Shown here in pieces: positions 1 to 64,000 of a stretch of 64,000 nucleotides of DNA. How positions within the stretch are numbered: position 1 is the first letter of the stretch; every line of letters starts with the position of its first letter. Below the pieces are notes generated by a model. It was not told where the DNA came from. It made no database searches and saw only the letters and a list, made by a program, of their open reading frames with translations. Made by a program: the position numbers and the translations under genes. The DNA comes from Rhizopus arrhizus (lineage: Eukaryota; Mucoromycota; Mucoromycetes; Mucorales; Rhizopodaceae), in NCBI GenBank assembly GCA_024220505.1, contig JAKZZE010000003.1, positions 248,001 to 312,000 of the forward strand, in the 5' to 3' direction.

Positions 1-1037
1 ATAGATAATTGTCAGTCATGGTCCCTTTTGGCCTCAACTTCTGGCTCTTTCCCTTGTCAGGTTTTTTTGTTTTGCCAGTTTCCACAGGAAGTTGAGTGCT
101 AGGTACACTTGGAGCTCTAACGATAACATTTACAACGAAATACAATGATATTGCCCCTAAAATGGTATGAGAGACAGCCAAGGTGTTCTCAACTTTAACA
201 ATTAGTGTTTCATTCTTAGGAGTGCACGTACCACCTCGATTCATATTTACATAGAAGACAGATTCATCAATGAAAACACAGTTCTTGAGAAAATTCATAT
301 CCGAATTCTTAACCTTTACTGCCCACTCATATCTTGCTTGAATTGTACCTTCATCATTTCCTTTGATACTATGAAATGAAGCCCTTTTAAACATGAAGCT
401 GACGACGTCCTTTATAATGAAGTTTTAAACTGCTAATTTTCCAATTTTTAAACCTTCGAAACTAGCAGTTAACTGATCCTGGGCTTGGTCAATGTTGGTT
501 GAGGGATCCTTATCGAGTAATACAATTAAAAGCTCCTTGAATTCTTCATGAAGTTTCTTACGATCACCTCTAGGCTCAGATACAAAGAAATAATCAGGAT
601 CATTTTTGTACTGATTTCATCAATGTTGACCTGTTCATTCGTTGATATTGTATTTCCTAGCTATTGATGCGATTTTTTGAGAGCCTTGGCCAGCATATTG
701 TAATAAAGATCATTCTTTCATAGTTTAAATAAGCTATATAGCTCTTTTTTTTCTTTGTTGTAATATCCATAGTGGGTTGCTCTACGTTTTGGGATCGGCC
801 GTCTGCCATCTCGGTTTCGACATTTGATTGATAATGCAAGTACTGATCCGTCGTAACTAAAGTTTTGACTTGAACAATCATTTTGTTTACTTCCATCAAG
901 TCCGCACCTTGCTCATCTCTCATTCCACCTTTTCCAACTTTAAAAATTGTCTTTCCAAAATTACACATCATTAAAAACGTTAAAATGTGACATGTAAAAT
1001 TCTTTACTGCAACAAGCCAAATTGAAAGAGCTGACAA
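1..1037 (-). mobile_element. Tc1/mariner-IS630-like transposase remnant (runs off the left edge)
   Basis: Read on the minus strand, about 1-420 is an open frame with a DDE-transposase core. It contains FIDESVFYVNMNRGG, the first-Asp motif of the IS630/Tc1 DDE_3 fold, preceded by a helical stretch with ARYEWAVKV. It ends in a Lys/Pro-rich segment (KTKKPDKGKSQKL) near the window edge. A second open piece, 657-1037, would be the N-terminal part (ending YERMIFITICWPRLSKNRI). The two are separated by frame breaks around 420-660, so the copy looks dead. The later catalytic residues lie beyond the window, and no terminal inverted repeat was found at the right end. Family assignment is from motifs only. 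Confidence 0.6.
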
Positions 1038-1158
1038 GTGGTTAAAACCTTGGAAATTTAGCTATTTGAACAACCGCAGCACTCATGGCAATCCGTCTTG
1101 TCTTCCCATGGTATAACATGGTGGTATAATTGAAAAAACTCCACAGCGGTCATATACC

Positions 1159-2703
1159 TTGGCTATCCACTCACTAGCGCCAATTACTAGCTTTCTAGTT
1201 TTTTTCTGTAGCCTCCTACTTAGGCTACAGCAACGTGCTCAAGTGCCCGCTCAACGCAACTTGTCAATCGTTGGCCGCTGTTTAGTCGCCCATACGCTCT
1301 TATTTGGTCCGCTCTGGTATGCCATCCGTGTTCTTACGGACCCCAAATCTTACCTTGGTAAGGTTCGCTCAACTACAATTCAATTTCTCGCACGAAAACA
1401 CTTTACCAATGATCACGTAAGGAAGGCGGGCTTACTATTTTAGACTCTGGAACGCAACATGCAGCTCTACAACTTTGATGGTTGCAACCATTACTTCTTC
1501 CTTCCTCTGATCCATCTTATTATGACACCTTCATTAGTGATATTCTTCGACACTGCTTGCGCCTTTTCTCAGTTTCACCTTCTCATATTTTACCTCTGCT
1601 GCTTCCTGATATGCGTTCAAGTATGCTCAAGTCCTTTGGCTGTTTTAACTCACTGTTCAAAACGATGAATAAAACTAATTACAAAATTAATCGGCAAGTC
1701 TTCGATATTCTTATGGTTAGTGAACTACCACTGACTCAAGTCTGTCTTTCTCTGCTCCTGCTAAATTAAACTTTCATGGCTTTCTACTGGTCCAGAATCC
1801 TTATCAAGCATGTATATGAATTTGGTGTGGCTTGTGGTAAGTTTCGACATGGATCCCCCACATCTTCAGATCCCTTTCGCTCTAAGAACAAGAATTACTT
1901 TGAACAGCTTCAACTATGTTGTATGCAACAAACCACTTTCTTCCAGTAGTTCAAATGTCCATACAATTCAATTCACATGATCTCGTCAGTATTACCGCTT
2001 CTTACGCTTACTGAAGCAGGTTTTGACAATAACCTGGATTCACTTTTACCAGATGGGACTACTAGTGCTTCGTTGAATACAAAATGGTTTAGTGAATCTC
2101 GACTCTCCCACTCACCCACGTTACCAGCATCATATCCGCGGGCAAGCCCAATTGCTTGGCGCCGATTTTGGAAGGCATCTATCCCACACAGAGTCCACAC
2201 GCTACTCTGGAGACTTTATCGTCACAAAATGCCGTGTAAGGGACGTCCTCATCAGTTAATTCCAAACCGATTTCCAGATCCTAGTTGTGTATATTGTGGC
2301 GGTGTCGATTCTGAAGAACACTTTGTCTGGTCTTGTCCTTTCAAACATGAAATCTGGCAAACAATTTCTTCCCGCTTTTTCGTTGACCCTGCCAGGTTGA
2401 CTTACAGCCTCATTCAACTTCCTTCTTCCTTTGGCATTGAAGTCACTTCTTTGTGTGACATACTTGGATATAATAGCTTCTGTGCTGCTCTCTCGATGGC
2501 AACTTCACTGGAGATTTATTTTTGAAGAACATCAATTTTGGCCTCAAAAAGTAGTAGCAAGAGCCACTAAACAAATCTTCAAGATTTACAAAGAAAATAT
2601 TAGTCATTTGTCACAAAGTCAATCCATAGACTTTTTCTGCTCTATCCGTTACCTCCAGTTTCGTTACTGCCATCAAACAGCACTGAATACAAAACGCACA
2701 TAA
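1159..2703 (+). mobile_element. degenerate LINE (L1-like) reverse transcriptase, 3' half
   Basis: Several overlapping plus-strand frames give pieces of the region downstream of a LINE reverse-transcriptase palm domain. At 1159-1443 the segment SIVGRCLVAHTLLFGPLWYA matches the 'RGR..(L)..LLL.KLWY' thumb block of such elements. At about 2150-2400 there is an RVT zinc-binding knuckle (WRRFWKASIPHRVHTLLWRL, then CVYCGGVDSEEHFVWSCPF, i.e. C-x2-C...H-x4-C). Frames shift between 1443 and 1977 and the catalytic palm is missing, so this is a decayed 5'-truncated copy. It is the same class of element as the LINE at 20874-22723. Confidence 0.65.
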
Positions 2704-3383
2704 CTAGAAAAGAAACAAAACAAAAAATGACTGTACTATCTTTACCACTTGTAATGGTGTACATCTTGCATCACTTATAAAATCCTTATATATTAAGGTT
2801 CTTGTAGTTTGCATACCAAATTTTAATTTTATAGTACAAAATATACAGATTTGTGCAAAATTAGATGCGCAAAGTAAAAATCCTACATAAAAAGAAACAG
2901 ACGACTAGAATTTCAAAACCCGACAGTTTGATGTAGAGACACTGTGCTTTGATCTTACGAATTAAAGCATATGAAGCCAATAAGAAAATACACGTTCCTA
3001 TAAAACACATATATAACTTCACAAAGTTTTGTTATAAATCTCAATAGTGCATACCACCCTATTATATCGTTAGATGGAATTTCCATCAGTAGAACTGAAA
3101 AATATGGAAAAATGTCGGGGTTTTATTGCAGTGGAATCTTTGTGAGTAAGCAAAAAGAAAATATGCTCCCTTCTTTGTTTTATTGTAATCTCTCAAAATA
3201 AACTATGAATCCAAGCTCAAGTATGTTTAGATATAAGGAAAATAATAACAAACCAACTAAATTTTTGCTTCTTGTGGTTTAGACTTTCGTATAGCATGTG
3301 TGGTAAAATATACATAAATTTATTGTTTCTTTTCTATTCTCTGTTCGATGGGCAAACGTAAGTGGTTAATTTATTTTAATTAG
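2704..3383. other. AT-rich intergenic stretch upstream of the PFKFB gene
   Basis: No convincing reading frame was seen. An ATG at about 3353 followed by GGCAAAC and a GTAAGT donor could be a tiny first exon of the next gene, but joining it to the acceptor at 3382-3383 puts the PFK2 motif out of frame. I could not place a first exon. Confidence 0.4.
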
Positions 3384-5044
3384 ATGGTAGGATTGCCTGC
3401 GCGAGGAAAAACCTATATAGCCTATAAAAGTAAGCTTACTGAGAAAAAGAAGTGAAAGTAAGAACTAAAGAGTAATAACGTTTATAGTCTGTAGATACTT
3501 GAATTGGTTGGGAATAAAGACCGAGATATTTAGCGTTGGAAACTATCGCCGAAAGATAGCCGGGTTACATCCTCCACCTACATTTTTTGATATCAACAAC
3601 CAAGACGGAATGAAAAAACGTCATGAAGCAGCTGAAATTGCGTTGGAGGATATGAAAAAGTGGTATATTGAACAAGACGGTGTTGCAGCCATATTTGATG
3701 CGACCAATTCTACAAAAGCAGATAGAGCTTGGATTGATAAGGAATTGACAGAGTTAGATGTTCAGGTGTTATTCATTGAGTCAATATGTGATATTCCAAG
3801 CATTGTTATGTCCAACATAAAAGACGTCAAGCTTTCTTCTCCTGATTATGAAAATCTAGATCCCGAAGATGCAACACAGGATTATATGAAGCGAATTAGT
3901 TATTATGAAGGGTTTTATGAAACAATGACCGAGAAGGATTTGACTTATATGAAATTAATCAATATGGGAAGTCAATATGTCATTAATGTCATTCGCGGCT
4001 ATTTAGAAAGTAGGATTGTTTATTACTTGATGAATTTACATACACGCCCAAAACGAATATGGTTTAGTAGAGTAAGAATGATAAAGAGATAGAGAAAGAG
4101 TAAATAGTCTAAAAAGATCTTTTTTTAAAGCATGGTGAATCTCTTTTCAATTTGGAGGATAGAATTGGCGGTGATGCTGGTCTATCACCAAGAGGAGAAC
4201 AATATGCATTAAAATTACCAGAATTAGTCAAGCAAAACATAGGTGATCGACCGTTGACAGTATGGACGTCTACTATGAAACGAACTATTCAAACTGCTAG
4301 GCATTTGGATTTCCCAAAAAAACAATGGAAAGCTTTAGATGAGCTTGACACGGGTATCTGTGATGGAATGACATATGATGAAATTGCTGTAAGTAAATTA
4401 AAGTTTATAATTTTTATGCAAAAGTTGAGGGAAAAAAAAGAAAAAGGCTAACTGTATTAAATAAAGTCTAAATACCCAGAAGATTTCGCACGTCGAGATG
4501 ATGACAAATTCAACTACAGATATCGTGGAGGAGAGGTAAAATAAATGAATTTGGTTCGAGGCCATTTTGTACAGTTGACTAACCTTACTTGTTTCAGAGT
4601 TACCGAGATTTAGTGTCAAGATTGGAACCAGTCATTATGGATTTGGAAAGACATGAAAATATTTTAATTATATCTCATCAAGCAACGATTCGTTGTATGT
4701 ACGCATATTTTATGGGTCTAACTCATGAAGAACTACCTTATGCACGTATACCTCTTCATACCATTATAGAATTAAGACCAAAAGCGTTTTCGTGCGAAGA
4801 AAAATTATACAAAGGTACATTCTTAAGATTTACAAATAATTATTAACCGATTTTATTTGATTTAGTGGATGTGGGTGCAGTAGATACTTTCAGACCAAGA
4901 GGACAAGGAGCTCGTACATTGAGCAATGACCAATTTGTTAGTACACCTATTGGAGCAAGTGGAGAAATTCCAAATGGTTCCAGTCCTATTTTGCCTATTT
5001 CCCCAATGAGTACTCCATCAAAGAGCTTAACCAATGAAGCATAA
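3384..5044 (+). CDS. PFKFB: 6-phosphofructo-2-kinase/fructose-2,6-bisphosphatase
   Basis: This bifunctional cytosolic enzyme makes and breaks fructose-2,6-bisphosphate, the signal that switches glycolysis against gluconeogenesis. Exons by eye and in phase are 3384-3451, 3495-4071, 4131-4388, 4467-4535, 4598-4814 and 4866-5044 (about 455 aa). The kinase P-loop MVGLPARGKTY opens the product, followed by the block NWLGIKTEIFSVGNYRR. The phosphatase half begins with the phospho-histidine motif SRHGESLFN, which is split by an intron. It continues with ELDTGICDGMTYDE and SHQATIRCMYAYF, carrying the second His. The C-terminal tail is Ser/Pro-rich. The first codon is uncertain: an in-frame stop precedes ATG 3384, and most family members have residues before the P-loop, so a 5' exon may be missing from this model. 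Confidence 0.9.
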
Positions 5045-7652
5045 TAATTCATTTTTATAAAAAAAAAAAAAATACATATGCAATGTAGTTTATAACAAAC
5101 TTTATTATTCTTCCTTCATTTTCTACTTTCGGGAAAAGTTTTTCTTTTGGCGTGTGCTCATTTTTATTTTTAGAATGCATTGACCTTCTCGGTGTATACA
5201 TAAACCATATAGAAATAAGACACGAATTTCAATGTGTAACTCAAATAGTAAACTAAAAAGCAATTCAAGACAGTATAGTAATCAAGAAGAATATCCGTGC
5301 TATATTCACACCAATAGTTTCTAATAGCCCTCTTTAATCTCTTTCCAACAAGTGTTTCACATGAAATACACGTTCTTGTTGTACATTCCTTTCTTTACAC
5401 TTGCATTGTCACTCAAATGATTGTGCTACTCTACTATGCGGCTTAGCCATCTCATTTGGTTAGTTACGAACCTTTCGGGGGGAGGAAGAGCTAATCATGG
5501 GAACAAAAATTCATACTACAATGACACCATATGTGCAACCTCAATTACTGTCTCTTTCTTTCTGGAACTAGACAACAATCTTTTTATTTGCAATTAATTT
5601 TAGAAAAGAAAAAAATGTAAAAAAAAAACATTCAATAGATTTTAGCTTAAATCGAACGATTGAGCATTGTGAAGATAAAATTATTGAAATGATTTGAACT
5701 TTTTATTACATAAGCATTAACTTCATTTTTGTAGGATAAAAGTAAAGCCTTTGTCAATAAAGCACATATGATATCAGCCGTTGCTAAATAATTCTTGTGT
5801 GTATTTTTTTTTAAGTTGAATCAATTTTATAGCAATGATTGGGTATCTTTGGCTTCAAAGCTCGGTATAAAAGCAGAAAGATGGCAATTGCAGCACTATT
5901 ACTCCCTTAACGTTTCATATTAATTACAATGAAAATGTAATACCTTTATCCTTTGTGTCAAACATGACAGCAACGCACAAACATTCATCTACCTTATTAT
6001 TGCCAAGAGTAGCATAGATCAGTCTGCATTGATCTTTAAAAAAAGAATTTTAGCTTTCAATCAGTGTTCTGTGAGGAAATAGTTAAATGGTGCGGTCGCG
6101 TAATTTTCTGGGACATTTTTACCTGTGAAATTGTACGACTTGAATGACTTAAAATGCCACGCTATCATACAATGGACCATACAGAAATAGTAAAATGGGC
6201 TAAACTGTTGGACAAAAAAAAAAAAAAAAGAACAAGAAAGAAGGATATGGGTGATTTCAAAGATTGTCTGATTCAGCTTCATGGAGCAAATACATGCTTT
6301 TTCTTGAATTTATGCAGTGTTTATGGATCACAAACTAACTGTGTACAAATGCCAACCTTAAAGACTTGTACATTCAGTAGATCTTTTTTTTTTTAAAAAA
6401 AAAAACTTTAACTTGAACAAAAGATTTATTTATTTTTATCGAATCTTATAGATATTTGCAATCGAGATAAAATGTATACCTCCGCTTAATTGCAACCTTC
6501 GATCTTTTTTTATCTTTATTAATGAAAAAGTATCTTTCTTCTATATACTTCCATGGCTCTATCCCTATTTTTTAGGTAATACAGCTCATGTCCGATCTTC
6601 AGAACAATGTGATTAAAACTCAGTGTTTCTATGTAACAATTAAAATGACACTTGACAATTTGATTAGGAAGCTCCAATAGATTAATTTGTATCTTTAACA
6701 GCTTGCTAAAGCATCAATTTTGTAATTTTATTTCGTCATTGTGACATGATTATCGATTTAGGAGAGTTTCTGCCGTATAGGCTAAACTACCTTTAACCCA
6801 ACCTATTTTTGGCTGAAGAATCTTGCTTTGACCATCCTATTTTTTTTTTTAAAAAAAAACAAAACAAAACAAAAAAACAATTGTTTGTTTGAATATCATT
6901 CATGCAATCTTGTAGTTATTTTGTTACTAGTATTATCAATAAACTTGCTTTCGACACAGAAATAGATTTAAATAAAAATAGAGAAAAATTCCATTATGTA
7001 GCATTTTAATTATAATTTAGATTTTTAAGTAATAATAATAATAATAAAATAAAAATTTCGTCTTATTTGTTAACCAAGGCTACTGTTGGTCAAATAAATA
7101 AAACCAAGTTTTTGTTTTGTCTTCATTCGGTATACTTTTTCATTTATCTATCAATTGAACGTCAAATGACTTGCCAATCTAGGCATCGTTGGGAAAGACA
7201 AGATTTATTAATGCAACAATGACTGAAACTTATTACTATAAATCAAATAGCTAATCATTCGATTAAGAATGACTATGGAACACAAATAGTAACGTGTTTT
7301 TCACGAAACGGAATAAAAGGTATGTTATAAACTTGTTCTCGGTCGTTTCTTCTCCGTTATAATTTGATGACACGCTCAGGTCAAATTAGATTTAAATGAC
7401 AGCATTTCGTATCATATTTGCTCTTTTCACATAGCAATGTTTGTGTTGCCTTTGTGAATATAAATAAGACAGCATCTCTCCAGTCTTTTTTATCCTTCTC
7501 TTTTCATCCACTTTTCTTTATATATCATATCTTCCTGCCTTCTTTTTTTGTTGATCAAAAAAAAAAAACAAAACTTTTTATAAATATACATTACTCATTG
7601 ATTCTTGTACATGTACTCTATTCAAAAAGGCTTATATAATCATAGATCAACT
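5045..7652. other. 2.6-kb AT-rich intergenic region without a supported gene
   Basis: Open frames here (for example 6154-6396) are Lys- or Phe-rich because of homopolymer runs and show no domain. The region holds two T(n)A(n) palindromes (6384-6405 and 6840-6859) and a short TAA microsatellite at about 7030-7048. The last few hundred bases should include the promoter of the bHLH gene. No tRNA or transposon end was recognised. Confidence 0.5.
6384..6405. repeat. perfect T11A11 palindrome
   Basis: Eleven T are followed directly by eleven A. It is one of at least seven similar T(7-11)A(9-11) blocks in gaps of this window (6840, 35014, 36856, 44352, 48363, 54453). Confidence 0.9.
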
Positions 7653-8652
7653 ATGAATGAATTCGCAAAACCGACTCACTCGTTTACAAACTTTGATCCT
7701 TTTCCATATACAAACGCAGATTTGATAGGAAGTGCACCTTTTGAGAAATCATTTGCAATGCGCAAACTAAATGAAGACGCAACTGATCTCTGTAAAGATG
7801 ATACTTTGAATGATACTGCGTCTAATAAAAAGTACGTATAAATCCATTTATCAAAAAGGCTCCTCCAGCTTATTGTTTTTCTTTTCTTTTTTGCTTTCTT
7901 TCTCATATTAACCTTTCTAACTTAGGCCTCTTACAAGAGATGAACGCCGTGCAGAGCACAATGCCATTGAGCGCGCTCGTCGTGAATGCTTAAATACTAA
8001 ATTTCAATCTCTTGCTCAGGCGCTTCCGAATTTGATAAACTACCGCCGTCCCTCAAAAGGTCAAATCGTTGAAAAGGCGCTTGATTGGATCAAACAGAGC
8101 ATTGTCCGCGAAGAACGCTATCGATATCAAATCTTACAACTTCAAAGGGAAAACAAAGAACTGATGGCTCAATGTATGTCTGTTCAGCAGCAGATCTCAC
8201 CTACATTACCTTTTAATACTAGTCCTATTTCACAAAAGAACGGTTTATGTAGTGGCTGGTCCACTTCTAACCATTTGCATCAAATGTCATCCTTTGCTAG
8301 TAACGAAGGGTCAATTAGACAAGACATTGGCTTTAAAACAGATGATGATGACAGCACAAATGAAGATGAAATCGAATACCATCCTTCATTCTTTAAACGA
8401 AATTCCCTCTATTCTGAACAATCACAATTTCAGCCCGTTTTTATGGATCATCCATTGTATGGTAAGAGATAGATCAAAAAGCTATAACAAAAAGAGAATA
8501 GGCTTGCTAACTCTCTATTAGCTCTTGGTTTTGAAGATTCAAATCCTACTGCCTCACTTGATCCAAGATGCTTTTACAACAAGGAGCAATCAACCTTTCC
8601 TGGCCAAACCACATCTTCTAGCTATCCTTTGTTCTCACAAGCACTTGCATAA
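7653..8652 (+). CDS. bHLH transcription factor
   Basis: Three exons (7653-7831, 7926-8461, 8522-8652) join in phase to about 281 aa. The basic region and helix 1, at about residues 60-90, read EHNAIERARRECLNTKF. This has the His/Glu/Arg pattern that contacts E-box DNA (H-x3-E-x3-RR). A Pro-containing loop and helix 2 (KGQIVEKALDWIKQSI) follow, then a short coiled helix with regular Leu/Ile spacing (QILQLQRENKELM). The C-terminal half is Ser/Asn-rich with an acidic run (DDDDSTNEDE), as expected for an activation region. It is presumed nuclear and dimeric. The start at 7653 is preferred because an upstream in-frame ATG (7605) adds only a non-conserved leader. Targets are unknown. Confidence 0.85.
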
Positions 8653-9089
8653 AAAAATCCTATGATATCCTTAATCATGGTTTCACGAAAAGATACTAGA
8701 TACTATATCCACGTTTGTTTTACCCTTTGATTTGGAAGAAAAAAAAACCAATGCTTTTTAATGTCTTCTTTTTTTATTATTATTAAGCATCATTTTGGGG
8801 TTTAACACTATTTGTTTCCCCCTTTTTTTTTCCAAGAACAACACTGTAAATAAAAGACGTTTTTTTTTGGAAAAAAAAAGAGCCTACCTTTTTATCCGAA
8901 ACGTAACAAATGAACAGGCAAAATGAAGTGTGTAATATTTTAGTGTACCTGTTGCTCTGAACGCTGTGCAACGTTTAATCTATAGGAAAAAAAACAATAC
9001 TTTTTATTCAAATCATAAGAGAAATGAAACAAGGAAGAGGGGGTATAACGTAATATGTACAAGTATATGAAAAAAAGCATAAGTAAAAC
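8653..9089. other. intergenic region between convergent genes
   Basis: These are the 3' flanks of the bHLH gene and the minus-strand repeat protein. The stretch is full of A and T runs, with nothing else recognised. Short open frames here are homopolymer artefacts. Confidence 0.5.
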
Positions 9090-11033
9090 CTACAATGTTT
9101 TAGTACTGGTAGTATTCATCACATGGTCCACCTTCGTTTCGTTAGAGCACTTTGTGGGCTTTTTATCGTCCTGTGAATCATTAACACCAAAAGTGGTAAA
9201 AGATGGGGGAGAGGTTTCTTTTCCAATCTCGACGTGCTTTTTGTTGAAAAAGAAGTCATGAAGAGTGGTCGATGTTTGTCCTACTGAGCCGTTCTGTCCA
9301 TTATTCCTCTCTTTTGGGTTTGCTTCTAATAAGCTACCTCTTCTTTTACGGCTGTCATCATTCGCAATTGGCTTCATTATCTTTTCTACTGGTAAAACAC
9401 CATTTGAAGACGGTAAAACAACACTAATCACTGTATCCTCATTAAGAAGAAGACCAGATCCAAAGTCACTGCCAGATAAATAAGATAAACTGTCGCTCAT
9501 TTCACCCTTTGCCGGTTCCTCTAATCCGTGCGTGTTTTTTGTTGTGGTTTCTGTAAATAATTCGCTGAAGAAATTTTCCTCGTCGCCATTTACACTGTTA
9601 ACATCGTCTAAATTACCTTTATGTAATCCTGTAAACAATGGGCTATTATTTTCGGTTGAGTTATGGTGCATACCATGTGTACTGTGTTGGAGAGCTCCAA
9701 GTAAATCGCTTGTATCAGAGGCAGAAAAAGGAATAGTCGCACTCACAAGGCTATTTATTTGTTGTAAACTATCCTCGTCCTTAGTCATACCATCATGAAC
9801 AGAATGTTCATTGAAAAAGTGTGGAATAATGCCATCATCACTAATGCTATCGTTAAGGGAGTAAGGTACGGTATCTGCGGAGATACTATTGTCTTCTCGT
9901 TCGTTATGTATGTCATAGTCCGAGTTATCAATATCTGACTTTTCAGAAGGATAATCTAAACTGTCGTTTGGAGAGTATGGTATAGTGTCCGCAGAGATGC
10001 AACTGTTTTCATGTTCATTAGACAAGATTACATCATTTTCAGCAAATTTATCTAAACTATCATTAGGGGAATAGGGTACAGTGTCCGTAGAATTACAGTC
10101 GTCTTCTTGGTCACAAAGTAAAAGCGAGCCTCCTTCAAAGCTCTGTTTTTCTTCAAGTGGATCATGTAAGCTGTCATTGGGAGAGTAAGGAATCGTGTTC
10201 ATAGACCTACTATCATCTTCCTGTTCACCAAACAAGACTGAGTCCCTTTCAACGATTCGCCCTTTTTCGTCGAATTCATTCAGGCTGTCGTTAGGAGAGT
10301 AAGCTACAGTGTCCAAAGAGCAGTTATGGACCTTTTCTTCGTCAATGAGATCAGTACTCTGTGACCTGAAAGTTGAATAACTGAAATTGCTTTTAGGAGA
10401 GTACAAGCCAATATCCGTATGGCTGCCATCATCTTTTTGCTTCGCAAGGACATCGTATTCCGAATCAGCCATGTTAGATTTCATAATAGAAATGGTGTTG
10501 GAAGGAGAACGAGGTACTGTATCATTACTATCATCAGATACGCGTTTTGTTGTTTGCGTTGTACTGTCATTTTCTACTGATAGAATAGAAAAGAGGACAT
10601 CATCAATATCCAAATCATCTGAGTTTTGAGAAGAGTGTTGTTCAATCAAAGATTTACTCGTATTTGTTTCAGAGGTGAAATGTTTGGATATGTCACTGTT
10701 AGTTTTACTATACTCGTCTGTTTGTGAGCTCGACAACCATCTTTCTAAAAATGTTGACGTTTCAGGTTTTGTCTTTTTTGAATTCTAAATGATAAAAAGT
10801 TTAAAATATAGAAAAAATAAACGAATAGTACTGAGCTCTTACCGTGTTCTCTAAAGAATTGTTTTCTGTGATAACTATAAAAAATATGGTGTCAATATAA
10901 TAAAAAGGTAACTTTCTTTTTTTGTACATTCTGAATTAGACACAGTGCTCAAATATTCTAGAAAGGAAGATCCATTTATTTTTCTACTAGGAGGCACATC
11001 ACTGACAGCAATAAAGTCACTTGCGTCGTTCAT
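9090..11033 (-). CDS. uncharacterised acidic nuclear protein with 38-residue SPNDS repeats and a PIP-box-like motif
   Basis: Exons 10913-11033, 10843-10874 and 9090-10784 join in phase to about 615 aa. I do not recognise the family. From about residue 140 to 380 the product carries a diverged tandem repeat built on [DN]T[VI][PA]YSPNDSL, followed by acidic QEDD-type spacers. Successive units start 38, 38, 32 and 38 residues apart, with weaker copies at both ends. The N-terminus has two related short motifs, SSFLEYLS (about residue 22) and STFLERWLS (about residue 61). Near the C-terminus a basic cluster (SRKRRGS) precedes STTLHDFFF, which resembles a PCNA-interacting box lacking the leading Gln. 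These suggest, but do not prove, a nuclear, phosphorylated, replication- or repair-linked protein. It is transcribed divergently from the mitochondrial L16 gene. Confidence 0.75.
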
Positions 11034-11187
11034 CCTTTTCACACACAAAAGAATTAAAAAAAATGAAGGCTTTTGTGTCGTCACGTAAAGGAAGGACCGG
11101 AGATATAAAATATTTTTTTTTCTTTGTAAAGTCCCTTCAATTCTATTTTGGCAGCCTGGGTCCCTCAATAACTTTTTTTAGCACAAC
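11034..11187. promoter_or_regulatory. short divergent promoter region
   Basis: Only 154 bp separate the start codons of the repeat protein (minus) and uL16m (plus), so both promoters must sit here or overlap the genes. The stretch includes a T-rich run at about 11111-11121. No specific factor site is claimed. Confidence 0.5.
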
Positions 11188-11778
11188 ATGTTTTCAATTT
11201 CTAGAAGAAATGTATGGAGTGCTGTTAGTCATACATCAACAATAATATCTAGTGTATTCCAAAGACCCTCTACTCAACCAGCCGCTGTACTTTCCTCTGT
11301 TCGTTTCGCCTCCAACTTTTCACCAAAGCGTACGAAATATAAGAAATCACAAAAGGGAAAGATCCCTATTCCAATTGGCGGATCTACCAAGGGAACCACA
11401 GTTGAATTCGGTGATTATGGATTGCGTCTAAAGGAAGGAGCCCGTTTGACCAGCCGTCAATTAACAGCCGTTCACAATACACTCCGTAGAAAGATCAAGC
11501 CTATCAAGGGCTCACAGTTGTGGATGCGTGTGTTTCCCGATATTCCAGTAACCAGCAAGGGTAACGAAGTACGTATGGGTAAGGGTAAAGGTACCTTTGA
11601 GTACTGGGCTTGTCGTGTGCCCTTGAACAGAATTATCTTTGAAATTGGTGGTATGAGAAAAGAAATTGCAAAAGAAGCTTTTAGACTTGTATCTCATAAG
11701 CTGCCTGTTAAGACTGAAATGGTTGAACGTGGAACAAAGCCCATTGTAGGTGCTCATGGTGTATTACCACAAAAATAA
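11188..11778 (+). CDS. MRPL16: mitochondrial large-subunit ribosomal protein uL16m
   Basis: This intronless gene encodes 196 aa. The first 45 or so residues are Arg/Ser-rich without acidic residues, fitting a mitochondrial presequence. The mature part shows the uL16 family blocks: GDYGLRLKEGARLTSRQL, LWMRVFPDIPVTSK, and the signature RMGKGKGTFEYWACRV, then AKEAFRLVSHKLPVKT. uL16 sits near the A-site and peptidyl-transferase region of the large subunit. The length matches fungal homologues (bacterial core plus presequence). The start at 11188 is the first Met of the presequence. An ORF on the opposite strand is a shadow. Confidence 0.95.
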   Translation: MFSISRRNVWSAVSHTSTIISSVFQRPSTQPAAVLSSVRFASNFSPKRTKYKKSQKGKIPIPIGGSTKGTTVEFGDYGLRLKEGARLTSRQLTAVHNTLRRKIKPIKGSQLWMRVFPDIPVTSKGNEVRMGKGKGTFEYWACRVPLNRIIFEIGGMRKEIAKEAFRLVSHKLPVKTEMVERGTKPIVGAHGVLPQK

Positions 11779-12174
11779 AGCATTGTATCTACCTGCTGTA
11801 GTTAGAAAAAGACATTTATACATAAAAATAAAAAGCTATTTAATTTAAATATTTGAGTGGTACTCAATACACTGCTTTTTTTTTTGTATGGGCTTTCAAT
11901 AAATTACGTTCCATTCTGTCTTAAAATGAAGAGTGTTAATAAACTCTTACTGTCTTTCAAAGATAGGTTTTTTAACCATTAGTTTAAAAGAAGCTTTATA
12001 GCTATTGCTTTTCCGGTCTCCGCACATGAACCTTTCCATTTATGCAGACCCACATTTGGATTTCCAAATGATGTGTTCAAAAGTCGTTTTTTTTTTTAGT
12101 TATTTGATACAGGCAAATGTTTATATATTACACGACGAATCTAACGAAGAAAAAGAAAAGAAAAAAAAATAAGA
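11779..12174. other. intergenic region between convergent genes
   Basis: This carries the 3' flanks of uL16m and the Zn2Cys6 gene. There are T/A runs (11876-11884, 12089-12097), and no feature beyond likely polyadenylation regions. Confidence 0.5.
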
Positions 12175-13454
12175 TCAAGTAGCAGATTGAGGGCGACTGG
12201 GAGGGGGAGTGCTCTCTTGATTTCCTTCAATTTTAACATCAGGTTCTTGTTTTGGCGCATCATTACGATCCAAGACTGCACTGCAAAGTCTAGATAAAAT
12301 GGTCAATTTGGAACCCTCATCATCATCATCTTCAGGCTTTGTTTCTACAGCAGGAGCAGTAGCAGCAGGAACAGCAGCAGTAGAATTAGGTGTGGCAGAG
12401 GATGGAGCAGGGCTATTTGTAACGCTCAAAGCCTGTTGTTGTTGCGTATTAACCTGCTGCTGTTCTGCCAATGAATGTTGCTGTTGTTGAGTTTGAGGTT
12501 GTTGTTGCTGTTGAGATTGTTGTTGAGGTTGCTGTTGCTGTTGCTGTTGTTGTTGTTGAGGAAGTGACTGTTGTTGATGTTGAGGTGAAATGATATTCAT
12601 AGCGGCTTGGTAAGACATGACAGGAGGATTAGTGGGGTACATTTGCTGAATGGAAGCAGGAACCATGTATGCTTGTGGCATCATTTGACCATTTCCTGTA
12701 TAAGCAGCATAGGGATCATAATGGCCAGGAGGGAAAGGCTGATAGTGAATGGGAATAGCTGCAGGACGTACACCGTTTACATACATTGGAGCACTTGTCA
12801 TGGGGGAAGTCATGTTGGGGGTAGAAGTACCTGAAGAAGCACCACTTTCGGCGCCTATTATACACATGCATGCTCACATTTAATCTACGATTCACCTTGG
12901 AGAAGCAATCTAATTTACCTGTCTTATTTCTCTTCTTATAAGGTCCACGTTTAATGCCCTTCTTACGTTCTTTACGAACTGAATTAACACAAGTATCCGT
13001 GATACCATATTTGATACATCTCTGACAAGGTCTTCCAATATCACACTTCTTACAAGCCTTTTGACAATTAACTAACAAAACAATTGGTATTTTTCACAAA
13101 TAAAATGCATCTAAACTTACCACAGGCATTCTTGACTTGCTTTCTCTTTGGCTTACCGTGGGCACCTAACTCAACAGGTGCAGCAGCAGCGGCAGCAGAA
13201 GCAACAGCAGCCAGTGCAGCGCTAGGGTCTTGATCTTTTCTTTGAGCAGCTGCCAAAACAGATAAGGGTTGCATAGCAGCAGGAGAGTAGATAGCAAGAT
13301 TAGGACCTGTCAACAAAGGCTGTGGTTGAGTCTGTTGTTGATTGGCATCTTGAGCTTGATTAGATTGCGATTGAGGTTGCTGAGCTTGCTGTTGTTGAAG
13401 CTGCTGCGAGGTAGGGCTTTCGTAACTAGGAAAATAAGCAGGAAATTGTTGCAT
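12175..13454 (-). CDS. Zn2Cys6 transcription factor with polyglutamine tracts
   Basis: Exons 13121-13454, 12919-13071 and 12175-12854 join in phase to about 388 aa. The zinc cluster spans the first intron: KNACVNCQKACKKCDIGRPC, then QRCIKYGITDTC. This gives spacing C-x2-C-x6-C-x5-C-x2-C-x8-C, with an extra Cys inside the first loop. A highly basic linker follows (RKERKKGIKRGPYKKRNK), typical of a DNA-contacting and nuclear-localising segment. The N-terminus is Gln/Ala-rich. The C-terminal half is Pro/Met/Tyr-rich, with a long Gln tract at about 12480-12570 and an acidic DDDDEG patch. No fungal-specific TF middle homology domain was seen. The target genes cannot be told from the sequence. Confidence 0.85.
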
Positions 13455-13797
13455 TTATGTCTAATCAAGTTGTGTCCCTTTTTAGTTGTATGAAGAAAGA
13501 AAAAGTTTGTAAACGTACCAAAATTCTTTTCTTTTTTCAATGAGCAGTAATATGCTTTGTAGTGAATAAGAGCTTCTGAATATTCAAAAAAGGAAAGACT
13601 ATAAGAGAGGACAGCGTGGTAAGGGAACTTTCTTTTTTCGTTAACGGAGTGTCTATAGCTAAAGAAGTTCAAACAGTTATCGGAGCACCAAAGGGATATG
13701 TTGAATAGCAGACAATAACTGAGAAAATAAAAAGAGGGAAAAAAAATTTTTCAAGGTCATCTTCTTACCTAGGTAAAAATAAAAAAATAGTGACTGT
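13455..13797. other. upstream region of the Zn2Cys6 gene
   Basis: This is 343 bp of AT-rich sequence between the Zn2Cys6 start and the end of the FSH-type hydrolase gene on the same strand. It presumably contains the Zn2Cys6 promoter. An open frame at 13310-13672 is a shadow of the first exon extended by chance. Confidence 0.4.
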
Positions 13798-14720
13798 TTA
13801 TTGTGACTTGAGTTTTATAGAAAGAGGAAATTGAGTGAAAGCCATTTGACTTGCAAGTGTAGAAGGTAAATAATGACTAAAAGAAAAAACTTCTGTTTAG
13901 TAAAGAAAGAGAGAGAAAAGGTTTATATCATTTTTACCCTCCTGAATGATGAAAGATGACTGGATTTTCAAACACTTCAGTGAGAAGAAACATCTTTTCG
14001 GGTAACACTAAAGTGTCAAGATCACCAATATAATGCAAACTGGGTGTTTTCAATTTGTGTTCTTTTGTCAGCATTGAGTTAGTTGCTTCTTGCATAGTGG
14101 GTTTAAACCCAGAAACAATAACAGAAAACTTAAATGGAGCATGATGACCAAATCCAGGGCTGCTTTTCTCTAATAATTCAGTCAAAATAGCTGCAAAGCT
14201 TGCACCTTGAGAAAAGCCAAGGATACCATCAAAAGGACCCTATTGTACGGGGTCTTAATAAGATGAAAAAAGTTATTTTTCATTGTTTTACTTGTTTGTC
14301 TAAGACTTGTTGAACGTAATTAATAGACTCCTTGTAACCAATAAGATACCCATTCCTTGTTGGTTTGTGTTTCGGAGCATACCACCATCCATACGGTTTG
14401 TGCCCTATTTTTTTTTTTTTTTACTTGGCATTTTTTCCTTTTTGAATTAATTTATCTTGTTTATAAACCTTCTGATACATCATATTTTGTTAATACTTCT
14501 TGATTAGAAATTTTAGGTGGACTGACATGGTGAGGTGCAGTGATATACACTTTGTTTCTCTTAAAAATGATTTGAAAAGCAATATATACATATATATATA
14601 AATACCAAATTCAGCTAAATGATCCAAGCTTTTTCGCATAGCGGATGTTCGCTTACGAAATATTGCCGCATTTTGTGTATATCCATGTAGGCATAAGATT
14701 CTAAGCTTGTTACCGGACAT
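13798..14720 (-). CDS. FSH1-family serine hydrolase
   Basis: Five exons (14606-14720, 14469-14549, 14292-14404, 13938-14239, 13798-13876) join in phase to about 229 aa, the usual size for this family. The start reads RILCLHGYTQNA, the conserved oxyanion-strand and HG motif. VYITAPHHV and PYGWWYAPK follow. The nucleophile elbow is GFSQGA, and the acid is within IGDLDTLVLP. The catalytic His motif is HHSGGHYLPS. It is completed only by the last 79-nt exon: a read-through of the fourth intron stops exactly after HHSGG and would lack the final His. It is probably a cytosolic carboxylesterase of the alpha/beta-hydrolase fold. The substrate is unknown. Confidence 0.87.
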
Positions 14721-15068
14721 TTTAAAAGAGGGACAAAAAGGAAAATACGCTAATTTTTTTACTTTTTTATTGGTCACGCTAACTATGTTTTGATATACGA
14801 ACTCATTTCTCTTTTATCACATTATAATACAGCACTAGAGTATTTTTTTTATTGCCTAACGTGCCTCAGCGATAATATCCATAAGGAGCTTCCTATTGCT
14901 ATGAATGACTGTTGTCTATGGTTTTTTTTTTGTATAAGATAATGTGTATAAAGCTCAAATAAACACAAGTAGGTTATAAACTCCGTGTGTCTTGGCAAAT
15001 TATGTCTTTTTAATGCTCGTTTCCCTGATCCATTCTGCTTCTTTTATCTTTTTCATAAAGAAAAAAAA
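14721..15068. promoter_or_regulatory. divergent intergenic region
   Basis: These 348 bp lie between the divergently transcribed FSH hydrolase and the Pro/His-rich membrane protein. The plus-strand side has a TATA-like ATAATGTGTATAAAG at about 14939-14953, a plausible core promoter element for the latter. This is by eye only. Confidence 0.35.
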
Positions 15069-16622
15069 ATGGAAAAGTCTGATAAAAAGGCCGAATACAT
15101 TTCTATTCCTACAGAGGAACATCAAGAAGAACCCTTTGCCTATGAGGTTAGACAAAAGCCTGCCTTTAACTATCGCGCCCTTGCTGCTAAAGGCGCTCTT
15201 ATAGCTGCTGCTATCTTAGCTGTCGGTGCATTGCATAAATCTTTTACTCCAGGAAACTCAATTGTGGTACGTTGTAATCGTATTTAATCTGTTATGCTTA
15301 CTCATCCTTATTTTTATAGCAAAAATATGACGAATCTTTCTATAATGTAATACATCTAGTATAAACAAAGCACTGAATCCATTCCTATACTTATTTCTCT
15401 TTTACTATAGCCTCCAGAACCCTGCGTTTTGAAGCATAATAAGGACTACAAAGAATTAAAGACATTTGTTGAAGAATTGCAAGAATCTATGGGCTTTGGT
15501 GGTGATCGCCATTCTCATTCTAGAGGAGATTATAAATTCCATGACAAACCTCATCACCCACCTTTCCCCGGAGGCCCCAATCATTTCGGTGAACACCCTC
15601 CTCCACCACCAGGATGTTACCCACTGCCTCCTCCTCCTCCTCCTCATGATGGACCTGAGCATCCACCTTTCCCTCCTCCTCCTCCCCCTCATGATGGACC
15701 TGAGCATCCACCTCGTCATCCTTCAGACTGTCATCCCCCTCCCCCTCCCCCACCGGGATGTTACCCGCCCCCTCCTCCTCATGATGGACCTGAGCACCCT
15801 CCTCCCAAAGATGATAACAAGTCTGAAGATGATGAACTTCAAGACAGTGAGCAAACCGATGATGGAAACATGCCTCTAAATAGTGTCAAATCCGATGACA
15901 GCCATCCGCCTTATCCTGGTTTTGAACACCATTTTCCTCATAGTAAGTCTAAATAATTAAAAAGTCAAGGCATTTCTAATTTCTTAAAAGTGAGGATCCC
16001 TAACGATGCTAACGATTTTGACTTTGATCATGACAGTAATATTGTAAAAAGAAATCAAATTTTCCCTTGTTTTAACTTTTTTTTTTGTAGAGGAAAAGCA
16101 TGAACCCTTCTGTAAAGTGTCTGAACTTGAAGCTCAATCCACTGTGTTTGCTATTTCACCTGAAACGTTCCAAAAGACTAAATTCTTCCTGAATGGTCAT
16201 TTCAATCGTGGAGGTCACGTACGTATCTCTAAATCTAATGACGCATCTGCCAAGGATATTAAGGTTAATGTCACTACTTATGCCAACCAATCTGATGTTC
16301 GTTCCGAAGCCATCATTTCTGCTTTTGAAAATGAAGGAAACTATATCGTCCAACTTGAACGAGATCACAAGCATCCTCCTCCTGCTGCCTGTCACAGTCC
16401 TCTTCCTCCACCACCTAAGCCAGACCAACAACACTGTCTTGTTTACAGTGTCGATATTGAATTTCCACAAGACACTGAATCCTACGAAGTTCTTGAATTT
16501 TTTATTCAACAGACACAACGTCTTGAAGGTGGAAAAGATATTGAGGACATCAACTTTGGTTCTATCAAAGCTGGTCTAGGCCGTGGTGCTATCGTCTTTG
16601 ATGTAAAGCTAAATTTAATTAA

Positions 16623-16682
<60 letters not shown>

Positions 16683-17138
16683 CATGTTATTTTTAGGGCT
16701 TGAAAGCCAAGACAATTAAATTGGCTGCTTTACATGGTGTAGTCATGGGAACTTATCAACCTAAAGAGAAATTTTTAGCTGCTACTGTTCACGGTGCTAC
16801 TAAAGTCAAGGTTGAACCAACAGATGAACAAGTGAACGTTATTGCCGCCTCTACTTTTGGACCTGCTACTGCCGAGCTTGTAAGTTGTGAATAATAACAA
16901 ATATAAAAGACAAAAAACTTAGATAAACGTATAGCCTGCTGATGGCTTTAGTGGCAATTTTGCTTTATACAATGCCTTTGGCCCTGCTTCTACCATCAAA
17001 GCACCTAGACCTGAGGACATTCATGTCACCAAATTGAAGCACGGTGTCAAGGCAGGTTATTACAAGGAAAAAAACAAAGAATCTAAAGTTACTGTCTCTG
17101 CCAAATTTCACGGGTCTCCTGCAATTTATTTGAATTGA
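15069..17138 (+). CDS. single-pass membrane protein with Pro/His-rich repeats and a large C-terminal domain
   Basis: Exons 15069-15266, 15411-15942, 16091-16602, 16697-16879 and 16935-17138 join in phase to about 542 aa. A charged N-terminal tail of about 36 residues precedes one hydrophobic helix (about 37-56, ALAAKGALIAAAILAVGAL), giving a type II topology with most of the protein outside or luminal. Next come proline runs and three copies of HDGPEHPP, plus GCYP/DCHP units. A Ser/Asp-rich linker follows. The C-terminal ~330 residues look beta-rich (alternating hydrophobic strands such as VRISKSNDASAKDIKVNVTT) with scattered Cys. I do not recognise the family. A cell-surface or wall-linked role is inference. 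The third intron contains an uninterrupted run of 55 T. Confidence 0.8.
16625..16679 (+). repeat. 55-nt uninterrupted poly-T tract inside an intron
   Basis: It lies in the third intron of the membrane-protein gene, between donor GT at 16603 and acceptor AG at 16695-16696. It serves as an extreme polypyrimidine tract, and its true length is likely variable or mis-assembled. Confidence 0.9.
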
Positions 17139-17647
17139 ATAAAGGAATCTTGGGCAAAACACCAATGAACTTTTAAAGACTGATCAATCTAGTCTTTTAT
17201 AAAATATCTAGTTTAACCATTCTTTTTCTAATTATCGGTCCTAGTTTATGGTTTTTACTCATTCATATTACTTTAATATTGCAAACCTTATAAACCATTT
17301 GAATAAGACAAGTATGCAAGAAATTTGTGTCCATATTGGAAGGAAATGGAAAATTAAATGAATTCAGTTGTATACTTTTCGATACTGGATTTATTTTTGT
17401 ATTGTAAAACACCAAATTGACCTGCATCGTTTGATGCTCTTCGACCCTCTTCTTACATATAGTTTCCTAATGAAAAAGAGGATCTTAATAACCTCATTTG
17501 CTTTTGCAGCAGTTGTTAGGGTGTATGTGCATTTTGTGTCTCGAGCCCCGAATGACAAGTATGACAAAGAAAACCTACCACATTGAGGGTCAAAGCGAAG
17601 CCAGCAAGGCTTATTAAAGGCAAAAAATACGGCTGTAATTGAATTAA
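17139..17647. other. intergenic region, nothing recognised
   Basis: AT-rich sequence after the membrane-protein stop codon. The open frame at 17368-17586 has no recognisable features. Confidence 0.4.
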
Positions 17648-18031
17648 CTAAAGGCGAGCAAAGTCAACTTCTTTCCTTGCTGAACCTAGTTTATTACGTT
17701 TTGGGTCACGTCTAAAGATAGCTAAAATTGACGTTTTCCTGAAATGATTCCATTCGGTATGGAAGGATGTAGAAAAATCAAGTTCTACAAGTGTTTCAAG
17801 CTGAATAAAAGCATTCATATGGACTGATCGATATGCATCATAATCTTCGCTATGTAGCATTTGCTGCAAAGGCTCAGACTTGAACAAACGATAAGGGCGA
17901 AAGATTTTCAGATTCTCACAGCTTAGACACTTTAAAAGTTTACAAATTTCTTTTAAAAGAGGTAAAAGGCTCAATATTCTCTGACGATATATGAAATGTA
18001 TTGTTATAAAGGATTTTAGAATCTTTGCTTA
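17648..18031 (-). pseudogene. unrecognised open reading fragment abutting the Fanzor element
   Basis: On the minus strand this frame is open from the edge of the transposon (a TAA formed at the TA junction) to a stop at 17648, about 125 codons. It has ordinary amino-acid composition (for example HSEDYDAYRSVHMNAF and LGSARKEVDFARL). No start codon or partner exon could be identified on the other side of the element. It may be the last exon of a gene interrupted by the insertion, or chance. I do not recognise it. Confidence 0.3.
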
Positions 18032-18033
18032 TA

Positions 18034-18164
18034 GTGTTTTAATCTAAAATGAGACGATTTAATAAAATAAGTTAGACGGCTTAAAAGATAAAAGAGACTA
18101 ACGTCAGATTTTTTTGAGACAAGTGAGTAAAACAAATTAGACAATACAGGTTCTTTTTGTAGAC
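18034..18164 (+). repeat. left terminal inverted repeat of the Fanzor element
   Basis: It begins GTGTTTTAATCTAAAATGAG. It is the reverse complement of 20754-20873 joined to 22739-22749, with about 15 mismatches by eye and almost no gaps. It contains two related internal sub-repeats of the GTCTAA(C/T)TT(A/G)TTTTA type when read on the minus strand. Confidence 0.88.
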
Positions 18165-18248
18165 ACATGTTCAAAAAAATGTTGACGAGCAATCCCTTAT
18201 ATTATTGTTCAAAGACTTACACTATATCTGGGATTAATGCAGCGTTAA
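18034..18248 (-). ncRNA. candidate omega-RNA region (3' flank of Fanzor to element end)
   Basis: In OMEGA systems the guide RNA is transcribed from the 3' side of the nuclease gene, and its guide reads into the DNA just outside the element. Here that interval is the 215 nt between the Fanzor stop codon (18249) and the element edge, including the whole left TIR. The guide would then be read from 18033 downward into the flank. This placement is by analogy. No RNA signal or fold has been verified. Confidence 0.35.
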
Positions 18249-20389
18249 CTACAAAGGATTATTTTGTCTTTTCGTCGGTTGACTAGTACTAGCTGATGGT
18301 GATGACATATCCTTTCTTTTAGAGCCGGTGGAGAGAGGTTTTTTCGATCTGCAGAAACGTTCTGGTCTTTCACCATTTGCACGCAGGCTAAAAAGGATTT
18401 GTCTAAAGTTTAACGTAGCAGCCATATCACGATTCCAAAGACGACGAAGAGGGGCTTTATCAGTAGTTTCTATTGTGCTCATCACAGCCTTTAAACATTG
18501 TTGGTTTTTGCACCTGAGCAGAAATTATGAAAGCTTGTTATTTTTTTTTACTTGCATATAAAAAGCGCTTACCTTAAAAGGCCATGACGGTCTACAACGG
18601 GATACTTTTCTCTTTGATATGGTCTAGGATTCTGCACTTTTTTAAACGTTTCAAGTTCACCGTTTTGGCAAGAAGGGCACAGACTAGAAGTCCGGAACTC
18701 GTCAAGGAGGTACACCTGGAAGCCTTCTTTGGCTAACATTCTTCTCATTCCGACACCTCTAATGGGTTCATGATACTTTACCTTTCCTGCCGACCAATTA
18801 CCAAGTATTAAGATAGAATCATTCCCAAACCTCTCTCTAAGCTTCTTGGCTAACCGTTTGTCTGCTTGTTGCTGATTGATGAAACTTGAGAACTTCATTT
18901 TTCTAAAGGGTAAAAAACCACCGGCACCCTGATCTTCTGCTGCAGGGCGATCTTCATTTAAGTAGTACGCTTTCATGACATGGGTGACTTTGGCTCTTTC
19001 TTGAAGATACTCGATAAACTTGTCTTTGTTGACAGTTGAAGATTTGAAATGCGACAGGGAAAGCTCGGCTGCAATCACTTCGTCTCTCTTCAAGTTGTTC
19101 CTGAGCTTCCTGAATTTTCTAGATTTAGTTTCGATTGCTTTTTGGTTGCTTGTATATCGGTAAATCATTTTATTTTCAACAGTACTCTTTTCATGCATAC
19201 AGTAAAGCAAGTCTCGACGGCCAGGATCAATTAATACACATTTGCCAACACCAGCCAGCAACTCTTCTTTTCCCAACTTCTCAATGTACTGGAATTCTTC
19301 TGCTTTAATAGACTTTGGCTTTCCACCACTGCTGCCACCTTTCTTCATTGTATCGTAGCTTTGCTTTAACACCGACACACCTACGCCATCTGTGTATATC
19401 GTACCTCTAAACTTCATGATCCTTCTTTCTCCTTGTGGTTTCATCGCTTTTGATCTAACATCAAGAACGGCTCCCCATACTACTTCTTTATCCAAGTGGC
19501 TGATGATGGAATTCTTCAAGATTTGAGTATTTAAAATATATGTATCAATCGTCATATACGATGGTATGAAGCCCTTTCTTAATGGAAAGCAATTGAATGA
19601 TTTGTTTTGAAGCGCTTCGCACATGCTTGATAGTCTATAGTACGCTTTTATGTGCTTGAGAGGGTTAGCTTTGCAGTCGTAATAGATCGAGCCTTTCGCA
19701 AATCGATAATCCGTCGAATACGAGTCAAAAAGATTACGGATTTTATCTAAATCATTTGAGGAGAAAAACTCTTTGGGAACATCTTCAATGCTCCTTGACG
19801 ATATAGCCAACTTGACCTTGCTTATCTGCTCTGTTATTGTCTTTATAGTTGCCACAATCTCCTTCTCTGTTCCCTCGTTTTTCTTCATCTCGCTTTTCAG
19901 CGCCTTGATTCTTTCGTTCTTCTTTAAGAGCAAGTTAAGAAACATTCGAACTTTGTTTCCGAATTGAACCTTGACCCCATTCAGATAAGCAGTAACGATC
20001 TTTACCATTTCATAAGAGGCTATCTGATGAGCATACTTCATATTAATTGGCTCGTACGAACAGCACTGAAAGTACTGGTGTCGATAGTTGAGTACTAGCC
20101 CTTTGTAAGTTCTTGATTTTGTCGAAGCTTTCTGCTTGTCTGGTTTGTAGTTTTTGAGGAGTGACAAAAAGACTTCTTTAAAAAAGTCAACATTAATGAA
20201 ATCCTCCAAGGGAAACGCAGGGTTATTTTCTAGTTCATGACTAAAGATGTACTTCAAAAAGGAGAATGTATGTAACACGAGGGTATGAACATTAGCTACA
20301 AGCGTCTTGAGTAGCGGAATATATTGTGGCTTCCACCCAATACCAGCGATTGAACTTTTAACTGTTATGATTTTTAGAGGCGGTTCCAT
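18249..20389 (-). CDS. Fanzor: Fanzor, eukaryotic TnpB-like RNA-guided DNA endonuclease
   Basis: Exons 18573-20389 and 18249-18513 join in phase (58/57-nt intron with GTAAGC and CTCAG ends) to about 693 aa. Residues 1-380 are the variable N-terminal recognition part, with a Lys-rich coiled region near 150-195. RuvC-I is VLIDPGRRDLLY (Asp388). The RuvC-II block is LILGNWSAGK (526-535), which lacks the TnpB glutamate. A conserved-looking Glu in LLDEFRTSSLCPSC (E564) may replace it, as described for Fanzors. A zinc knuckle (CPSC 571-574 and CKNQQC 607-612) is split by the intron. RuvC-III is LWNRDMAATLNF (Asp635). The tail is basic and Ser-rich (TGSKRKDM), a possible nuclear signal. The gene is complete with no internal stops. 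Role: programmable DNA cleavage supporting its transposon. Confidence 0.92.
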
Positions 20390-20753
20390 AAAGAAAAATA
20401 AAAGATAAATTGACAGTGTTTTTTATTACTGTTGTCATTTGTGCTGTCATTGTCTTTTGACAACATATTGTCATTGATAGAATGGAGTTAGAACAATGAA
20501 ACAATTCTATCTATAATCTTATACTATATGATATGATGAATAATGATCAAATAGTTCAGTGCTTCATAACATAATGTCTCGATGATGAATTATAAACTCT
20601 GTCCCTCTTTGACATTATGAAGAAAGTGCTTATACTGTTGCCATTTCAGATACAGCACTACAAAGCTAATGATATGTGTGCATACAGCCAGTTGCTCGAT
20701 TACATTGCACTCCACAGTAAAAGGTGGAGAATGATAGTATGATAAAAAAAATC

Positions 20754-20873
20754 GTCTACAAAAGGAATCTGCATTGTCTAATTTGTTTTGTTTACTTGTC
20801 TCAAAAAAATTTGACGTTCGTCTCTTTTACCTTTTAAAGTGTCTAATTTATTTTATTAAATCGTTTTATTTTA
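20754..20873 (-). repeat. right terminal inverted repeat of the Fanzor element (inner 120 bp)
   Basis: It starts GTCTACAAAAGGAATCTGC and runs to the LINE insertion point. The outermost 11 bp of this repeat (GATTAAAACAC) lie beyond the LINE at 22739-22749. Together they mirror 18034-18164. Confidence 0.88.
20859..20873. repeat. target-site duplication of the nested LINE, left copy
   Basis: The 15-bp word AATCGTTTTATTTTA is repeated exactly at 22724-22738. The left TIR shows the undisturbed counterpart of the same site in inverted form (AATCGTCTCATTTTA). Confidence 0.9.
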
Positions 20874-20914
20874 TTTTATTTTTTTTGTAAAATAAGTTAT
20901 TTTATTTAACTTGG

Positions 20915-20941
20915 AGTCACACATCGCGGAGTGGTGTGACT
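20915..20941 (-). repeat. hairpin near the LINE 3' end
   Basis: An 8-bp perfect stem (AGTCACAC with GTGTGACT) encloses an 11-nt loop, about 35 nt from the A-rich tail. Such 3' UTR stem-loops can be the feature recognised by the element's own reverse transcriptase. The function here is inference. Confidence 0.6.
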
Positions 20942-21023
20942 AGATTATTATTCAATGAGTAAATCTGGAATATAAGTATCATAGAGAAATAGTATTATCG
21001 AAACGGAAAGGAAACTAGTGTAA

Positions 21024-22723
21024 TTATTCGATCAAAGGATGTTCATTTGTAAGTGTAGAGACTTGTGAGATAATTTTGGAGATGATTAGATTGGGTTGAT
21101 AAGGAACGTTGTGGATGACGAATTGCCAATGGAAGTACCATATGTACCATAATGAAGTAGACACAACTATGAATAGTTGTTGGCGCAAATGACGAGGGAA
21201 GCAATCTGGAGGTTTGAGAAAACGAAGTAGCTGCCATATTGATTCGGATTGCAGATTGAAGTCAGGATAGAATTTGTGAAATATAGATTTCCAAATTGAG
21301 TATTTGATTGAACAAAAGATCAAAAAGTGTTCCATTGTTTCTTCGTGATCTTGACATAATCGACATTTATTGGAATCAGTTGTTTGAATATTGTGTAAGT
21401 AGGACATCGTGGGTAGCTTAAAGTTAAGTACCCTATACCACACTGTACGTGCTTGAAGGAGCATACTTGTTCTCCAAAACAACTTTAGACGAACTTTGGG
21501 GATATTGACCTTGGATTGATAGTGGGAGAAGCTTACTATTTGTCTGAATTTAGATGACGTGAATTCCTGCCATATTTGTTGATTGCGGAATTGTTGAGAA
21601 AGAGTGTCTGCCGTAAGGTCATCCTCTATGACTGGTGGTTCAGTCAGAATGTATTTCCATAGGTACGGCTGTATCCTTATTGTTCTATGTTGTAAAATGT
21701 CTTTGTACAAACGGTAGCACAATCCAGGTTTAATTGCATATTCGCCTCTGACTCTTATCCGTAGTCGATTAATAGTATCATCATAGATGAAGAAATGGGA
21801 CGCTAGGAATTTTGGGTGTCGTATGAGCCAATGAGAGTCAGGAATCGAGATGAAAAGTTTTGCGAGTGGTAGTAGTAATAGATTTGAGAGAGACAAGGCC
21901 GAGAAGTCAGGTTCTAGAGAGAAATGATCAAAAGCTTTATATATGGAATGCATGATTGATAACGGTTGATTGAGATCATGTTTCCTGAGGGCCGGTACAA
22001 AAAGAGAGATACTATAAAAACGATCATTACCAGCTATTAGAGATAAATGATGCTTAATGGTAGACTGAACCAAAGAGGGATAATTGGTATTATTAAAGAT
22101 ATGACGAAGATGTCGAATCTGTAGTACTATATGTTGTAACTGAGGATTTAAAACACCTAAACCACCTTGAGCAATTGGTAGGCATAGTTGATCAAAGGAT
22201 ATCAGCGGCCGTTTATGCTGCCATACAAAAGCATATATAATTTTTTTCAATTCTGTGAAAATGGCCTGCGTTGGATGTAGCAATCTGAGACAATACCATA
22301 TTTTGGTCAAGATCAGAGTGTTCATGATTGTTGCGCGTCCTCGTAGTGAAATCTGGCGCTGTGAATATATATGTACTTGATCTTTCACCTTTGCTATCAA
22401 TTGGTCCTGTAAAAAACTTCGCTGAGCAGTAGTGAACATTATGCGATAACCGAGGTATCTAAATGGTTCGGATGACCTATCAGTATGATATACTGAGATC
22501 TTTTGTTGTAGTAAATATGTTTTCCATATTTCATTCGGGTATCCGCTCAAAGCAAAAGCTTCTGTCTTTTCTTGATTGAACTTGGCATTAGAGACCAATG
22601 AGTACCGATTTAAATGATGGTGTAATCGATTATAGTCGGACACACTATCTACTATGATGCATATATCATCTGCATATGCTAAGGTCTTCACACGATGTTC
22701 GATACCTGTGTTGACATATCTGT
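21024..22723 (-). CDS. partial LINE reverse transcriptase (C-terminal part)
   Basis: The frame is open from the truncated 5' edge for about 565 codons. It begins TGIEHRVKTLAYADDICII, so the catalytic Asp-Asp is at the very start and the fingers and first palm motifs are absent. Thumb-like QISLRGRATIMNTLILTKIW and a C-terminal RVT zinc-binding knuckle (CRLCQDHEETMEHFLIFC) follow. This knuckle is the same domain as in the older fragment near 2200. The copy cannot encode a working enzyme because it lacks the endonuclease and most of the palm. Start: no genuine Met; the frame simply enters from the truncation point. Confidence 0.88.
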
Positions 22724-22738
22724 AATCGTTTTATTTTA
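22724..22738. repeat. target-site duplication of the nested LINE, right copy
   Basis: It is identical to 20859-20873. Directly after it the outer end of the Fanzor TIR resumes (GATTAAAACAC, 22739-22749). Confidence 0.9.
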
Positions 22739-22751
22739 GATTAAAACACTA

Positions 22752-23092
22752 TATTAAATGTAAATTGGCACCTAACTATATTTAAAGGCCGCAAGTAGAT
22801 TATCTAAAAATGCACCAATTAAATACAGAAAAGGTTTGTAAGCTTGTTTTTCTGTAAACAAAATCATAGTGTTTATGCAGAAAGTATACAAGTATAGATA
22901 ATGCACAAAAGAGGGGGGCTATTTGAACGGGATACGCTCTACTACCAAAAATGGTATTTCTTAAACGTTAGTCGCACTACACACCACTATGACGTTACAC
23001 TTAATGCGTGTGACGAATGAAGAGAAAGCAATTTAAAGACCTTTTTTTTTCTCTCTCTTTTTTTTTTCGTTTGATTTTTTGTATTGGCAAAT
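22752..23092. other. upstream region of the Mg2+ transporter gene
   Basis: These 341 bp lie between the Fanzor element edge and the next start codon. They end in a T/C-rich run (23041-23069), typical just before fungal start sites. No other feature was seen. Confidence 0.4.
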
Positions 23093-24912
23093 ATGGCAAA
23101 GTCAAGAAAGCGTCATCACAAAAGTGGTGGACAAAATAGAAACAGCAACAATAACAACAGTAATGATGTCTTATCACCTTCTTCATTTCAACCTTTAAAT
23201 ATGTTTTTTAACCGTAATGGAGGTTATGAAGCTATTCCCACCGTAAGAGAGCATTTATTAATAAAACATACAGCAACTCACCACAGAAAGGAAATGATAA
23301 AAAACATTATAGAGTCATCAAGGCTCACCACCTGTTGAAGGAGTCACAATCAATATGTCTGGTACAAGTACACCAGCAAGGTATCACTCTGATATCGAAA
23401 CCTCGAGCAACTCACGCTTGAGCCCGGTCGAGGTCGACGTCTGCTTTCCGGCAACACCAAGCAAAAAGGAAGAAGAAGAGGGCGGGATAGATTACGAAGC
23501 GTTAGAAGAATTTGTTTTGCTTGAAAAAAAGGAACTTGCAGAACAAAAGCCAAGGACTCGACCAAGACGATTGTCGACCATGGGTGGGTCAGATAGAAGA
23601 TATAGTATGTATGGCGACCGAATGAAGGTAGGGTGTTTGCAGAAATTGCGTATGTATTCTTTTTTATGTATATATATATTTACTTTATCAGACGGTTGAA
23701 CCAAGTGAAGGCACAGATCAATACCGAGTGACATTCTACTCGCCTTGTGAAGCAACAACGATACATTCAAGATCGATGAGTGAAATACCAGATTATAAAG
23801 ATGGGTGTTTAAGCGATATGTTAAAGAAGGGATGCTTTTGGATAGATATTTATAACCCGACAGATTTAGAGATGAGAACATTATGTAAAGCATTTCGTAT
23901 TCATCCATTAACAGTAGAGGATATTAGTATGGAAGAACAAAGAGAGAAATGTGAAGTATTTATGAATTATTATTTTATTTGCTTCAGAAGCTTTGATCAA
24001 GATGAGTTTTCTGCTACTTATATGCAACCCTCTGCAATTTATATTATTGTTTTGAAAGAAGGCATCATTACTGTAAGTGAACACACAGGTCGCTTACTGT
24101 ACTAATATTTTTGTAGTTTCATTTTAAACCAATGCCCCATCCTCAAAATGTACGCAAGAGAATCAAACAATTGAAAGATTATATCAATGTTACTCCAGGT
24201 AAATCGATATCGTTATCTATACACAAAGACTTACATTATTATGCGATAGATTGGATATGCTATGGTTTATTAGATGACATTACAGATTCATTTGCACCTT
24301 TGATTAGAGCCATTGAATTTGAAGTGGATTCGATTGATGAGCTAGTACTTATACTTAAAGAATCAGAGCAATCAGACATGTTGAGACGTATTGGTTATTG
24401 CAGAAAACGGATGATGGGCTTATTACGGTTATTGTCCAGTAAGACTGATGTTGTAAAGACACTAATAAAACGTGGTGAAATGGTACCTGAAGAAGGAACT
24501 CGGCCTGCGTTAAGTAAAGAGGTCGCTCTTTATTTAGGAGATGTTCAAGGTAATGATGATGTATTCTGTTCAATTTGATATATTAATTTATGTGATAGAT
24601 CACATATTAAGTATGTTGCAATCATTGAATCATTATGAAAAGATATCCTCTCGATCCCATTCAAATTACTTGGCTCAAATATCAATCGAAATGACCCAAA
24701 CGAATAACGAAATTAACGATGTACTGTCCAAATTAACAGCACTTGGTAGTGTTTTGGTGCCAATGAATTTAGTCACTGGTTTGTGGGGAATGAACGTTCA
24801 GGTACCTGGTCAATATCAAGAGGATTTGACATGGTTTATTGGCATCATGACATCCATTCTTGCTTTTTGTATTGTATCAACACTACTGATGAGATATTAT
24901 AATATTGTATAA
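23093..24912 (+). CDS. CorA-type magnesium transporter (Alr/Mnr2 class)
   Basis: Exons 23093-23242, 23313-23627, 23692-24072, 24117-24549 and 24599-24912 join in phase to about 530 aa. The long Asn/Ser-rich cytosolic N-terminus is typical of fungal Alr/Mnr2 proteins. The CorA domain runs from CFWIDIYNPT through HPLTVEDI to the class-specific YGLLDDITDSFAPLI and a long helical stalk. The pore signature GMN sits in LVTGLWGMNVQVPGQ at the end of the first transmembrane helix. The second helix, WFIGIMTSILAFCIVSTLL, is nearly at the C-terminus. It should import Mg2+ at the plasma membrane (Alr) or release it from the vacuole (Mnr2). The sequence does not decide between them. Confidence 0.9.
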
Positions 24913-24983
24913 AAAAAGACTATAAATTTTTATTATTTAAATAAATATATACATTCCTCTCTTCCCCCCCTTTCTCTTTTTAT

Positions 24984-26277
24984 TTAAATATTGACTATAT
25001 CATTAATATCAATAGGAACAGAAGGAATTTCGGCACCGTCGAGGACACCATAAAGACGAAGGCGTTTGATGCCACCATCAGGTACAATAATAATTTTTGC
25101 GTGTGTAAATGCATTTTCTGTATGAGGAAGATCAAAATAGAATAAACCGTTAGGTCCGACAGAAGAAGGTTCGATCAATGTGACCCATTCGGAATCAGTA
25201 GGATTGAATTGCTCAGAACAGGTTGCTTGCAAAATGATCTTGTCTGGATAATTACCACAATAATGAGAAGTGTCCACTGCAGCCTTGAGTAAATGACCCT
25301 TGGCGGCTAACTTGATTGTAACATGATCTGTGTGGCCTGGAGTACGGGAGCGTTTTGTTTCCCACCCATCACCCATGTTTTTACCACGTCCAGGCAAGAG
25401 GATATTGGATCCAGGAGTATAATGTTCATCCGATACGTCTACAACACGAGCACCATTACCGCAAAAAGCCAAATCGATGCATTTGCTTAAAAAAAAAATT
25501 CTTATCAGTCTTCTCCCCCTCCTGTCCCGTTTTTTTTTTTTTTATCTCTTATCTCTCTTACCTTTCCTTTGTGGGTTTGATAGGAGAGACATGACCATAA
25601 GCACGGAATCTGGCAATACCACCATCAGGAATGTTATTTAATCGAAGATGAGTGTAAATCTCAGTCTCCTTTTCGAGAACAAAGAGGTTATGTTGAGTAG
25701 GGGGAAGTTGAACTTTGGGTAAGATTTCAACCCAGTTCACTTGATCGGACTCTGCATCGGTACCTTCAGGAATAAAGGCTGCGTCGACGGATGCAAAGGG
25801 AGCTTGGTTACCTGTAAAATAGTGAGTGTCGATATCAAATCCTTGAAATGAACCAGGAAATCCAAGTTTAATGATTGCCCTACAACGCATAAGACATTGT
25901 TGCTTTACTTTTAATCTTTTTTTTTTTTTACCAGTCATAGTTTGGATTATGTCTCTTGGTCTCCCAGCCGTCCATCCAAGCACCCGTTTCTAAAATGAAT
26001 GATAAACATTCTACTTTTTTTTTTTTTTCTTTTTTTATGTTTTTTACCAATAAACTTTCCAGGAGCGTGAATAGGTGGAGCAGGGTTTATCATGTTGATA
26101 GCAGGAGCAAAGAACTCATCAGTTACCTTTACAATACTAGAACCAAGAGCGGATGAGGCAAGATCTAAAACAGGATATCTTAATGATGTTTCAAAGATCA
26201 TCGTTCTTTTTACCAATGCAATCCGATAAAGAAGATTGCTTGAGGGTTTCAAATGGAATACACTGATAGCTAGACAT
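24984..26277 (-). CDS. DAL2: allantoicase
   Basis: Five exons (26214-26277, 26048-26164, 25932-25989, 25562-25879, 24984-25485) join in phase to about 352 aa, the normal family length. The enzyme hydrolyses allantoate to ureidoglycolate and urea in purine breakdown. It is a duplicated jelly-roll protein, and both halves show the same order. First half: VTDEFFAPAINMINP, MDGWETKRHNPNYDW, and IPDGGIARFRAYG. Second half: VSDEHYTPGSNIL, GDGWETKRSRTPGH, and VPDGGIKRLRLYG. The start at 26277 gives MSSYQCIPFETL. The gene lies tail-to-tail with the Mg2+ transporter (71 bp apart). Nitrogen-source regulation is usual in fungi, but no GATA-site claim is made here. Confidence 0.94.
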
Positions 26278-26954
26278 TGAATGAATGATGGGAAGAAAGA
26301 AGAAGAAAAAAAGCAGAGACTTTATAGTCAAAACTAGTTCATTAATTTCCGCAAAGGTCCGTTGAAAGGTACCTAGTATGTATCCAATCATAACTCGTTT
26401 ATAGCATCCTTTAAAAAATATACCCAAGCAAAATACCCCTTCTATTTCGATTTCCGTTAAAGTGACTGTGGGACTTGGTTCATGCAAGACGTCCGTGTGT
26501 CTTTATCCTCAAAAATACCTGTTCCCACTACGATTCAGCCATCTTCTATATTTCATCCAAACTGCTAAATACAGTCAAGATACATTAGGATGTCTCTCTG
26601 CTTCTTTTTTTGGTAATATCCCTACTTATGTCATAAGCTACTGAACCAAAGTGAATGAGACATGCAGACTATATCCTGTATCACTTTTAATTTCTGTATT
26701 CATGACAGCCTCTTTCCCACAAATTGTATTCATTATCACTTGAATCAAAATTTCATATGAGCAAGATTGGATCGTACTCCGCAGTGATTCATTTTATTTT
26801 ATAATAATCTTTTTAGCAAAGTTTCATGCCATTTTTTTTTTTTTTCATGCTTTCGTATCCAATGATCTTATTCCCCAACAAGCAATTTTATTAAAGAATC
26901 ATTTTCAATAGATGATTAAGATAGTAGAAACTATTAATATTTTTATTGTCTTCT
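26278..26954. other. intergenic region upstream of allantoicase
   Basis: 677 bp with no supported gene. Short frames at 26191-26487 and 26462-26644 are extensions or shadows. It should contain the allantoicase promoter and the 3' flank of the AN1 gene. Confidence 0.4.
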
Positions 26955-27567
26955 TTATATACTGTCAATACGTTGAAACGATCTTCCACCTTTAGGACGT
27001 TCATGTAATTTAGGATTGTTCTTTGCTAATATTTCTATGATAAAAGTGAGCAAGTACTGTTTTGTTCAGTATTCGTTACCTCTGTCCATCTTTGCATAAT
27101 CAATTTCACAGTCATGTTCATTAGGGTACTTGTGAGTATCACAAAATACAAACCCGCATCTACATTTATTTGCTGCCTGTTTAGCTAGTGGAACCTAAAC
27201 TGGTGTAAGACATTAGGCTGGTAAGCAAATCTTTTACCTTCTTTCGACAACTAAAACATTTTCCTTTATTTGTTTGACCCAGTTTATTATCACTTTTTGG
27301 ACTGTCGGTGCTGGTTACAGATGGCGTTGAAGGAGTAGGTGTAGTCACTGAGCTAATGTCTCTTGGTTCTGGTGATGGTGTTCGAAGATGTTTTCTTACA
27401 TTACTTGATTCTTCTATTCTCAATTCTTCTTGTTCTTTTATATTTTCTTTTTTATTTGCAGCTTCTTTAAAGCATTTTGAGCACATATTATTAAAGGATT
27501 CATTACCATAAAATCCACAACCTGCTGTACAGAGAATAGGAACCTTAGGACTTTTATTATTTTCCAT
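26955..27567 (-). CDS. A20/AN1 zinc-finger protein (stress-associated protein type)
   Basis: Exons 27238-27567, 27080-27194 and 26955-27034 join in phase to about 174 aa. The N-terminal A20 finger reads LCTAGCGFYGNESFNNMCSKC. A Ser/Thr/Pro-rich linker follows (with TPSPEPRD). The C-terminal AN1 finger, interrupted by an intron, reads CFSCRKKVPLAKQAANKCRC, then GFVFCDTHKYPNEHDCEIDY. It ends with the usual tail around RPKGGRSFQRIDSI. This architecture is shared with ZFAND5/6 and plant SAPs, which bind ubiquitin and act in stress and proteasome-linked pathways. The direct role in this organism is inferred. Confidence 0.92.
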
Positions 27568-27691
27568 AATATTGATTATTATTAAAAAGAAGAAAAAAAA
27601 AAAAAAAGAAAAAAAAAAAAAAAACCTCGTTTACTAAAACAGGATACATGCACACACACACAAACGCACACATTTCAGAGTGACTTTTTTT

Positions 27692-29704
27692 TTAATCAAG
27701 TTTTGAACGAATTTGATCAATTTCATGCTGCAATTCTTGTAAACTTGACTTTAATGTCTTTACATCATCCGTTCTTCCTTCTGAAGCAGCATCACAAATA
27801 AAGCCTTCGATCAGATTAGACTGTTCGATAAAAGTATCTAATTGATTCAACAGTTGCTTTCTTTCTGGTTTATCTTTAAGTATACGAGGTAACATCTGAA
27901 GTGGTAACATGTTTTGTTGTAGATAAATATTGGAAGCAGTGCATATATTTGTCTGAAGCCGTTTCATACAAGGCGATCTGGCTGGTAATGCTTTTATACT
28001 TTTTACAAGTGTGTCATAAAGTGCAAAGTTATCTAAAAGTGATTTCCTTATTTGTGTTGCCTTTATGAAACTCTCGCTCGTTTTAGATATCGTCTTTTGT
28101 TTCCTATGTTTTTCATTAGTTATTTATGTGTTCCTTCCAGATGAACTTACTCTAGTGCAAGTATAAATTGATGAAACTTGGGTAATTGGTTTTCGATGGT
28201 TCTTCTTGTGATGGATAGTTGATGATATAAACGAAATATGACCGGAACATTTTGTGTTTGTTCATTGGATAGTTTTCTTTTAAATGCATATCTGATACAG
28301 TGACAGCATGCTCGGGTATCTCCAACGGGTTCAGCATCAAAGGTATCTACTAGGATTACTCATCTGCCTACTCTCTTTTTCTCGTCCAAAAGAATTACCT
28401 GATGACATGTCTATAAATAATGGAATCATCTTTGAACACCTTGTATTTCCACAAACAATCTTTCCACATAAACGACAGTGATGTTTGCGATTGATTAAAG
28501 TAAATGTGCTCCTGTTATGATAAGTATGGATAATTGCTCTTGTCTATACAACTTACTCGCAGTAAGGGCATTTCTTGACAAGTTTATCATCCTCCCATTT
28601 AGTCACTGATTGTTCACCATCTGTCCAATTCATCTAATAAGCAATCTTATACGCTTATGACTTGTATCATTTACCTCTGTATTTTAACTTCATGCTCAAA
28701 ATACTGTTACTATTAGAAACAAAGGATGATTTGGGAGACAAGACACTTCCTAGACTACTGTCCATGGATGAAACAGAATCTGCTCTGTCAAGAGATACAC
28801 TTTGGATACTACTTGAAGGTGACAACAATACATTATTGTTATTGTTATGAATAAATCTTTCATTTGAATTATCTGCTGATAAATGTATTCTGGCCAACTA
28901 TACCGTATTGTTATCTATCTGTTCAAACTTCCCACCCCCCTACTCTTGTACCTTTTCTAATCTTTTCTCTAATCGATTGCTTTCCAAATGAACTTTATCA
29001 ATAATTTTTGCTCTTTTATTTAATAAGATATCTGTCTTGCTGCGTGTGACTCCTTGATGATTCATGTACCCTTCTCTGCCTACATAACATTCCATACACA
29101 CCTTGGACCAAATTCCATTCTCTGCATCATGTTTTGCTTGTCTGCTCAACTTGATTTCATATTGAGTATGTACACCACAACACAGTCTTCCACACCTAAC
29201 AAAATCCTTCAATCTCTCACCTCTCGTCCCCCTTTTCCTGGTCTGAATACTTACATCCTACAGTGTTGTTTTCCTGCACCCGATCTGCCAACTGTCCTCA
29301 CACAACCCTGTATTGCACACTTATCATTCCCTGTTTCACGTTGCCAGTGGTCTCGTGTAACATACTCGCTCTGCTGTGCCGTGTGGTTGTCTGATACAAA
29401 AAAAGTCGGATTATTGCTCAAGTCCACCCACTGTTTGGGTCCACTGGTGGTAATCAACGAAGTCGACACTTTCTTTTGCGCATTTCGAAGCCAGCTTAAT
29501 AAAGCTCCTTTCGAGTCCTCTTCACTATGTTCTCTGTCTAGATGCTATACACACACACACTTGTTAAGAATAGAGAGGAACGTCGGGTCCTGTTCTTACG
29601 GTATTCAAGTCTTGTAAAGAAAGACAAGTCACTCCACATATAGGACAAGCCAAAGCATCTGTCGGTACAAAGTCTTGATAGTTGTATTGATGACTTGTGG
29701 TCAT
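27692..29704 (-). CDS. PEP7: rabenosyn-5/Pep7 (Vac1)-like FYVE protein
   Basis: Eight exons (29600-29704, 29255-29544, 28952-29195, 28675-28897, 28557-28620, 28399-28511, 28151-28346, 27692-28103) join in phase to about 548 aa. The N-terminal C2H2 finger is CPICGVTCLSLQDLNTHLDREH. A first, FYVE-like finger spans HCRMCGRLCCGVHT to KVCMECY. A Ser-rich linker follows, then the main FYVE domain: KWEDDKLVKKCPYC, RKHHCRLCGKIVCG (the RKHHCR phosphoinositide motif) and DTRACCHC. The C-terminal ~180 residues are helical. The order C2H2-FYVE-FYVE-helical is that of yeast Vac1/Pep7 and rabenosyn-5. These link PI3P and Rab5 to SNAREs on endosomes. The fifth exon depends on using the acceptor at 28621-28622; the nearby alternative breaks the frame. 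Confidence 0.88.
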
Positions 29705-29837
29705 CGCTATTATCAATAGAGAGAGATAAAAAAAAAAAGAGGGAAAAAAAAAAAAAAAAAAAAAAAAAAGAGGGAAATCTTAGATTTATGCTGTGCTGAG
29801 TAATAAAGCTTCTTTTTCTTTTTTGTTAAAAAAAAAA
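29705..29837. promoter_or_regulatory. poly(A)-rich divergent promoter
   Basis: Only 133 bp separate the start codons of the Pep7-like and Tah18-like genes. The stretch is dominated by A runs (A26 at about 29744-29769), and the word AGAGGGAAA appears on both sides of that run. Such rigid tracts exclude nucleosomes and are common in fungal bidirectional promoters. No factor site is claimed. Confidence 0.5.
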
Positions 29838-31863
<2,026 letters not shown>

Positions 31864-32001
31864 TTCCACTCAAAAAAAAAAAAATGAGACTGTATTTTAG
31901 ATAAAAACAAGTCATTTCAATCATTAAAAAGCAGCGTTTATTTTAGATTGCATGAATATTCAAATTTGCGTCATTTTTTGAATTTTAAAACTTTTTCTTT
32001 T

Positions 32002-32943
32002 ATGTCTAAATCTATGCCAAGTGAAGCTGTTCAACATGCGATTGACTCTGTCATTCGATCACCATCCGTTGATGTCTATTCCTATCTTCATCAAGCAGTG
32101 TTAGTAACAAGAAGTGAAGAAGATGTAAAGGAAATCAAAAAATCCAATGTTACAAAAGAAAAGGAAACGATTCCCAAGGTTCAGGAAGAGATTGCTAAAG
32201 AAGATAAAGATGAAAAGATGGTAAAGGCCAAAGAGGATGTGGTGGAAGAAATCAAGGAAACTGTCAGTCCAGTCCTTTCTGCTGCTGATGATGATGATCA
32301 AAGGAAAAGGGTTGAGTTGAAGGAAGCTGTTGATTATGGAATACAATCAGTTGTTGATTCTAAATGTATCGATCTTTACGAATATTTTAAGCATCCATCT
32401 TTGATCGCTGCCAATCAAAAGACAGTGAATTCTGCAGTTGAAGACATCAAGGAGCATGCTCAACTCTTGGCAGGTGCTATTTCTAACAAGAACACAAAGG
32501 AAGTTAAGGAAGAGGTCATGAAGATTTCAGAGTCAGTGAAGGTAGCTACTACGACGGCTGCAAGTGCTGGTATTGCCTCTGTGATGCCTTCTAAAGACAT
32601 GGCCCAGAAGAGAGATGAGGAAAATAAAGAAAGGTCAGGTCTGGAAAACTTTACGGAATCTGTTCGATCCACCATGTCACACACAGTGACACAGGCTCAA
32701 CATGTAGCTGCTGATGTACAAAGACAGTTACCAGTGATTCAAGGACAAGTAAAAGAGTCTGTTCATCACTACATCGAAAGGGCTACTCCTGCGACTCAAA
32801 AAATGATGCAGTCTGTATCTGACATTCAAAACAAATTGAATTTAAAAAAGTCAGAGGAAGGAATGGATTCTACAAGCAAGGTTCATTCTACTCCTCCACA
32901 GTCTAAATCAAAAGATAAAAAGGATGGTTGTAAGATAATGTGA
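32002..32943 (+). CDS. helical protein with internal duplication and C-terminal CaaX box
   Basis: This intronless gene encodes about 313 aa counted from ATG 32002; an earlier in-frame non-ATG leader is ignored. I do not recognise the family. The chain is Lys/Glu/Ala/Val-rich and probably helical. A motif of about 30 residues occurs twice, exactly 100 residues apart: EAVQHAIDSVIRSPSVDVYS (from residue 8) and EAVDYGIQSVVDSKCIDLYE (from residue 108). The pattern is EAV..(A/G)I.SV..S...D.Y.Y. The C-terminus is basic and ends GCKIM, a CaaX box predicted to be farnesylated. This implies membrane attachment. The remainder (about 200-290) has amphipathic heptad-like segments. The real function is unknown. 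Confidence 0.75.
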   Translation: MSKSMPSEAVQHAIDSVIRSPSVDVYSYLHQAVLVTRSEEDVKEIKKSNVTKEKETIPKVQEEIAKEDKDEKMVKAKEDVVEEIKETVSPVLSAADDDDQRKRVELKEAVDYGIQSVVDSKCIDLYEYFKHPSLIAANQKTVNSAVEDIKEHAQLLAGAISNKNTKEVKEEVMKISESVKVATTTAASAGIASVMPSKDMAQKRDEENKERSGLENFTESVRSTMSHTVTQAQHVAADVQRQLPVIQGQVKESVHHYIERATPATQKMMQSVSDIQNKLNLKKSEEGMDSTSKVHSTPPQSKSKDKKDGCKIM

Positions 32944-33215
32944 ATAAATATTAAACATACGATCTCACGTGAATCATAAATAACTTCTTTATCCAATCGT
33001 ATGTCTGATAAACAAAAATAGACCTCATTTTTATTAAGTCACAAAGCATTGTTTTTTTTATTTTATTTTTTTGCACTCTATTACAGTGTGTAACATCAAC
33101 GGATAATGCAACTGATTGGTCACAATGCTGTGCCTTTCTAAATAAGTTTTATTTACAAAATAAGGATATAATTTACAATGAATTCTAGATTTCAAAAAAG
33201 AATGTACAGCAATTT

Positions 33216-33647
33216 TTACTTTTTATATTTGAGGAACCAAGTTAAAAATCGATTACTGGATTCTGAATGAACTTCTTCTGTTAGACTTGAATCTAATGGT
33301 TTCCTTGTCTTTACACGTCTTTGTCGTTTTAATGTACAATTCTCATTTGATTTTATAGAATGAAATGATGATGTGACTGATATCCTGTGATGATTGATTG
33401 GTTCTGATTTATTGTATTGTTCAAATAGTGGTGTAAAATGTTCTTGAAATCTTGAAGTGGTAATCATACTTTGGGATTGAAGAGAAAAAGAATAAAAAAA
33501 AAAAGGAAGGAAAATGACAGGTTTAAATAGAATCCATTGGGCTTTATACAAAAAAGGAAAAAATACTTTTGCAGAATAAAGGACGATAGAAATCAGCCAA
33601 TAAAAATATAAAATGAACTCCACATGGAATAACCTTTTGTATCTCAT
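33216..33647 (-). CDS. hypothetical small membrane protein
   Basis: An ORF of 143 codons begins with ATG. Two hydrophobic segments (FILYFYWLISIVLYSAKVFF and WILFKPVIFLPFFFYSFSL) are followed by a Ser/Arg/Lys-rich tail (TLKRQRRVKTRKPLDSS). It could be a genuine small membrane protein or a chance frame in T-rich DNA. There are no homologues I recognise and no introns. Confidence 0.35.
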   Translation of the reverse strand: MRYKRLFHVEFILYFYWLISIVLYSAKVFFPFLYKAQWILFKPVIFLPFFFYSFSLQSQSMITTSRFQEHFTPLFEQYNKSEPINHHRISVTSSFHSIKSNENCTLKRQRRVKTRKPLDSSLTEEVHSESSNRFLTWFLKYKK

Positions 33648-35499
33648 GATTTTCTGTTTCTTTATTTTACAACCCTTTATTCAATATGACGCGTGGTTAG
33701 CATAAATCTTTTAAACATTGTAACCTTATGCTTTTCATTTGTTTTATTTTCTTATTTTATTGTATAAATAGAATGAGAAGTTTGAAATAAACAATAAGCA
33801 TTAATAATATCACTTTATTATTAGATTAATAATAGTACAAATCCTTGTTTCTCTAATTTACATTTTTGTCTCAATTTTAAAATGACGCAGACTTATTTTT
33901 TATGAACAAATCGGAATACGAATACTAATTACCAAAAATGGATGAAATGATTCAATCGTCCATTTCACACACACTTCACCGTGCACAAATAGTCATTTGA
34001 TAAATGTTTATCCTGTTCCCGTTCCTAATATTTAATTTCTATTTTATTGAATCAAAAAAAGGAGTAGATCTAAATTAGATATTTAATTCACTGTCTACTA
34101 TCAAAACTGTGAAGAGGATGATTCAAAGTCGAATGTCATCTTTTGCTTTTGGTTGATAAAGACTTTGTTCAATTTGGATTTACATTAAACCTGATTTCAT
34201 AACAAAGAACAAATTTCTTGCTTTTCTCATCGTATTATAATTACGCATAGTCTCGTCTGCGTTATATGACCAATTCAAAACAATTTGAAATTAAATTCTT
34301 GTCTTCGCATTCTTTTAATTTTATCATCTGTTCATGAAAGCCCTATTAAAAACAAAAATATTTATTGTCAGCAAAGCATAGGATATATGGCTTCACATGG
34401 GCATATCTGTAAGATGTACAACAGCAAAAAAAAAGAAGACTGCGCCAGATCACATCCAAATCCTAAAACAGAAATTTACAAACAATGAGGATCACAATCA
34501 TCCTGCCAAAGTAACAGCAATTCACCTCATAACAAAGTATCCCAATCTAAATGGCTAAAATTCATTCCTATCAAGCACACACAGAATGCATTTAAAGTCT
34601 GTAGAATAAAGAGATTTATTTTGTAAACTATTGAAAGAGGTCAACACTGAGTGAATGTTTAAAGATGTGTTGTCAACATATTGATGGTTTTCACTAGAGC
34701 TTGATTCTAGTAAACATAATGGATAGAAATACCACCCAAATACAATTCAGATTCACTTTTGATTTGTTCTTTATCATCTTGCTTGTTTATAGCAATGCCT
34801 TTAAACCAACTGCTAGCATTCAAGTTGAGATCAATTGTAACAGGTCCATACTGAACAGAAAGGTAAAAAAACATTTGGATGAGAGTTTTTGATGAACAAA
34901 TTGGTAGTGATATCCATAAACTATTTTAATTGAATCACAATAAAGTCTGTGGTAGTAAAATGCTATAAATCGACATTGATTACCAAACGTGTTAAATCTC
35001 CATTTTTAACATGTTTTTTTAAAAAAAAAGTCATAAGAGTCCCTTTTGAAAATTAGAGTAGTACAAATCACCATTTATATTTGTTAATGATAGCAGTTTT
35101 CATTTACAAGGTCATCGTTGATGTCTTTATTTTAATCAATTTACTTTCTTTACTATCCACTATTTTATGGAATTGAATACATTTGAATGACGCATTCATT
35201 AGGGTGATTTACTTGTGAAAAAAAAAAAAAAAAAAAAAAAAAAAAGATCAATGTCATTATCTTTTAAAATTCAGGTTGGAAGTGTCTCCTAGGTTTCTAA
35301 AGACATAAAGTATTGTAAAATTGAATTCTGATTCAAGTGCACTTTCAGAGGTAAGCTAAAGTACTTGCCCTTTAAACATAATTTAGATGCAGCGATGATT
35401 CTATCTCTTCTATTAACAAGCCTGTTTGCTTCATTACTGAGCTCGCTGCAGCTATCTACTTGACTGACTTGTTGAGATATCAAACTTTCACCAACAATC
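33648..35499. other. AT-rich intergenic region
   Basis: No supported gene was found. It includes a T7A9 block at 35014-35029 and a run of 28 A at 35218-35245. Short frames (34285-34488, 34701-34892, 35289-35483) lack features. Confidence 0.45.
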
Positions 35500-36450
35500 T
35501 ATCAAAACTTGACTACTTATTATGTTTGGGATCAAGACTTGAGGGATTTTGATCTAGCACTTTTACGAAATTTATCTCCATTTACCTTGATAGAGGCCCA
35601 AAATTTCACTGACATGATGCAACAGTGACATATACTTTCATACTGTATCCGATCTCAGATAAAGTGAAGGAGGTCATAGAAAATGACACCTTTGCCACTT
35701 TCTTCACTCTTTATCGCTTCAATCATGTCGCAAGCATAGGTTTCTTTTCTTCTTGACTCGTTTGACTTATATTGATGGTTATCCTCATAACATGTTGACT
35801 ATACTGAGTATCGATTTTGTTAACTTGTCTGGACTACAAGATCTTTATAACCGTACTGCAACCATTTGTAAAGCTGAATTTGATAGAGTAACAATGTGAT
35901 AAATAGCTACGACAGTGTCAAAAAATCATCCTGTCAAATACCCGAGGCTAAGTTTTAGACTTTCGAAAAGCACATCATAACAACGAATAATCAGTGAAAA
36001 CTTGGTGTATTTTACCATTAACAAGCCACAACACTGCACATGCTCAATTTAGCGGTTCCGGATGCACTCTGTAGAATTCTTAAGAGAGCATTAGATAATC
36101 GACTTCCTACACCTGGTATCTTACTAGATAACCATGGCCAGCTAATCACACCCACTGAATTTAAAAATCGCCATGCTGTAGCCAGTGTCTGGCGAATATT
36201 GATACCGACCTAGTAAGTATTTTTTTTTTTTTTTTTTTTGCTAGATAATTATCAATGTCTAATTTCATTTTCGATCACACTGGAACAGAGACATCAATGC
36301 TGCTGGAAATCTAAGGACAATTTTAATAAAATATATTCAAATGGATTATAGTTCCAGACCTCGATAGCCGGCATGCATCACGTTCAAGAAGATCAAGGAA
36401 CCAAAGACAGCTCCATTAGCCCGTAATTTTGGCCTTATGCACTGTAAGTA
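35500..36450 (+). pseudogene. decayed transposon-like coding remnant
   Basis: Broken plus-strand frames give protein-like blocks in changing frames: LTRLTYIDGYPHNMLTILS and LQDLYNRTATICKAEFDRV at about 35750-35900, then NRLPTPGILLDNHGQLITPT at about 36095-36155. Stops and frameshifts separate them. The blocks resemble the body of a mobile-element polyprotein, but I cannot name the family. A run of 17 or more T at about 36222-36239 interrupts the region. Confidence 0.35.
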
Positions 36451-37533
36451 ATTTAAATTTGATTCGTTACTTTTAATAACTCTATCGAATAGTTTGAGGT
36501 GAAATAAGGCGGTGCGTTTTATTGCTTGTTCCTTGGCAGCATGAGCCACCTGTTACTATTTTTAATTTTTTTCACAGAGTACATATTCTTTGTAAAGATA
36601 ACAATAGACGAATTAAAAGGAAAATTGAATATATATTATATACCTCCATCTTTCTTAATCTTACTATGCTGTCCTTGATTCTTTTAAACAGATTACCAAG
36701 AAATGGTTCATAACTGCCATGCTCTTCTTAATATATTTACATCACAGTGCTTGCTTTTTATAGTATAGTACAATGTATGCTAATTATATTATAATACTAC
36801 TAATTTTAGTTTATTTATCAATTCAATACTTGCTTAGCATATCTTGTTGCCTCTCTTTTTTTTTTAAAAAAAAATTTCCTTTTCAGGTTCAGAGTTCTAT
36901 AAAGTATTTGGACATGACTGAATTCTATTTTAATTTTGGATAATGAATGATAAATACACAGACAGTTGTTGACAAGGCGAGTCCATTATTTCCAACATAA
37001 CAGATACAAGTCTTAAGCCATGAAATTAGGTATCTTGATCAGAATGAACATGCGATAGGAAATGAATTGTACTTGGGTAAATATAAGTCTAAAGAAGTTG
37101 ACAACCAGCAAATATTTTGAAAAGATGTGGCATGTCCTTTGACACGTAGGCTGTATGATTACACTTTGAAAGCATGACATCAACTCGGTCAAAAAGTGGC
37201 ATTCGTCCAGATAGGGGATAAGGTTTCTTTTCAGGTCCTTTACATTATAACTTCCGCACCAATCAAATTATTTTATAACAATGTATGTCTATATTTGGAT
37301 GGGTTCTTTCCAGTCGTGTACATACAGAACTTTGGTGGATCTTGATGAATTCTATCCATTTTCTTTGCCCTCCCTTATTTAATAGAGTAGACACCTTAAA
37401 ATCAACATGCCTAAAGCAACTTTGTGAGCCTTCTTTTTTTTTTTTGATAAAGCAAAGATAGCAAACTAATTTCAATAATAGATATCCTTTAGGTATTGCA
37501 TTGTAAAAAAAAAAAAAAGGTCCATGTGGAAAG
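36451..37533. other. intergenic region upstream of the CFIm25 gene
   Basis: No supported gene. It contains a T10A9 block at 36856-36874. A weak protein-like patch at about 37120-37260 (LTRRLYDYTLKA, KVAFVQIGDKVSFQ) is broken by stops and may be more transposon debris. Confidence 0.4.
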
Positions 37534-38322
<789 letters not shown>

Positions 38323-38879
38323 TAAAGAGCTGCTGCTGCATTATTTGAAAAAGTGGTAAATCATGCTTTTGAAAGCAGTTGATTAGATGACAGCAATTAA
38401 TTAGAAAAGAGTATCCATGCTTAGCATCCCATCTTAATGTATATTATTTTTGATATCCTTGGAACATCACACTTCATGCTCAATCAGTCATGATGTTTTA
38501 TAAGAGAGCTTTACATAGTTGATCAGCGATCTTTGTAAATGCCATATAAGGCTCGTCTTTATTTATTCTGATATCCTATACATAGTATGTACCTCTGAAA
38601 TTTGAAAAGAAAAATACAGGTAGAGGAAGCGGTTCTTTTAAAAAGAAATAAAATTTGCTTAAGAGTTACACTATCTGTACAAAAACCAAATTCTTGCTCT
38701 TTACTGTTTTCAAAAACCATATAGGAATGAACCAAATATATAGTTTGTCCGATTTTAACAAAAAAAAAGATCTTTGGAAAAAGCATAGTCTTTAAAATTT
38801 ATGTAGAATGAAATGTAAAATTACAAATGATTTATTACACGAAAAATATGTATAACTATTATATTGATTGATATTATGC
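38323..38879. other. intergenic region between convergent genes
   Basis: These are the 3' flanks of the CFIm25 and ABC transporter genes. The frame at 38559-38786 shows no domain. Nothing else was recognised. Confidence 0.45.
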
Positions 38880-41800
38880 TTATCGTCTACCCTTTCTCTT
38901 AATATACACCATGAATAAGAACGCAAAAATATTAAATATAAAGAAAGCAAATAAAATGCCAAAGTTTCTCCATTTGTGAGCAGCATTCCATCCCATGTTA
39001 GTTTCATAGTATTCGGCTCCAGACTTGTAAGTACAGTATCCACATTGTTCGGGTTGTGTAGCTTCAGGATTGGCGAGATAACCAGGTGATCCGTTTGCAA
39101 AGAAGTTTGCGGTATATTCACCACAGGTTTGGCCGGGTGGAGGTGTGAATCGAAGAAGGTCCTCATCGGTACAGTTGACTACAAGATCCTCCATTTCGTT
39201 CACAATCAAACCTTCAACGTAATAGTGGAATGGATCCAGCCAATACATCCAGGAACTCCAAAATCTCGGTAAATCCTTGGGGAATTGCATCATACCACTG
39301 AACAAGATGAGGATCGTGACAATAAGAGGATTCAACACGGCAGCCATTGTGGGAATTTCGGTGATGGAGGCAATGACAAAACCAAGTGTGACAGCCCAAG
39401 AGATCATGACAGAAAAAAGAATGTAAAAGTAACCACCTGCTTCAGGCGTATTCTTCATGCCAATCGTCCAGTAGAATCCAAACGTGAAAACAGCAGAGAA
39501 GAAAAGAACATAGGGGATCTCAACCAAGACGGCCGAAAGACCCCAGGTTACCCAACTGTAATATCTAGATGCGTATTCCTTTCTAAAGAACACTCGTTCG
39601 GTCATGAATTTTGGTTGAGCGAGAATGATCATAGTAAAGGCCATGATGAAAGTACTAAAGAAAGCAAGCACTTTGTTTTGCAGATCAGAAGAAGAAGAGC
39701 TAAGCTTCCAGAAAGTGAAACCAGTAAGCAAAGCGGTGAAGACAATGTTGAGGAAACGGCCCACGTTATAGTCAGGAGAACGCCAATAGGCCAGTGACAT
39801 TCGACCAAACACCAAGCGGAACTGAGTAAAGTAGGAAGCAGAGTATGTTTGAGCAGAACGTGTAGGATTCTTGATAGCAGTAGCACCAATTTCATTCAGT
39901 TCATCATCCAATTCTTTTGCTTGATATGATTCTCTCCAAACTTCAGCCCAATCTCTCTTGACCTTTCCTGCAGTACCGGCACCAACCACTTCAAGAATGT
40001 ATTCAGCAGGGTTAGCATCAGGGGAGCATTGGGGACCGCCGTTCGATTCAAAGTAATCAATCATCGTACGAGCATCTTTACCAATTTCACCATAGTAGGC
40101 AGTACGACCACCACGTACGAGCAGCAAGAGGTGGTCAAAGTGCTCAAACAAGATAGAAGAGGGCTGATGGATAGTACAGAGCACGGGCCAACCAGCATCT
40201 GCCAATTTTCTGATGAAGCGAATGATATTGTAAGAACTTTGAGCATCAAGACCCGAGGTAGGTTCATCCAAGAAGAGCAACTGGGGCTTTCCGACCAGTT
40301 CCATAGCAATCGTCAAACGCTTACGTTCTTCAACCGATATACCAAACCCACTTTCGACAGCTCCGATTTGAGCATCTGCAATATCATCCATTTCTAAGAG
40401 CTGAATGATTTGTTCAACATATTCCTTCTTTTCCTTCAGGGGCACATCAGCAGACTGACGCAACTGAGCAGAGAAATAGAGAGATTCACGTACGGTCACC
40501 ATGGGTTGATGGATATCCATTTGTTCACAGTAACCTGTGATTCTCTCGAAATCATTCATCAAGGCTTCACCATTCAAAAAGATGTCCCCTTTGACAACAC
40601 CGATTGTCTTTCGACGAGCCAGCACGTCCAATAAGGTTGTTTTACCAGCACCACTAGAGCCCATCAAGGCAGTCAAATGACCAGGCTTCACGATACCGCT
40701 GATATTGTTCAGTAATTGAAGTTCACCCCCTTTGATAGGTACAGTGTAGTTCACATTGTGCCATGAGAACGTGGTACCGGTAGAGATACTATCCATGTTT
40801 TCAGTCACCTCGTTTTGTCTTTTGCGTCGTTCGCTTTCTTCTTCAGCCGTACGTGGCTTCGGTGCCTTTCCGGGAATATAAAGCTTAGTCAAGGTGGATG
40901 ACTTGTTCAATTTGACGTATTCCATTGATAAGGCAGTCAAGGCTGTAAACAAGATGAAAAAGGCAACAATGACAACAAAGTCGGGAGCCCAGAGATAACT
41001 TGGATTATAGGAAAGTGCTTGATGAAGATAGTCATCGCCCACAACAAAGGGTTGACCGGGTACACCACCTTTCATAGTACACACTTTATAAGCCCAATCG
41101 TCATAGCCAGGACCGGAAGGAATAGCATTTCCTACACCTTCACAAGAATAGATTTGACCCGACATTTCATTCGACAAAAGTGCTTGGTATGCATAAGATA
41201 TAGGGTTAATGTAGCGAATCCAGAACAACCAAGGGTGCATTTTTGTAAAGGGAATCATATAACCGGTATAGATGACGCAGGCGATCAGCAAGACACTTGT
41301 GACCTGAGTGGCCAAGAAGAAGCTAGACGTGATGGATCCAAAAAGACGAAAGAAACCTGTCATGGCCATACTCAGGAAGAATAAGGTAATAAAAGACGTA
41401 AAGAATCTTCCGGCAGATAAGTTGAGACCCATCATAAAGTAGCAAATGATTTCATACAAGAAAACTAAGTGTTGTGAAAACATGAGATAAAAATAAAACT
41501 AGAGTCATGAACCAAACTTACCTTGAGCAAGGGTGTATGGGATATCCATCACAACTTGAGCAACATAAAATGCAGAAGGTCGATACAGAGCATATTGTTT
41601 ATGCTTTTCAAGAATTGGACGTCCCATCAAAAAGCTGATAAGTTCCGATTGAGACATGAAGGTATTATAGACTGCCAAAAAGAAGAGAGCGCCACCACGA
41701 GAGAAGGCACCAGAGCCAGAAAGAGGAATTAATAAGAAACAAGAGGATGTGATTAAGCTTTGGGCGAGAACGGTACCATATCTTGAAATGATGGCATCCT

Positions 41801-43408
41801 TATCTTTAATTAACAGATGGTGCTGACGAATGGTGAGTGCCTTCACTTGCTGATAGAAGGATGCAATGTAAGGATTGCTTTTGGGAGCACGCTTTTGATG
41901 TTCTTCGGTTATAGCATCTTCAAATTCTTTTACTTTGTTTACTTGATTCACTTCTTCTTCATAGTGTTCAAAGTCTCTCAACATCTGCTGATAAATGTCA
42001 GATTCATAATATTTCTTTTGAAATTCAGATCCATGCGCTGGTGCACTGTTTTCAAATCCAGGTTTATATTCACGTTCAAGAGGATTACAGAGACCCGTCA
42101 AGAAATCCGGAATGGACTTTCTTGGTGCACAGTAAAAGCCAAGGTTTTCAAAGTATTGTTTTGCTTGACCGATCGGACCAAAGTATAAGACATAACCTTC
42201 ATCTAAAAGAAGTAATTTGTCAAAGACGTTGAAGATGCTGTTGGATGCTTGATAGAGTGTTGCGATAGTTGTCGTCTTGAAAATGTCTGTTGTGATTCTT
42301 AATGATTTTACATAGTCTAAGGCAGAGGCTGCGTCCAATCCACGAGTAGAGCAATCCCAGCAATTGATCGTGCTCCTGGTCGTCATTTGTTCAGCGATAG
42401 ACAGACGCTTGCGTTCACCGCCTGATAAACCACGAATAAAGGCGTTACCGACCATGGTGCCCATCTGTTTCTTGAGACCCAGCATGCTGCCGAGCAAATA
42501 CAAAATGCGATCTACAAAGTCCGTCTTGGATTCGCCTGGAACTCTTTTGCCAGGTGTCTTGGTTCTGAGAGCGAATTGAAGTGTTTGTTTTGTAGTCAAG
42601 GTTGGATAATGTTGATCTTCTTCTTCATTATAACACACTTGTCCACGGTATCTCTTGGCGAATGTTTCTGGATCAATGCCACCATAATTGACTTCACCAC
42701 CAATGTGTGTATAGGATTCTCTCAGGTTGGCAATCACTTTCAAAAAGGAGGAACAGCCAGCACCGGGACGACCGAGGACGAGCAGCATTTCACCTTCTCT
42801 GCAGCAACCTGTCAAGTTTTGAAGGATGATTCTTTTACTGTTCGTATTGGATTTGAACAATCTCCAGAAAGCTAAGGAATCAGCAATATAACTAAATAAG
42901 GTTGGAATCGTATAAGCATCAGCGCCAAGACCCTATTGGAAAAATAATGTCAGTCAATTTCCTTTGCGTTTTTATTTGTAATCAAGTCATACCTCAACGC
43001 GGAGATCTTTCCAAGAAACACCGAGATTTTTGCGCTTATGGCCATTCTTTTCTTCTTCTGAATGCATTCCATGTAAAAACTCACTTAGATCGAAATCATC
43101 TTCGTCAGCTTTTCCTTCTTCAGCTTTGGATGCTGACGTTCGGTGACTTTTACGACTGAGTTCTTTGCGAAGTTCTTCATACTCATTTTTAGCCTCTGTT
43201 ATAAGACAGGTCAGAAACAATTGAATAGATACAAATTTTATTCTAAATTACCTTCTATATCAATCTGATTTCCATCCGTTTCTCCAAAAGTATCAAGATT
43301 ACCATACTGCTTCTCGGTATACGTGTCTGCAGAACTGATGGACGGATCAGCAGGCTTTGAGTCCATCAGCTGTGTGTTTCCTACTTTCTCTTCAATTGTA
43401 TTATTCAT
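38880..43408 (-). CDS. PDR-type (ABCG full-size) ABC transporter
   Basis: Exons 43252-43408, 42993-43195, 41522-42932 and 38880-41464 join in phase to about 1451 aa, the normal size for Pdr5/Cdr1-class pumps. The layout is NBD1-TMD1-NBD2-TMD2. NBD1 has the fungal degenerate Walker A (GRPGAGCSSFLKVIA), signature GLSGGERKRLSIAE and Walker B region NCWDCSTRGLDAAS. NBD2 has canonical Walker A (GSSGAGKTTLLDVLARR), an atypical signature (GISVEERKRLTIAMEL) and LLFLDEPTSGLDAQSS. This asymmetric ATPase pair is typical of PDR pumps. The N-terminus is long, acidic and hydrophilic. It is probably a plasma-membrane exporter of hydrophobic drugs or lipids. The sequence does not reveal substrate or regulation. 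Confidence 0.95.
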
Positions 43409-44904
43409 TGAGATTGAAGTGTAAAGAAAAAGAGCACAGGTATCTAAGGATAAGAAGAGAAGTTTTTTTTGATCTAGTTTATATCCTCTTTTCGTTGAAA
43501 CACCGCAGTTGATATTAGTAAGACAAAGGTCGACGTTTGTTGTGCTGCGGATGCATGTGTAACATTGTGTAGAAATCAAAAAAAAAAAACTTTTTCTTTA
43601 GACGGATTGAAAGGGATACGTTAATCCTTTCTAAAAATGGAAGATACAAAAGATCAAACGATTCCTCATACTTGACTGTTTATAAAATTTTATGGAAAAC
43701 GAGTCCAATTGTTTTGTATTGAAAATAATCCCATCTAAATTTTAGTGTCTTTATCTTTGAATCGGTATAAACAAACAAATAGTCGACATGCTATACATAA
43801 CCGTCATTTCTTGTAAAAAGAACAAGAAAGTTTGCTGCAGGAAGGATACGTTTAGAATTATTCTTTGAGAATCATTATATTTCTTCAGGAGATCATTCAT
43901 ATTAAATCAAGAATCACTGATTCGCATTTCCAAATAAAGAGGATGAAGACGTAATCTCACTGAAAGCTAAAACCACATCGTCCAAATTAGGAAAGAGAAA
44001 GCGTAATGAACCTACCTTATTTCTGTGCGGAGTAAAGTAGATGTATCCGCAGCAAAAACGCAAATCAAGAAGGATCAGAATAAAAATTTTCTAAAAAAAG
44101 AAAACACATTGCACGCACTACTGATTAATAATAAACTTTTGTGCTCATATCGACATCCATGATTACTAAGAAAGGATGACGAATAGACATCGTAGAGCTC
44201 GCAATGGACATGTGAAAAAGTCATGAGCTTTCAGTCAAATCGATTTTTTTTTTTTTTACTTTAAAATCATCCATGTTTTATTGTTCACTGCTTGAGATGA
44301 CAGATCTCAGATAGAATATGTTCTCGAAGAATCTGTCCAAGCTTCCATGTCTTTTTTTAAAAAAAAAAAGAAATGCAGATTGGTGACACATCAATCTCTT
44401 GGTAACACAGATGATTCAATTTGTAAGCATCCAACATATGGGTTTAATGTTACACTAGCCATGATCCGTTGGATCCATCACAAACTGTTTCCGTACAACG
44501 TTGGTGTTGACCTCAGTCAGAGATACATCAGAAAGTTACAAAGTATCAGTGAGTGTACCTTTTTCAAAGGATTTCTATTCATTCTGACTGAGTTGTAGAC
44601 TTGAAAATTAAAGTTATATGGCCAATTTCTCTTGTATCGAACGCAACTATTATTTTTCAGTGTCTCTGTACTGTCAAAGACACAAAATATGTCAAAACAT
44701 ACAATAAAGTTCAAAATGAATAAAAAGCAATATTTATTTCATGTTCTGGGCTCAAAATGATCACTATCTGAAATTCATGGTCAGTCAATAAGGAGAGATA
44801 TCGGCATCGATACATCCGATTAAGTTGACACAAATATCTCTTTTTAGCATATTCTAAATAAAGCATCTGGTAGTTTCTTTTTTTTTTACCCAACTTGATT
44901 GTGG
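43409..44904. other. upstream region of the ABC transporter
   Basis: About 1.5 kb with no supported gene. It presumably includes the ABC transporter promoter on its left side. It contains a T12 run at about 44247-44258 and a T7A11 block at 44352-44369. Frames at 44347-44893 are short and featureless. Confidence 0.45.
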
Positions 44905-46080
44905 CTAGTGAGACATTACTTCTTTGTTTTCTTGTGATGCCAATGTGCCATAGCCTAAACCATCGTTTCCCAAACTGCTCTGCTTGGGGCTACATTTCAC
45001 TTGTTCTACCAGCTCATCTATAGTAATCGTCAACATCAAGATATCCTTGTCGTTCTGATTAACTGTTTGATTGAAATTGATCCAATTGTCAATGTCTGAG
45101 CCTTGAACAGGGCGAGTGGTGTACAAGTGTTTGATAAAATTGATATAGCTTTCCTAATACTTTGTCAATAGGCTTAATGAGTTGTGTCCTAACTGCCAAA
45201 GGTGGCTTGTCTTGTCGTGTCCGATTCCGTTTCCTTTCTAGCTGTCGAATGGCTGCTGTTCTCCAATTGACGTATGAGTATCCATCGTTTCCGTATTACC
45301 TTCTTCGTGACGAATTTAATCTTATCCCACTTGTCCTCAGGTGTGTTTAGTTGGAGAGAGAGAGTGATGATCAAACGATGGACTTTATTCGTAATTTGTT
45401 TTTGTAGTGCTGGGTGGGAAGCATAAATACGATGAGCTCTCCACCTACCTGGTCCAGTGGGTGATTGTCCTGCCATAAAGTTCACATACAGAATGAAATG
45501 ATCAGACCATATGTGGTGAAGACATATAATTTGTGTATCCTTCTGATGAATACCCGAGCGAATGTTAGCATGGTTAATAGCAAAACTCACTGTGGTGCTC
45601 GTCTGGTTAGGCTGGAAGATGGGTATTTCAGCTAAATTGCTCATCACCATGAAAAATTCGTCCAAAAGCGCACGTCAGTCCGATGAGGTTGCAAATATAA
45701 GCTTTTCAGTTTGAAGGCTAGAGTAATTAAAATCTCCTGATGTTATCAATCGGTCTAGTGAGACTTGTTCATGCATCGTGTAGATCATCTTTGTTAATTG
45801 GTCAAAAATTCTCTCCTTTCCTTATTTAAGTGGACAAGTGCATGTAGGTTCAAATTAAAAATAGGATCATAGAATGGTTGAGGATATTACATAGTTGAAA
45901 ATGTATTGAAATGAATAGATTGGATGTAGCGATAATAGAAATCTGGAAGCTAGTTGAAAAGAATAGAATACTGACGTGTGATGTCCAATGGGCTATCTTT
46001 GGTCAAAAATGAATGTTGAGTGAATTAGTTTAGGTGTTGAGACATGAGGTTCTTGAAAGCATATTATATCATATCAAAGA
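44905..46080 (-). mobile_element. degenerate LINE, 5' half (endonuclease and start of RT)
   Basis: Minus-strand fragments in shifting frames are in LINE order. First comes ITSGDFNYSS (about 45720-45750), the GDFN motif of an AP-type endonuclease. Next is IWSDHFILYVNFMAGQSPTG (about 45460-45520), an SDH motif at the endonuclease end. Then there is a helical linker, and finally SSLGNDGLGYGTLA (about 44930-44980), which corresponds to the first RT motif 'SPG.DGL'. Stops and frameshifts separate these, so the copy is dead. It complements the two 3'-half fragments elsewhere in the window. Confidence 0.6.
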
Positions 46081-46499
46081 CTAATACTTTAAGATCTTTT
46101 AAAAGTTCCTCGGGTTCAATACACTCTTCTTCTTCCTTATCTGACAACATCAACATCTTTTCCATTTCTTTATAATTAGAACCATTGGGGCCTTTATCGG
46201 AATCACTAATGATATTACTCTCATCAATCATTTTCATGTTTAAAAGTTGTTTGGTTTGGTAGGATTTCCTATTCTTTTTATTTGTGTTTATTATTTCTAT
46301 CGTACATCAAATGATCAATGCTGCATGAAAAATCTTACTAGATTCACACCAGCTTGAATCTTGAAACTTTTGATTTTCAGACACGTGTTCACTTTTGAAT
46401 GTTTATAAAAAGGAGGTTTTTCACTCTTTGTTTAGCATGTCATAAAAAAAAACCAGTTGCAAATTCCGTATTAATCCCTACACCCTTTATAACGCCAAA

Positions 46500-46603
46500 T
46501 ACACTATTTCCAGAAATTAAAAGTCGTCGTGACTTGTCGTAATTACATATAAATTGTGTTATAAAAATTTACAAAATGCGACTTTAATTTCTGGTAATAG
46601 TGT
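46500..46603. mobile_element. MITE-like palindromic element with TA ends
   Basis: A ~100-bp unit has near-perfect terminal inverted repeats of about 24 bp: CACTATTTCCAGAAATTAAA at the left, with the mirrored TTTAATTTCTGGTAATAGTG at the right. It is bounded by TA on both sides. This is the layout of a Tc1/mariner-derived miniature element. The ends begin CACTAT and differ from those of the Fanzor element (GTGTTTTAATC). Confidence 0.7.
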
Positions 46604-46636
46604 ACTGCGAGGCTCTTTTGTAATCTAGTCAAGACT

Positions 46637-46954
46637 TCATTCTTGGGCAAAAGGAGGTAATTTAGTATTTGGAAGAATCAAGCCATTGTTGACAACACCT
46701 TTGCTATCATGTTCTTTAGAGTTGTAAACTCCAAGATAATCGCGGGGACTGTCACTCAAAGGAACACATCCATAAATATTGGAATGTTGTCCCTTGAGTA
46801 ATATCATAATTTGTGGTCTATATTTATCTCTGCAGTTTGAAATACCAATCAAACGTGCGTCTTTCGTTCTATACACTCTGACTATTCTTGTCTGTAAAGT
46901 GCTCAAGGTCGAATCATTGTCAATAGGAGGATGCTCAATATGATTATGCAACAA
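46637..46954 (-). pseudogene. unrecognised open reading fragment
   Basis: The frame is open for 105 codons on the minus strand without an ATG near its start. Its composition is protein-like (TRIVRVYRTKDARLIGISNC, CVPLSDSPRDYLGVYNSKEH). A splice acceptor-like AAAGTAG lies just upstream at about 46955-46961. It may be a last exon or a decayed repeat protein. I do not recognise it. Confidence 0.25.
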
Positions 46955-46965
46955 GACTACTTTAT

Positions 46966-48240
46966 TTGCTGCTGTTACTATTTGAGCATAGGATTTGTAT
47001 CAACTATAACTTTAACAGTCCAGATATTGACAAGGAACACAAATCAAGAATTGAACAAGTTGTCTACATCAAGCTGAATGACAGTCACCCATGTGATCAT
47101 CAGTATAGTGTGAATCAATATATCAAAAATGTTGAAGAGCAATTTAGCTTGCATAACATCAAAAACCATCCAGTGCTTTTAAAGTTCCTGAAAGAGGCCA
47201 TGAAACAAAACTTGGAAGAACTCTTTTTCTGGTTGGGTGCGTATGCATTCGATACAGATATCTCTAAAGAAGAAAAGAAGGACCTTCTGTTTGCAAAGCT
47301 CGTGTTGGCTGACTATTATGCTAATTGTGTGAAGCCAAACATTTTTTATCAACATAAATGAGAGAACCCCTTTCGTGGAATATAGCGTGCCAATTTTTAA
47401 ATACTTTAGCGCTACGTATAAAAGTATAGCCTTTCAATCGTAAAGTTTGTTACACGATTTGATTGAGGTCATTTTGACTTATATTTTCTCAATTTTAGGT
47501 GTGAAAAGGGATCGGACACAAATCGATATATTTCACTATATCATTTGGTTGAAAGTGACAGAAGAAGATTAGCAGACGGTGTCGGATATGATGCAAGCAG
47601 TGGCTGTGAAGTGATGTTGATGGAGTCGGCGGGGTAAGCTATTTAGATGGGGTTATCATACGACTTTAACTGACTTTTTCATATAGCGAAAACAGCGATG
47701 ACCATGCCAAAGAAAATACAATGAAGTTATTGGAATGCAGCATAAGGTCATTGAAGGTTGAGATGGAGAAAGTGAAGTTTGCTTCCTTGGAGACTTTTAA
47801 AAAAAGAAGATTCTTGACCTGCTTGTATGCAAAAGATAAGCTTACAATACTGGCCACCTTTCTCGTGAATTCTGATCGATGGGGCTTTACCTTCGTAAGA
47901 GAGGCAGTAGTTCCTCAGTCATGGGTTGGTTGTCACGCTTGGTTACGAGTGTTTGAGTTGATTTTTTGCCTCAAAGTAAGTATTCTTCTAAGCCAAGTAA
48001 AACTGGTCACTCATTTGTTTCATTTACTAGAACTATTTGGATGAGCAGGCAAAAGTTTCAAACCAACTGAATAAAGAAGCCAGTGGTTGGATTGTTGTGA
48101 AGCAGGGTGCAGTAACCAACGATTGGCGAAGGTATAGTAGGCTTCACTTTTATCTACAATCCGTTGCTCTATCATGGCATTTATTCTTCGTAATACCTTA
48201 TTTGCAAAACCAGGTCACAATATCTCCCACTTGTACATAA
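46966..48240 (+). pseudogene. broken or multi-exon gene of an unknown family with an ADGVGYD...MESAG motif
   Basis: Several plus-strand pieces seem to belong together. 46966-47361 is open and helical (HPVLLKFLKEAMKQNLEELF) but lacks an ATG near its start. After an acceptor at about 47508, a frame reads LVESDRRRLADGVGYD and CEVMLMESAG. It splices in phase across 47634-47687 to GENSDDHAKENTMKLLE, then across a second intron (donor at about 47973) to NYLDEQAKVSNQLN, and ends at 48240. The Asp...Glu-x-Met-Glu-Ser spacing is reminiscent of PD-(D/E)XK nuclease cores, but this is speculative. No donor joins the first piece to the second, so I treat the locus as degenerate. Confidence 0.4.
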
Positions 48241-49627
48241 GCTAAGCTTAACTTGCCTCCTGATAACTATTAATATATTCTACAGGTATTTCAAAGCTTT
48301 TGTCAAGCTTTTCTTGTTAACTTATCTGCCTTTAATAAAGCTCCCTTCAGCTAATATTACTATTTTTTTTTTAAAAAAAAAAAGGAAAACAAAAAGTGAG
48401 AAAATAAAAACTTTGACGAGGAACAAATGGCCTGAGTGAAAACAAAAAGAAATAGCAAAGAATTCGAAATCTTGTAATCTATGTCTTCCCAACTAGAGTT
48501 TATATATCCTAAAAGTGCTCCTACTTGAGTTCTATACGTAGTGGTTGTTTAATTACGTTAATCTAAAAAAAGTTAATCGATGAAAAATGAGGGTTGTTTT
48601 TTTTTTAACCCTGTGCCCCTTGCTGTAACTATATATGTAAGGTTAATGCTGCAAAAAGAAGACGATCATGCAGCCTTTGCAATTTCTTAACATCCATTCT
48701 AGCATTAAATTATTGTTTTTTCTGGTTTTCAGACAGTCCCTTCTTATATCAAAATGCTTTTCAAAGGCAGTACGCCGTAGCTTGCTTCATTCTTTTTTTA
48801 ATCATATAGAGCACACAACTGTTTGCTTCAAGGAATAAAAAGTAAACTGCCAATTAAGCAAATTGTATGAAAATGTTTTTCTTTGTACTGTTGCATTAGT
48901 GCCAATTTTATAATCATCTTCATGATTTAGTTATTTTATCAAATTTCACAACGTGGACTGTAATAGTAAACTATAACCTTGTCGTGATATTTAACTTCTA
49001 GCTGTAGTAAACAGCCTCCTTTTGCAGAGAATATGATGTTCTGAAAGACATTATAATGTCAAAATTTGATGGTTCATCTATGTTTACTCGATTTATTTAA
49101 TTTTTATGAATTCAAAGCTCCTTTTCTTTTTCTTTTATTGTTATATATACAAATACACATTTGCTGCATTCATCGGATGGGGGGTTTTTTTTGCCTTGGC
49201 TTGAAGTGGTTAAAATATTTTGTAGCAGTTCAGTTATATTCTTCTCAATGATGCAATTCTTGCAGAAGTTAGGGTATGGCAAAAAAGTTATATTGAGACT
49301 AGCTTTAGAGGCTTGAAACTTTTTGGAATACAGGATGATTGTATCAAATATGAGCTAATTAGATCTTGTATTTACTTCCTAGTTCCATTGGTTTCTTTAT
49401 ATGCTTTGCACAGTTTGCACTCACAAAATAGTGCTCAATCATCTGTTGATTAAGAACAATTATGCATAATCACAATCAATTTTTCTTTGCTTTCAGAAGC
49501 TTTACCATAAGAAGAATAAAACTATATGTAATTTGTGAATAGAAAAGGAGTAATATAAAAGAGCAATAGGTTTTTCTCTTTTGTAAAAAGAAAAAAAAAA
49601 ACCAAATAAATCTACTTTGTACACGAT
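48241..49627. other. intergenic region
   Basis: AT-rich, with a T10A11 block at 48363-48383. No supported gene; the frame at 49066-49251 is a chance hydrophobic run. The last ~100 bp contain TATAAAAG (about 49555-49562), a plausible TATA box for the small secreted-peptide gene. Confidence 0.4.
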
Positions 49628-49765
49628 ATGCGATCTCTTCTTATCTTAGCAACTTTGGCTTTAGTCTGCTTCGTTGACAAAAATTCTGCTGCTGTCAGAA
49701 GAGATGATGGTTCCAGTATAGATAATGACCCCCTACCCACTGTTACTGCTTTTCCCGATTATTAA
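49628..49765 (+). CDS. small secreted peptide precursor (45 aa)
   Basis: A 46-codon ORF starts MRSLLILATLALVCFV, a strong signal peptide (n-region Arg, hydrophobic core, likely cleavage after NSAA). It is followed by VRR, a dibasic Kex2-type site. The mature part would be a 20-residue acidic peptide, DDGSSIDNDPLPTVTAFPDY. The reading frame is intronless. It has a TATA-like TATAAAAG about 70 bp upstream and an A run just before the start region. No homologue is recognised. A secreted signal, effector or propeptide fragment is possible; function is unknown. Confidence 0.5.
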   Translation: MRSLLILATLALVCFVDKNSAAVRRDDGSSIDNDPLPTVTAFPDY

Positions 49766-53770
<4,005 letters not shown>

Positions 53771-56073
53771 CTTTCTCTCAAAATGGGCTTACTTTTTTTT
53801 TTTTCCACAGGTTTCTTTGTCAATTGTTGGTTGGTTCTCTGACTTTTTATAATTTGAACACAATCGGCACTAGGGGTGCTTGGTTTTTACCTCGCTGAGA
53901 ACATACCCTTCGAACGTGATTTCTGTATAATAGCAGCGCACGGAAGTTTGCCCATTGTTTAAATTTAATAAAAAAAAAATTCAAAAAAATAATTGTCCAT
54001 TTTGTGTCGATTAATCTTTGGTTATAAACAAATTGCATTTTTCTTCATTGCAGTGGGAAAGTCCACAAGTCTGGCCAGCAGTCAGGCTAAAAATTACACC
54101 AGAGATATCGGGTGCAAAGCTGTTCTATCAAGAGCCCATCTAGAGTCTACACGTGACCTTGTAGTAAGGGAAAATAAAGTTGACTACGAGAACGAAACCT
54201 AGTTTGATGTGGGGAAAACTGGAACAAAGTTACATGGAACGAAAGCTCTTTTGGTCATTTATCAACTAAATCCAATTTAACGTGTAATACTTACATCTGT
54301 TCACCCAGACCAGACCAATCTCAACAGAAAATAATTAGAAATAATAATAATAATAATAATAAAAAGCTTCTTTGGAATCAAGGGTAAAAAAGGTCTATTG
54401 AACAGCAAGTAAAAGATGGTAACATTCTTTTCATTTCTTTATTAGTAAAAGATTTTTTTTAAAAAAAAAGAAGGATCTTCAATAGCACTTGGCATCTGTA
54501 GTCGATCGTGCATGCTGAAACAGTGAATTTCATGCTCTTTTATGACCATCTAGATCAAGGGTACAAGGACTGAATTTGCCATCAGGAAACTCTCCAAAAC
54601 GTCATCTTATGCATCAGCTATATTCTATTCTGGCCATTGACAACCAAAGAATTCGATTAAACGAGACAGCAAGAAAGCAGTTTTGAATCTTGTACTGTTT
54701 TTGATAGTTTAGAAATTATCTCTTGATAAACTTGAAAGCGTTGAGATTGAGATCTTTGATTGGAGGAGGTGCGCTTTTCCAATGTGAGGACTCTGATAGT
54801 TTGTGCGTCTGTCATGTTGTACGTGTGACATAAACTTTGTTAGGAAAATGTCTGTAGGTAACCTGAAAGATAGAAAGAGAAATTGAACTTGAATATATTT
54901 ATATGCTTTTCCATTGTTAGCAAATGCATGACTTTAGTAGAAGCTCTTTTAAATGTACCATGTATTCCTCGTAAGCATTCGTTCTGGACATCTTCTAATG
55001 CTTTAACTTAGAAAACAGTGAACCGATTGATCGCCAATACAAATTCTAATCGAATGCGAACTATTTATACATAAAATCTAGTAGACAATACCCTGTCAAA
55101 ACCAGTAGAATTGATACAATCGGAGAGCAGGAAATTTACCATAGCCAATGCCTTGCGAACATTGTGTCCTATCAAGCCTTGTGGGTTAGGGAAACCATTT
55201 GACTTGAAAGGTACGAGAAGGAAGGTTATTTGAGCAAATTTTGTCTATAAAGTTCATCATTTCTGTCACTTGGTATCTCACGTTGTAACGATCCCCAAAG
55301 TTAGCTACTATTTTTGCAAACTTGTGAGAAAAGAAGAGTTCAGCGTCAATAAAAAAAAAAGGTGTTTCTGTGAAAGTATATGGTTGACGATAGTATAGCT
55401 ATTATGCTTTGAAATCTACAGTAATTTGACAATGAGGTGTTAGACATATCGTACGACAAAATATGGTGTCAGAGTGTCTTTAAATCCAACAATGATTGAG
55501 CATATTTCAATTAATATAAGGTTGTAAGACCTACCAGGGATCAATAGCTACAAGCATCAAATGCTCAAATGGACATAATAAATAAAAACCACTAATTGGA
55601 GAAAACCAATAAAATATTAAAAGTATTAAAGAACATGCTGGACAGACTTGTTTTAATTAACTATAATGATTTTAGCGGTATTGCTATAGTTGGACTGCAG
55701 CATTCTGGTTTGAATAGGATGCTAATGATAGCAGATGGGCATCAAAAAATATATTATCTGAATCATTAAAGTTCAACAAATAAAAGTTCCAAGAGACGAT
55801 TCTATTTCTGAAAAATAATGTGCTTCCGTTGATACTTTTATTTTGGCAAGCATCACTTGCTGCGCTATACCCATGTCTTCCTTTAGATGAAATTATATGA
55901 ATTACTTTTAAAATTGTCTATTTTTATCAGTTAATAACTATTCTTGATATTTAAATTGCTTTGTGGATTGATTAGCTACATGTGTAGTCCTGTATCTTTT
56001 TTGGAATTGCTTAAAATGTGACGCTGTTTTTTATGCGTTGTTATTTTTTTCTGGGAATTATTAAACAAACCGC

Positions 56074-56109
<36 letters not shown>

Positions 56110-56135
56110 GTTATTATTATTTGCAGTCTGTAAAT
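53771..56135. other. intergenic region
   Basis: 2.4 kb without a supported gene. It contains an (AAT)n microsatellite at about 54341-54361, a T8A9 block at 54453-54469 and a T29 run at 56077-56105 just before the next gene. The frame at 53993-54202 has no recognisable feature. Confidence 0.45.
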
Positions 56136-57457
56136 ATGAATAAAGAAGGAAGCAATACATTTGGTGTAAGATTAAAAATGATGACATTATTCACTTTAAT
56201 AAAAATTAAAAAGGTCACTTATATTATTTACCTTTATAGTCTTTTAATTTAGGAGGATTTGGATCTAATTTGCCTTCGGCTTCTACAACTAAACCACTGA
56301 CAAGTAACGTAACAGCCGCACCAGTAACCAATGAATCTACCCTTAAAGCCATGACACCAGCTGCAAATATACAACCTTCTGGAAAAGATACAGTAAACTC
56401 TCAGACAACTAGTAAACCGAGTGCCGTTAAGGTAATTGCGCAATCTGAAAAGGAGGGTATGGCAACTCGATTTGAAGACGCTTATCTTCGCGTTTGCAAA
56501 GATATTAAAAAGGTTAAAAATCATGAGAACAGTAGACGAGAAAAGCATTTACTTATTTCAATTTGCTCCTTAGCTATCAGAGATACAAAAGGAACTTTCT
56601 CAGGTCATATTCAAAGGAGAACAGCAAAGTGTCAAAACAGTAGAGCATTTGAAGGATTCAACTACAAAATGGGAATTGACTGATGTAGAATCATTTGGCA
56701 AGCTTATAGACAGTTTAATTAAAAATATTCAAGATAACCAACTCAGCATTGAAAACAGGACGAAATCGGTGCATTTCATTGTTGCAGAAACAGAAAAGTG
56801 TAAAATCTTTTTTTAAAGTTTAAAAATAGGAAAACCTTTAATATTTTATACAAATTGTAGTCATTAATGAAAGAGAAGATATCAAGACGTTTTTAACAAA
56901 AAGTCTAAACGAGCGTATGAATGGTCGATCAAACAACAGAGAATTAGATGCAGAAACTAAAAGAGAATTGGATTTACTTGAGGTTCGAGTGGATGCCTTC
57001 AATACAATGGTTAATCAGTTGGAGTTTAATGTATTAGAAAACGTGAAACGCAGTAAAATTCAGGAAGAAGGGTAATTTTATTTTATATCTTTTACGTATA
57101 CAAGCTATAACATGTTGCTTTCTTTTTAGTTTGTGGAGCTATTATTCATTTAACAAGAAAATAAGTGAACTTCAAAACGAATTACAATCAAAAGATAAAA
57201 AAGTGTTTGATCTTGAAGAAAAAATGGCGCGTATTAAATTGGCTGATGCTAGCAGAAAAGCCCATCAAACATTTGCCGGTTTCTCGTGTGTTGATTTAAG
57301 CGATAGTGAAGAAGAGGAAATGGAAGAGGAAGAGAAGAAAGACATATCTGCTGCTATACAATATACCAAAAGACACATTCGTCGCTTCAATTTTTTAAAT
57401 GCACTTTATGAAACAACAAGCCAAAGAGAGCCACTCTCCTTTAACAAACAGGAATAA
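56136..57457 (+). CDS. coiled-coil protein with short FG-type N-terminus, possibly nucleoporin-like
   Basis: Exons 56136-56163, 56253-56512, 56574-56799, 56861-57071 and 57130-57457 join in phase to about 350 aa. The N-terminus reads NTFGGFGSNLPSAS, a pair of FG dipeptides, followed by a Ser/Thr/Pro-rich linker with repeated TSKP/TTKP. Long helical segments follow (RFEDAYLRVCKDIKKLSEIQ, NRELDAETKRELDLLEVRVD, KKISELQNELQSKDKKVFDL). An acidic patch (SDSEEEEMEEEEKK) precedes the C-terminus. FG plus coiled coil recalls the C-terminal part of Nup159/Nup214-type nucleoporins. The match is by architecture only, and the protein is much shorter than those. Confidence 0.65.
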
Positions 57458-57503
57458 GTTTATTATTTTTTAATAAAGTATTGTACATAAAAAGCGGGTT
57501 GTT

Positions 57504-58246
57504 TTATTGAACCATCATATCCTAATGAAAGTCGATTACATTTTAAGTTTGCAATATACTTTTTTTATGCTTACCTGGTCAGCAGGCTCTGTTTGTTGAG
57601 GGATTTGATTTTGTTGGTTTGACCAGTCAATTGTGTATCTTGAAAAAAGTGAGCAAATGATGAAAATAGATTTGTTTTTTATTTTACCTGGTAACCTTTG
57701 GCTTATCAGCCAAAATGTTTCTCTGCAACTTCTCAATCACAACATCCTCAGGTGGATTTTCACGTAATTCTTCTTCGGTATACTCGTTGTTAACATAGTA
57801 TCCCACACGTACAAATTCCTTTTCTTTGTAAAGACAGCTTAATAAGACAACCGTAACCTCTAATAAATCTTTCTTTGGCAGCAACTCAACCTTGGGTGCA
57901 TCAGCCTAGCAAGAAGACTATCTCAATACAAATTCATTTCTATACATTAATTCTTCAAAACCGTTCTTACAGCAAACACAAATTTGTTAGTACCAACAGG
58001 AATAGGACCAACCATAATAGATTCAAGAACTTGATCGTATTCTGATGTCTCAGCTGCACCAACATAAACCATTTTCCATTCAAGATCTTTTTATAACTTT
58101 AGTAAACACTGTGTATTTTTATTACTTGTCAACTTACCATCTTCAAGTGGTGCGTTACATTCAAATGTAATTTCAAATTGAAAAGGGTTTGTAAAAGCAG
58201 TTGGATTATCCAAAACTTGAATGTTTAAAATGTTTACAAGTGACAT
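57504..58246 (-). CDS. ASF1: histone chaperone ASF1
   Basis: Exons 58138-58246, 57971-58086, 57688-57905, 57575-57638 and 57504-57521 join in phase to about 174 aa. ASF1 binds H3-H4 dimers and hands them to CAF-1 or HIRA during nucleosome assembly. The start [18 protein letters not shown] is diagnostic. The core continues with [57 protein letters not shown] and DKPKVTRYTIDW. The short C-terminal tail is Gln-rich, without the long acidic tail of yeast. The last exon is only 18 nt (DMMVQ-stop). Reading through the last intron instead gives a different 12-residue end, so both ends are possible. Confidence 0.93.
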
Positions 58247-60401
58247 TATTTAAAAAAAAATAGGAGAGAAGCTGAAAGAAAAAAAATGGACGCGTTCCTT
58301 TTTTTTTTCGCCAGTTTTTTTTTTGTGCGCGTACATTTAACACCCGATTTAGAACATTGAAATAACAATAGCTTTTTAAAAAAAAAAGGTTTATTATTTT
58401 AATTCCAATGAAAGAATATATGTAATATAAGTTAAAAGCCTAAAAGAGAAGAAAATAATATTAAAAATATAATCACAAATATAAGAAAAATGATCTGAAC
58501 CAACAGACACCTATGTATTTTTGTTTCTTGAACATGTCATGAATAGACAAAGGACTATAAAAAATATTTTCATTCTATCAATTTTAAATAGATTGCAACA
58601 GTGCTTTAACTCTTTTCATTTATTAAAGTAATAGCTTTTGTTTATTTTAGTATATCCATAAAAGTCACTTGTTTTAATTACATAGAATAAGTTCAATTAT
58701 TCATAAGACCCCAACAGACTCTGATTTATGTACTTTTGAGCCTTATTTACAAGAAATGAGTGAATGCTAATATGATAGATCAAAAAACTGCTTTTCACAA
58801 ACAATATTTTTTTTTTTTTTTTTTTATAAAATTAATAGCGAAAAAACTATGGTTGAACAAACCAATTAGCTATCTGGGGCATGATTGTAACTTACATAGC
58901 ACGGTTATCTACAGTGATCTCATACGGCACGCAAGTATTTAAGAAAGAAAACACGAAACAGACGTTATTCTATTATAAAACTGGTAATCTATGATCTATA
59001 ACGTTGTTAATCTTTATTTACTACTTTGTGCAGTAAATAAGTAGAGTCAGCTTAATGTACCTGTGTAAATAGAGCAATTATTTCATTGGTTTTTATTTCT
59101 TTAAATAATAGGGGTATTGTTTATGGTTACGCCCATCACCTGTTCCTCCAATAAGCAACACAATTGGCTATGTAACGCCACATAGCCAATTTTTCATAAA
59201 AAGCACAAGTGCAAATACAGTTATACCATGTTAAAGAAACTTGTTGGATTGTTAAGTTGATCTTTTTAACTTTAACTTGGAATTTTTTCTTTTTGATTAT
59301 TCAACTACAAATATTCAAAAAAGAAGTGCTTTTTAAAAAATAAAGATACATATTTTAATGGCTTTAAGATTAAACGAATCAGAAAAAGATAAGCTTTTGT
59401 ATCTTACTTGATAGCACTGATACGATTTTATAAAAATAGAATTGGCAAAGATGCTTAGGTGACAAAACATCAAAAACATTTACATTAATTCAGACATGCA
59501 AAATAAAGGTTTGAACGCATAAAATGAAAGATTATTCCTTGACTCCAAAAAAATTTTCTATATCTTTGTGCTTTATTAATGTTAAACTGGTCTGAATAAT
59601 CAAGATGTAATGACATCGTTTGTCCATTAAAGACTTTTTTTTTTGAAAAAGAAATTTTATTCAGGTGCCGTACAGTGACGCGCGCCTATTGCTAAGGTAG
59701 CTTTTTTTTTTGTAAAAAAAAAGATTACAAAAAAAAAAAAAAAACTGAGTTATGATTTTTAACGTCCGACAAACGTACTTAAAAAACGTTTCAAAAAAAA
59801 AAAAAAAAAAAAGTAAAAAATCCCTTTTTTTTTCTTTTCCCCCCTTAAACTCTATTGTAACATCAAATTGCACTAGGTCGGAAGACGACAAAGAAAAGTA
59901 GTATGTTGGGACAAGGACCATGACCACTTAACGTTGCTTTCTGTGCAACCTCTTGATTGTTTGTGATGGCGGCCTGCCACAGCCCTTCCTGCCCATTGTG
60001 GGCACTATAGAATGTGAGATGAAAAGATAGTATTCTGGTACTATACATCGCCATTCTATATGTTCACAGTACAGAGAGGAAGATTATACAATAGAGAGAA
60101 GAGATGAAACTAATCGTGGTATTGATTCTGCATGTGGCCTTGTCGTGCACTGATGAATATTCACGTTAGTGTTCATAGAGGAGTAGTATGGTAAATGTCC
60201 TTTTTCTGCCTACTAGAGATTGGCTACAATTTTTATTAAGTATGCCTTTCCACTTGTCTTTGAACACGTCTCTTCTATTTTTTATATTACAATGTTAATG
60301 AAAATAAAAAAAATTTCTTCACTTTAAGCTTTAGCTATTTCGTTTCAGAATTATTTTTTAATTTGCATGTGCTTATTGGACAATTGCTTTTGTAAACAAA
60401 T
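58247..60401. other. AT-rich intergenic region
   Basis: No supported gene. It contains many A/T homopolymers (for example T18-20 at about 58805-58825 and A runs at 59730-59813) and a strong 12-bp hairpin at 59162-59191. Frames at 59661-60054 are chance extensions through homopolymers. Confidence 0.45.
59162..59191. repeat. perfect 12-bp hairpin
   Basis: AATTGGCTATGT is followed by a 6-nt loop (AACGCC) and its exact complement ACATAGCCAATT, then a short T run. It lies in a gene-free region. It may be the core of a small inverted-repeat element or a structured transcript end. Confidence 0.7.
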
Positions 60402-62186
60402 TTATTCGCTATTTTTAAAAAGGTGAACGCGTCCTACATCATCATTCGCAGCTATAATGTTAGATAATGGATGATGTGAAATACCAATGATTTCTGAATT
60501 TTGACTTAATTTTGTTTCACCTATAATCTCTGCTGTTTTAGTACTAAAGCAATACATGGTGCAATCTTCAGAAACTGCGTATAAAAGAGAGCCTTGATGA
60601 GAAACTGTTCCAGCAATAAAATCTTTGGTGTTGTTGTTATGTTTATATGACTTGATAATTTCCCCTCGACCGTTCATCAAATGTAGTTGATTACTTTTGT
60701 TGACAAGGATTACATGGTTAGGATCATCTGGTATACTTAGTAATGCATGAATTGTGATGTTGTCTTTAGGGTAGCAAGAGATGCAACCACCACTGCTGAT
60801 ATCCCATATCTATTCATTACGCGTCAGAACAATAAAGAGAGCAAAAAACAAGAAAACCATGTTTTACCCTGACTTCACCATCACTGCTTGCACTGATTGC
60901 TCGTGTATACTCTGAAGTATAAACAACTGAATTCACAAATGCATTATGACCTTCAAAAGATTGTATCAACTTTCCAGATTTCACTTCATGAATTTTGACT
61001 GTATGATCATAACTACAACTCAGAATTTCAGTAGCATCCTTGTTGAAGCAGACAGCCGTTACACCTTGACTGTGAGCTGGTGAATATCTTCTTTGACAGA
61101 AACCACTGTGCACTCTCCAAATAGCTATTTTACCGTCAGTAGATCCTGATACTAATAGTTCACTGTTTGAACTAAAGTTCAGACAAATAACAGATTGATC
61201 CATTGCCATCAGCTTTTCTTCAGCTTGATATTCCAAGTCTTTTCTTAACTTTCCAGTCAAATGATTCCAAATTTCAATGAATCCATCAACAGATCCTGTT
61301 GCAAAGTACTGTCCATCAGGAGAGAATGCTGTGCATTCTGCATATGTGTTTTTCCCAGGAAACTTAAAAAGAATGATGTATAAAAGCAATGCATTGATAT
61401 ATATAAGCATTTTTTACTACTTACTTTAATATTGGCATATCCATAATTCACGAAAGCATCTTGTTCAATTGATTGCATTTTATCAGAGTCACGGAACAAA
61501 TCAAAGGGCTCGTTAATAGGTAGTAATCCTTGCTGCTGTTGCCATTTAATACAGTCGCCTAGTAAAGTCATTAAGCGAGATGGCTCTACAATCGTCACTT
61601 CATTTATCAAAGCTATTATATAAAATTAACCACTTAGTTTCATGTTTTTCAAGCTAGTTTTTTTTTTTGGATACTCTACCTTGTGCTATAGTCTGTCGTC
61701 GTTTTTCTTTTGTCATTCCATTTGGATAGATTTCTCTCGAATCTAAAGATGTCCTTGACAGCGTGTGTTCTAGGCGCAAGTATCTTTCAGGAAATCTTTG
61801 TTTTAATATGTACATGGGTTCAGTCTGCCTCAACAGTGTACGTGCTGCTCCCAATTCACGTAACTCAGCAAGTTCAAGTATGATATGCTCATATAGATCA
61901 ATTAGCTTCTGTGCAGGAATCTTCAGATCTACTACATGACGCAGCACAATATCCCATTCTCCCTGTTTAATCTCCCTTATAAATTGGTCTTTATTTTGAA
62001 TTGTATCAATTTTGACAGATGTTTCCGATTCTAATGTTGCTGCTGTTTCCTCAAACTGGTTTTCTTTTAGAAATTGTAGGATAAGACGAATGACACTACA
62101 TTAATAAAAAAAATTAGAATAAAGAGCACAAGTTAATAGCTAATATCTAGTGTAAATTACTCTTCGGCTTCGATTTCTACAGACAT
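60402..62186 (-). CDS. SMU1: SMU1-like WD40 splicing factor (LisH-CTLH-WD40)
   Basis: Exons 62161-62186, 61680-62095, 61425-61612, 60868-61362 and 60402-60809 join in phase to about 510 aa, matching the ~513-aa SMU1 of animals. The start MSVEIEAED enters the LisH helix (VIRLILQFLKENQFEETAAT). A CTLH-type helical region with AARTLLRQTEPM follows. The conserved linker SRLMTLLGDCIKWQQQQGLL precedes a WD40 propeller. Repeat signatures include FATGSVDGFIEIWNHLTGKL, LLVSGSTDGKIAIW, ILSCSYDHTVKIHEVKSGKL, AISASSDGEVRIWDISSGGC and DDVGRVHLFKNSE. SMU1 works with RED in spliceosome activation. Yeasts with few introns often lack it, so its presence fits this intron-rich genome. Confidence 0.93.
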
Positions 62187-62625
62187 GTTTTCAATTGAAA
62201 AAAAAAATCAAGAGAAGGTCTTAAAATAAAAAATAAAATAAAAAAGAAGCTGTTTTAATTGGCTAAAATTCTTTTATTTTTGACAAGCAGAGAAGAATAT
62301 AAAATGCTGATAATGACCTCTAAAGTATTAATATAACATAGGAAAAGTAATCACGTTGAATAATCCAAATATATACTCAAAGACTAATAAAAGAAGCAAG
62401 AATATCTTTATACAAGTTATATATGTTTTCATCTAATCTCATTGGATTGAAATCTTTAATGTCCGGTCTACTTTTTTATTGTATTTCGGTTACATTGTGA
62501 TGATCCTTTTTTTCTTCTTTCTTTCTAATTTCTATATACTTTTTAATGATCTTCAACATTTGGTAAAAAAAAATACAATTCACAATAAGTTTTTCATCGT
62601 CTTTTTTTATTTATAAATATAAAGT
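62187..62625. promoter_or_regulatory. divergent promoter region between SMU1 and PIG-A genes
   Basis: 439 bp with A/T tracts on both sides (for example A-rich at 62198-62247, T-rich before 62610). No specific factor site is claimed. Confidence 0.4.
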
Positions 62626-64000
62626 ATGGTCTCTGATTTTTTTTATCCAAATATGGGAGGAGTAGAAAGTCATTTATATGAATTATCACAACGGTTAATA
62701 CAAAGAGGACACAAGGTATAAATAACAACAACAGCAAAAAAAAAAGATAGACGACATAAATAATAAAAAAGGTGATTATAGTCACGCACGCTTATGGAAA
62801 CAGAACAGGTATTCGATATTTAACCAACGGCCTAAAAGTATACTATGTTCCTGCCAAAGTCATCTATTCAGAGGCTACATTGCCTACTATCTATGGATTC
62901 TTTCCACTCTTTAGACACATATTCATTCGCGAATCAATTCAAATCGTGCATGGTCACGGAGCATTCTCTGCACTATGTCATGAAGCTATTTTACATAGTA
63001 AAACGATGGGCCTAAAAGCTGTCTTTACAGATCATTCACTATTTGGTTTTGCTGATACTTCTTCCATATTGACAAACAAGCTACTCAAATTTACATTAAG
63101 TGATGTTGATCATGTTGTTTGTGTGTCTCATACAAGGTGATGTATAAAGTAACAGCTAACTGGGGAAAATAACTCATTTTTGTCAATAGCAAGGAAAACA
63201 CGGTTTTAAGAGCAGCATTGTCACCAAAGCATGTCTCTGTCATTCCAAATGCTATTGTCGCCTCTCGATTCTTACCAGACCCATCAGCTCCAGATCCAAA
63301 CTGGATTACTATTGTCGTGATCAGCCGTCTTGTTTACAGAAAGGGCATTGATTTATTAGTGGCCGTGATACCACGTATATGTGAAGCGTATCGAAATGTT
63401 CGCTTTATCATCGGAGGAGATGGACCCAAAAGGATAGACTTGGAGCAGATGAGGGAAAAACATGGTCTACATGATCGTATTGAGCTATTAGGGCCTATCA
63501 AGCATCATGAGGTTCGAAATGTGTTGATACAAGGAAACATATTCTTAAATACAAGTTTAACCGAAGCTTTTTGTATTGCTATTGTAGAAGCAGCTTGTGC
63601 AGGGTTAGATCATATATTATGTTGTATATATATTACATCCTATTAACATGAACGCGTATAGATTGTTTGTTGTAAGTACAAAGGTCGGAGGTGTGCCTGA
63701 AGTCTTGCCAAGTCATATGATAAATTATGCTATACCCGAAGAAGACGGTAAATATTTTTTTTTTTTTTGAAATAGTGACAAATTAACGTAGCTTACAATA
63801 TACAGATCTTGTGATAGCTATTTCAAAGGCGATTCATACTTTTCGATTTGGCAAATTGGATCCAAGCAAGTTTAATAATGAAATCAAAGACATGTATAAC
63901 TGGTCAAATGTAGCAGAAAGAACTGAAAGAGTATATTGGACAATTTCTCAAACTAGGAATTCACCGTTGATAGAAAGACTGAAAAGGTATTATGGTTGTG
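62626..64000 (+). CDS. PIGA: GPI-anchor GlcNAc-transferase catalytic subunit (PIG-A/Gpi3), 3' end outside the window
   Basis: Exons 62626-62715, 62772-63136, 63190-63603, 63662-63747 and 63806-(beyond 64000) are in phase. It catalyses the first step of GPI-anchor synthesis, adding GlcNAc to phosphatidylinositol on the cytosolic ER face. The N-terminal PIG-A block [20 protein letters not shown] is nearly invariant. It is followed by [27 protein letters not shown] and [15 protein letters not shown]. The GT4 glycosyltransferase half has [29 protein letters not shown] and the donor-site [19 protein letters not shown]. It continues [12 protein letters not shown] and [19 protein letters not shown]. 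The C-terminal membrane helix would lie past the window. Start 62626 gives the standard MV-SDFF beginning. Confidence 0.94.

Follow-up and report, generated by a model that had tools for sequence, protein, structure and literature searches.

The window, a 64,000-nucleotide stretch of Rhizopus arrhizus DNA (G000:C23:248001-312000) from a genome of 50.3 Mb in 41 contigs, carries on its minus strand a Fanzor1 gene of 693 residues plus stop (20389..18249), which is read from two in-phase exons with zero internal stops. Exon 1 (18573..20389; 1817 nt, or 605 codons and two bases of the next) encodes D388, E564 and CPSC, and exon 2 (18249..18513; 265 nt) supplies CKNQQC, NRDMAATLN with D635, and the stop; the predicted phase 2 intron between them (18514..18572; 59 nt, GT..AG, GTAAGC...CTCAG) would separate the CPSC half of the zinc finger from the CKNQQC half. 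Although eight alternative GT..AG pairs with an open frame were listed, we picked the 59-nt intron because an annotated R. arrhizus protein, P0002 (31 member sequences), has the identical junction, HGLLR/CKNQQC. P0002 matches exon 1 of the window gene at 100% identity over 81%, and its annotated model starts inside the window frame. The seven other young full-length copies in the genome (L002-L008) likewise have GT..AG at this place, spanning 59 nt in six and 60 nt in one. A first-pass annotation of this DNA had described a full-length Fanzor gene with one intron splitting the zinc knuckle and with no internal stops or frameshifts, and this description holds over both joined exons, with sequence, structure and motif tests in agreement. 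That annotation mentioned neither transposon ends, nor the LINE in the right inverted repeat, nor other copies of the gene. Elsewhere in the window are adjacent minus-strand frames matching ABC transporters (38880-42860, the larger of PDR/CDR type) and a Thi4 family gene (52657-53577).

All of the motifs named in that annotation (IDPGRRD, GNWS, DEFRTS, CPSC, CKNQQC and NRDMAATLN) were found. RuvC-I has D388 within DPG and RuvC-III has D635; the canonical RuvC-II glutamate is missing, with GNWS at 530-533, and an alternative glutamate, E564, lies in DEFRTS, six residues separating it from C571. DPG at RuvC-I is given as a Fanzor1 criterion in the portion of PMC10711439 available to us, and an alternative glutamate at this spacing is a further Fanzor1 trait. 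The C4 zinc finger consists of C571, C574, C607 and C612 (CPSC 571-574, CKNQQC 607-612), and the Fanzor1 motif presented in the excerpted text of PMC3627910, namely [TS][TS]xx, a C4 zinc finger and RD within 5-50 residues, is present as T567-S568, these four cysteines and R634-D635. When exon 1 alone was compared with PDB by phmmer, only two distinct sequences were returned up to an E of 10, PpFz1 of Parasitella parasitica (E = 5e-150, 504 bits) and SpuFz1 of Spizellomyces punctatus (3e-43, 151 bits); these values exclude a chance resemblance and, as the first-pass annotation had proposed to check by profile search, put the protein with proven Fanzor1 enzymes. Pfam yielded a sub-threshold Cas12f1-like match only (E 0.048). 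A structure model of P0002 (577 residues, without the N-terminus of the window protein; mean pLDDT 70, pTM 0.53) agrees in fold, its best six Foldseek matches being the PpFz1 and SpuFz1 structures, with Cas12f next. PpFz1 (PDB 9cf0-9cf3) is thus the closest solved relative in both sequence and structure, with homology over most of the length and the same layout of RuvC and zinc finger, whereas SpuFz1 (8gkh) shares the Fanzor1 fold and the D-E-D triad but is distant (151 vs 504 bits). Related proteins, among 79 matches from 7,993 candidates scored, come from R. delemar, R. microsporus, Gilbertella, Pilaira, Helicostylum, Thamnidium and Syncephalis. The window gene is a real, intact Fanzor1 of a kind already known, and its enzyme may plausibly be active.

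The gene lies within an element of Tc1/mariner type (18030-22753), in which Fanzor1 is enclosed by inverted repeats with TA duplications; the arms are about 125-135 bp long and 86% complementary, and the ends read TA-YAGTGTTTTAATC...GATTAAAACACTR-TA. At the Fanzor 3' end is the left terminal inverted repeat (18032..18164, minus strand), where the 3' part of a putative omega-RNA would be expected. The TA target-site duplication lies beyond it at 18030..18031, and the first 20 nt past this duplication (18010..18029, minus strand) would form the guide if the geometry outlined in the part of PMC10711439 consulted applies here. At the Fanzor 5' end, the inner part of the right terminal inverted repeat occupies 20754..20873 (plus strand), after which a minus-strand LINE (20874..22723; RVT_1 and zf-RVT matches) intervenes, flanked by the 15-bp target-site duplication AATCGTTTTATTTTA (22724..22738, the other copy at 20859-20873); past the LINE, the terminal 13 bp of the repeat, GATTAAAACACTA, resume (22739..22751, plus strand). 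The LINE is evidently 5'-truncated, its match to the reverse transcriptase profile being limited to the final part of that profile. The TA duplication on the Fanzor 5' side (22752..22753) reads with its flank ..TTTAA-TA in Fanzor orientation, for a predicted TAM of ATA. Putative omega-RNA ends of 75-120 nt folded no better than shuffles in 6/6 sequences, and the ends examined are very alike.

No transposase was found in 18030-22753, where every frame of at least 150 aa belongs either to Fanzor exon 1 or to the inserted LINE, and the element is therefore Fanzor-only and non-autonomous. The terminal 28 bp of the ancestral-type end share 24/28 bases with one end of L067, a mariner with an open 456-aa frame and a DDE_3 match, and 23/28 with one end of L069, in which the transposase frame is split in two; in neither case did the stretch examined contain the opposite end when up to 5 substitutions were allowed. 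Because these 28 bp resemble mariner ends, the element is likely mobilised in trans by a mariner transposase, as far as the sequences of the ends can tell. The similarity of the inverted repeats to mariners is confined to the terminal ~28 bp. A search for an autonomous partner with the whole 135-bp repeat gave at least 41 matches, all at already matched places (40 of 42 candidates scored), and four more loci with similar ends (L059-L062) had no transposase-like frame, as judged by eye. In being Fanzor-only, with terminal inverted repeats and TA duplications, the window element is like the mariner-type Fanzor1 elements of Bao and Jurka (2013; PMC3627910, seen in part), who report four Fanzor1 families from Rhizopus oryzae, of which ROr-4 is of MuDr type.

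Compared with the genome, the element DNA gave 84 matching pieces, a figure that is not a copy number because it includes cross-matches between the arms. Exon 1 is matched from end to end at 98-100% by eight copies, seven of which have no stop there; the catalytic D, E and D are present in 8/8, and after splicing the reading frame runs uninterrupted in the same 7/8 (one a codon shorter). Two further full-length matches to exon 1, at 85% and 71%, contain stops, and older copies (~82-91% identical DNA) have both stops and deletions. With the window copy as the reference in every pair, so that pairs are not independent, dN/dS was below 1 in 16/16 comparisons (0.13-0.51): the seven young copies, which differ from the window copy by 8-17 changes apiece, gave 0.13-0.47, and the nine older ones, all with one stop or more, gave 0.37-0.51. 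Six near-identical copies (L002-L006 and L008, on C12, C2, C23, C3, C9 and C20 of G000) have in common a LINE 3' end that abuts the outer edge of the right inverted repeat (CACTATA joined to TTATCC), with their other flanks all different. By eye, this LINE end has a poly-A of varying length in L002-L004, where no LINE target duplication was found, and a small element with inverted repeats follows it in L005, L006 and L008; of the three origins considered for the shared flank, namely one-ended transposition, retrotransposition of the LINE and nested insertion, none fits all six. Another LINE 3' end adjoins the right inverted repeat of L007 (G000:C23:646507-652336), whose right end looks older while its left end and gene look young, and L007 is possibly a product of gene conversion.

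The same genome harbors a second Fanzor family (L066), with at least 49 matching pieces (40 of 96 candidates scored), which is larger than the window family and about 42% identical to it. Its exon 1 matches PpFz1 throughout (1,046 bits), making it nearer to PpFz1 than the window protein is, and the match includes a stretch of ~105 PpFz1 residues in place of which the window protein has ~10 (between residues 481 and 491). We interpret this stretch as the FRI insertion in RuvC that binds cyclophilin, in which case the second family has the FRI stretch of ~100 residues and the window protein lacks it; in the part of PMC11423790 at hand, FRI was found in Parasitella and Rhizopus only. In the one copy of the second family examined, the intron follows NGLLR, at the same place and in the same phase as in the window gene. 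Since position and phase are common to both families, the intron most simply predates their split, and the suggestion in the first-pass annotation that it marks host adaptation after transfer is not supported. Elements of the second family end in CACTG followed by TA, the TA being present at 17/17 3' ends; the two ends of their inverted repeats differ by a few bases, and frames resembling pieces of a mariner transposase were seen by eye 5' of the Fanzor. Two other elements (G000 C37:1597227-1602618 and C5:1248200-1252426) have the inverted repeat of this family with the identical end type on both sides, and are perhaps its Fanzor-less parents.

Reading all flanks in Fanzor orientation, with the 3' side mirrored, we found that insertion sites differ between the two sides of the element. 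Among flanks of the second family (all but one of the 35 listed 5'-type ends, and 23 3'-type ends that are part of the listing), TTA precedes the 5' TA at 19/34 sites, giving TTA-TA, compared with 1/23 on the 3' side (Fisher 4.6e-5); on the 5' side, T occurs 25 times at -3, T 27 times at -2 and A 25 times at -1, and position -4 is mixed. The window family, in which six composite copies with a common 5' flank were counted as one site, one end with an extra base (L007) was aligned by eye, and L004, L013, L021, L024, L026, L027 and L028 were left out of the 3' count (end truncated or ambiguous), shows TTA at 7/11 5' sides vs 3/15 3' sides (p 0.043), and TTA or TAA at 10/11 vs 3/15 (p 0.00098). 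TTA stands at 2.9% of TA sites in the window as background, and the window copy itself has TAA-TA, not TTA-TA, on its 5' side. In a Fanzor-less mariner with a 462-aa transposase, ten copies of which served as a control (one with the same flank on both sides), TTA was found at 0/10 and 0/10. A single A before the TA is weak as a motif: it occurs at 10/11 5' sides and 5/15 3' sides in the window family and at 6/10 5' sides of the control, and in the second family it fails to distinguish one side from the other (25/34 vs 11/23, p 0.057). The choice of motif and classes was made in part with the data already in view, for one genome and with small numbers for the window family and the same-end class.

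Grouping second-family 5' ends by their partner end, from listed coordinates only, gave TTA at 8/9 where Fanzor sequence was seen, 6/8 where the partner was of the Fanzor 3' type, 0/4 ends in the two elements whose ends are both of one type, and 5/13 with no partner within 7 kb. Fanzor-type elements thus differ from the same-end class (14/17 vs 0/4, p 0.006), under a post hoc grouping in which 8 of these 17 owe their class to the partner end alone, with no Fanzor sequence seen in them. The one-sided site motif in two Fanzor families is a new observation and of greater interest than the gene itself; the titles and abstract beginnings listed by our literature searches mention no insertion-site TAM footprint for Fanzor, and one may still be in print.

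The asymmetry could arise without any action of the Fanzor, if a mariner transposase with unequal ends preferred TTA on one side of its target and the Fanzor were a passenger. A transposase could distinguish the slightly different ends of second-family elements, and these same elements contain the transposase-like frames seen by eye. Target preferences of Tc1/mariner elements are not known to be asymmetric, however; in young copies of the window family the terminal 28 bp of both ends differ by only 2 bases and the asymmetry is still there, and neither the same-end elements (0/4 ends) nor the different, Fanzor-less mariner (0/20 flanks) show TTA. We therefore hold a preference of the transposase to be unlikely, if a serious competitor. 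That TTA is simply a carried part of the element's 5' end, rather than host DNA, would suit how common it is directly adjoining that end, but TTA is missing from 15/34 copies, -4 is mixed, the other end abuts TA in every second-family case counted, and the window family has a similar motif despite a different inverted repeat, leaving this explanation with little probability.

The stops and deletions of the older copies would be expected if the element were a decaying passenger whose Fanzor is currently functionless; yet 7/8 young full-length copies are intact with their catalytic residues, every dN/dS value is below 1, and related proteins occur throughout Mucorales, and we consider current loss of function improbable, though marginally less so than a carried TTA. 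That the host has domesticated the gene for a function in its own cells, as the presence of an intron might hint, is the most remote of these explanations, given near-identical copies with transposon ends at many sites and an intron position common to a second repetitive family.

We favor, with a probability of roughly 0.6, a reading in which a Fanzor-only, mariner-type element is mobilised in trans and its Fanzor cuts uninserted alleles at TTA-TA sites. A mariner transposase supplied from elsewhere would act on the terminal inverted repeats and move the element, and the Fanzor would then take as its guide the host DNA right behind the 3' TA. Alleles still without the insertion would be cleaved where TTA-TA, containing an ATN TAM, adjoins the guide, and the occupied chromosome would serve in repair or out-compete the cut one, such that the element is kept and multiplied. 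Excision of a mariner leaves a footprint that would place different bases ahead of the guide, and for this reason the targets would be uninserted alleles rather than excision scars. As cutting would need a TAM, insertions at TAM-bearing sites and in the right orientation would be those that persist. In a mould with many nuclei per cytoplasm, cutting may also act from nucleus to nucleus.

This arrangement corresponds to the geometry of TnpB-type systems, in which, in the text of PMC10711439 available, the element is immediately preceded by the TAM and immediately followed by the guide. TTA with the TA duplication supplies ATA, so that the pre-insertion site would read TAM-guide and be cuttable in principle, and the motif includes ATN, the TAM measured for PpFz1 (5'-ATN; PMC11423790, in part); at the 9/34 second-family sites without A at -1 there is accordingly no ATN. 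The TAM of SpuFz1 is given as CATA (PMC10432273, in part). Helitron-type Fanzor elements of Chlamydomonas are described as inserting at T-rich sites, with no site motif given for mariner-type elements in the portion of PMC3627910 seen. TnpB of IS200/IS605 has been reported to act as a drive nuclease on plasmids without the IS, with a proposed mode in which its guide records the insertion site and copies devoid of the insertion are cut (PMC11870625, in part). By analogy, we think the chances of drive-like action in the elements described here slightly better than even, with the difference that the partner of TnpB is IS200/IS605 and that of Fanzor would be a eukaryotic cut-and-paste transposon duplicating TA.

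Little is known of the biological function of Fanzors, for which a proliferative advantage has been suggested (PMC10711439, from the part consulted). More generally, there is an even chance that Fanzor serves eukaryotic cut-and-paste mariner elements as an RNA-guided nuclease for retention or drive, possibly operating between nuclei, in which only insertions that spell the TAM (TTATA) are enforceable and surviving sites come to record it. Because a single genome has Fanzors with and without the putative FRI stretch, the role of FRI could be compared between them. If one flank of insertion sites does preserve the TAM, genomes would show what a Fanzor targets biologically and would allow its TAM to be predicted with no need of a screen, and a direct test of the drive hypothesis would become possible.
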